Positions 1-42,771 of a DNA stretch of 42,771 bases are shown in pieces (position 1 is the stretch's first letter; the number at the start of each line of letters is the position of its first letter). A program made the translations under genes and the position numbers. Source of the DNA: Calditrichia bacterium (lineage in GTDB: Bacteria > Calditrichota > Calditrichia > Calditrichales > Calditrichaceae); assembly GCA_026983775.1 (NCBI GenBank), contig JALSTK010000130.1, forward strand, positions 1-42,771, given 5' to 3'. The notes under the pieces were generated by a model. The model saw nothing but the letters and a program-made list of their open reading frames with translations, did not search any database and was not told the DNA's origin.

Positions 1-81
1 AGGTGTCTATCATATATAGGTTTTAGAGATCCTTAAGAACGAAAAAATCTTCAATCTTTTATTGGAAGAGATAAAATAAGA
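1..81. other. Window edge, no gene seen
   Basis: The first 81 bases lie downstream of the HD-GYP gene. They are AT-rich and have stops in all frames read on the plus strand. No hairpin or motif stands out. Confidence 0.5.
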
Positions 82-1299
82 TCAAACGGGGATATAATCT
101 TCCGGTCTAAGATTCCATTCCGCGTATGATTCGGCACGTACAATGCTATGGAGTTCACCGATGCCCTGTGACAAATCCAATCTGCGGGGTGGAATAATTA
201 TTTTCTTCTTGATATCGTAGATCAATTTTACCACCGGTCGAACCGGATGTTCTCTGGGGGATTCGACCACTACGCCGAGAAATCCGCTATTGAGTTTCAC
301 GAGAGAGCCAAGGGGATAAATTCCCACAGCGTTAATAAATTTTTGTACTAACTCCTGGTCCAGGATATTTTGTTTTCCCATTTCAAATAGTTTTTTTAAT
401 GCCACCGAAGGGCAGGTGGCCGGGGAATAGCTGCGGGCGGAGGTTATAGCGTCGTATATATCGGCTACGGAAGCGGCCCGGCCGCCCCAGGAAATGTCCT
501 TCCCTTTTGTTCCGTTGGGGTATCCCATACCATCGTAGCGCTCATGGTGTTCCAGGATGACACGCAGAATAACTTCGTTGATACCTTCCATGTCCTTCAC
601 AAGGTCGTATCCGAGCTTGGGATGTTGCTGCATGGTTTGCCACTCTTTTTGAGTGAGCGGTCCGGGTTTGTTTATAATTTTTTCGGAAATTTTTGTTTTT
701 CCGATATCGTGCAACAAAGCACCCACACTTAGATTATGTATTTCTTCATCCGATAAGCCGTTGTATCTCCCGAGAAGTGTGGTTAGAACCGCCACATTCA
801 CCGAATGGGTATAGGTGTATTCGTCTTTATATTTGATGGCAATCAAAGAAAGTAAAGCGTCCTTATTTCGGGTTAGAGAATGGGTCATTTCTTCAACCAC
901 GTGATCAGCTTCATGAATATCAACGGCTTTACCTTCTTCGATATTATAGTAGACTTTTTCGATCAATGACCGTACTTCACTTTTTATTTTACGCGCTTTG
1001 GGTAATTCCTTTGCCAGGGTTTCCTTCCGCGTTTCAATGGGCTCCAGAACCGTAACATTGTGGGTCTCGTCCCCGAAGGCTTTATTCCAGTCATCTAAAG
1101 TCAAATGCTGGACAATATCTTTTCCCCTTCGCGTATCGATAAACACTTCATCGATGCCGTATTCCCGAATGCGTTGAATCATTTTTTGATTTTTGATTAA
1201 AATCTGGTTGGTCATAAAGGGGTGTTTCATCCAGGTGGTATTAAAATCAGCTATAAAAACACCGGGTTTCAGGTCATCAACTTTTACTTTTTTTATCAT
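82..1299 (-). CDS. HD-GYP domain cyclic-di-GMP phosphodiesterase
   Basis: Probable cytoplasmic phosphodiesterase that hydrolyses cyclic di-GMP. Residues 1-60 resemble the DUF3391 domain often found before HD-GYP (KVDDLKPGVFI at the start). Residues about 100-140 look helical and charged, a likely linker. The HD-GYP domain covers roughly 150-345, with the HD pair at 197-198 (ALLHDIGK) and the diagnostic HHERYDGMGYP at 251-261, so the metal site and GYP loop look intact. The last ~50 residues form a small beta-rich tail. There is no signal peptide or membrane segment. The ATG start is the first in frame and has only a weak Shine-Dalgarno. The gene is divergent from the CocE-type hydrolase with a 111-bp gap, so both promoters should lie there. 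A second HD-GYP protein lies at 21.1 kb. The family call is firm; the enzymatic activity is inferred. Confidence 0.92.
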   Translation of the reverse strand: MIKKVKVDDLKPGVFIADFNTTWMKHPFMTNQILIKNQKMIQRIREYGIDEVFIDTRRGKDIVQHLTLDDWNKAFGDETHNVTVLEPIETRKETLAKELPKARKIKSEVRSLIEKVYYNIEEGKAVDIHEADHVVEEMTHSLTRNKDALLSLIAIKYKDEYTYTHSVNVAVLTTLLGRYNGLSDEEIHNLSVGALLHDIGKTKISEKIINKPGPLTQKEWQTMQQHPKLGYDLVKDMEGINEVILRVILEHHERYDGMGYPNGTKGKDISWGGRAASVADIYDAITSARSYSPATCPSVALKKLFEMGKQNILDQELVQKFINAVGIYPLGSLVKLNSGFLGVVVESPREHPVRPVVKLIYDIKKKIIIPPRRLDLSQGIGELHSIVRAESYAEWNLRPEDYIPV

Positions 1300-1410
1300 A
1301 TCCGTTCTTTGTAATATGTATTTCCTAATTTAGTTTCGGATATATTTTGCGAAAGTTTATTAAAAACGTTAATTTTTGTTCAAATATCCAATGACCCAAA
1401 AGGATTAATT

Positions 1411-3282
1411 ATGAAGAAACGATTTTCTCTGATTTTATGGGCAGGGATTATTTTTTCTGTTTTAGTCGTATCTGCCTGCGGACAATCGACGGCTATTAAA
1501 GAGCTCTATCTCAAGAAAGAAATACGGATCCCCATGCGTGATGGAAAAAAATTGTATACAGCCATCTATATTCCCAGAGATTCGTCAAGGAATTATCCCA
1601 TCCTGCTACAGCGTACTCCATACAGTGTAATGCCCTATGGAACGGATAAATATAGAAAAAAATTGGGTCCGTCGGCTGATTTTGTTCAGTCCGGTTATAT
1701 TTTTGTCTATCAGGATGTAAGGGGAAGATTTATGTCCGAGGGAAAGTATGTAAACATGCGCCCCTACATTGAACATAAATCAGAAAAAGAACAAATCGAT
1801 GAGTCTACGGACACATACGATACCATCGAATGGCTAATTAAACATCTTGCCCATACTAACGGCAGGGTCGGTATGTGGGGTATTTCCTATCCCGGTTTTT
1901 ATACCGCCATGGGAATCATCGATGCCCATCCCGCGCTTAAGGCGGCTTCACCCCAGGCCCCCATCGCCGATTGGTTTATCGGTGATGATATGCACCATAA
2001 CGGGGCGTTAAGTTTAACTATGGCCTTTAATTTTTTTTCGGTGTTCGGTCAGCCCCGTCCCGTACCGGTTGATCACTGGCCGAAACGTTTCGAGCATGGT
2101 ACTCCCGACGGATGGCAATTTTTTATAAATATGGGGCTTCTGTCCGCTGCCGATCTTCTTTATTTTCATCATCGTATTTCCTTTTGGGATGATTTGATGC
2201 AACATCCTGTCTATGATACTTTTTGGCAAAAACGAAATATTTTACCTCATTTAAAAAATATCCAACCGGCTGTCTTGGTTGTAGGCGGTTGGTACGATGC
2301 GGAAGACCTTTATGGTACTCTTCATATATATCAACGCATTGAGCAAGAGGATAAGCAAAATAAAAACCGGATTGTGATGGGACCCTGGTTTCACGGAGGC
2401 TGGGCCCGCTCCGATGGACAGCGATTGGGCGATCTCAGATTCGGGAGTAAAACCAGCCTTTATTATCGGCAAAAGATAGAATTCCCTTTTTTCGAATATT
2501 ATTTGAAAGACAGGGGAAACTTTTCCCCTGCCGAAGCGACCATGTTTGATGGCGGTGCCAACCAATGGCACTATTTTCGGAAATGGCCACCCGAAGGAGT
2601 GAAGAGTCGGAACCTGTATCTTTCAGATAACCAAAAGGTTTCCTGGACCGCTCCTTCCGCAGAGATGCAATGCGACGAATTCTGGAGTGATCCGCAAAAA
2701 CCGGTACCCTTCATCGATCAGATTACCAATACCTGGGGCCGGCTCTATATGGTGGCCGATCAACGTTTTGCCGCAAAAAGACCGGATGTGCGAGTATATC
2801 AGAGTGAAATCGTTTCCGACTCTTTGACCGTTGCCGGACCGATTACGGCCGACTTGTTCATATCTACTACGGGAACCGATGCCGATTGGGTGGTAAAATT
2901 GATAGATGTTTATCCCGATGCAACCCCGAATTTTAAACCGAACCCCTGTAAGATTCAGATGGCTGGTTATCAGCATCTCGTACGGGCGGAAATTTTTCGC
3001 AGCAAATTCAGGAACAGCTATGAACATCCCGAAGCCCTGCAACCATCCCAAATAACCGAAATCAAATTCCCCCTGCAGGATGTATTTCATACCTTTCTAC
3101 CGGGGCATCGGATAATGATTCAAATACAGAGCAGTTGGTTCCCCTTATTCGATCGTAATCCGCAAACCTTCACCAATATCTATGAGGCAAAAGCAGAAGA
3201 TTTTCATGGCCAGTGGCATCGTTTGTACCATAGTGCTGCTTATCCTTCACATCTGAAATTACCGGTTCTGAAGAATGAATAA
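1411..3282 (+). CDS. CocE/NonD family alpha/beta hydrolase lipoprotein
   Basis: Serine hydrolase of the X-Pro dipeptidyl-peptidase/CocE family, which cleaves esters or acyl-peptide bonds. The N-terminus is a lipoprotein signal: KKR, a hydrophobic stretch, then VSAC with the lipidated Cys at residue 23, so it should be membrane-anchored outside the cytoplasm. The nucleophile motif GISYPG puts the Ser at 159, after the oxyanion-type segment YQDVRGR (about 100-106). GPWFHGGW near 325 probably supplies the catalytic His. The C-terminal third (about 410-610) is the jelly-roll X-Pro_C domain, with ending HRIMIQIQSSWFPLFDRN typical of the family. The 623-residue length is normal. An AAGGA Shine-Dalgarno precedes the ATG. 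The natural substrate cannot be read from sequence; family members act on glutaryl-7-ACA, cocaine-like esters or peptides. Confidence 0.93.
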   Translation: MKKRFSLILWAGIIFSVLVVSACGQSTAIKELYLKKEIRIPMRDGKKLYTAIYIPRDSSRNYPILLQRTPYSVMPYGTDKYRKKLGPSADFVQSGYIFVYQDVRGRFMSEGKYVNMRPYIEHKSEKEQIDESTDTYDTIEWLIKHLAHTNGRVGMWGISYPGFYTAMGIIDAHPALKAASPQAPIADWFIGDDMHHNGALSLTMAFNFFSVFGQPRPVPVDHWPKRFEHGTPDGWQFFINMGLLSAADLLYFHHRISFWDDLMQHPVYDTFWQKRNILPHLKNIQPAVLVVGGWYDAEDLYGTLHIYQRIEQEDKQNKNRIVMGPWFHGGWARSDGQRLGDLRFGSKTSLYYRQKIEFPFFEYYLKDRGNFSPAEATMFDGGANQWHYFRKWPPEGVKSRNLYLSDNQKVSWTAPSAEMQCDEFWSDPQKPVPFIDQITNTWGRLYMVADQRFAAKRPDVRVYQSEIVSDSLTVAGPITADLFISTTGTDADWVVKLIDVYPDATPNFKPNPCKIQMAGYQHLVRAEIFRSKFRNSYEHPEALQPSQITEIKFPLQDVFHTFLPGHRIMIQIQSSWFPLFDRNPQTFTNIYEAKAEDFHGQWHRLYHSAAYPSHLKLPVLKNE

Positions 3283-3541
3283 GACGATTCGATGAAAATG
3301 TGAACAGGTCAGGATATTTTATTTGAAAAAAGAAAGGCTTCCCCTTATTTTATCAAGTCTGAAACGGATGGATGCATGGAAGGCAGAGGATATTTCTTTT
3401 CTTTCATGAAATAGTCCGTTTTTAAAAAGTGTTAAATCATAAGAAATGCGAAGTATGCCCGAACAGCGGGCTCTGTGTGGTTTTGTCTTTAAGTGAGGAA
3501 AACGGTTTAAAATAGTAATCATTAACCTGAAGAGGAAATTC

Positions 3542-6500
3542 ATGAAAAAAATATTCTGGTCAGCCGTGCTGGTATCTTTTGTTTTTTTAGCTATCTTTGC
3601 CATACGAACGGATCCTTTAAAAAATAGGACAGGAAACAAGAAGAAGTATTTCGGAAAAACAAAAGGCGGGGTAGAAGAAGAACCTCCCCGGTACGACCGG
3701 CCCGGAGAGGCCATGCTGGAAGAAATTGCTTTGCGATCCGAAATCGGGAAGCCGTTTTCTTACCCGGATAACTGGCGTATGTCGGCTCTTAAACAGGCCC
3801 GGCAACTCCTGCGTCTGAATAAGGGGAGCACCCTGACCTGGATCGAACGGGGACCCGCCCAAGTGGGAGGCAGAACGCGTTCTCTCGTGGTTGATCCCGG
3901 GGATCAAAACAGTTGGTGGGCCGGAGCTGTGGGAGGAGGGATATGGCATACAAGTGATGCGGGCCAATCCTGGACCTGCCAGTCCGATCAACTTCCGGTA
4001 TTATCGGTAACGACTCTGGCAATATGCAATACGTATCCTGATATAATTTATGCCGGTACAGGCGAAGGTTTTTACAACTACGATGCGATTATGGGAGACG
4101 GCGTTTTCAAAACAACGGATGGGGGCAGTACCTGGCAGCAACTGGCATCAACCGCCGGGGATTTGCATTTTCGTTATGTGAATCGAATCGTAGTCGATCC
4201 TTTTCGTCCGGATACCCTATTTGCCGCTACCAATCAGGGCGTTTACCATTCTTTTGACGGGGGAACCTCCTGGAACGAGGTCTTCTCGAACGGCAGCCGC
4301 ATTCAACAGATCGTAGCTAATCCCGGAAACTTCAGGACCCTTTTCTTCACTTCCTCTACCAATGGCATCTATAAATCGATGGATTTGGGCCAGACCTGGC
4401 AAAAAACGAGTGAAGAAATAACCAATCAACGTCGTATTGAAATAGCCGTTTCTGCAGCCGATACGAATTTTGTCTATGCTGCGGCAACAAATAGCAATTA
4501 CGGACTGCTCGGTTTATTTAAGTCAACCGATGGAGGCCAGACCTGGATTGACCTTGGAAATTCAACCAATTGGCTTGGAAATCAGGGCTGGTACGACAAT
4601 ACCCTTGTTGTGCATCCCTTTAATCCGCAAATTGTGTATGTGGGTGGTATAGACTTGTATAAAGTAAATACAGCGGTCAGTCCGGCAACGGTTACGGCCA
4701 TAAGTAACTGGTATGGAGGTCAGGGTCTACCTTATGTGCATGCCGATCAACACGATCTAATAACTTTATCTCATGGGGATGGAACGTTTGATCTGATCGC
4801 CACCAATGACGGAGGTGTCTTCTTCTCTCCGGATAGCGGGGTCAGTTGGCAAGCACGTAATAATAACTATGATGTTACCCAGTTTTATGATGCCGACCGC
4901 CATCCGTTTGAAAAAAAATATATTGGCGGGACCCAGGACAACGGGACCAATGTATCCCTGGTTAATTCGGGTCCCGATACGTATTGGACCGAGGTTATCG
5001 GCGGAGATGGTTTCGATTGTGCCTGGGATAAATCCAACCCCGATCTGGTATATGGGACATTGTATGATTCGCGTGTGTATAAGTCCATAAACGGTGGAGA
5101 TTATTTCAGGTTGTCGGCCGACGGTTTACCGGAAAGCGATATTTTCCATACTCCTCTAACCATGGATCCTCATAATTCAAAGAAACTTTTTACTATTTCC
5201 GATAAGAATAAAATATATATTACCAGGGATGGGGCACAGTCCTGGTCCGCGGTCGACGTTTCCTTGGACAGCCTGAGAAGAGTGAAGATTGCCGTGTCGG
5301 AAAAAGACTCGAATGTGGTCTGGGCGGCTTCCTCATCGGAGCATATCAACGTTTCACTCGATGCCGGTCAAACTTTCACCACCGTTAGCAAAGGACAGGG
5401 TTTCCCGGATGCGTATGTTTCCGGTCTTGCTACTTCTCCTTTTGACAGCGCAACGGCTCTGGTTTTTTTCGGTGTGTATGGCTATGGAAAGATATTTCTA
5501 ACCCGTGATTTTGGAAATAGCTGGCAGGATTTGACCCACAATTTACCGGAGGTTCCGGTTCATTGTGGCTTGATTATGCCTTACGATTCTACCGAAATCT
5601 GGATCGGGACGGACCTTGGTCTATTCATTTCCTACGATGAAGGTCAATCCTGGAATTACGATAACAGTAATCTTCCGGCTGTGTCTGTGCGCCGCTTGAA
5701 AATTGTGGGCAGAGAAATTGTTGCCGCAACTCATGGCAGAGGAGTTTGGTCTGTCTTCAATGATAAATTAGATGAGCAAACTATTCCGACCGATCCTCCC
5801 CTGTTGGCCGATCTGAATCCCCCCAACCCCAACACCCATATTCTTAAAATATTTTTCCGAACCAGGGGGGAATACGATTCGATTCAAGTGCGGGTCAACG
5901 GTTCCCCGATTGCTACTCTACAGGGCGTACCGGCCTATAAAGACACTTTCGCTACCTATCAATCCGATGTTTCGGATTATTTGGAAGTTTTGGTAAGGGG
6001 ATTTAAGGATACTTTACAGTATGATTCCGATTTAAAAACCTTGTTGGTTTATGAGCCGGTGCAGCAGGTGAATATTTCTTTTGACAGCGGTCAAAGCGAT
6101 TTCAGCGGTGATATGAGTATTTCCCAGGAAACGGGATTTGCTTCTCCTTCTTTACATACAGAGCACCCTTATCAGGATAAACGGGAGTACATTGCCTTAT
6201 TGCAGACGCCTGTTTTGATTCGTGAAAATTTGAAACTGCACTATAAAGATGTAGCCCTGGTAGAACCGGGGGAACCCGGATCTTTTTATCCTGATGAGCA
6301 GATGTGGGACTATGTAACTGTGGAAGCAAGTGCTGATGCCGAAGATTGGAAGATGGTGATTACCCCGTACGACTGTCGCTTTAATGAAGACTGGCAGGTT
6401 TACTTCAGCAATCAGATGGAAGGCGAACAGGCGCTCTATCAGAGCCATGATACAACGTTGAGTGATTTTTTCACGCCCGGGCAATATGTCTATTTCCGCT

Positions 6501-6898
6501 TTCGTTTGCATGCGGATGATTATACACACGGTTGGGGCTGGGCCATAGATGATGTTAAAATTGATTCCGCCTCATCCACGGCTATTGGCGGTATATCCGA
6601 ACTGCCTATTAAGTTCGAATTAATGGCGAATTATCCCAATCCTTTTGGCGATGTACCCGCCGGCTCCGGCAATCATTCCCGCACAACGATTTCTTACGCT
6701 TTGAGCAAACAGAGTCATGTCCGCTTAACGGTATATAATACTTTAGGACAAAAAGTAAGACAACTGGTTGACAGGAAACAGTCCAAAGGGAGATATAAAG
6801 TTGTTTTTGATGCCAGAAATCTATCCAGCGGCCTTTACTTTTACACGATTAAAGCCGGAAATTTTTATGCTGTACGTAAGATGTTATTGATCCGATAG
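3542..6898 (+). CDS. Asp-box/sortilin-like beta-propeller protein with T9SS sorting domain
   Basis: Large exported protein. The N-terminus has a Lys-rich start and a hydrophobic stretch (residues 5-22), a probable signal sequence. From about 100 to 740 there are repeated Asp-box/BNR motifs such as SDAGQSW, TDGGSTW, FDGGTSW, TDGGQTW, PDSGVSW, RDFGNSW and YDEGQSW, as in VPS10/sortilin-like propellers and exo-type glycosidases. Residues about 850-1015 resemble a carbohydrate-binding-like beta-sandwich. The last ~95 residues are a type A T9SS sorting domain: ANYPNPFG, TISYAL, VYNTLGQKVRQLVD, LSSGLYFYTIKAG, ending RKMLLIR. It should therefore be exported by Sec and released or anchored by type IX secretion. 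AGAGGA lies 5 nt before the ATG. Whether it is an enzyme (for example GH74-like) or only an adhesive propeller is not resolved. Confidence 0.9.
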   Translation: MKKIFWSAVLVSFVFLAIFAIRTDPLKNRTGNKKKYFGKTKGGVEEEPPRYDRPGEAMLEEIALRSEIGKPFSYPDNWRMSALKQARQLLRLNKGSTLTWIERGPAQVGGRTRSLVVDPGDQNSWWAGAVGGGIWHTSDAGQSWTCQSDQLPVLSVTTLAICNTYPDIIYAGTGEGFYNYDAIMGDGVFKTTDGGSTWQQLASTAGDLHFRYVNRIVVDPFRPDTLFAATNQGVYHSFDGGTSWNEVFSNGSRIQQIVANPGNFRTLFFTSSTNGIYKSMDLGQTWQKTSEEITNQRRIEIAVSAADTNFVYAAATNSNYGLLGLFKSTDGGQTWIDLGNSTNWLGNQGWYDNTLVVHPFNPQIVYVGGIDLYKVNTAVSPATVTAISNWYGGQGLPYVHADQHDLITLSHGDGTFDLIATNDGGVFFSPDSGVSWQARNNNYDVTQFYDADRHPFEKKYIGGTQDNGTNVSLVNSGPDTYWTEVIGGDGFDCAWDKSNPDLVYGTLYDSRVYKSINGGDYFRLSADGLPESDIFHTPLTMDPHNSKKLFTISDKNKIYITRDGAQSWSAVDVSLDSLRRVKIAVSEKDSNVVWAASSSEHINVSLDAGQTFTTVSKGQGFPDAYVSGLATSPFDSATALVFFGVYGYGKIFLTRDFGNSWQDLTHNLPEVPVHCGLIMPYDSTEIWIGTDLGLFISYDEGQSWNYDNSNLPAVSVRRLKIVGREIVAATHGRGVWSVFNDKLDEQTIPTDPPLLADLNPPNPNTHILKIFFRTRGEYDSIQVRVNGSPIATLQGVPAYKDTFATYQSDVSDYLEVLVRGFKDTLQYDSDLKTLLVYEPVQQVNISFDSGQSDFSGDMSISQETGFASPSLHTEHPYQDKREYIALLQTPVLIRENLKLHYKDVALVEPGEPGSFYPDEQMWDYVTVEASADAEDWKMVITPYDCRFNEDWQVYFSNQMEGEQALYQSHDTTLSDFFTPGQYVYFRFRLHADDYTHGWGWAIDDVKIDSASSTAIGGISELPIKFELMANYPNPFGDVPAGSGNHSRTTISYALSKQSHVRLTVYNTLGQKVRQLVDRKQSKGRYKVVFDARNLSSGLYFYTIKAGNFYAVRKMLLIR

Positions 6899-6988
6899 AA
6901 TAATTTTTTCGGAAGGGAACTAAATAACACGGATACAGTAAAGATAGCAGAGAAGAGAAAACGGTTTTAACGCCTGTAATGGAGCCCT

Positions 6989-8215
6989 ATGAGAAGCACG
7001 ATTCCGGAGAGAGAGCGTCTCTTACTGCTTTATGATCGCTATCGCCATGAATATGAAGCGGCTTTGCAATACACGTATCGTAAACTGCGCAAGATATTGA
7101 TTAAATCAAATATCAATTTCACTATTAAATACCGCTTAAAATCATTTGACAGCTATTTTGGAAAAATACTTCGTTTAAGGAAAGAACAGGTTCATCCCAT
7201 TTCTATTTCCGACATGATGGGATTTCGGGTTATTGTCCCCTTTCTGGAAGATGCGGAACAGGTACAGCATCTTTTGGAAGAAAATGTCCGGATTCTGGAA
7301 GTGGAACATAAAGGAGAAAAAAATTCTTTCCGGGAATTCAGTTACGATTCCATTCATCTGTTGATCGATCTTCCCTCTAAGTATAAACTGGATACGGTTC
7401 CCTATATCCGTAAAGTTGCCGAGATCCAAATTCGTACTATTTTACAGGAAGCCTGGGCCGAAGTGGAGCATGAGCTGATTTACAAAGCTAATTTTTCACC
7501 TCTGAACGGACCGATTAAGCGAAAGCTGGCCTCCCTGAATGCTTCCCTTACCCTTTCGGATATTATATTTCAGGAAATACGGGATTACCAGAAAGGGGTC
7601 TCTCAGTGGCAGGAGAAACGACAAAACCATTTTTTAAATAAAGCGGAGCAAATTCCGCAAATATCTTTAATTCCTGAAATACTTGCCCCGGTTGTTGAGG
7701 AAACGAAGGACGAAGCTAACCTGAACTCCATGAAGCCGAAAAATCAGGTGGATCGTCTTATTTTTGAAGCCTTACAGGCTCATACAAACAATCGAATCGA
7801 TCGGGCGATCCGGCTCTATACCGGGATCTTAAGGATGAGAGTAAATCCTAAGATTCGTTCGATCATTTATACACATCGCGGTATGGCTTATTTTATCCTT
7901 TCCGAATACGACAAAGCGGTAAAGGATTTTTCCAAGGCCATTGATTATGATCCTCAAAATGTAAAGGCCTATAATAACCGCGGAATCAGTTTCCGGATGT
8001 TGCGCCAATATGATCGGGCCTTACTCGATTTCGATACGGCACTGGAGATGCAACCCTATCAACCGGAAACGTTCCATCTACAGGCACTGACCTATTTTGA
8101 TCTGAATGATTTCACACGGGCAATTGAAAATTGTCAGAAAACATTGAATATTAAACCGGATTTTGAACCGGCAAAACACTTAAAGAGAATCATTCTGTCT
8201 AAGCTGGCTTATTAG
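6989..8215 (+). CDS. RelA/SpoT-type (p)ppGpp synthetase domain fused to TPR repeats
   Basis: Two-part cytoplasmic protein. Residues about 10-205 match the RelA/SpoT nucleotidyltransferase domain found in small alarmone synthetases: a basic YRLKSFDSYFGKILR segment (50-64), DMMGFRVIV with the metal-binding Asp, FSYDSIHLLI in place of the usual GYRSIH, and AEIQIRTILQEAWAEVEHELIYK carrying the catalytic Glu. No HD hydrolase domain precedes it and no TGS/ACT follows. After a linker (about 205-250), the C-terminal ~160 residues hold at least three tetratricopeptide repeats (for example AYFILSEYDKAVKDFSKAIDYDP, then AYNNRGISFRMLRQYDRALLDF). The TPRs suggest control or localisation by a protein partner. 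A GGAG sits just before the ATG. The gene converges with the hybrid sensor (5-bp gap). Synthetase activity is inferred from retained residues. Confidence 0.85.
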   Translation: MRSTIPERERLLLLYDRYRHEYEAALQYTYRKLRKILIKSNINFTIKYRLKSFDSYFGKILRLRKEQVHPISISDMMGFRVIVPFLEDAEQVQHLLEENVRILEVEHKGEKNSFREFSYDSIHLLIDLPSKYKLDTVPYIRKVAEIQIRTILQEAWAEVEHELIYKANFSPLNGPIKRKLASLNASLTLSDIIFQEIRDYQKGVSQWQEKRQNHFLNKAEQIPQISLIPEILAPVVEETKDEANLNSMKPKNQVDRLIFEALQAHTNNRIDRAIRLYTGILRMRVNPKIRSIIYTHRGMAYFILSEYDKAVKDFSKAIDYDPQNVKAYNNRGISFRMLRQYDRALLDFDTALEMQPYQPETFHLQALTYFDLNDFTRAIENCQKTLNIKPDFEPAKHLKRIILSKLAY

Positions 8216-8220
8216 TATGG

Positions 8221-11200
8221 TCACTGCTGATTGAGTACCTCTTCTATTTTTTGAGCCAGAAGATCGGCAGAGAAAGGTTTTTGAATAAAATGGATATCAT
8301 GACTTTTCAATCCTTGACGGACAATTTCATCATCCGTATAACCGGACATGAACAACAGAGGGATGGGATCAAATTTAGAATTAATTCTGTCGCGCATTTC
8401 GACCCCGGTCATGCCGGGCATAACCACATCGGTCAGGATGAGTATAATATCCTCTTGATGCTTTTCAACCAATGAGATGCCCAATTCGGCATTTTCTGCT
8501 TCAAGCACCTTATAACCCAGAAATTGGATGGTACGACTCATCATACGCCGTACACCTTCTTCATCTTCCACAAGCAGGATGGTACCGCTACCCTTGTGTT
8601 TGACGAATTCTCTTTGTTCTTTTTGCAATTGTTTCATTTCCCCGGTAGAACTGGGAAAATACATGATAAAGGTCGTACCTTTTCCCGGTTGACTATCTAC
8701 CCAGATATATCCATCGCTTTGTTTTATAATGCCGAACACGGTGGACAGCCCCAGTCCGGTTCCTTTGTCTTTATCTTTGGTGGTAAAGAAAGGATCGAAA
8801 ATCTTTTGCTGGACTTCTTTGCTCATACCGATCCCAGTATCCTTAAGGATTAATGCCGAATAATCGTTCTGCTTGACTTCAAAGGGTAGTTTCTGTTTTA
8901 AATCGGGTACATGAATCTGTCTGGTACGGATGGTCAGTTTACCCCCCCCGGGCATGGCGTCGCGGGCGTTCACAGCCATATTTAAAATAATCTGTTCGAT
9001 CTGACCGGGATCGGCGGTAATCGGCTTTAGTTTTTTATCCGCTTCGATACTGAGTTGAATGTTCTCTCCGATCAGCCGGCTAAGCATGGTTTCCATATTA
9101 TGAATGTGATGATTCAGATCGATCCTCTGTGGTTCCAAAAGCTGTTTACGGCTGAAGGCCAGAAGTTGTCCGGTTAAAGATTGTGCTTTTTCTCCTGCGG
9201 AATCGATTTCATGAATAATATCTCTGAAAGATTTTTTTAATTTTTTATCTTTCAGCAGCAAGAAAGTATAGCCGCGAATAATAGCTAACAGGTTGTTGAA
9301 ATCATGAGCTACGCCGCCGGCCAATTGCCCGATGGCTTCCATTTTCTGTGACTGCCTTAGCTGCTCTTCCAATTCAATCTTATCGGTTATTTCCGTGGCA
9401 ATGCCCAAAGCCTGATCCGGAACACCAGATTCACTCAGGATGGGTTGTAAGCTAAGATGAAAAAAGCGTTTTTTCCCGGCAATGGTCACTGTCTTATCTA
9501 TGGATAATCGTTTCTGATCGGCGATCACCTGTCTGATTTCATCCAATAAGGGATATTGGGGACGGGACGGTAATATTTCCCATAAAGGTTTTCCCACATA
9601 GTCTTCCGGCTTACCTCCCAGTCGTGCTGCGGCCGTCTCATTTAAAAAGATCAGTTTGCCTTCGCTATTCAAGGAAAAGATACTTTCCTTGATACTTTCT
9701 ACAAGAACCCGGTACTTGGATTCGCTTTCCCGTAATAATTTTTCGACCTGTTTTCTATAGGTGATTTCGTTATTCAGGTTGTCGTTAATTTCTTGTAATT
9801 CACGATTGCGTTTGCGAACGGAGCGAAGCCGCAAGTGGAAAATCAGGGCAATGAGTAGGATAAGAAAAAAAGCGGAGCCGATCCGAAACAACCAGGTTTG
9901 CCAAAAAGGAGGCAAAATGGTGAAGGTGATGGAAGCAGGTCTGGCGCAGGGGATCCCTTTATGATCCCAGCCCTTGACGGATAAGGTATATTTCCCCGGA
10001 GGCAGATTGACCAGAGTTAACTGGTGTTTATTGCCGAGGTATCGCCAATTTTTTTGTACGTTTTCCAGTTTGTAAGCGTATGTATTCCGATACGGGAAAT
10101 AAAAATCGAGTAAAGTAAAATCAAAAAACAGGGTATAACGATCATAAGGAAGAACCGTATTTTGCTCCGGTAGGGCAGTAGCAATATCCAGTGTATCCTT
10201 GATATAGGATTCAGTAATATGTTTAAATTTGGAAATTTTGATTTCGGGTAGAAGGCCGAGATGATCGGCAGAAGGTTTAAAACAAAAGAAGCCGGTGGAA
10301 GTGCCCATATAAATATATCCGTTCTTAGATGAAAGAACAGCACGGGTATAAACCTTCGGGTTTTCAATACCATCCATTTCATTATAATATATGATTTGTT
10401 TTTTATTTTTAAAAGAGACGATTTGTTTCTCATCACCTATCCAAAAATAGTCATAGGGATCTTTGGTTACAAACCGGATACGGATGAAATTATGTTCCCT
10501 TTTTTTAAAAATCGCAGAGAATCGTTTTGAGTTAGGATGATAAATGAAAATATTATCTTCTGTAGCGATCAATAAAGTATTATGGCTATCTTCAAAAATG
10601 GAAACAACTGTAGGATGGTTGTCATTCGGATCAAGAGGAACCGAATTGAATTTGTCGGTAACCGGGTCGTATAGAAAGAGACCTATCTTGGTCCCTGCCC
10701 AGAGGTGTTGCGAATGATCTTCGAATAGATTAAAAGCCTTAACTACGGATTTATTTCCTTTGGGAGCTAAACGATAAAAACGATAAGATCTTCCCTTCCT
10801 GTCCATGCGGGAGAGATTACCTTTATTGGTTGAAAACCATATATAACCATTATGATCACATAGTATAGCGGAAATACGATTATTAGCCCTTTTATCAGAA
10901 AGGGTTTGGATATCATTAAAATGATAAAACTTATTCTTCTGACGGTCAAAAAAATCAATTCCCTTTGTAAAAGTTCCCAACCATAGATTGCCATGAGCAT
11001 CGGATGTGATGGAGGAAATAAAATTATTTCCAAGGCTGTAAGGGTCTTCAGGGTTATGCGTAAAATGCCGAATTACATGGTTAAGAGAATCCAGTTGGAA
11101 TAAACCCTTGTTGGCTGATGCAATCCAAATAGTACCGAAAACATCCTGATGAAAAGCAATGGTATTGTTGATTTTTTCCTGATGGCCTTTAATTTGAAAA

Positions 11201-12246
11201 GAAGTAAAATTTTCAAAGTGAATAGCAGAATTTTTAAAAATATCGATACCCTGGCTCTGTGTCCCTATCCAGGTAACTCCGCTGCGATCAATCAAGAGAC
11301 AGAAAATTTCATTTTCGCTAGGTCTCGTAATTTTATTTTCGGAGGCCAGGAAATAGTTAAATTGATGTAGTCGGGGGTTATAGCTAAATATTCCCGTTCC
11401 ATTTGTCCCGGCCCAAATGTATCCTTGCCGGTCCATATCTACAGAAGTTAAATAGCTTATTCGGTCTGCCCGGAAGCCATGATAATTTTGTTTAATAACA
11501 TGATATTCATAGGTAGAGGGATTGAATTTTAACAGACCATTTCCGTAAGTTGCTATCCAGAAGGAACCGTCTTTGGATTCGTATATATCCCTGACAGAAA
11601 CTTCTGGATGCTTGACAAAAGAAATGGGAACAAGATCAAATTGCCGGGTTTCTTTGTTATACCGGAAGAGTCCTTTTGTAGAACCTATCCAGAGCCTGCC
11701 CTTCGTATCCGCAAATATGCAGGAAATAAAAGCATGAATATAGAGACTGTCACCCGAATCTACATTCGGAACTAATTCATCAGTATGAATATTATATTTG
11801 TAGAGCCCGGTTATGCCGCCGATCCAGAGAGTCGAATCATTAATTTCATATAGGGCGAAAATAGAAGGGGTGAAGGGGATTTTTGCATTGAGAACCAGGG
11901 GATGAGAAGAGAATATCCCCGTGTTTTGATCAAAAGAATAAAGGCCCTGTCCCGTACCAACATAAAGTAAGGAAGGATCATATCGACTTTGAATGACAGA
12001 CAACGTATTCTTATATTGGATAGTGAGCATTTCGGAACCGTCATATCTGCACAATCCTTTTGAAGTACCGATCCAGATAAAACCATAAGAGTCCTGCATG
12101 ATGGTATTGATATTTTTAGAGGGTAAACCATCTTCAGTGGTCAGATGTCTAAAGAAGATGTACGGGCCCTGGGCAAAAGAATCCTTCCCGTAAAAGATGA
12201 AACCCATTGCGAACAGGATTATGACTAGCCAACGTTTCAAATCCAT
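8221..12246 (-). CDS. Hybrid two-component sensor: reg_prop propeller, Y_Y_Y, PAS, HisKA, HATPase, receiver
   Basis: Membrane-bound hybrid histidine kinase of about 1341 residues. I take the ATG at 12244-12246, which begins MDLKRWLVIILFAMGF and a signal sequence ending near SFAQ; the open frame extends 13 codons upstream to a TTG. The periplasmic part is two-component-regulator propeller blades (repeated IWIGT..GL..Y / LWIGT motifs, to about residue 700), then a Y_Y_Y beta-sandwich (YAYKLENVQKNW ... LPPGKYTLSVKGWD) and one membrane helix (WLFRIGSAFFLILLIALIFHL). Inside are a PAS domain, HisKA with phospho-His in GGVAHDFNNLLA, an HATPase with NMAVNARDAMPGGG and GTGLGLSTVFGI, and a receiver with Asp in LTDVVMPG and Lys in FIQKPF. 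Unlike classical Bacteroidetes HTCS proteins there is no AraC-type DNA-binding domain. The ligand is unknown; a polysaccharide or other surface cue would be usual. Confidence 0.9.
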   Translation of the reverse strand: MDLKRWLVIILFAMGFIFYGKDSFAQGPYIFFRHLTTEDGLPSKNINTIMQDSYGFIWIGTSKGLCRYDGSEMLTIQYKNTLSVIQSRYDPSLLYVGTGQGLYSFDQNTGIFSSHPLVLNAKIPFTPSIFALYEINDSTLWIGGITGLYKYNIHTDELVPNVDSGDSLYIHAFISCIFADTKGRLWIGSTKGLFRYNKETRQFDLVPISFVKHPEVSVRDIYESKDGSFWIATYGNGLLKFNPSTYEYHVIKQNYHGFRADRISYLTSVDMDRQGYIWAGTNGTGIFSYNPRLHQFNYFLASENKITRPSENEIFCLLIDRSGVTWIGTQSQGIDIFKNSAIHFENFTSFQIKGHQEKINNTIAFHQDVFGTIWIASANKGLFQLDSLNHVIRHFTHNPEDPYSLGNNFISSITSDAHGNLWLGTFTKGIDFFDRQKNKFYHFNDIQTLSDKRANNRISAILCDHNGYIWFSTNKGNLSRMDRKGRSYRFYRLAPKGNKSVVKAFNLFEDHSQHLWAGTKIGLFLYDPVTDKFNSVPLDPNDNHPTVVSIFEDSHNTLLIATEDNIFIYHPNSKRFSAIFKKREHNFIRIRFVTKDPYDYFWIGDEKQIVSFKNKKQIIYYNEMDGIENPKVYTRAVLSSKNGYIYMGTSTGFFCFKPSADHLGLLPEIKISKFKHITESYIKDTLDIATALPEQNTVLPYDRYTLFFDFTLLDFYFPYRNTYAYKLENVQKNWRYLGNKHQLTLVNLPPGKYTLSVKGWDHKGIPCARPASITFTILPPFWQTWLFRIGSAFFLILLIALIFHLRLRSVRKRNRELQEINDNLNNEITYRKQVEKLLRESESKYRVLVESIKESIFSLNSEGKLIFLNETAAARLGGKPEDYVGKPLWEILPSRPQYPLLDEIRQVIADQKRLSIDKTVTIAGKKRFFHLSLQPILSESGVPDQALGIATEITDKIELEEQLRQSQKMEAIGQLAGGVAHDFNNLLAIIRGYTFLLLKDKKLKKSFRDIIHEIDSAGEKAQSLTGQLLAFSRKQLLEPQRIDLNHHIHNMETMLSRLIGENIQLSIEADKKLKPITADPGQIEQIILNMAVNARDAMPGGGKLTIRTRQIHVPDLKQKLPFEVKQNDYSALILKDTGIGMSKEVQQKIFDPFFTTKDKDKGTGLGLSTVFGIIKQSDGYIWVDSQPGKGTTFIMYFPSSTGEMKQLQKEQREFVKHKGSGTILLVEDEEGVRRMMSRTIQFLGYKVLEAENAELGISLVEKHQEDIILILTDVVMPGMTGVEMRDRINSKFDPIPLLFMSGYTDDEIVRQGLKSHDIHFIQKPFSADLLAQKIEEVLNQQ

Positions 12247-12303
12247 GGTAAGCCCGAAAGTTTGACTGATTAAAAATGCCGGCAATTAATCTGGCGCAAC
12301 AGT

Positions 12304-12343
12304 CCGCCGCGAAGCGCTTCCTTCAATTTGCGGCGGGATTATA
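12304..12343 (-). promoter_or_regulatory. GC-rich inverted repeat next to a TATAAT-like box upstream of the hybrid sensor
   Basis: CCGCCGC (12304-12310) pairs with GCGGCGG (12330-12336) around a loop that itself starts with the 10-nt palindrome GAAGCGCTTC (12311-12320). Read on the minus strand, TATAAT (12338-12343) lies directly before the repeat, as a -10 box for the sensor gene would. I see no good -35 box. No T-run follows the stem, so an operator or leader hairpin is as likely as a terminator for the K+ channel gene. Confidence 0.4.
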
Positions 12344-12393
12344 CCGCAATAAATTTTACTAAAGACGCTGCGTGTTTTGGAACCGGAATTAAG

Positions 12394-13416
12394 TTATCTT
12401 TTCAACAGTATATGCAATTTCTCGATTTTATCTGTTTCCCCCAGGACGATCAGCCGATCATTCTTTCGTAAGACCGTTTGAGAGCTGGGATTAAACTCCC
12501 AGGGGGAGTCCTTGCCGTGCTTGACTGCTAAAACAATTAAACCTGTTTTTTGTGGAATTTGCACTTCTTTTAGGGATTTGTCAAGCAGAGGAGAACTTTC
12601 GGGGATATCAAGTTCTTCCATTCGTAAAGAAAGTCCTTCCCGGTTCATGATTACTTCCAGGAAACTGAGTACGGCAGGGCGCAAGATAACCGATGCCATT
12701 CGAATTCCCTCAACCCGGTTTGGAGAAATAACGAAATTAGCACCGGCATTATAAAGCTTATGTTCCGTACTCGGTTCAACAGCGCGGGAGATGATGTGGA
12801 CCTGAGGATTAAGAGCGCGGGCAGAAACCACTACAAAGAGATTATCGGCATCAATCGAAAGAGCGGCAATCACTGCCGAAGCATTGGCAATATTGGCTTC
12901 GATCAGGTTTTCATCTTTGGTAGCATCCCCCTGAACAATGAGAATGTCCGGGTAGTGTTCTGATAAATCGTTTATGATCTGTGAACTTTCTTCGATGACC
13001 ACAAAAGGAGCCTTTGCCCGGATAAATTCGGAAATAATGGTTTTACCCGTATCGCCGGCCCCACATAAAATAGTGTGGTCTCTCAAATTGCTGATTCTCT
13101 TTTTCATCTTCTGGTGTTTCCTTCTTAATAAAAGTTCGTTACGGACAAACCAGGAGGTTACTGTTGCGGAAAGCATCGCGATGACTATCATCCCGGCCAG
13201 GATAATGAACATGGTGAAAAATCGTCCACTATGATTCAGGGGAGCGATTTCCTGGTAGCCGACGGTCGAGATGGAAATAAAGGTCATGTAAAGTGCATCA
13301 AACCAATTCCATCCTGCAAAGTACTCATAACCGATCATTCCGATTAGCAATAAAAGGATAAGGGAACCCGTTACGGCAAAAATATGATTTTTGAAATGGC
13401 TGTCTATTGCCGCCAT
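12394..13416 (-). CDS. Potassium channel protein with TrkA-N/TrkA-C (RCK) domains
   Basis: Two-helix K+ channel subunit with a cytoplasmic regulatory domain. TM1 is at about 13-30, the pore helix and filter at 40-57 (STVGYQEIAP; TVGY intact, followed by Gln where most channels have Gly), and TM2 at about 66-88. The RCK/TrkA-N domain begins near 113 with a Rossmann motif HTILCGAGDTGKTII and an acidic end to the second strand (VVIEES), fitting NAD(H) or nucleotide binding. A TrkA-C domain fills about 255-340. The architecture matches MthK-type or Kch-like channels, which work as tetramers. The gene starts 21 bp after the amidase gene on the same strand, so the two are probably co-transcribed. 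The ion is inferred from the filter; gating ligand unknown. Confidence 0.92.
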   Translation of the reverse strand: MAAIDSHFKNHIFAVTGSLILLLLIGMIGYEYFAGWNWFDALYMTFISISTVGYQEIAPLNHSGRFFTMFIILAGMIVIAMLSATVTSWFVRNELLLRRKHQKMKKRISNLRDHTILCGAGDTGKTIISEFIRAKAPFVVIEESSQIINDLSEHYPDILIVQGDATKDENLIEANIANASAVIAALSIDADNLFVVVSARALNPQVHIISRAVEPSTEHKLYNAGANFVISPNRVEGIRMASVILRPAVLSFLEVIMNREGLSLRMEELDIPESSPLLDKSLKEVQIPQKTGLIVLAVKHGKDSPWEFNPSSQTVLRKNDRLIVLGETDKIEKLHILLKR

Positions 13417-13437
13417 AAGCCAGAATGCTTCCGCTTT

Positions 13438-14079
13438 TTATTGTCGTTTCTGGTGGTTCTTATTTTCCCTGTTTAGAATCTCTTTTACCTTGTTTTGGAT
13501 ATACCCGTTCCGGATATAAAGATACAAATTTTTTCCGGGGCAGAGCGTTTCGGCGTAATCCTTATGTCCCTTTATCTGCGAAGGAGGTACATGAAAGTGC
13601 TCGGCTAAATAGGCACATAAATCAACAACGGCGGTTAGTTGCTTGCGGTTGATTATTTGATGCTCGTAATTACCCATCACGCAGATCAGGGCATGACCTC
13701 TGGGGTTGTAAGTGGTGTTTGTATCTCCGGGATAGTTGATAGGACGGGCTTCGTAAATCCGTCCGTCTAAGTCGATCATAAAATGGTAAGGGATATCGAT
13801 CCAATTTTTTTTGGCCCGGCTCCAGTCCTGCAGGTGTCGGATATATTGGACGGGGTCTTCATCCCGATTGAAATCGACGCCGCCATGATGGATGGTAATC
13901 CGTTTGATCCGGTGCTCCGGAATCGTTCCGGTCAACGGTTTCCAGCCCCAATCGCTTCGCAAAACGACATGAAGACTATCGGGATAATGCAATTGTTCAA
14001 CCGGGAATGAAGGTTTTTTGAAATAAGCACAAGAACCGAGGATGATGATGATTAAAAAAAGGCCTGTTTTCTTCTTCAT
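13438..14079 (-). CDS. N-acetylmuramoyl-L-alanine amidase (PGRP/Amidase_2) lipoprotein
   Basis: Zinc amidase expected to cut the lactyl amide between MurNAc and the peptide stem of peptidoglycan. The N-terminus is a short lipoprotein signal, MKKKTGLFLIIIILGSC, with lipidation Cys near residue 17. The Amidase_2/PGRP fold follows: ITIHHGG (first zinc His), ...WSRAKKNWIDIPYHFMIDLDGRIYEARP (with the conserved Tyr-His), NPRGHALICVMGNYE, and GHKDYAETLCPG, which supplies the second His and the Cys ligand typical of PGRPs and T7-type amidases. It is 213 residues, a single domain with no SH3 or LysM anchor. It lies first in a probable two-gene unit with the K+ channel and is divergent from pckA. Role in wall recycling or remodelling is inferred. 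Confidence 0.9.
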   Translation of the reverse strand: MKKKTGLFLIIIILGSCAYFKKPSFPVEQLHYPDSLHVVLRSDWGWKPLTGTIPEHRIKRITIHHGGVDFNRDEDPVQYIRHLQDWSRAKKNWIDIPYHFMIDLDGRIYEARPINYPGDTNTTYNPRGHALICVMGNYEHQIINRKQLTAVVDLCAYLAEHFHVPPSQIKGHKDYAETLCPGKNLYLYIRNGYIQNKVKEILNRENKNHQKRQ

Positions 14080-14262
14080 AGTTGCTCCTGAATGGGACAG
14101 CCGCTAAATTAAAAAATATGCATCGTGTAACTCTTTTAAGGAATTTACACAATTTTTTTGATGGTAACAAAAAGGGCTGAATTAAATTAGGAAGAATGGG
14201 ATATTTTTGTTACGATAGTACGTTGAAGCAGGTACATATCAATAAACATCGTGGAGGAGCGT

Positions 14263-15867
14263 ATGAATTCACATCATGAAATTCCGGGCGAATTTGGACT
14301 GGATTATTTAAAAATCGAGAATTTGAACAATGCCTATTGGAATTTAACCACTCCCGCTCTTTATGAACAGGTAATTCGTCGTAGAGAAGGCCTTCTGGCC
14401 CATTTGGGGCCGATGGTTGTCCGAACGGGAGCCTATACGGGACGTTCTCCGAAAGACAAATTTATTGTGCGGGAGCCCCACTCGGAAAAAACGGTTTGGT
14501 GGGGAGAGGTCAATCGGCCCATTGATGAAGAAAAATTCGATTTGATCTGGTTGCGTATGCTGGCCTATTTACAGGGCAATGATATTTTTATCCAGGATTG
14601 CTATGCAGGAGCGGATCCTGACTTCCGCCTTCCTATACGGGTGATTACCGAATATGCCTGGCATTCTTTATTTGTACGAAATATGTTTATTCGTATCACC
14701 GATCGAGATGAATTACGTAATCATATTCCGGAATATACCATTATCGACCTTCCTAAATTTCATGCCATGCCCGAAATGGACGGCACCAATTCGGAAGCTT
14801 TTATTTTAGTAAATTTTGCCAGAAAACTGATCCTGATCGGCGGAACGAGTTATGCCGGTGAAATTAAAAAATCGGCTTTTACCTTAATGAATTATTTATT
14901 ACCCGAACAAAATGTGCTACCCATGCATTGCAGTGCCAATGTGGGTAAAAAGGGAGATACCGCGGTTTTTTTCGGTCTTTCCGGAACAGGAAAAACGACC
15001 CTTTCAGCCGATCCGGAGCGGGCTTTAATCGGCGATGATGAACACGGCTGGAGCGAGCAGGGAGTCTTCAATTTTGAAGGCGGATGTTATGCCAAGGTGA
15101 TCCGCCTCTCCGAAGAAGCCGAACCCGCTATTTATGCTACTACACGTAAATTCGGAACTGTATTGGAAAATGTGGCCATAGAGTCCTATACGCGTCGCCC
15201 GGATTTGAACGATGATACATTTACGGAAAATACCCGGGCCTCCTATCCGATTACCCATCTGGACAATATTATTCCTCAGGGTATGGGGGACAATCCGCAG
15301 AATATTATTTTCTTAACGGCCGATGCCTTCGGAGTCTTGCCACCCATTTCGCGATTAACCAAAGAGCAGGCCATGTACCAATTTCTGTTGGGCTATACGG
15401 CCAAAGTAGCCGGTACGGAACGGGGAATTACCGAACCGCAAGCCACTTTCAGTACTTGCTTTGGGGCACCGTTTATGCCGAAGCATCCCAGTGTGTATGC
15501 CAAATTATTGGGAGAAAAGATTGAAAAACACGGTGTTAACTGCTGGCTGGTTAATACGGGCTGGACAGGGGGACCTTACGGAGTGGGGCAGCGCATATCG
15601 ATTAAGAATACGCGTACTCTGCTGAACAGCGCCCTGGAAGGAAAACTGGATAAGGTGGAATTCGAAACGGACCCCGTCTTCGGTTTGAGCGTTCCCAAAT
15701 CCTGCGCCGGTGTTCCGTCTGAAATACTTATGCCTCGCAATACCTGGCAGGATAAAGAGGCCTACGATCAGAAGGCGAAAGAGCTGGCCGCCCGTTTTAA
15801 AGAACATTTCAGGGAATATGAGGAATATGTGGATGATGCCGTACGCCAGGCAGGGCCGTTGGTATAA
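14263..15867 (+). CDS. pckA: Phosphoenolpyruvate carboxykinase (ATP)
   Basis: Catalyses oxaloacetate + ATP to phosphoenolpyruvate + CO2 + ADP, the first step of gluconeogenesis (or PEP carboxylation in some anaerobes). The ATP-type enzyme is shown by the P-loop FGLSGTGKTTLSADPE (about residue 237), the kinase-2/metal motif LIGDDEHGW, the substrate segment GRSPKDKFIV and R-rich active-site stretches. The 534-residue length is standard. I start it at the ATG at 14263 because GGAGG lies 6 nt ahead; the frame also has a GTG at 14251, but it would sit on top of that Shine-Dalgarno. The gene stands alone, divergent from the amidase, and ends in a clear terminator. Very confident. Confidence 0.97.
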   Translation: MNSHHEIPGEFGLDYLKIENLNNAYWNLTTPALYEQVIRRREGLLAHLGPMVVRTGAYTGRSPKDKFIVREPHSEKTVWWGEVNRPIDEEKFDLIWLRMLAYLQGNDIFIQDCYAGADPDFRLPIRVITEYAWHSLFVRNMFIRITDRDELRNHIPEYTIIDLPKFHAMPEMDGTNSEAFILVNFARKLILIGGTSYAGEIKKSAFTLMNYLLPEQNVLPMHCSANVGKKGDTAVFFGLSGTGKTTLSADPERALIGDDEHGWSEQGVFNFEGGCYAKVIRLSEEAEPAIYATTRKFGTVLENVAIESYTRRPDLNDDTFTENTRASYPITHLDNIIPQGMGDNPQNIIFLTADAFGVLPPISRLTKEQAMYQFLLGYTAKVAGTERGITEPQATFSTCFGAPFMPKHPSVYAKLLGEKIEKHGVNCWLVNTGWTGGPYGVGQRISIKNTRTLLNSALEGKLDKVEFETDPVFGLSVPKSCAGVPSEILMPRNTWQDKEAYDQKAKELAARFKEHFREYEEYVDDAVRQAGPLV

Positions 15868-15883
15868 TCCCCCTGATTTATAG

Positions 15884-15918
15884 CAAAGCCGCTCTGTTTC
15901 GCGGCTTTGTTAAATTTT
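15884..15918 (+). terminator. Rho-independent terminator of pckA
   Basis: CAAAGCCGC (15884-15892) and GCGGCTTTG (15901-15909) form a perfect 9-bp stem with an 8-nt loop, followed by TTAAATTTTCTT. It sits 17 bp after the pckA stop codon and borders the 3' end of the convergent membrane-protein gene. Confidence 0.88.
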
Positions 15919-16566
15919 CTTCATTCTAAAACAGTCTGCTCCCCTCTTCGGAAATGGTTCGAAACCGACATCCTTCAAATATTTAACATGGGCGGCTACT
16001 CTGGAGCAGGCAATAAAATATTTCCCCTTGCAAAGCTGAAACAGTTCATGTTGCCGGTTGTAAAGGTAATGGGCGTTTTGCAAATCCCGGTAGCTGGGGA
16101 TGATATAGTCGAGATGGATAAGGCATTCTTCTTCGGATTTCGGCTCGACAATGAATAGGCCCACCGGCATCATATTTCGTAAAATGAAAATAATCTGACA
16201 GGATGCTTTTATATCGAAGTCGAATGAGGGGAAAAAGTGTCGAATATCGTTACGGTGAAAATCAAGAAAGCGTTTTAAGAAACGGTTGTCGGGATTGGTA
16301 ATGGTCAGCAGTTCGAAATAGTCCCGAATTCGATACATCTGCAGTAGATAGTAAATATCCACCAGAGCGATAAAACCGTTCAGAATAAAAACCGGTAAAG
16401 CATGAACCAGTAAGCCGTATACAGAAAAAATAGCCGCTCCGATGAGATTTATCCAGCGTAGGTATTTAATAGAGCGCATCATTAGTGAAACGGCCACCAA
16501 AATCGAACCGAAATATCCGAAAATTTCAATCCAGTGCTCAAGAAAAAATTGTAACATAATCGTCAT
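15910..16566 (-). CDS. YgjV-like inner-membrane protein with C-terminal GNAT-like domain
   Basis: Residues about 8-75 hold three hydrophobic segments (IEIFGYFGSILVAVSLMM, WINLIGAAIFSVYGLLV, VFILNGFIALVDIYYLLQMY), matching the YgjV family of small membrane proteins. The remaining ~130 residues are soluble. They end in a pattern seen in GNAT acetyltransferases (ACSRVAAHVKYLKDVGFEP ... CFRMKK), with NRQHELFQLCKGKYFIACS before it, so a membrane-tethered acetyltransferase-like domain is possible. Start is uncertain: the frame opens at a GTG (16605), with ATGs at 16566 and 16557. I use 16566; no good Shine-Dalgarno distinguishes them. It converges with pckA and is divergent from trhP. The substrate is unknown and I do not assign a function. 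Confidence 0.75.
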   Translation of the reverse strand: MTIMLQFFLEHWIEIFGYFGSILVAVSLMMRSIKYLRWINLIGAAIFSVYGLLVHALPVFILNGFIALVDIYYLLQMYRIRDYFELLTITNPDNRFLKRFLDFHRNDIRHFFPSFDFDIKASCQIIFILRNMMPVGLFIVEPKSEEECLIHLDYIIPSYRDLQNAHYLYNRQHELFQLCKGKYFIACSRVAAHVKYLKDVGFEPFPKRGADCFRMKKI

Positions 16567-16701
16567 CTTTAGTAGTACAGGGCGGGAATATAGAGATAAA
16601 TCCACTCTTCTTCAAAGAAATTTAAAGAAGAATATTTGAATCCCCCTTCGAATCATGCTAATTTTAGCGTTCAAAATATTTAATAAAACGTAGGAAACCA
16701 T

Positions 16702-17997
16702 ATGTCTGTTAAAAAACCGGAATTATTAGCACCGGCCGGTACCATAGAAAAAATGAAGTATGCCCTGGCCTATGGAGCGGATGCCGTTTATGCCGGTGTC
16801 CCCCGTTTTTCTCTTAGGGCCCGGGAAAATGATTTTACGCAAAAAAATCTCAGAGAGGCTATTCAATATGTGCAGGGCCGGAATAAACGCATCTATCTCA
16901 CTATGAATATTTTCCCCCACAACCGTAAAATAGAATCATTCGAGCGCATGCTGGCCGTGGTGGCCGATCTCAAACCCGACGGGCTTATTATGGCCGATCC
17001 GGGAATGATTATGGTGGTCAGGGAACGTTATCCGGAGCTGGATATTCATCTTTCCACACAGGCCAATACCATTAACTGGCAGACGGTACGATTCTGGCAG
17101 AGAATGGGTTTGAAACGCATCATTCTCAGCAGAGAACTGAGCATCGAGGAGATCATCGAAATCCGACAGCATAATCCCGAGATGGAGCTGGAAACGTTTA
17201 TCCATGGGGCCATATGTATCGCTTATTCGGGCCGTTGTCTATTGTCTAATTATTTTACCCACCGGGATGCCAATCAGGGCACCTGCACCAATGCCTGTCG
17301 TTGGCAATACAACGTGTATAGTGAACCGGAAAGTCTGCAGAATGAGCGCGACCTTTATCATCCTATTAAGGGAAATTACTATTTGGAAGAAACCGACCGG
17401 CCCGGAGAACTAATGGCTGTGGATGAAGACGAACATGGCACCTATATTATGAATGCCAAAGATTTGAGCACCATTCATATTTTAAACGAGTTGATCGAGG
17501 CCGGAATCGACAGCCTGAAGATAGAAGGGCGGACAAAATCGGCCTATTATGTGAGTATGATTACCCGCGCCTATCGTCTGGCCATTGATGCTTATATGCA
17601 GGATGGACAGGTTCCCGAACCGTTGACCCGTGAAGTTTATTCTGTGGCCAACCGAGGCTATATTAGCGGATTCCTGGAACGCAATCCCCATAGTGAAGGA
17701 CAGAATTATGAAGAAAGCCATTCCACTTATCAAAGCCGTCTCTTTGCAGCTTTAGTGGATGAGTGGGATGAAGATCGCCGCCTGGCGAGAGTCCGTGTGC
17801 GGAATCGTTTTGAAAAGGGTGATCCCATGGAATTGGTTATGCCCGATAAAATAATCTCATTTAAGGTCGAAGAAATGTTTGATATCGACGGACAACCGGT
17901 TACAGTGGCGCACGGAGGGGGAATGGATATACAAATTCGTCTTCCTCAACGGCCGACTTCATTTTCTATTCTGCGTAAAGTTGCGGAATTTGTTTGA
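16702..17997 (+). CDS. trhP: U32-family tRNA hydroxylation protein TrhP (YegQ)
   Basis: Peptidase-U32-family protein closely resembling E. coli YegQ/TrhP, which acts with prephenate in forming 5-hydroxyuridine at the wobble position (U34) of tRNAs. It is not expected to be a protease. The family signature ETFIHGAICIAYSGRCLLSN is present, followed by the Cys motif QGTCTNACRW; together these give the four Cys expected for an Fe-S cluster. EDEHGTYIMNAKDL and DSLKIEGRTKSAYY are also hallmarks. The N-terminal TIM-barrel begins PELLAPAGTIEKMKYA. At 431 residues it is slightly shorter than E. coli YegQ. AGGA precedes the ATG. It is a single-gene unit here. Assignment to TrhP rather than TrhO-independent relatives (RlhA, UbiU/V) rests on the conserved C-terminal half. 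Confidence 0.9.
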   Translation: MSVKKPELLAPAGTIEKMKYALAYGADAVYAGVPRFSLRARENDFTQKNLREAIQYVQGRNKRIYLTMNIFPHNRKIESFERMLAVVADLKPDGLIMADPGMIMVVRERYPELDIHLSTQANTINWQTVRFWQRMGLKRIILSRELSIEEIIEIRQHNPEMELETFIHGAICIAYSGRCLLSNYFTHRDANQGTCTNACRWQYNVYSEPESLQNERDLYHPIKGNYYLEETDRPGELMAVDEDEHGTYIMNAKDLSTIHILNELIEAGIDSLKIEGRTKSAYYVSMITRAYRLAIDAYMQDGQVPEPLTREVYSVANRGYISGFLERNPHSEGQNYEESHSTYQSRLFAALVDEWDEDRRLARVRVRNRFEKGDPMELVMPDKIISFKVEEMFDIDGQPVTVAHGGGMDIQIRLPQRPTSFSILRKVAEFV

Positions 17998-18181
17998 CAA
18001 CCGGTCATATTTTTTGATTGTGCAGGAATGTAAAAATCAATGCTAAAAATAATGAAGAAAATTTTTTTTACCCGGATTGAAATTTCGAATCAGGGGACCT
18101 TCTCCCCGGCTGAAAGTTTAAAGAAGCTCTTGTTTAAAAGATGATCCGTCAGGCAAGTATTCATTAAAATCCCGGGCCTCT

Positions 18182-18928
18182 TCATTCTTTTTCCAGCAAG
18201 GCGGAACCTACGTTTTTTCTTGTCAGTAAAAGACTGCTAATCAGTACTAATAAAGAGAATATGAATAAAAACAGTTCCGTAGATGGTGTGGACAGGAGCG
18301 GATATTCATTTAAGATACCGGCCGAAAAGTTGATGGTGGTATGGAGCAGGATACACAAAGTAAGAAAAGATTTTGTTTTATTTTTTTCTATACCATAAGC
18401 AATCAAACCGGCAGTGGCCATGTGAAAAAGCGTTGCGGAAAATCGCTCCAGGCTCGCCCAGAAGAGATTGAAGAAATTCAAATCCGTCATAACGGGCTGC
18501 CAGTCGGTGATGGCGATAAGAATAATTTCACTCAGAGAGAAGCCCAGACCGATATTGATACCCAACCGGAAAAGAGGATGTTCGGGCGTCTGGTTCTCGG
18601 TTCTTCTCAGTTCCATCCAAAGAGGAATTCCTTTAGACAATTCCTGACCTATCCCGGCTGCGACTGCGTAATATAATAATTCCCAAATTTGATAATGCGG
18701 GCCGGAATTATGAACTTCGTAAAACAATATTTTGAACCCGTGCATAAAAATAGCGGCCGGCAGAGCAATGAGACTGTGAAGCCCGATACCCAAAAAAAAG
18801 ATACCCATTCCGAATAAAAGATATTGGCCATTAAGAAGTGTCTTGATCAGATGCAGGGTTAGATAACCGGCGAATATACTAAAGGCAATACTAATGATTA
18901 AATAGAGCAGAGTATACAGGATGCTCAA
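18182..18928 (-). CDS. YhfC-type putative intramembrane glutamic/metalloprotease family protein
   Basis: Polytopic membrane protein of 248 residues with about seven hydrophobic segments. GIGQELSKGIPL (about 91-102), NIGLGFSLSEIILIAI, and ERFSATLFHMATAGL follow the order of the three motifs in YhfC/PrsW/CPBP-type membrane proteases: E-E-x-x-[RK], a second Glu, and [E/N]R...H. Here the first motif reads QE rather than EE, so the catalytic pair is altered. The start is a TTG at 18926-18928, supported by AAGGA six bases ahead; the next in-frame ATG would remove the first helix. It lies 45 bp after the DUF5808 gene on the same strand, a likely two-gene unit. Family call moderate; proteolytic activity uncertain. 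Confidence 0.65.
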   Translation of the reverse strand: MSILYTLLYLIISIAFSIFAGYLTLHLIKTLLNGQYLLFGMGIFFLGIGLHSLIALPAAIFMHGFKILFYEVHNSGPHYQIWELLYYAVAAGIGQELSKGIPLWMELRRTENQTPEHPLFRLGINIGLGFSLSEIILIAITDWQPVMTDLNFFNLFWASLERFSATLFHMATAGLIAYGIEKNKTKSFLTLCILLHTTINFSAGILNEYPLLSTPSTELFLFIFSLLVLISSLLLTRKNVGSALLEKE

Positions 18929-18973
18929 ATCGGATCCTTATTTGTTATATTTCAGAAACATCTGTGTCGTCGA

Positions 18974-19156
18974 TTAGAATAATTTAGGTAGTACGGAAAT
19001 AAGGAGTATAATAAGAATTAAAGCGATAATTGAATAAGGATTCGCAAAATTTATCGTCCATCCGAAGCCCAACCGTTTGGGGACAAAGACCCGTTTATCC
19101 TCCGGGTTCCAATAAAGGAACAGAAAATAGTTTTTTGAATTTTTATCTTTTTCCAT
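18974..19156 (-). CDS. DUF5808 small membrane protein
   Basis: A 60-residue protein with the DUF5808 hallmark: a polar N-terminus, then YWNPEDKRVFVPKRLGFGWTINFANP, followed by one membrane helix (YSIIALILIILLISVLPKLF). The soluble motif precedes the helix, so it is probably a single-pass inner-membrane protein. An AGAGGG lies about 9 nt before the ATG. In other genomes DUF5808 is often attached to larger membrane proteins; here it is free-standing, upstream of the YhfC-like gene. The biological role is unknown. Confidence 0.78.
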   Translation of the reverse strand: MEKDKNSKNYFLFLYWNPEDKRVFVPKRLGFGWTINFANPYSIIALILIILLISVLPKLF

Positions 19157-19641
19157 ATGATCCGGCCCTCTTCAAAGAATAAATAATTCATTTGTTCCGC
19201 ACCGATCTTAACGGGAAAAATTCTAACGGCCGAAATGTATAAAAAATTACAAATGTTGGCAATACTTTAAGAGTTAAATTTATCAGGACCGAATCTATTG
19301 TTTCGATTAATTGCCAATAGATTCTCTGCTCATGAGGGATCTATATCAATATCCTAATAATATTGCTATTTGTTATGAGATTCGGTGATCTTTTGGATCG
19401 ATAATATAAAATAAAGACAGTTATGGTATATTTTATCCCGGGGATAATGAGAATGGGTGAAAATGTGAGATCAATCGCGTAATGTCATTCCCAACATGAT
19501 CGGGAATTCATAATATTTTCCATAAAAAGAAACGGTCGTAGCCTTAGTGGGGTTGACTAAGGGGACTCCATTTGATTAGATATGAAATTTTGGACAAATT
19601 ATAATAAAGGAAATTTGGGTGATTTATAGAGGAATAAAGTA
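19157..19641. other. Intergenic region with a perfect 10-bp inverted repeat
   Basis: This divergent gap has no credible gene. GAATCTATTG (19291-19300) and CAATAGATTC (19315-19324) form a perfect 10-bp dyad with a 14-nt spacer. No T-run follows, so it resembles a regulator-binding site or small cruciform more than a terminator. A weaker dyad (ATTCCC...GGGAAT) lies near 19484-19505. Confidence 0.45.
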
Positions 19642-20016
19642 ATGAAAATTAAAAAGTACATGAAAGAGCATGAGGCATTTATCAGCAAGCAGTTAGTTTT
19701 AAACCCTGAAGGGATAAATTGGCAGGATTTAAAAGAGAAACATGAAAAAATGATTGCATATATGCAGCACGAACGGCTTGTTCATCTTCTGGTCACCATA
19801 GCGTTCGGTGTTTTTCTAATGATTGCACTAATCATTTCCGTTATGAAACCTAATATAGCGGCACTTATCTTAACGACCCTGTTTTTAATCATGCTCCTTT
19901 TGTATATAGCCCATTATTTTTTTCTTGAAAACACCATTCAACGTTGGTATCGATTCTCGGATGAGATTGAACAAAGGATCAGCCCATTCAATTTAGGAAA
20001 GCAAGAGCAGAAATAG
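19642..20016 (+). CDS. Hypothetical two-helix membrane protein
   Basis: A 124-residue protein I cannot name beyond its topology. Residues 1-48 are charged and helical (EGINWQDLKEKHEKMIAYMQHERLVH). Two adjacent membrane helices follow (LLVTIAFGVFLMIALIISV and IAALILTTLFLIMLLLYIAHYFF), with a short turn KPN between them. A polar tail (about 95-124) contains QRWYRFSDEIEQRI. The pattern resembles small membrane proteins seen in some Firmicutes, but I give no function. AGAGGA stands 8 nt before the ATG, supporting the start. Confidence 0.7.
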   Translation: MKIKKYMKEHEAFISKQLVLNPEGINWQDLKEKHEKMIAYMQHERLVHLLVTIAFGVFLMIALIISVMKPNIAALILTTLFLIMLLLYIAHYFFLENTIQRWYRFSDEIEQRISPFNLGKQEQK

Positions 20017-20134
20017 GGTACAACGCCCACAGTAAAATTATAGCGCATAATATCCATGATCGCAGGAAATTTGATTTTAAGCTAAAATCAGGATAATATT
20101 TGCCGGAGAAAAAGAGGCTGTGTGCAAAAGAGAA

Positions 20135-20446
20135 TCAATTGGTCCGTTCGACCTGATTCCGCAATAACGGATTGCAGGGAACTATCCGTATCAAATTGAA
20201 TCGATTCAGATCATTGATTTCCCGTTCTCTTTTTATAGCAACGGATTTTGAAGGGAAAGCTTCCGTATAGACCAGTACCCATGGGATTCCCCGTTTTGTG
20301 TATTTACCCCAAGCAGCATTGTGTCTTATTAATCGTTTTTCAAGGTCATGGGTATAACCGATATAATAACGATTTAATTTTTTGGCTCTATCGTGTTTCT
20401 TGTGAAGCCGTATATTAACTGGGGGCCGATAAAAGGATTTAAACAA
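20135..20446 (-). pseudogene. GIY-YIG endonuclease gene truncated by a repeat element
   Basis: From residue 22 onward the frame is a standard small GIY-YIG nuclease: KKLNRYYIGYTHDLEKRLIRHNAAWGKYTKRG ... WVLVYTEAFPSKSVAIKREREI, containing the YIG half, the catalytic Arg (EKRLIRHN) and the late Glu (KREREI). The first 21 codons (20384-20446) come from the left end of repeat copy A, so the expected beta strand with the GIY half (usually [FY]xVYIL) is missing. I searched the minus strand beyond the repeat, up to the tRNA, and found no GIY half. The remaining frame could make a 103-residue protein, but without the first strand and its Tyr it should not be a working nuclease. Small GIY-YIG proteins cleave DNA; several are linked to genomic repeats. 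Confidence 0.8.
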
Positions 20447-20745
20447 TTTTTTATTTTTTCGTTCATCTTGTATTTAAAAATAAAAGTATCCGAAGGATAC
20501 GAATATAAGTAGCCACACCCGTCAGCCGCCGGGCAGGAGCGGAGCCTGTGGTAAATCGGTAAAAGCGAGCATGACGCTGAAAGCGTCGAATTTGGAACAC
20601 AGAGCATTCTAACGAAATAGGATACCCTATACATTGAAAGGCCCGGTTTATTTTACCGCTTTGCGGTAACCTTATTCGGTTGTATCTTGCCCACAGGCTT
20701 CGCCTGTGGTTACTCATATTACATCACTTCGTGATGATTTAAGGA
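20384..20745. repeat. Hairpin-rich MITE-like repeat, copy A (right end missing)
   Basis: Shares the left end (GGCTCTATCGTGTTTCTTGT here, two differences from copies B and C) and then follows copy C almost throughout. It contains a string of small perfect hairpins: GTATCC-GAA-GGATAC, TGACGC(T)-GAA-(A)GCGTC, TACCGC-TTT-GCGGTA, CCACAGGC-TTC-GCCTGTGG and CATCAC-TTC-GTGATG. Similarity to copy C stops at 20745 (ATTTAAGGA), so the right inverted repeat is lost. The left end interrupts the GIY-YIG gene exactly after its 21st codon. Short frames read through the repeat are not convincing genes. Confidence 0.85.
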
Positions 20746-20758
20746 CAACTTTCTGCGT
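20746..20758. repeat. 13-nt copy of an internal tRNA-Asp segment
   Basis: CAACTTTCTGCGT occurs here and again inside the tRNA-Asp gene at 20849-20861, in the same orientation. It begins at the base where repeat copy A loses similarity to copy C. In the tRNA it covers the 3' side of the anticodon stem, the variable loop and the first T-stem base. Confidence 0.7.
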
Positions 20759-20788
20759 TCCTTATTTGTTTAATAATCTCTGTATGAC

Positions 20789-20821
20789 GAAAAAAAGGAA
20801 CTCAATGTGTGAATTCCTTTT
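20789..20821 (-). terminator. Terminator of tRNA-Asp
   Basis: Read on the minus strand, AAAGGAATTC and GAGTTCCTTT form a stem with one mismatch around a loop of about 8 nt, followed by a run of T. It starts a few bases after the 3' end of the tRNA. Confidence 0.82.
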
Positions 20822-20824
20822 CAG

Positions 20825-20899
20825 CGGTCCGGACGAGACTCGAACTCGCAACTTTCTGCGTGACAGGCAGATGCTCTAACCAAATTGAACTACCGGACC
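20825..20899 (-). tRNA. tRNA-Asp (anticodon GTC)
   Basis: A 75-nt cloverleaf. The acceptor stem is GGTCCGG/CCGGACC with discriminator G; the D stem GTTC/GAGC; the anticodon stem TCTGC/GCAGA around CTGTCAC, giving anticodon GTC; the variable loop AAGTT; the T arm GCGAG-TTCGAGT-CTCGT. The 3' CCA is not encoded. It has its own promoter and terminator and so is a single-gene unit. Confidence 0.96.
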
Positions 20900-20924
20900 G
20901 GATGTTCTCATAAATAAGGCATGC

Positions 20925-20953
20925 AATATAAGCAATACTTTATATGCTGTCAA
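20925..20953 (-). promoter_or_regulatory. Sigma70-type promoter for tRNA-Asp
   Basis: On the minus strand, TTGACA (20948-20953) and TATATT (20925-20930) are separated by exactly 17 bp. Transcription would begin about 18-20 nt before the tRNA 5' end. Confidence 0.82.
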
Positions 20954-21113
20954 TATGTTAATTTTAGCAACGAACGGAATTTTCCCATTAATAATTTCTT
21001 TTTAAACCTTACGAAATAGATGTCGAAACAGGAGATAGAAGGTAAAGAATCAACCGGAAAAAATTTAAATAATCCGCTTCTTTGCCAAACTCAGAGTCTG
21101 ATAGGATACGTCT

Positions 21114-22349
21114 ATGTTGGAACGAAAACAAAAGTTAGCCAGATTGATTGAATTCGGAGTGGAAATAAGTCAGGTGGCCGATCTGGACCTGTTGCTGGAA
21201 AAAATCCTCAGCGAAGCCCGCTTTCTGATGCAGGCCGATGCCGGGTCGATATATATTAAAGAAGATGATACGCTTCATTTCAGTTATGCTCAGAACGCTT
21301 CCATGCAAAAAAGGCTGGAACCGGGTAAAAAGTTAATCTATACCACCTTCAGTATGCCCATTTCCAATAAATCCATTGCCGGTTATGTGGCTAACAACGG
21401 AGCCATACTTAATATACCCGATGCGTACCGGATTTCTTCCGATCGTCCTTTCTCCTTCGATGGCAGCTATGATAAACTCAGCGGATATCATACTCAATCT
21501 TTGTTGACTCTGCCCATGAAAAACAGTCGCGGCGAAATCATAGGTGTTCTGCAACTGATTAATGCCCAGGACGATCGGGGCAGGATCATTCCCTTTCAGG
21601 CTCAGGATGAACCCATTGTGCGCCATCTGTCCATTTACGCGGCTAATGCCATCGAACGGGCTCAGATGACTCGTACCACGATCATGCGCATGATCAGTAT
21701 GGCGGAATTGCGCGATCCCAAAGAAACCGGTCCCCACGTTAACCGCGTGGCTTCCTATGCCGTGGAAATATTCGAAGCCTATGCCAAAAAACAGAAGATG
21801 GATAAGGAAGAGATCGATAAACAACGGGATACTTTGCGGCTGGCAGCCATGCTGCATGATGTGGGTAAAGTGGGTATCTCCGACCTGATTTTAAAAAAAC
21901 CGGGCCGTTTTACAGAGCAGGAATTCGCCATCATGAAACAACATACTCTGATCGGCGCCCGTTTATTTAAAGATGCCCGTTCCAATTTCGACGATTTTTC
22001 GGCACAGGTAGCCCTGAATCACCATGAGCGGTGGGACGGTAAAGGGTATCCCGGGCATGTGGATATTTTTAGCGGCCGGCCTTTAGCCGGATACGAAACG
22101 GAAGAGGGTCAGGCCAGAGGAAAGCGGGAAGAAGAAATTCCGCTCTTCGGCCGGATCGTGGCCATTGCCGATGTGTATGATGCCCTGAGTTCGCGCCGGG
22201 TTTACAAGGAAGCCTGGGATCAGGATAAAGTATTGCAAACTATCCGTGAGGAACGGGGCAAGCAATTCGAACCTCAGCTCGTTGATATCTTTTTCGAGAT
22301 TCAGGATGTTATTCAGTCTATTGCCAAACGTTACCCGGACGAAGAGTAA
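21114..22349 (+). CDS. GAF and HD-GYP domain cyclic-di-GMP phosphodiesterase
   Basis: Cytoplasmic signalling protein of 411 residues. The GAF domain spans about 20-182 (DLDLLLEKILSEARFLMQADAGSIYI ... SLLTLPMKNSRGEIIGVLQLINA) and probably binds a small ligand. The HD-GYP domain spans about 188-400: AAMLHDVGKVGI with HD at 248-249, and HHERWDGKGYP at 303-313, so the catalytic signature is complete. An insert of about 25 residues (FSGRPLAGYETEEGQARGKREEEIP) sits between the GYP loop and RIVAIADVYDAL and is longer than usual. GAF binding probably tunes the phosphodiesterase. An AGGATA precedes the ATG. It is followed by holB after a 93-bp gap. Confidence 0.92.
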   Translation: MLERKQKLARLIEFGVEISQVADLDLLLEKILSEARFLMQADAGSIYIKEDDTLHFSYAQNASMQKRLEPGKKLIYTTFSMPISNKSIAGYVANNGAILNIPDAYRISSDRPFSFDGSYDKLSGYHTQSLLTLPMKNSRGEIIGVLQLINAQDDRGRIIPFQAQDEPIVRHLSIYAANAIERAQMTRTTIMRMISMAELRDPKETGPHVNRVASYAVEIFEAYAKKQKMDKEEIDKQRDTLRLAAMLHDVGKVGISDLILKKPGRFTEQEFAIMKQHTLIGARLFKDARSNFDDFSAQVALNHHERWDGKGYPGHVDIFSGRPLAGYETEEGQARGKREEEIPLFGRIVAIADVYDALSSRRVYKEAWDQDKVLQTIREERGKQFEPQLVDIFFEIQDVIQSIAKRYPDEE

Positions 22350-22442
22350 ACCTCGATTAAAATCAAATGCTCCTTTATTCCAGCTTATTTTTTCATTATA
22401 TTCTTACATTCGCACTAAATTGGAATATCGTTTTTAATATAG

Positions 22443-23543
22443 ATGGAATATTTTCCCGCAGCGGTCATCCAGGATCGCATCAAGGATTTTTTTGTTCACA
22501 GCATTGAACATGAGCGTCTGGCTCATGCCTTTATCTTCTATGGAGAGGAGGGGCGGGGGAAGGAAGCGTTTGCTCTGGAACTGGCTAAAGCGCTGAACTG
22601 TGAAGCCGAAGACCGCCGGCCCTGCAACCAATGTGCCTCCTGTACCAAAATCAACCACTTAAATCACCCGGACGTTAAAGTCCTTTTTCCGGTAACCAGC
22701 CGTACCAAAGCCACCGAGCTTAAGGAACTCTTTAGAGCAAAGGCTGAAAATCCTTATTCGCCTACCGATGTGGTTGGGCATAAAAACATAGCCATCGAAA
22801 AAATACGCGAACTGAAACGGGAGGCGACCTATGCTCCGTTTGAAGCAAGAAAGCGTTTTTTTATTATTGCCGGTGCGGAATATATGGCCAGGGAGGCTTC
22901 CAATTCTTTCCTGAAGCTGTTGGAGGAGCCTCCGGAAAATTTAATCATTATTTTGATTACCAGAGATTATCATAATTTACTTGACACGATTCGATCCCGC
23001 TGCCAGTCGGTTTACTTCCCGGAATTTTCCGGGCAACAGATGAAAGAGATTATTAACCGCTACCAAACGGTTGATCAGGACCTCGATGTACTGATCCGCA
23101 TTTCGCGTTTTAATCTGAAAAAAGTATATCGTCTGCTGCACAGTGCCTATCAACAGCAAAGAGAAGTGGTGTACGAATTTCTTAAAGCGCTGGCTTCGGG
23201 AAATATGTTCTTAACAGCTCAGATCATCGATCGCATCACCCAAAAACGGGATAAAAATTATATCCTGGAAATTCTGGATTTACTGGTCTTGTGGTTACAG
23301 GATGCCCTGCACGTCCAGATTCTCGGTACTAAAGCCCAACTTTTAAATCTGGACTTTGAAGAGGCCATTGCTAAATTCAGCGATTATTATTTAGGCGCCG
23401 ATTTAAGAAAAATCATCGAGCGGGTAGAAGAGGCCGCCCGGCAAATCACGATGAACGGTCATCCGGCCCTGACCCTTACCAGTCTGGCAATTGACATGCA
23501 TGAAAAGCTTACGATTCAACCGACATCTAAGGAGGCGGTATGA
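22443..23543 (+). CDS. holB: DNA polymerase III delta-prime subunit
   Basis: Clamp-loader subunit that helps place the beta clamp on primed DNA. Residues about 20-170 are the AAA+ core: HAFIFYGEEGRGKEAFALELAKAL, a P-loop variant in which the final Ser/Thr is Glu, as in many non-hydrolysing delta-prime subunits. Next is the zinc-binding motif CEAEDRRPCNQCASC, then NSFLKLLEEPPENLIIILIT and the SRC motif IRSRCQSVYF. A ~30-residue insertion (TSRTKATELKELFRAKAENPYSPTDVVG) lies before IEKIRELKREATYAPFEARKRFFII. Length 366 is near usual. The stop overlaps the start of the PSP1 gene (ATGA), an order also known from Bacillus (holB-ricT). No clear Shine-Dalgarno is visible before the ATG. Confidence 0.93.
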   Translation: MEYFPAAVIQDRIKDFFVHSIEHERLAHAFIFYGEEGRGKEAFALELAKALNCEAEDRRPCNQCASCTKINHLNHPDVKVLFPVTSRTKATELKELFRAKAENPYSPTDVVGHKNIAIEKIRELKREATYAPFEARKRFFIIAGAEYMAREASNSFLKLLEEPPENLIIILITRDYHNLLDTIRSRCQSVYFPEFSGQQMKEIINRYQTVDQDLDVLIRISRFNLKKVYRLLHSAYQQQREVVYEFLKALASGNMFLTAQIIDRITQKRDKNYILEILDLLVLWLQDALHVQILGTKAQLLNLDFEEAIAKFSDYYLGADLRKIIERVEEAARQITMNGHPALTLTSLAIDMHEKLTIQPTSKEAV

Positions 23544-24349
23544 CGCCAGAGATTTTGGAAGTATCTTTTAAAGGGAATAAACGGGTTCCTTATTTTAACC
23601 CGAAGGAGATAAAGGTCAAACCGGGTGACTATGTGATCGTTGAAGCCGATAAGGGCATCGATCTGGGACGGGTGAGCAAAATCGGCCGTTTGGTTGCCTT
23701 GTCCAGGATTAAGGGCGAACCGAAGAATCTGATTCGCAAAGCAGTGGAAGAAGATCTGCTGAAGCTTCAGGAAAATCGTGAACTGGAACTAAAAGCCTTC
23801 GCCGTGGGCCGGGAGAAGATCGGCAAGCATAATCTGCAAATGAAATTGGTGGATGTGGAATATCAGTTCGATAAGAATAAACTGACTTTTTATTTTACCA
23901 GCGAAAAACGGGTCGATTTCCGGCAGCTGGTTAAAGATTTGGCCGCAAAGTATCGCACGCGTATCGAACTGCGCCAAATTGGCGTTCGGGACGAAGCCCG
24001 GCGTTTGGGCGGCCTGGGAGTCTGTGGGAAACCTTTGTGCTGTACCACCTTTATGGAAAACTTCGAACCGATTTCCACCCAATATGCTAAAGAACAGCAT
24101 CTGCCTCTGAATCCGGGAAAATTAACGGGTATTTGCGGCCGGTTGAAATGCTGCTTGTTATTCGAAAAAGAGTTTTATGAAGAAGCGGTTAAAAAATATC
24201 CTCCTCTCGAAACAAAAATTAAGACACCTCAGGGTACGGCGTTTATTGATCGCATCGATATTTTCAGGGAACGAGTCTATTTGCGCTTTCCGGATGACAT
24301 CATAGAAGACCGACCGATAGAAGAAGTTCAGAAATGGTTACACTCATAA
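23540..24349 (+). CDS. ricT: PSP1-domain protein, RicT/YaaT-like
   Basis: Cytoplasmic protein of 269 residues with the PSP1 domain. The characteristic Cys-rich core GVCGKPLCCTTFMENFEPIS ... NPGKLTGICGRLKCCLLFE has six cysteines, matching those that bind Fe-S clusters in Bacillus RicT. In Bacillus RicT forms the Y-complex with RicA and RicF, which affects RNase Y and mRNA processing; no ricA or ricF is seen nearby. The first ~60 residues (VIVEADKGIDLGRVSKIGR) fit the beta-rich start of the family. The ATG overlaps the holB stop by ATGA, so translation is likely coupled. Function by analogy; outside Firmicutes the role is poorly known. Confidence 0.88.
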   Translation: MTPEILEVSFKGNKRVPYFNPKEIKVKPGDYVIVEADKGIDLGRVSKIGRLVALSRIKGEPKNLIRKAVEEDLLKLQENRELELKAFAVGREKIGKHNLQMKLVDVEYQFDKNKLTFYFTSEKRVDFRQLVKDLAAKYRTRIELRQIGVRDEARRLGGLGVCGKPLCCTTFMENFEPISTQYAKEQHLPLNPGKLTGICGRLKCCLLFEKEFYEEAVKKYPPLETKIKTPQGTAFIDRIDIFRERVYLRFPDDIIEDRPIEEVQKWLHS

Positions 24350-24404
24350 GGCAAAGAATATTTCGTAAAAACCGGAACAGCACCTTTTCTCAGGAACAAG
24401 ATAC

Positions 24405-25613
24405 ATGAAAAGCTATGATATTGTGGTAATTGGAGCGGGGATCGTCGGATTGGCCACCGCCTTAACGCTTTCCAAAAATAAAAAACTCAAAATTGCCGTT
24501 ATAGAGAGTGAAGGAAAAATCGCCCGACACCAGACAGGTAATAACAGCGGTGTAATCCATTCCGGGCTGTATTATAAACCGGGATCGCTAAAAGCGCAAA
24601 ATTGCGTCCGGGGTCGCCAGGCTTTGTATCGTTTCTGTGAAGAGCATCATATTGCCCACGATCGCTGCGGTAAGCTGGTGGTAGCCACAGACCCCAAAGA
24701 GATTCCATATCTGAATGACCTGGAACAGCGGGGTTTGGCCAACGGGCTGCAAGGTTTAAAACGTCTGAAAGGTGAAGAACTTAAAGAGTATGAGCCGCAT
24801 GTAACCGGCATTGACGGTCTTTTTGTGCCGGAGACAGGTATTGTGGATTATAATGATGTGGCCGCTGTTTATGCCCATCTTATTCGGCAGGCAGGAAATG
24901 AAGTATTGCTTAATACCCGCTTCGAAAATTTACAAAATGATAGCGGCGAGCTGGTCCTGGAAACGAACCGGGGATCCATTCACAGTAAACATTTAATCAA
25001 TTGTGCCGGTCTGCAATCCGACCGGGTGGCTATTAAGTGCGGAATCGAGCCGGGTCTGCGTATTGTTCCTTTTCGCGGAGAGTATTACAAACTCAAACCG
25101 CGGAAATACCACCTGGTTAAAAATTTAATCTATCCCGTTCCTGATCCGGCTTTTCCTTTTCTGGGCGTTCATTTCACGCGTATGATTCACGGCGGGGTCG
25201 AAGCGGGACCCAATGCCGTGCTGGCCTTTAAGAGGGAAGGCTATACAAAATTCAGTTTTTCTCTTAAAGATACCTGGCAAACGTTTACCTACAGCGGTTT
25301 TTTGAAATTAGCATCAAAATATATGCGCATGGGGTTAGGTGAATTTTACCGTTCCTATAATAAAGCGGCCTTTGTCCATGCTCTGCAGCGCCTGATTCCG
25401 GATATCGAAGGAGAAGATATTGAACCGGGCGGTGCGGGAATCCGGGCTCAGGCTCTTGAAAAGAGCGGTGCCCTGGTGGATGATTTCAGGGTTGTGGAGG
25501 GTGAAAATATGATTCATGTTCTCAATGCGCCTTCACCCGCTGCCACGGCTTCTTTAAGTATCGGACAATATATTTCCGAATTGGCCCAAAAGGATTTTGA
25601 TCTTCCCGACTAA
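24405..25613 (+). CDS. lhgO: L-2-hydroxyglutarate oxidase/dehydrogenase
   Basis: FAD enzyme of the DAO family that oxidises L-2-hydroxyglutarate to 2-oxoglutarate, repairing a by-product of malate or lactate dehydrogenase and, in some bacteria, serving glutarate catabolism. The FAD motif IGAGIVGLATALTL starts at residue 9. The LhgO signature HQTGNNSGVIHSGLYYKPGSLKAQNC follows. FRGEYYKLKP and VPDPAFPFLGVHFTRMIHGGVEAGPNAVLA are also typical. The 402-residue length is normal and no frame problem is seen. AGGA stands before the ATG. The electron acceptor (quinone or oxygen) cannot be read here. The C-terminus HVLNAPSPAATASLSIGQYI closes the FAD site. Confidence 0.94.
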   Translation: MKSYDIVVIGAGIVGLATALTLSKNKKLKIAVIESEGKIARHQTGNNSGVIHSGLYYKPGSLKAQNCVRGRQALYRFCEEHHIAHDRCGKLVVATDPKEIPYLNDLEQRGLANGLQGLKRLKGEELKEYEPHVTGIDGLFVPETGIVDYNDVAAVYAHLIRQAGNEVLLNTRFENLQNDSGELVLETNRGSIHSKHLINCAGLQSDRVAIKCGIEPGLRIVPFRGEYYKLKPRKYHLVKNLIYPVPDPAFPFLGVHFTRMIHGGVEAGPNAVLAFKREGYTKFSFSLKDTWQTFTYSGFLKLASKYMRMGLGEFYRSYNKAAFVHALQRLIPDIEGEDIEPGGAGIRAQALEKSGALVDDFRVVEGENMIHVLNAPSPAATASLSIGQYISELAQKDFDLPD

Positions 25614-25645
25614 GATTTGTTCGGGTGTCTTGTACCGGGACTCAG

Positions 25646-25666
25646 TCCTCTACGGAGGATGTTTTT
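25646..25666 (+). terminator. Weak terminator after lhgO
   Basis: TCCTC (25646-25650) and GAGGA (25655-25659) pair around TACG, followed by TGTTTTT. The stem is short, so this is tentative. It lies between convergent genes. Confidence 0.4.
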
Positions 25667-25689
25667 AGAACATTTTATAAAATACAAAA

Positions 25690-26310
25690 TTAATAATACA
25701 GCATGCTTAAATCGCCGGCTCCTTCGCGGAGTATGGCCGGTTCGTTTCCGGAAAAATCAACTACCGTGGAAGGTTGGTTGAACATGACGCCCGCATCCAT
25801 GATCAGGTCGATTTCGTTAAAATAATTCTCTGCAATTTCCAGAGGATCGGTGTAATATCCGTCCGAGCCCTGGGGAACGCTGACGCTTAAGAAAGGCCGA
25901 CCCATCTCGGCCAGCAAGGCCCTGGTTACATTACAGTCCGGGATACGAATCCCGACCGTTTTCCTCTTTTGCAGAACAATTTTGGGAATTTCCCGCGAAG
26001 CACGCAGCACAAAAGTATAAGGTCCGGGTAAAACCCGGCGCATCACCCGATAGGCATCATCGGAGACGATGGCCCAGCGGGCGATATCCTTTAAGTCGGG
26101 ACAAACGAAGCTCATTAATTTCTGATTGGAGGCCTGTTTGATGCGTAACACGCGTTCCATGGCCGATTTGTTGAAAAGATCCACGCCCAGCCCGTAAATG
26201 GTGTCCGTCGGATAAACGATAATACCGCCATTCTTTAATATTTCCACGGCTTTGCTGATGAGGCGCGGCTGAGGATTTTCCAGATAGACTTTTTCAACTT
26301 GTACGGCCAT
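25690..26310 (-). CDS. yciO: YciO-type YrdC/Sua5 family protein
   Basis: YrdC-fold protein that most resembles E. coli YciO. Shared features are the N-terminal ENPQPRLISKAVEILKNGG, IVYPTDTIYGLG, LPGPYTFVL, KRKTVGIRIPD and the ending FSGNEPAILREGAGD. True threonylcarbamoyl-AMP synthases (TsaC/Sua5) have K-x-R-P followed by P-L after the first helix; here that stretch reads IKQASNQKLMSF, as in YciO. In E. coli YrdC/TsaC rather than YciO is the essential t6A enzyme, so I do not assign t6A synthesis. I start at the ATG at 26308-26310: GAGGA lies 10 nt ahead and the N-terminus then aligns with YciO. The frame also opens at ATG 26349 and TTG 26358. Confidence 0.82.
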   Translation of the reverse strand: MAVQVEKVYLENPQPRLISKAVEILKNGGIIVYPTDTIYGLGVDLFNKSAMERVLRIKQASNQKLMSFVCPDLKDIARWAIVSDDAYRVMRRVLPGPYTFVLRASREIPKIVLQKRKTVGIRIPDCNVTRALLAEMGRPFLSVSVPQGSDGYYTDPLEIAENYFNEIDLIMDAGVMFNQPSTVVDFSGNEPAILREGAGDLSMLYY

Positions 26311-26472
26311 GGAGCCGAATTCCTCACATATTTCATGAAGTGAAGCCATAAATACCAATTTTTTTAAGACAAATCAAGGCCGATATATATTTTTGCCATG
26401 TTTTTAACCCACTGGCAAGGGATTCCTTTTGAGTTTAAATTAAAAGTCAGATAAGTATAGGAAAGAGTCTTT

Positions 26473-27369
26473 TTGGGTATTTCACGTACAAAAGCAGATA
26501 TCGGGTTACTTTCGGTGACCCTTTTTTGGGGCACCACCTTTATTCTTTCCAAACTCACTTTGGTTCATGTGCCGCTTCCGGTCTATCTCTTTATTCGCCT
26601 GACCATTGCCGCCCTTTTTCTGGACCTGTATGCTCTGCGCTATGTTCGGGAGCTGAATCGTACCCTGATTCTACACGGGGCTATTTTGGGTGTCTTGTTG
26701 TATTTTTCGTATTTCTTTCAAATGTGGGGGATTCAGTTTACCAGTGCATCCAATGCCGGATTTATTACCGGTCTATCCGTGATTTTGGTCCCTATATTCG
26801 GATTTATCTTTTTTAAATATCGTCCGGCGGCTACTGTTTTAACAGGGATCGTACTGGCGGTAACGGGGTTATTGCTGTTGACCGGCGCCAACCCCTTTCA
26901 CTGGAACAAAGGTGACGGCCTGGTCCTGATTTGTGCCGTATCTGTAGCTTTTCATGTCATCTACACCGGGCGCTTCGCTCTACAGCACAATGTCTATTTG
27001 CTTACGGCGGTGGAGCTTACGGTAGTCTCTTTGTTAACCATGCTGGCCCTGCCGTTTGGAACATATGGATGGCCCCATATTACGTTTAACGTTCTGGCGG
27101 TTTTAATTTATCTCGGTCTGTTCGGAACGGTTTATACTTTCCTCATGCAAACTTCCATGCAGCGTTTCACCACAACGGCCCGCACGGCGCTGATTTTTGC
27201 CATGGAACCGGTCTTTGCCGCTCTTTTCGCTTTCTTAATTGCTGGTGAATCTCTTACCTTAAGCGGATGGATCGGCGGTCTGCTCATTGTTTTGGGCATG
27301 ATCAGTTCCGAAATACCGATCTTCGGGACAAAGTCCGATAAGATAAATTTAAAATCCGGGAAGGGTTAA
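26473..27369 (+). CDS. EamA/DMT-family transporter
   Basis: Inner-membrane carrier of the drug/metabolite transporter superfamily, with ten hydrophobic segments in two EamA halves. The first half starts LLSVTLFWGTTFILSKL and includes FTSASNAGFITGLSVILVPIFGF; the second includes FGTVYTFLMQTSMQRFTTTARTALIFAMEPVFAALFAFLIAGE, the usual EamA closing motif. At 298 residues it is full length. The start is a TTG at 26473 with AGGAAAG upstream; no in-frame ATG occurs before about residue 79, which would remove several helices. Substrates are normally amino acids or metabolites, exported; none can be chosen here. Confidence 0.9.
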   Translation: MGISRTKADIGLLSVTLFWGTTFILSKLTLVHVPLPVYLFIRLTIAALFLDLYALRYVRELNRTLILHGAILGVLLYFSYFFQMWGIQFTSASNAGFITGLSVILVPIFGFIFFKYRPAATVLTGIVLAVTGLLLLTGANPFHWNKGDGLVLICAVSVAFHVIYTGRFALQHNVYLLTAVELTVVSLLTMLALPFGTYGWPHITFNVLAVLIYLGLFGTVYTFLMQTSMQRFTTTARTALIFAMEPVFAALFAFLIAGESLTLSGWIGGLLIVLGMISSEIPIFGTKSDKINLKSGKG

Positions 27370-27414
27370 AGGGAAGAGCACCGCCTGGTTCCCCCTTTTT
27401 TCATCAATATAAAA

Positions 27415-27440
27415 GAACCCCGAACTTGAAACCGGGTTTT
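27415..27440. terminator. Possible bidirectional terminator between convergent genes
   Basis: AACCC (27416-27420) pairs with GGGTT (27434-27438), with a further C-G pair after a bulge. T-rich tracts lie on both sides (CTTTTATA on the minus strand, TTTTC on the plus). It separates the EamA gene and the small minus-strand gene. Confidence 0.4.
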
Positions 27441-27453
27441 CGGTAAATTTCCC

Positions 27454-27648
27454 TTATTGTTCATCCTTATTTTTAGACTTCTGATAAAGATTGTAAAGAA
27501 ACAGGGATTCTTTCGGATTGAGATCAAACCTGAATACGGCTTCGTTGATAATATTGTCGATTGATTCATATTCTTTGGTTTTTAAATATTCGGAAATCCA
27601 TCGAACGGCTTTTTTTAGAGCATCTCCCTCGGGCATTAGGGTCCCCAT
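27454..27648 (-). CDS. Small conserved hypothetical protein (64 aa)
   Basis: A short charged protein beginning MGTLMPEGDALKKAVRWISE and continuing SIDNIINEAVFRFDLNPKESLFLYNLY. The pattern (MPEG, KAVRWISE, EA..RFDLxPKE..FL) is one I recognise from small uncharacterised proteins in Deltaproteobacteria and relatives, about 60-70 residues long. It has no membrane segment or signal. GAGGA is 7 nt before the ATG, a good spacing. An overlapping frame at 27366-27569 is a shadow. It converges with the EamA gene. No function is proposed. Confidence 0.72.
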   Translation of the reverse strand: MGTLMPEGDALKKAVRWISEYLKTKEYESIDNIINEAVFRFDLNPKESLFLYNLYQKSKNKDEQ

Positions 27649-27987
27649 GAATTATTCCTCATCGTTTAATCCGCGTTTCTGATGAATAGGTATTGAAAAA
27701 TGTATTCCGTACTGTACAGGATACATAACCGTTTCCTATCCTTTTTAACTACCATCGGGTGAATAATATCCCGTAAGGAAATAAACAGATCGATGGAATG
27801 TGTTATTTTTAATCAAATATAGGAATATGGGTGAGGTAAACCGATAGTCGTTCGCAGTATCCTAAAGATACTGTCAATTAAGACGATAGATGAATAGTCT
27901 ATCCTGTATCTATTCTTTATTCGATCTTTAAAAAGTTTCTTTTCAGCAAAATATACGTATGCCATTAATTGAAATTAAGGAGGATTT
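27649..27987. other. Intergenic region upstream of the LRR gene
   Basis: A 339-bp divergent gap. Two short perfect hairpins lie at 27855-27873 (CAGTATC-CTAAA-GATACTG) and 27885-27903 (GATAGA-TGAATAG-TCTATC). They may belong to the promoter or leader of the LRR gene, which has a strong AAGGAGG Shine-Dalgarno near 27977-27983. No convincing -35/-10 pair was found. Confidence 0.4.
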
Positions 27988-30966
27988 ATGCATCGGGTAA
28001 AAGTGTTATCGATTTTATTGCTAATGTTTTCAGGGATCGTTTTTAGTTCACGGGCTCAGATCGTACGAAGTGATTCGCTGGCTTTGGTGGCCTTGTATGA
28101 CAGTACCGACGGAGCCAACTGGAAAAATACCTGGGATTTAAACCAGAGCGTTTCCAATTGGTACGGGATTACCGTCAGCGGTGACAGGGTAACCCAAATA
28201 CATCTATACGGCAATCAACTAAACGGACATCTGCCTCCGCAGTTGGGTGATTTGTCGGCGTTAACATCAATGGAAATTTCCGCTAATTCCAATTTAACAG
28301 GGAACATTCCCGATGAAATCGGCAATCTTAAGGAGTTGACTTCTCTCGCGTTACAATTTAATAAACTGAGCGGTGAAATCCCCCGAAGTCTTCTGGGCTT
28401 AAGTCAATTAACCGTTTTATACTTAAACAATAACCAGTTAAGTGGAACCATTCCCGCAGGTATCGATAGCTTAAAAGAGCTAAGTGCTTTATATCTAAGC
28501 ATCAATGACCTTACCGGTACCATCCCCGCGTCGATTGCCAATTTAAGCCATCTGAAGGTATTGTATCTCCATGCTAATGAGTTGGAAGGCGATTTCCCTG
28601 TATTTCTGACCACCATGACCCAGTTACAAAGATTATTATTATATAGCAATCATCTCACCGGAACCATTCCCGAAGAGATTGGTAATTTAACAAATTTGAC
28701 TCATCTGGGCCTGGGATTTAACCAGCTTACCGGGGGGATTCCGGCATCGATCGGTAATCTGACCAATCTGACCTATCTGAAGCTTAATCTTAATCAATTG
28801 ACCGGTAGCATTCCTCCCGAATTTTGGAGGTTGACCAAACTGAAATACCTGTATTTGAATAATAATCAATTAAGCGGTACAATCTCGGATAGCCTGGGCA
28901 ATTTGGTTAATCTGGTTGATCTTTATCTGGATAACAACGGTTTTACCGGAACCATTCCGGCCGGATTGGATAGTTTGACGTCACTAAGAACTTTTAAAAT
29001 AGGGGGCAATAATTTTAACGGTGCGGTGCCTGAAGCGCTTACCCGGCTTACCGGGCTGCATTATCTTGACTTTTGGGCAAATCAGTTGAATCATTTACCG
29101 GATTTTTCCGCTTTACCCAATCTTACCTATTTGAACGTTCAATCTAATCGGTTAACATTTGCCGATCTGGAGCCCCAGACCCATTCGCAATCCCTGACCA
29201 GTTTTAGCTATGGCGGACAGGCGGCGATCGGCCGGGCAGATACACTCTGGAAAGCCGTCGGCGATTCTCTGCGTATCTCTCAGAATGCAGGGGGCACGGT
29301 CACCCACTATCAATGGCAGAAGGACGGCCAAGATATCGCCGGTTTAACGGATAGCGTTTTGCGACTTTCCGATCTGCAAAGAAAAGATACCGGGCTCTAT
29401 GGCTGTAAAATGACGAACGATAGTCTGCCATTGCTGACTCTTTATAGCTATCATGTTACCGTAAATGTGACTGAAACAGGAGATATTACCAGCGATACGA
29501 CCTGGTCGGCCGGGGATACCATCTATATCTCCGGGGATGTCTATGTATCTTCCGGGGTCCGCTTAACTATAGAGCCGGGGGCGGTTGTGTTCTTTACGGG
29601 TCACCATTCATTGCATATACAGGGGACTTTAAGCGCCAGGGGCACTCCCACCGACAGCATCATTTTTACTGCGGCCAAACAGGATAGCGGATGGCAGGGC
29701 ATTTATTTTAAACCGATCGGCTATAACCCGGATACTTCGTATATCGAGTATTGCCGTCTGGAATATGCTAATCCGACTTTTCCTGAAGACTCGCTTTATA
29801 ACGGAGCCATTAGCTCGATCGATTATCAACATTTGCAGGTGCGGCATTCTCTTTTTACTCATAACCGGGGAAAGCAGGGTGGGGCTTTTCATTCGGAAGA
29901 CGGTGAACATGAAATAGAAAACAATACTTTTGTCAACAATAACGCTACCCATGGCGGGGCAATATTTTCCAGTGGTACTTCACTGGAACTGAATAATAAT
30001 ACCTTTAGGACCAACTCTGCTTCGTTTGGGGGAGCGGTTTTTTGTGCGGATCGTACATGGGGTTTTCTAAACGGTAACTATATAGAAAATAATCAATCGA
30101 CAAAGAACGGTGGGGCCGTTTATGCCTCGGAATCGAATCTCAATATCCACAACGATGTTTACGTACAAAACACAGCCGGATACGGCGGGGCTATTTCTAC
30201 GACGTATTCTGGTATCGAGCTAACAAATTGTACGATCAGTGACAATAACGCTCACCTGTTCGGCGGAGCCATGTATATCACCTTCAGTTCCTCGGCCGGA
30301 TTAGCCAATTCTATCCTCTGGAACAATACAGCCGATTCCAGCGGCAATGAGGTCTATTTCTTCGGAACAGGAACTGAGGGAGAGTTTCAATATTGTGATA
30401 TCCAGGGGGACAGCAGTGGCTTTGTCGGTCCGGTTGAAAGTTTGACTTACTCCAACAATATGGCCCTGGATCCCCTTTTTTCGGAAGCAGATGTTGAACC
30501 CTACAGACTCGGGGAAAATTCCCCTTGTTTAGACGCCGGAGCACCGGATTCCGCCGATATTTGGGTGCCGGAAACGGATATTGCCGGCAATAGCCGCGTT
30601 CAGAACGGCCGCATCGATATGGGTGCTTATGAAGGGGCATATACAACCGGCATCGGGGACAGCCCCGAAAATCTACCGCAGACGGCGCAATTATATGCCA
30701 ATTACCCGAATCCTTTTGGCGAAAGCCAGCCCTTCCGGGGCAATCCTTCGACTACCATTGCCTATGACATCAACCGGGGCGGGCGGGTTCAACTGAAAGT
30801 TTACAATGCCCTGGGGCAGCTGGTAAAAAAGGTGGTCGATGAACGGCAGAAACCGGGCCGATATCAATTGCATTTCCGGGCGAAAAATCTGGCCAGCGGA
30901 ATCTATTTTTACCAGTTAAAAATAGGTTCATTTATACAGACGCGAAAGATGATTTTATTACATTAA
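27988..30966 (+). CDS. Secreted LRR, Ig-like and beta-helix protein with T9SS sorting domain
   Basis: Surface or secreted multidomain protein of 992 residues. A signal peptide covers about 1-24 (VLSILLLMFSGIVFSSRAQ). Residues about 30-400 hold roughly 13 plant-type leucine-rich repeats of 24 residues (LTGTIPEEIGNLTNLTHLGL and variants). Residues about 430-495 form an Ig-like domain (YQWQKDGQDIAGLTDSVL ... DTGLYGC). Residues about 500-880 are a parallel beta-helix with Chlamydia-Pmp-like GGA[IVF] turns (NNATHGGAIFSS, SASFGGAVFC, KNGGAVYAS). The C-terminus is a type A T9SS sorting domain (ANYPNPFG ... VYNALGQLVKKVVD ... LASGIYFYQLK ... RKMILLH). Likely roles are adhesion or polysaccharide contact. 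It ends in a clear terminator. Domain calls are firm, the ligand unknown. Confidence 0.9.
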   Translation: MHRVKVLSILLLMFSGIVFSSRAQIVRSDSLALVALYDSTDGANWKNTWDLNQSVSNWYGITVSGDRVTQIHLYGNQLNGHLPPQLGDLSALTSMEISANSNLTGNIPDEIGNLKELTSLALQFNKLSGEIPRSLLGLSQLTVLYLNNNQLSGTIPAGIDSLKELSALYLSINDLTGTIPASIANLSHLKVLYLHANELEGDFPVFLTTMTQLQRLLLYSNHLTGTIPEEIGNLTNLTHLGLGFNQLTGGIPASIGNLTNLTYLKLNLNQLTGSIPPEFWRLTKLKYLYLNNNQLSGTISDSLGNLVNLVDLYLDNNGFTGTIPAGLDSLTSLRTFKIGGNNFNGAVPEALTRLTGLHYLDFWANQLNHLPDFSALPNLTYLNVQSNRLTFADLEPQTHSQSLTSFSYGGQAAIGRADTLWKAVGDSLRISQNAGGTVTHYQWQKDGQDIAGLTDSVLRLSDLQRKDTGLYGCKMTNDSLPLLTLYSYHVTVNVTETGDITSDTTWSAGDTIYISGDVYVSSGVRLTIEPGAVVFFTGHHSLHIQGTLSARGTPTDSIIFTAAKQDSGWQGIYFKPIGYNPDTSYIEYCRLEYANPTFPEDSLYNGAISSIDYQHLQVRHSLFTHNRGKQGGAFHSEDGEHEIENNTFVNNNATHGGAIFSSGTSLELNNNTFRTNSASFGGAVFCADRTWGFLNGNYIENNQSTKNGGAVYASESNLNIHNDVYVQNTAGYGGAISTTYSGIELTNCTISDNNAHLFGGAMYITFSSSAGLANSILWNNTADSSGNEVYFFGTGTEGEFQYCDIQGDSSGFVGPVESLTYSNNMALDPLFSEADVEPYRLGENSPCLDAGAPDSADIWVPETDIAGNSRVQNGRIDMGAYEGAYTTGIGDSPENLPQTAQLYANYPNPFGESQPFRGNPSTTIAYDINRGGRVQLKVYNALGQLVKKVVDERQKPGRYQLHFRAKNLASGIYFYQLKIGSFIQTRKMILLH

Positions 30967-30993
30967 ATTTTGTTTTAAATACGATTCGATTCC

Positions 30994-31027
30994 AAACGCC
31001 GGATTTTACTTTTCCGGCGTTTTTTTA
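30994..31027 (+). terminator. Terminator of the LRR gene
   Basis: AAACGCCGGA and TCCGGCGTTT form a 10-bp stem with a loop of about 9 nt, ending in a run of T. It begins 28 bp after the stop codon. Confidence 0.9.
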
Positions 31028-31056
31028 TTGGATACTCTTTATTGCCTGAAAAAACA

Positions 31057-31085
31057 TTGACATTTTCAAAGTATATTTCTATAAT
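31057..31085 (+). promoter_or_regulatory. Consensus sigma70 promoter upstream of the aldehyde dehydrogenase gene
   Basis: TTGACA (31057-31062) and TATAAT (31080-31085) are both perfect and separated by exactly 17 bp. The start point would be near 31092, leaving a leader of about 110 nt before the ATG at 31201. Confidence 0.85.
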
Positions 31086-31200
31086 TCGAAATGTGGTAAA
31101 AGAAGGGATATTCATCCGGGATAGTGTCGGGTGGGTATAATGAGAATAATCTTACCAAGGGGATTCGTCTCATACAATAATAATGTAAAGGACGGCGAAT

Positions 31201-32796
31201 ATGTCAGATCATGAATCGTTATCATATACTATTTCCATCAATCCGGTTACCGGCGAAGAGTTGGGACGGACCCGCCTTAATACGGTGAATGAGTTACCCC
31301 AAATGGTCCGGACAGCCCGTGCGGCTCAAAAAGCATGGGCCCGGCTAACGGTTAAAAAACGGCGACTCTATTTTTATAATGTGTTGTATTATCTGGTTAA
31401 ACACGTTGATGAATTGACGGAAGTCATTGCCAGAGATACGGGTAAACTGCGTATGGATGCCCTGTCCAGCGAGATTTTGGCTATGGCGGTAGCCACGAGG
31501 TACTATTGCCGTAAAGCGCCTGAATTTTTAAAGGATCGTCGCCTGGCACCATCCAGCCTGGCTTTCATCAATAAAGTCAGTAAAGAGCGCCGTGTGCCTT
31601 ACGGAGTGGTCGGAATTATTTCACCGTGGAACTATCCTTTTAATCTACCCTTTTCCGAAATAATCATAGCACTTTTGAGCGGAAATGCGGTGATCGTCAA
31701 GGCCGCTTCGGAAACGCAAATGGTCAGTCGGGCATTGCAGCAGGTCTTTGCGGCAGCCGAATTGCCGGATGGATTACTGCAATTTATTAATTTGCCGGGC
31801 AGAGAGGCCGGTCCGGCTTTTGTGCAAAGCGGAATGGACAAACTGTTTTTTACCGGTTCGGTGGCGGTGGGCAAGACGCTGATGCGTCTGGCGGCGGAAA
31901 CATTGACACCGCTTAATCTGGAACTAGGTGGCAATGATCCCATGATCGTATGTGCAGATGCTAATCTGGAACGGGCGGCCAACGGTGCGATTTGGGCCGG
32001 CCTGTCTAATACCGGCCAGTCCTGTGGAGGGGTGGAACGGGTCTATGTTCAGGAAGCAGTATACAATGAATTTCTGGGTCTATTGAAAGCCAGGGTGGAA
32101 AAACTGCGTGTGGGTTACGATACGGATTTCAATGTGGATATGGGAGCCATGGCCACGGAAAGACAAATAAGAACTGTTCAGGATCAGATTGACCAGGCCC
32201 TGAGTAAAGGGGCAACAATTCTGGCCCGGTCTGCTGTACCTGAGGATCCGAACTTAAAGAATTTCATACCGGCCATGGTTTTAACGGATGTTACACACGA
32301 AATGGATATTATGCGCGAAGAGACCTTCGGTCCGGTTTTGGGAGTAATGAAATTTTCCGATGAGAAAGAGGCGCTTCAGTTGGCTAATAATTCCAATCTG
32401 GGGCTGTCCGCTTCGGTCTGGTCGCGCGATCGGGCAAAGGCCCGAAGATTGGCCAAAGAAATCCGGGCCGGGGCGGTAAACATTAATGATCACCTGATGA
32501 GCCATGCTATGGCGGAAACACCCTGGGGAGGTTTTAAGCAATCCGGAATAGGACGTATGCACGGCAAACACGGCTTTATGGAAATGACCCGGACCCAGGT
32601 AATTGTGGATGATTATTTGGGGCGACTGAACAACGATTTGTGGTGGCCGCCTTATGACCGGAAAGCGTATCAGGGGATAAAGGGAGCCTTAAATTTATTG
32701 TATGGCGAGGGATTAATCAACCGCATGGTTAGTTTGTTACATCTCCTGAAAATCGTACCCCGCCTTTTTGCCGGAGGCTCCAAAGCCCGCAATTAA
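31201..32796 (+). CDS. NAD(P)-dependent aldehyde dehydrogenase family protein
   Basis: Oxidises an aldehyde to the acid with NAD(P). Typical features are SPWNYPFNLPFSE, the cofactor Lys in KAASETQMVS, GSVAVGKTLM, the general-base Glu in LNLELGGNDP, the nucleophilic Cys in NTGQSCGGVERVYV and the late EETFGPVLGVMKF. It is 531 residues, longer than most soluble ALDHs (~480-490), because of a C-terminal extension (about 475-531) that includes WWPPYDRKAYQGIKGALNLLYG, as in group-X or fatty-aldehyde-like members. The closest named family is succinate-semialdehyde-dehydrogenase-like, but the substrate is open. AAGGA precedes the ATG. It is a single-gene unit behind a perfect promoter. Confidence 0.9.
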   Translation: MSDHESLSYTISINPVTGEELGRTRLNTVNELPQMVRTARAAQKAWARLTVKKRRLYFYNVLYYLVKHVDELTEVIARDTGKLRMDALSSEILAMAVATRYYCRKAPEFLKDRRLAPSSLAFINKVSKERRVPYGVVGIISPWNYPFNLPFSEIIIALLSGNAVIVKAASETQMVSRALQQVFAAAELPDGLLQFINLPGREAGPAFVQSGMDKLFFTGSVAVGKTLMRLAAETLTPLNLELGGNDPMIVCADANLERAANGAIWAGLSNTGQSCGGVERVYVQEAVYNEFLGLLKARVEKLRVGYDTDFNVDMGAMATERQIRTVQDQIDQALSKGATILARSAVPEDPNLKNFIPAMVLTDVTHEMDIMREETFGPVLGVMKFSDEKEALQLANNSNLGLSASVWSRDRAKARRLAKEIRAGAVNINDHLMSHAMAETPWGGFKQSGIGRMHGKHGFMEMTRTQVIVDDYLGRLNNDLWWPPYDRKAYQGIKGALNLLYGEGLINRMVSLLHLLKIVPRLFAGGSKARN

Positions 32797-32811
32797 ATCC
32801 GAAAGGTAGCA

Positions 32812-32848
32812 TCCGGGTCTACGGTACTTGGAGCCGTAAAGGCCCGGA
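32812..32848 (+). other. Nested stem-loop after the aldehyde dehydrogenase gene
   Basis: TCCGGG (32812-32817) pairs with CCCGGA (32843-32848) and an inner ACGG pairs with CCGT (32834-32837). No T-run follows, so it may be a 3' UTR structure rather than a factor-independent terminator. Confidence 0.4.
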
Positions 32849-33007
32849 CTATCGTCATAAAATCATCTTATATATCGGATGATCCCCTAACGACAATACT
32901 ATTCACACACAAATAGTTGTTTCGGATGATAGCGGTTTATGTCCGAATGCCATCCGCTCATTTTCTTAAAATCAACGGGTAGCAGTCCCGGGTATTACTC
33001 CGATCGT

Positions 33008-33021
33008 TGCTCTTCGGAGCA
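33008..33021. other. UUCG-type tetraloop hairpin
   Basis: TGCTC-TTCG-GAGCA is a perfect 5-bp stem with a TTCG loop closed by C-G, located just after the stop of the ACR3-like permease gene. No T-run follows on either strand. Confidence 0.4.
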
Positions 33022-33027
33022 CCGCAA

Positions 33028-34008
33028 TCAATGTCTCTGTTTTTTCAGGAAATTTTTAATATAAGGTCCCAGAGCATAGATCAGAAACATGATGTAAAGC
33101 ACCTGCAATATCGGTTTAAAGGAAAGAGCGAACACGGTCATATTACCAAACAGGGTAGCGGCCAGGGCCAGGGAAATAGCCTGCGAACTGGCTGTAGCCC
33201 CCAGGATGAGGATCATTCCCCGTGAATAATCTAATCGGAACAGCTTTGCCGCCAGGATGGAGAGGGCGGTTTGTACGATGTAATAAATGAACAAACCGAC
33301 GGCTACCAAAAGGAACACAATGGGATGGTGCAGCACTTCGCCTGCCACCTTGGCCACGGAGAAGAATACGATCAACAAAATGCCGAGAGCCGAGACGCCG
33401 GGGAAGTATTGCTTGATGTCCATGAAATACGACATTCCTTTTCTGCGGATAATTTTACGACGTGTGTAAAATCCGAGAATCAGGGGTACTACAATGAATC
33501 CCAGCAGGTTCAGAATGAGCCGCCTGGTGTCTATGGGCAGAAGGGGACCACCGCTTATACGGACGATGATCGGCGAGAGTATGGGTATGAGCAGTAAGCC
33601 CACTACCGCAATGACCAGCGCATCTTCCGTGCTGGCATCGGCGATCCCGCTCCAGCCGATCAGCATATTGGAACAGGGAATGGCTCCGACAAGGATGATA
33701 CCAAGGGCCAGCTCCGGATAGGCTGAAAATACGGTACGGGAGATGACGTAAGCAGTAGCGGAGGCAACAAAAAAGGCGAAGGTCAGGGTAAGCGAAATCA
33801 GTTTATAGTTTCGTCCCGCTTTTTTTACTTTTTCAATAACCATACCGGTAAGCATGGGATAGAGCATGATGAAAACCGCCAAAATGCTGACCGGCCGGAT
33901 GTTTATCGATCGAATGTTCAGATAAAATCCTACCACTAGCGCCAGACCGAAATCTGCGGCAACATAGAGGTACAGCCGTTTTTTTATATGGATCAGTAAT
34001 TGTTTCAT
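33028..34008 (-). CDS. BASS/ACR3-family permease
   Basis: Polytopic inner-membrane transporter (326 residues, about ten helices) of the bile-acid:sodium symporter superfamily, closest to the arsenite-exporter (ACR3) branch. The conserved core is ELALGIILVGAIPCSNMLIGWSGIADAS, with Cys in the position of the ACR3 arsenite-site Cys, followed by EDALVIAVVGLLLIPILSPI. The second half has GATASSQAISLALAATLFG in the place of the other broken-helix motif. The ACR3 core usually reads ARCxAMVxVW, so this is a divergent member and the substrate should not be assumed to be arsenite. It lies 135 bp after the SLC13-like gene on the same strand. Confidence 0.78.
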   Translation of the reverse strand: MKQLLIHIKKRLYLYVAADFGLALVVGFYLNIRSINIRPVSILAVFIMLYPMLTGMVIEKVKKAGRNYKLISLTLTFAFFVASATAYVISRTVFSAYPELALGIILVGAIPCSNMLIGWSGIADASTEDALVIAVVGLLLIPILSPIIVRISGGPLLPIDTRRLILNLLGFIVVPLILGFYTRRKIIRRKGMSYFMDIKQYFPGVSALGILLIVFFSVAKVAGEVLHHPIVFLLVAVGLFIYYIVQTALSILAAKLFRLDYSRGMILILGATASSQAISLALAATLFGNMTVFALSFKPILQVLYIMFLIYALGPYIKNFLKKQRH

Positions 34009-34143
34009 CGTTCGGGTATCTCCGCTTCAATAACAAAAGTAAAGGTCAATTATCTTTAAAGCTTCTAAGTTCTCCAATAATATACCGGGTTTTCGGCAAC
34101 TTGCGGTACGACACCGGGTAAGCCCGGAAAATTCCGTCCTGAT

Positions 34144-35220
34144 TTATTGAAACCCAGGTAAAGCAAAATATAATCCAATGGCTATAAAAAAAGCCATATA
34201 TCCTATTATGAGGAATTTGGCGGTGAATAATGCAGAATTATTTGTCTGTTCATGAGTAACATAAAGCTTATACGCGATCAAATTTGCCAGGGAACCAAAC
34301 AGGCTTCCGAATCCCCCGGCATTTGTTCCCCAAAGCAGTGCCTTCCAGTGGGTGGTGAATTTCGCAAAGAGCAGAGCTGTAGGGACATTGCTCATAATCT
34401 GACTGGCCAGGGCGGAAAAGAAAAAAACATGTTTGGCATGGCTGATTTCCGATAATAAAATAGATCTCATATTATCAGCCAGCCCGAAAAAGAAGAAAAA
34501 ACTGAATAACAAGGCATAATCAACACGAAGTGCTTTTCGATCAAGAAGTAAAGCATAAATGAGAACCAAAGAACCGGCAACAACCGGGAATATACGGAAC
34601 ACGGTGAGTAAAACAATAATCAGAAAGAACGGATAGATATATATGGACTTTTGAACCGTACCGGCCGTCGCCGCTTTTTTCCGGTTGCTCTCGGTTTGGA
34701 TCGCCAGAGATGAAAGGATCAAAAGCACCAGAAAAAGAAGGGAGAAGGGGGCAATAGATACGATAAATTGAGCAGGATTTACATCATAAAACCAGTAGAT
34801 GAAAAAATTTTGCGGGTTGCCGAAAGGTGTTAAGGCAGAACCGGCATTGGCGGCCAAGGCTTCGAGAATAACCAGAATATCCAGGCGACGGATGCTCAGT
34901 GTTAACGTTAAAGGAACGATTACAATCAGAGCTACATCGTTGGTGATCAGCATGGACAGGAAGAAGGTAGTTAATATCAATTTTAACGGTATATATTTTC
35001 CGCTTTCGATGTTTCCGGAAAGTTTGGCGATAAGTCCGCTCTGCTCTATCCCCTTAACGGCCACAAAAAGGGTGAACAGGATAAACAGTACCTGCATCTC
35101 TCCGACTGAATATAGCGGAAAATGCCTGATATAAAGGGAGGTTAATAAAAAACCGACACCGGCAGTGAGTAACAGCCACTCTTTCAGAATAAAATCAGAT
35201 AATCCGTTCCGCGTTTTCAA
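34144..35220 (-). CDS. SLC13/ArsB-like anion permease (YbiR-like)
   Basis: Inner-membrane protein of 358 residues with about ten helices, from the ion-transporter superfamily that includes ArsB, NhaD and citrate/sulfate carriers (CitMHS, SLC13). Diagnostic segments are LSMLITNDVALIVIVPL and LAANAGSALTPFGNPQNFFIY in the first half and SQIMSNVPTALLFAKFT ... WGTNAGGFGSLFGSLANLIAYKLY in the second, which together form the substrate site. It resembles the YbiR subgroup, whose substrate is unknown. Tandem placement with the ACR3-like gene hints at shared oxyanion handling but is not proof. There is no adjacent arsR or arsenate reductase. Confidence 0.82.
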   Translation of the reverse strand: MKTRNGLSDFILKEWLLLTAGVGFLLTSLYIRHFPLYSVGEMQVLFILFTLFVAVKGIEQSGLIAKLSGNIESGKYIPLKLILTTFFLSMLITNDVALIVIVPLTLTLSIRRLDILVILEALAANAGSALTPFGNPQNFFIYWFYDVNPAQFIVSIAPFSLLFLVLLILSSLAIQTESNRKKAATAGTVQKSIYIYPFFLIIVLLTVFRIFPVVAGSLVLIYALLLDRKALRVDYALLFSFFFFFGLADNMRSILLSEISHAKHVFFFSALASQIMSNVPTALLFAKFTTHWKALLWGTNAGGFGSLFGSLANLIAYKLYVTHEQTNNSALFTAKFLIIGYMAFFIAIGLYFALPGFQ

Positions 35221-35710
35221 TACATCTCACAGTATTCAAAAAATTAATTTAATGGATTCCCATTCTTTTTTTGCAATGCGTTCCTGCAGATCCGGAAGGA
35301 GCCGTTTTAGATTCATTTTTTTCCTATCCATTTGTGTAAACCGGTAAATCAGCAATCAATCGTATTTGCTGTACAGAAAGCGTTTGTGCTTCAAAGAAAT
35401 TTGCTTCATGCATTTGGTATGATTCGCGCTTTTCATCGATTCTTTTAATATACAAAAAGGTAACTATTTTTTCCAACCGTATATTCTTCTTAACGGTTTT
35501 AAAGTAATTCGGTTCACACTTTTCGAAATCGACTCGACCACCGATCTTCCGGGTGTAAAATAGATATAAAAAATAGAATTTTCCTAACGATTCACCTGAT
35601 AGCGTATTGCTTTTGATGGCCAAAAGGCATGTCTTTTCAGTAACGGGATTTTATACGTGTAGCACATTCAATCTAACACACTTCGGGCCGGGTTTTTTTA
35701 GAAAAACAGC
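35221..35710. other. Gene-poor gap, no supported gene
   Basis: A 490-bp stretch. A frame at 35324-35623 on the minus strand opens with TTG, lacks a Shine-Dalgarno and resembles nothing I know, so I do not call it. It is AT-rich with no strong hairpin. Confidence 0.4.
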
Positions 35711-36256
35711 TCAATTTACCGACCCGATGACAAAATCCGTCTCCGGAACATGATTTATTCTTGAGAAATGGAAAACTATATTGCTTTCACGTAGGGTATC
35801 TGCGGTTATATTGATCCAGGAACAAAATTTTGAACTATCCGTTTTAAGTTTTACTCCCAAATACCCTGTTTTTCCGGCCCAGGCACCGCGCCAGTTATGA
35901 TGATAATACCTGCAATGCATTATATAAGTGACTTCGCGGCTCCAGGATCGATTGCCCCGGGCTTTGTAAAAAACAGTATCATGTTTGGTAAGATACTGAG
36001 CCCCGCCGGTTCCATTACATAATATTTCCAATGAATCAAGCGGTTTAAGATAGAAGAGTGTTAAGGTTCGATCGCCGTAAGTATGATGTATCATCTCAAT
36101 TTTTAAATCCAGAGCGCCGTCCTCATTAATATCTATTTCATATTCCCCGTTATAGTATTTTGTATCGGGTTCTTTTTTCTGAATCTCTTCGGGGCTGGAA
36201 CAGGATGAAAAAAGGAATAAAAAAGTGATTAATAAAACGGTTTTTATAAAGATCAT
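35711..36256 (-). CDS. Hypothetical lipoprotein
   Basis: The start is the ATG at 36254-36256, because GGAGGGG lies directly upstream; the frame is open 19 codons further, but those overlap the Shine-Dalgarno. The N-terminus MIFIKTVLLITFLFLFSSC is a lipoprotein signal with Cys near 19. The mature part (about 160 residues) is beta-rich, and includes DINEDGALDLKIEMIHH, an EF-hand-like Asp-rich turn also seen in FG-GAP-type proteins, and paired Cys (LEILCN, IMHCRYYHH, SKFCSW). I recognise no family. It should sit in the periplasmic face or outer membrane. Confidence 0.72.
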   Translation of the reverse strand: MIFIKTVLLITFLFLFSSCSSPEEIQKKEPDTKYYNGEYEIDINEDGALDLKIEMIHHTYGDRTLTLFYLKPLDSLEILCNGTGGAQYLTKHDTVFYKARGNRSWSREVTYIMHCRYYHHNWRGAWAGKTGYLGVKLKTDSSKFCSWINITADTLRESNIVFHFSRINHVPETDFVIGSVN

Positions 36257-36728
36257 GACCCCTCCAATCATATTTTTTTGGAAAAGATCGGATAAGATTA
36301 ATTTATAAAACAAAATCCTTAAACGATAAAAATCACTTTCTGTATAACAAAGCTAAAAAATTTTCAGAAAAAGTCAAGTGGATCCGACTCTCCACCATTT
36401 AAAACAGGTTCCTTAAAATTCAATCTTTTATTACCCGGAGATTGTATCCGCAATTTCGTGAAGAAAAACAAAGGAATGAAAAGTTGCCATATTCTTCATA
36501 CTTAATTTTAAAGGAAATAAAAATATACATTCATGAACCTAAAGTGGACCCGTTGTTCGAGATCATTTAGAGAAAAAAATACGAGGTAGCCGTCGTTTTA
36601 GTTTTTTGAGATTTTCGCGATTTTACATGTTTAGAAACCCGGATTTTCGGCTTCAATAAGAAATTCCGATGAAACGAAAGGGATGATTAGTTCAACGATT
36701 TTTTTAATAGTAAGGAGTAAATATTGCG
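36257..36728. other. Intergenic region without gene
   Basis: AT-rich, with stops in all frames. It leads from the lipoprotein gene to repeat copy B. I see no RNA gene or strong hairpin in it. Confidence 0.4.
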
Positions 36729-36873
36729 GGCTCTACCGGGTTTCTTGTGAAGCCGTATATTAACGGAAGACTGATAAAAGGAATTAAACAATTTTTTATT
36801 GTTTCGTTCATCTTACATCACTTCGGGATGATTTAAGGATGCGGCCTTTAACCACAAGAATCCCGGTAGAGCC
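36729..36873. mobile_element. MITE-like element, copy B (short form)
   Basis: 145 bp bounded by inverted repeats GGCTCTACCGGGTTTCTTGT and its near-perfect complement ending GGTAGAGCC (20 of 21 positions pair). The left 70 bp match copies A and C. The sequence then jumps at CGTTCATCTT straight to ACATCACTTCGGGATGATTTAAGGATG, omitting the whole hairpin module. No clear target duplication is seen (ATATTGCG left, ATTCTCAG right), so it is old or altered. Confidence 0.85.
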
Positions 36874-37232
36874 ATTCTCAGGTGATTAAAAAGGCAGAGG
36901 TCGATTTTATTAAAGACAATATTCGGGTCGTAGCGGTTGATCGCTTTTTAAGTACGTCAGTTTAAGTTCTCACGTAGATTTTACAGATGTTTGTGGGAAA
37001 AATCGGAGAATAAAAATATCCGTTCAAGTCTGCGTGAACGGCGAAAAACAATTCTTCTGCTCTCGTAGTCAAATTTTTCTTCTCCAATGGCAAAACCTAT
37101 ACCTTATCCACCGGCAAATCGGCCCCGCCTGTCGAGGCGAAGTTGTAGAGACGAGCATGGGCTCTCGCGGTCTTTTACTTTATACGTAGCAAGTTTTTGA
37201 GCAAAAGGCCGTTTGTCCAGAAGTTAAGGAAG
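36874..37232. other. Intergenic region, possibly decayed accessory DNA
   Basis: No gene. A segment around 36972-37050 (TCACGTAGATTTTACAGATG ... TCTGCGTGAACGGCGAAAAA) recalls degenerate CTGCGTGAA-type stretches that occur next to accessory genes in many genomes. This resemblance is impressionistic. Confidence 0.35.
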
Positions 37233-38393
37233 TCATAAAAGCTCTTGAGCTGGATTCCAATTAATGGATAAATTTTTTAGAAAATCATCCACAGGCCAAC
37301 ACAACACTCCATTTCGGAATAACCTTTCATTTCCCCGATACAAGAATACCAATTTTGCATTGGGATAATCTTTCTTGAATTCACGCAAATTTAGCAAATC
37401 CTGCGGCCGAATTTGAGTTGTGTTTTTAATTTCAAAAGCGAATACCCCGTCCTTGCCGTATAAAATAAAGTCCACCTCCACTCCGTTACGAGAACGCCAG
37501 AAGTACAATTCGTATTTTTCGGAACGATAGGCAATCCAGGCGCGAAAATGTTGCGCCACAAGACCTTCCAAAGCAGCTCCGCTAATTTCTTCAGGCCGAT
37601 CCAGAGCGCCTTTGGGGCGAATAGTCTGAAATACGCCCGTATCAAAGAAATAAAATTTGGGATGAACGGATAAGCGACGTTTCGCTTTTTTCTGAAAGGG
37701 CGGTAGCTTGAAGCCGATTAATATATCTTCTAATATGCTAACATATCCTTCCACTGTTTTTCGTTCAATTTGACTCTCGCGGCCAACATTACTGATATTC
37801 AAAGTCGATCCATGTGAAAAGCTAATCGCTTCCAAAAAACGTGAGAAATCTCCTATTCGACGCACCAGGCCTTCTGCCTGGACTTCTTCACGAATGTACA
37901 AACCTACGTACGCTTCTAAGGAATCCTTTGGATTCGTGGCATTGTAGATTAAAGGCAGCAAGCCGAATTGAAGGGCCTGTTCAAATGAGTATCGGTGGCC
38001 TAATTCGGCTAACATAAAAGGAGGCATGGTACGCAAAAGCGCTCGACCGCCTAAAAGATTAACATTCTTGCGTTTGATTTTTCTGGCGCTTGAGCCGGTT
38101 AATACAAACTTTCGCTCTTTATCTTCTTCGATTAAGCTGTGAACAGCGCTTAACAATTCAGGAACTTTTTGCACCTCATCCACAATAATCGTTTTGTATT
38201 GCGGATTGCCATGAACAAGTTCCCTAATGCGCTCCGGACGAGCCGAATACTTGCGGAAGACATCCGGCTTTAATAAATCGATCCATAGAGCGTGAGGATA
38301 AAATTGTTTTAAGAATGTGGATTTACCGGTGCCGCGTGGTCCGAATAAAAAATAGTTGCCGTCAGGTGGTTTGAAAAATCTTGGAATAAACAT
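37233..38393 (-). CDS. AAA ATPase with C-terminal DUF4143/nuclease-like domain
   Basis: Protein of 386 residues from the AAA_14/DUF4143 family. Residues 1-160 are the ATPase: MFIPRFFKPPDGNYFLFGPRG, Walker A GPRGTGKST, Walker B KTIIVDEVQKVP, and sensor FVLTGSSARKIKR. Residues about 200-386 form DUF4143, with ending motif EVDFILYGKDGVFAFEIKNT, a PD-(D/E)xK-like core. The role of the family is unsettled; it is frequent in accessory and defence-rich DNA. I place the start at the ATG at 38391-38393, since homologues begin at that point; the frame is open for 75 further codons upstream, of improbable composition. It is enclosed by repeat copies B and C, suggesting an acquired island. Confidence 0.88.
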   Translation of the reverse strand: MFIPRFFKPPDGNYFLFGPRGTGKSTFLKQFYPHALWIDLLKPDVFRKYSARPERIRELVHGNPQYKTIIVDEVQKVPELLSAVHSLIEEDKERKFVLTGSSARKIKRKNVNLLGGRALLRTMPPFMLAELGHRYSFEQALQFGLLPLIYNATNPKDSLEAYVGLYIREEVQAEGLVRRIGDFSRFLEAISFSHGSTLNISNVGRESQIERKTVEGYVSILEDILIGFKLPPFQKKAKRRLSVHPKFYFFDTGVFQTIRPKGALDRPEEISGAALEGLVAQHFRAWIAYRSEKYELYFWRSRNGVEVDFILYGKDGVFAFEIKNTTQIRPQDLLNLREFKKDYPNAKLVFLYRGNERLFRNGVLCWPVDDFLKNLSINWNPAQELL

Positions 38394-38618
38394 TTCCAAA
38401 ATTCCTGGAAATATGGAATTATCGTTTCCAAAATAACAAAATAAAATAGAAGTTACAAGAGAAAACCTGTTGATTTTGGAATTTTTATCACCTCCGTCCC
38501 AAACAATAAAATCTATAGTTGGGAATGCTACATGGGTGACGGGCATAAACAACACAGAAATCACCATGAAAATTATAACCTCATTTCCCGGATTGTATTG
38601 AAATTTGCTCGTTAACAA

Positions 38619-38626
38619 TTTAAATG
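38619..38626. repeat. Target-site duplication, left of copy C
   Basis: TTTAAATG, repeated exactly at 39058-39065 on the other side of the element. Confidence 0.85.
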
Positions 38627-39057
38627 GGCTCTACCGGGGTTCTTGTGAAGTCATATAATAAATAAAGACTGACAATATGATTTTACTGTTTCGTTCATTT
38701 TGCATTTAATAATAAAAGTATCTGAAGGATACAAATGTAAGTAGCCACAGGCGAAGCCTGTGGTAAAGTGGTAAAAGCGAGCGTGACGCTGAAGGCGTCA
38801 AAAGTGTAACTAATAATAGCATTCTAACGAAATAGGAGACCCTATACATTAAAAGGCCTGGTTTATTTTACCGCCTTGCGGGGTTACATCTTGCCCACAG
38901 GCTTGGCTCCTGCCCGGCGGCTGACGGATGTGGCTACTCATATTACATCACTTTGTGATGATTTAAAGATAGGATATGAAGTAAATCTAATTTTTTAGAA
39001 AAATGATTTAAGGATGGCATTTTTACGGCGTTTAACCACAAAAAACCCGGTAGAGCC
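38627..39057. mobile_element. MITE-like element with ISL3-type ends, copy C (complete)
   Basis: 431 bp with inverted ends GGCTCTACCGGGGTTCTTGT and complement ending CCCGGTAGAGCC, flanked by a perfect 8-bp direct repeat. Ends starting GGCTCT and 8-bp duplications are typical of the ISL3 family; no transposase is inside. The interior carries the hairpin module, including CCACAGGC-GAA-GCCTGTGG, GTATC(T)-GAA-GGATAC, TGACGC(T)-GAA-(G)GCGTCA and CATCAC-TTT-GTGATG. Near the right end GATGATTTAAAG is repeated as AATGATTTAAGG after an AT-rich insert. Confidence 0.9.
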
Positions 39058-39065
39058 TTTAAATG
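39058..39065. repeat. Target-site duplication, right of copy C
   Basis: TTTAAATG, identical to 38619-38626. Confidence 0.85.
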
Positions 39066-39525
39066 AATTGTATAAGATACGAATGAGGACAAAATGAGCG
39101 CAGAGAATGGTTTTAGACAAATGAAGTTCAAGATTAATTCTGTTTGTTAGGATCCGCTTGCAAAAGCGGCCGGACGAGCCATTGAAACATATATAGGCGC
39201 TCCTTCGGACAATCAGCTATTATTATTTTAGGGGGAATGTTTGGGAGACCGGCAATATAAGTCCTGTTTTTACATTGCGGAATATTGAATTTAAAATTAT
39301 TTAGGACAGCAGCGTACGAAAATTAAGAATGTACCATTGCCACTTGCTAATGTTTTTTCTCTTACTTACCTTATCGATTTATAAATAGAAAATAATTAGT
39401 TACCCGAATAGAAATGATTTACCCCGTCTTAAGGGAGTTTGCTTTCGACTCCCGCTTATGCGGCGGATTGAACCATGGACCGGGTGGTATTAGGTACTGA
39501 ACTCAAAAATCGGGGATGGCTGGCC
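39066..39525. other. Intergenic region upstream of the GMC gene
   Basis: No gene is supported. A perfect hairpin CCGCTT-GCAA-AAGCGG lies at 39154-39169, a GNRA-type tetraloop, with no T-run after it. The rest is AT-rich. Confidence 0.4.
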
Positions 39526-41094
39526 ATGGCACAAAACCTGGATTACGACTTTATCGTTATCGGTTCCGGATTCGGCGGTTCGGTATCGGCTTTGCGTCTA
39601 TCGGAAAAAGGCTACAAGGTGCTGGTGATCGAGAAGGGTAAACGTCTTAAAGCCGAAGATTTTCCGAAAACCAACTGGAATCTGAAACGCTGGATGTGGT
39701 TACCCATGTTGCGTTTCTACGGATTTTTTAAGCTGACTTTTTTTCGTCATATTACCATCCTTTCCGGAGTCGGCGTAGGCGGCGGTTCCCTGGTTTATGC
39801 CAACACCCTGCCGGTTCCCAAAGAGGATTTTTTTACTGCCCCCGGCTGGACCCATCTGGCCGATTGGAAGAAAGAGCTGGATCCCTTTTATCTGCTGGCA
39901 AAAAAAATGCTGGGTACGGTTCGCAATCCCCGCTTGGAAACCGGGGACATCGCCTTAAAAAAGCTGGCCAAACAGATTGGTAAAGAGGATGAATTTGAAG
40001 AAGCCGAGGTAGCGGTTTTTTTCGGAGATGCCGAACAAAAGGTAGCCGATCCCTTCTTTGACGGAAGGGGACCGGAACGTAGCGGATGCACTTTTTGCGG
40101 TGGTTGTATGACCGGTTGCCGCTACGACGGGAAAAATACCCTGGATAAAAATTATCTCTATCTTGCCGAACAAAATGGGGTACAAATTCAGGCCGAATCC
40201 GAAGTATATGATATTCATCCTCTGGACGGAGACCGTGGTGCCGACGGTTACCGGGTTTTTTATAAACGTTCCACTGCTGTTTTTAAAAAGAAAGGACAGG
40301 TCAAGGCCAAAGGTGTGGTATTCTCGGGCGGCGTATTAGGTACGGTTCCTCTGTTATTGGAATTGAGGGATTCATCTCTGCCTCATCTATCTCCAATGGT
40401 GGGTGCCAGTGTCCGTACAAATTCCGAGAGTCTGATCGGTATTACAACCTTTGATAAAAAGATTTCTTTTTCCGATGGAGTGGCGATCGGTAGTATTTTA
40501 CACACGGATGAACACAGCCACCTGGAACCGGTTCGTTACGCCTCCGGATCGGGTTTCTGGCGGGTTTTATTGGCCCCTATGGTTAGCGGTAAAAATATTT
40601 TCATTCGTCTATATAGATTACTGAGCGATTTATTGCGGCATCCGCTTAAAAATATACGGCTGGCCTTTGTTTGGGATTTTGCCAAACGCACCCAGATTCT
40701 ACTCTTTATGCAAACCATAAACAGCACGCTTCGCTTCAAAAAGGGCGTGCTCGGTATGCGTTCCACCATACAGTCCGGCAGGGCACCGACCGCCTTTATC
40801 CCCGAAGCACAGGATCTGGCCCGACGATATGCTAAGTTGGTCAAAGGCGCACCGGTCACCTTATTAACCGAGACTCTTTATGGCATTCCGACCACCGCCC
40901 ATATTCTCGGCGGCTGCGTCATGGGGGCCAACAAAGAAGAGGGTGTGATCGATAAGGATCATCGTGTGTTTGGTTATGAAAATATGTATATCTGCGACGG
41001 TTCGGCCATCTCCGCTAATCCGGGGGTCAATCCTTCCCTGACGATTACGGCTCTGAGTGAACGGGCCATGAGCAAAATTGTCCCTAAAAATTAA
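39526..41094 (+). CDS. GMC-family oxidoreductase, cholesterol-oxidase (ChoD)-like
   Basis: FAD enzyme resembling mycobacterial ChoD. The FAD motif DFIVIGSGFGGSVSALRLSEKGY is followed by GVGVGGGSLVYANTL, then a Cys cluster CTFCGGCMTGC (C-x2-C-x2-C-x3-C) that ChoD homologues also have, NSESLIGITTF, HLEPVRY, and the closing YGIPTTAHILGGCVMG ... DGSAISANPGVNPSLTITALSERAM with the catalytic-type His and Asn of GMC enzymes. I start at the ATG at 39526, where the N-terminus aligns with homologues; an ATG at 39475 would add 17 residues. Sterol oxidation is not implied: such proteins occur in organisms without sterols. The MBL hydrolase gene follows closely. Confidence 0.87.
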   Translation: MAQNLDYDFIVIGSGFGGSVSALRLSEKGYKVLVIEKGKRLKAEDFPKTNWNLKRWMWLPMLRFYGFFKLTFFRHITILSGVGVGGGSLVYANTLPVPKEDFFTAPGWTHLADWKKELDPFYLLAKKMLGTVRNPRLETGDIALKKLAKQIGKEDEFEEAEVAVFFGDAEQKVADPFFDGRGPERSGCTFCGGCMTGCRYDGKNTLDKNYLYLAEQNGVQIQAESEVYDIHPLDGDRGADGYRVFYKRSTAVFKKKGQVKAKGVVFSGGVLGTVPLLLELRDSSLPHLSPMVGASVRTNSESLIGITTFDKKISFSDGVAIGSILHTDEHSHLEPVRYASGSGFWRVLLAPMVSGKNIFIRLYRLLSDLLRHPLKNIRLAFVWDFAKRTQILLFMQTINSTLRFKKGVLGMRSTIQSGRAPTAFIPEAQDLARRYAKLVKGAPVTLLTETLYGIPTTAHILGGCVMGANKEEGVIDKDHRVFGYENMYICDGSAISANPGVNPSLTITALSERAMSKIVPKN

Positions 41095-41122
41095 TCCGTT
41101 TATTCAAATTCTGGAAATGAAT

Positions 41123-42046
41123 ATGTTCCAACCCATTGCCCCGGGAATCCGCCGGTATCTGCCCGATCTTTACCTTGTTGATCTGGATATTCCTGTTCTT
41201 GAGGGCTTCAGAAATTTTATCGGTTGCTGGGTGTACCATACGGATCAGTTGAGTTTTGTAGTGGACCCGGGTCCAACATCTACGATTGCCGTTCTTCTTA
41301 AGGCCCTGAAAACCCTGAGGGTAGAAAAACTCGATTATATTTTACTGACTCACATCCATCTTGACCACGGCGGCGGTACGGGTACACTTCTTAAATATTT
41401 TCCGCAGGCTAAAGTCAATTGTCATCCCAAAGGGATTGCCCATCTAACCGATCCCCGAAGATTATGGGAGAGTTCGTTACGTGTTTTGGGGAAAACGGCC
41501 GAAGCCTATGGCCGGCTGGAAGCGGTTCCCGCCTCGTCTGTCTCTTATCAAACTCGTATTGAACATAAAGGTAAGCAGATACGTGTTGTGGAAACACCGG
41601 GACATGCCTCGCATCATATTTGTTATCTCCTGGATGACGTGCTCTTCGCTGCCGAGGTGGCCGGGGTCAGTATACCGGTTGACAATGGATTCTACCAGCG
41701 TATTGCTACTCCTGCACGATTTATTTATGAAATTTACCGGGATTCTATAGAAAAAGCGGCCGATTTGGCGGCCCCTTATATCTGTTTGGGGCATTATGGA
41801 ATGCGCCGGGACGGGCCGAAATTTTTTGCAACGGCGCTTCGGCAATTGCAGTTATGGATGGATGTAGTGACGGATCATGTTACTCATACAACCCGTTTTG
41901 ACGAACAAAAGGTTTTGGAAGAATTGATGAAAACCGATCCGGCTTTGCGGCTTCTTGCAAAAATGGATAAGGATATTCGGGCCCGGGAACGTTATTTCAG
42001 TTTGAACAGCATCCGCGGAATATACGGTTATGTTCTTCATGCTTAG
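41123..42046 (+). CDS. MBL-fold metallo-hydrolase
   Basis: Metallo-beta-lactamase-fold hydrolase of about 307 residues. The binuclear zinc motif LLTHIHLDHGGG is complete; the third ligand is in ETPGHASHHICYLL, and ICLGHYG supplies the last His. The usual bridging Asp lies in a segment LFAAEVAG, where Glu replaces the Asp of the GD motif. I have seen this variant in related hydrolases, so metal binding may be retained. I start at the ATG at 41123 with GGAAA upstream; the frame is open to a TTG at 41078 inside the GMC gene and has another ATG at 41117. It begins 28 bp after the GMC stop, so the two are probably an operon. The substrate may be a lactone or thioester. Confidence 0.88.
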   Translation: MFQPIAPGIRRYLPDLYLVDLDIPVLEGFRNFIGCWVYHTDQLSFVVDPGPTSTIAVLLKALKTLRVEKLDYILLTHIHLDHGGGTGTLLKYFPQAKVNCHPKGIAHLTDPRRLWESSLRVLGKTAEAYGRLEAVPASSVSYQTRIEHKGKQIRVVETPGHASHHICYLLDDVLFAAEVAGVSIPVDNGFYQRIATPARFIYEIYRDSIEKAADLAAPYICLGHYGMRRDGPKFFATALRQLQLWMDVVTDHVTHTTRFDEQKVLEELMKTDPALRLLAKMDKDIRARERYFSLNSIRGIYGYVLHA

Positions 42047-42771
42047 AAATTGATGGCCGCGATCAGAGCCTCGCCGTTTTGATGCCAGACCTGTTCGGGA
42101 TCAATATCCGGCAATTCCAGAGTGACCAGGGGGATTTGCCGTTCTTCCCCTCCGTAATTACCGAAAGACCCCGGCGTGGGATAACCTACATCCGCGGTAA
42201 CTCTGTAACCGTTAAAGGAAGCCAAAAGCTCTGCCAGCTCCCTGGCCGGGCCGTTGTAATTATTCATCCTTAAGGCATCATGGATAGTGATAATCCGCTC
42301 CGGTTTAAAATCTTTTAGCATTTGCATGACCAGCCGGGTTTCTCTCTCCGAAGCCGGCTTCGGTCCTGGATTATAGCGTTTTTTGGAATGCCGGGTAGTC
42401 CAGTTCCCGGTGGGAAAATTGCGGTTGATGTCCACACCATGCGCATTGACCCTGGTTCGTAGCAACAATCCGTCCGGATTGACCACCGGTACTAATACGA
42501 CCCGTTTATGAATATAATCCGGATAAGCAAACAGCGTATCTGCCAACTGTTTCACCAGGTGAAAACCGCTTTGCTCGTCACCGTGAAAAGCCCCGAAAAT
42601 CATTGTAACGGTCCCTGTGTCGCCGCTTTGCCAGTAATAGATCGGATGGCCTTTTTCCGAATTCCCATAGATTTTCCAGGGTACCCGGTCTTTGGGAAGA
42701 AGGGCGTAGACCCGGTTGGTGCGTTTCTTCAATTGAAAATGACGGTAGTAAGGCCAGGCGTATTTATAAGT
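42043..42771 (-). CDS. M14-family zinc carboxypeptidase, 5' end outside window
   Basis: Partial gene: the frame is open to the right-hand edge (YKYAWPYYRHFQLKKR precedes the TTG at 42732), so the true start probably lies beyond 42771. The zinc ligands are HGDE in IFGAFHGDEQSG and the His in IITIHD; the catalytic Glu is in LVTLELPDID. The arginine of substrate binding is in DINRNFP. It resembles the MpaA subgroup, which hydrolyses gamma-D-Glu-diaminopimelate bonds of murein peptides, but other M14 members are possible. The last codons overlap the 3' end of the convergent MBL gene by 4 bp. No signal peptide can be judged because the start is missing. Confidence 0.87.
   Translation of the reverse strand, partial: TYKYAWPYYRHFQLKKRTNRVYALLPKDRVPWKIYGNSEKGHPIYYWQSGDTGTVTMIFGAFHGDEQSGFHLVKQLADTLFAYPDYIHKRVVLVPVVNPDGLLLRTRVNAHGVDINRNFPTGNWTTRHSKKRYNPGPKPASERETRLVMQMLKDFKPERIITIHDALRMNNYNGPARELAELLASFNGYRVTADVGYPTPGSFGNYGGEERQIPLVTLELPDIDPEQVWHQNGEALIAAINF

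Follow-up and report, generated by a model that had tools for sequence, protein, structure and literature searches.

The stretch between positions 38619 and 39065 of the window, by which we mean the entire 42,771 nucleotides analysed here, raises the question whether a short segment without a transposase gene, framed by identical 8-bp repeats, was placed there by transposition, and if so, by which family of transposases. The data presented below lead us to place it in the ISL3 family as a non-autonomous miniature transposon, or MITE, a reading to which we assign a probability of roughly 0.93.

Boundaries of the element and its copies in the host genome

The 8-bp repeat TTTAAATG is present at positions 38619-38626 and again at 39058-39065, and the element enclosed by these duplications (38627-39057) measures exactly 431 bp. 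The coordinates, the length and the flanking duplication given in the preliminary description are thus exact to the base. The 21-nt inverted ends that it proposed (38627-38647 and 39037-39057) were likewise found, although they are imperfect, with 19/21 (90%) complementary positions. The left inverted end GGCTCTACCGGGGTTCTTGTGAAG (38627-38650, plus strand) corresponds to the end that precedes the transposase gene in ISL3 relatives, and the right inverted end, reading GGCTCTACCGGGTTTTTTGTGGTT in the inward direction (39034-39057, minus strand), to the end downstream of it. In line with the description of an element devoid of a transposase, the 431 bp contain no open reading frame of 100 or more amino acids, and neither an outward promoter nor a terminator was found within them. 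The location is intergenic, with a gene for an AAA/DUF4143 ATPase (minus strand) on the left and a GMC-oxidoreductase-type gene on the other side.

The internal region is occupied by an imperfect palindrome of considerable length, accompanied by short hairpins. Inverted-repeat analysis (I3) placed the outer arms of the palindrome at positions 38734-38749 and 38929-38944 of the plus strand. On the same strand, sequence and consensus folding indicate the hairpins GTATCTGAAGGATAC (38718-38732), GACGCTGAAGGCGTC (38785-38799) and CATCACTTTGTGATG (38946-38960), and the hairpin CCACAGGC-GAA-GCCTGTGG spans positions 38745-38763. The central hairpin occurs 56 times in the host genome; 39 related genomes are essentially devoid of it. 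These hairpins had been regarded as an unusual cargo, a view that we do not share on either count. The additional hairpin sites inspected outside the main copies, which might have represented an independent repeat, turned out to be truncated family members; the hairpins are therefore the element's own body, found nowhere else in the host genome, and stem-loop structures have been described as typical of MITEs (PMC11448079).

Among the matches listed, at least 40 related copies of the 431-bp element, with identities of 76-90%, are present in the host genome (4.03 Mb in 179 contigs). Correspondingly, the end 12-mer GGCTCTACCGGG, allowing up to one mismatch, occurs 101 times in this genome, as compared to 13 occurrences of the reversed control. 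For the duplication statistics we used the 43 copies having both ends. The 8-bp flanks are identical in 13 of these and match in at least seven of eight positions in 19, whereas cross-pairing left with right flanks between copies yields chance expectations of 0.07 and 0.5, respectively. Flank identity peaks at 8 bp, no other length between 4 and 11 stands out, and the left 8-bp flanks are composed of 84% A+T versus 56% for the window. Target duplications are hence present in other copies as well, and the earlier claims of genuine transposition and of a MITE hold: the element is multi-copy, lacks a transposase, possesses inverted ends and is flanked by an 8-bp duplication in many of its copies.

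No two copies are identical, nearest neighbours share 91-97% of their bases, and the divergence is star-like; the spread is therefore old. Moreover, two types of left end (A and B) and the presence or absence of a right-hand segment of approximately 55 bp are found among the copies in all four combinations, indicating recombination between copies. The family is old and probably inactive in its host, and among the genomes compared its related copies are confined to this one. As no relative from the same family shares the DNA flanking the 431-bp element, we did not find a vacant counterpart in these relatives of the site that would read AATTTAAATGAATT before insertion.

Matching ends on ISL3 elements of related genomes

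Of 116 other genomes, a single one, the Calditrichota MAG Dive96_bin3.89 (G036), contains the end 19-mer GGCTCTACCGGGNTTCTTG with one mismatch allowed; both matches there bound an ISL3 element or a fragment thereof. This element is 1288 bp in length and encodes a transposase of 410 amino acids with the domain PF01610 (E=1.7e-71), an ISL3 zinc ribbon and an ISL3 helix-turn-helix, which scores 314 bits against the NCBI ISL3 equivalog NF033550. The ends of the MITE agree with those of the G036 element in 21/24 (left) and 22/24 bases (right). The complete genome of a member of the host's own family (G005) contains about 16 full copies of a transposase that is 74% identical to the G036 protein. We read 13 of the corresponding elements: each comprises 1288 bp, the copies differ from each other by 0-11 bases, and perfect A+T-rich 8-bp duplications, such as AAAAGATT and TAAATTAA, flank 12 of the 13. 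Their ends match those of the MITE in 19-20/24 bases.

The left ends contain GTGAAG in the MITE and in G036 and GTGAAA in G005, whereas the right ends contain GTGG, and this left/right asymmetry (AAG versus GGNT in the match to G036) is kept between the MITE and its ISL3 relatives; in the insertion sequences, the left-type end lies upstream of the transposase gene. A Cloacimonadota MAG harbours a related ISL3 element with the ends GGCACTACAAGATTTTCTGTG, the 8-bp duplication ACAATAAT and GTGAAA at its left end. The 1288-bp elements of G005 and G036 thus share the ends and their asymmetry with the MITE, and those of G005 also the A+T-rich 8-bp duplications, but unlike the MITE they encode the 410-amino-acid transposase, and beyond the ends there is no obvious sequence in common. 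The matching ends, the asymmetry and the 8-bp duplications in relatives together indicate that both the ends and the duplication length of the MITE derive from this ISL3 clade, as the family assignment in the preliminary description had anticipated. A match in another genome (G007) represents a coding-looking stretch without the ends and was judged to be due to chance, and when a degenerate form of the MITE end was compared with the viral contigs of IMG/VR, no exact match resulted.

ISL3-driven MITEs with stem-loops have already been published, and the present one is a new family. The 187-nt MITE of Microcystis aeruginosa resembles it in its GGCTCT-type ends (GGCTCTTCG), 8-nt duplications, stem-loop and ISL3 elements with matching ends (PMC11448079). 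In Microcystis, the genome that carries the MITE also encodes its ISL3 partner, and about 30 copies are identical (PMC11448079), whereas the element described here is 431 bp long, its copies have diverged and the assembly contains no partner. A MITE of Methanosarcina acetivorans, which is paired with the ISL3 element ISMac21, is likewise a non-autonomous ISL3 derivative with inverted ends of similar size, yet it resides in an archaeal host, is shorter (179 bp) and is present in only 6 copies (PMC3852290). The ISL3 elements ISArsp7 and ISPst2 have 24-bp ends starting with GG and 8-bp duplications, as does the present MITE, but differ in species and in the inner end sequence; the ISArsp7 end begins with GGCTCTTCG and terminates in GGTGAAT (PMC6305408). 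The family described here belongs to an ordinary, well-documented kind of genomic parasite and leaves the general understanding unchanged. What it contributes is an ISL3 MITE family of Calditrichota that is well resolved and whose autonomous relatives are identified in neighbouring genomes.

The missing partner and competing explanations

The preliminary description proposed searching the host genome for an ISL3-type transposase gene with matching ends. ISL3 domain matches occur there at seven places, and at best these genes are 30-39% identical to the G036 protein. The intact pair on contig C154 has a different end (GGTTCAACAGTTAAATC), and its end sequence GGTTCAACAGTTAAATCTATGG matches the MITE at only 10-13/24 bases; the others are broken, as is the gene on C139 with its internal stop codons, or are fragments. 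Across the 179 contigs of the assembly, we found no ISL3 gene bounded by matching ends. A search for a transposase between GGCTCTACCGGG ends was equally negative: the only promising spacing above 1 kb (1303 bp, on C136) reflects two copies in a duplicated segment, and an unpaired end at C67:16389 belongs to a truncated copy near the contig end, with no transposase seen. We also observed that the C154 pair (L100 2673-5479; G000:C154) comprises two tandem, nearly identical ISL3 elements with the ends GGTTCAACAGTTAAATCTATGGGTAA, a type unrelated to the MITE ends, and that a tandem array of units of about 124 bp (L102 1268-2022; G000:C87) lies near an ISL3 fragment.

Since the ISL3 genes of the host are distant and the sole definable ends do not match, the assembly lacks the partner, an absence that is no proof of loss because the assembly is divided into 179 contigs. 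For the same lack of a gene with matching ends, the supply of transposase in trans can be placed only in the past, as an inference: a matching ISL3 transposase would once have been present and have driven the spread, and would since have been lost or reside in unassembled sequence. The diverged copies fit with a driver that is gone, and the family may serve as a useful case of a MITE whose driver appears lost. The missing partner bears on current activity and not on the type of the ends.

In its structure, the element consists of two ISL3 insertion-sequence ends around approximately 380 bp of non-coding, palindrome-rich DNA. A transposase made elsewhere in the cell would have recognised both ends and moved the element, leaving 8-bp duplications at A+T-rich sites. 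Within a single genome of a Calditrichota lineage, the element thereby reached at least 40 locations. Divergence of the copies followed, along with recombination among them and deletions at the palindrome that removed internal pieces.

Several transposase families generate 8-bp duplications, and the host genome itself contains a gene of the IS1595 type. Mobilisation by a family of the IS6, IS1595, IS256 or IS66 type, with ends that resemble those of ISL3 by convergence, would therefore account for the flanks. It is nevertheless very improbable, given that the match to ISL3 ends extends over 19-22/24 bases with the left/right asymmetry kept, and that the end 19-mer, in the one other genome containing it, bounds an ISL3 transposase. 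We attach even less credence to the notion that the copies constitute a segmentally duplicated repeat, either REP-like or a structural RNA gene, which was spread by recombination. Some copies indeed have hundreds of bases of flanking DNA in common and were copied along with larger repeats, and the predicted fold is more stable than that of shuffled sequences (z = -5.3). Yet 13 copies carry different perfect 8-bp duplications, and these duplications at independent sites already disfavour such an origin. Moreover, the element has no match in Rfam, on which ground an RNA family was excluded, and changes on both sides of a pair were found in only 2 of the 70 pairs predicted by consensus folding, one of them splitting along subfamilies, so that covariation provides no good support for a functional RNA.

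Changes at the palindrome and larger repeats

Compared with one another, the many copies of the MITE document the ways in which a long quasi-palindrome is altered, namely by exchange of its arms and by deletion. Across copies, hardly any changes are seen in the CCACAGGC/GCCTGTGG stem, whereas its loop occurs as 11 different triplets. In a few copies (L015, L077 in part, and the one at 20384 in the window) the positions of the longer and the shorter arm are swapped without inversion of the loop. Template switching at quasi-palindromes has been described as a mutational process (PMC7202029) and offers the simplest reading of this exchange. As the stem is almost invariant, the loop has 11 forms and the arms are swapped in few copies, one might alternatively envisage a structure maintained by selection or by repair between the arms, such as a DNA cruciform or an RNA, which would benefit the element or have a regulatory effect on its neighbours; we regard this as unlikely.

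The window contains two further copies, both on the plus strand. The second (36729-36873) is a deletion form of 145 bp that lacks both the palindromic core and a target duplication. Similar short forms of 145-183 bp lacking the palindrome are found at L054, L075, L076 and L096, and their junctions differ, as expected for deletions at the palindrome. The third copy (20384 to about 20746) has a decayed left end (GGCTCTATCGTG), a truncated right end and exchanged palindrome arms. It adjoins a small GIY-YIG gene (20135-20446, minus strand); such a gene and MITE copies are also neighbours on C133 (L068), apparently by segmental duplication.

In addition, we observed a dispersed repeat of about 600 bp (AAAGTATACGGAGTGAAATTTGC...) at L028 (552-1171), L044, L068, L082, L051, L074 and L077. 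In several places its junction with the left-hand portion of the MITE falls at one common internal point, which indicates that this half of the MITE was amplified inside a larger repeat. Likewise, six MITE copies (L027, L034, L049, L072, L025 and L074) have similar flanking DNA (...GACTGTAAATAAATCCTTACTT) in common, from which it follows that, once the MITE had inserted, these loci were spread as parts of larger units.
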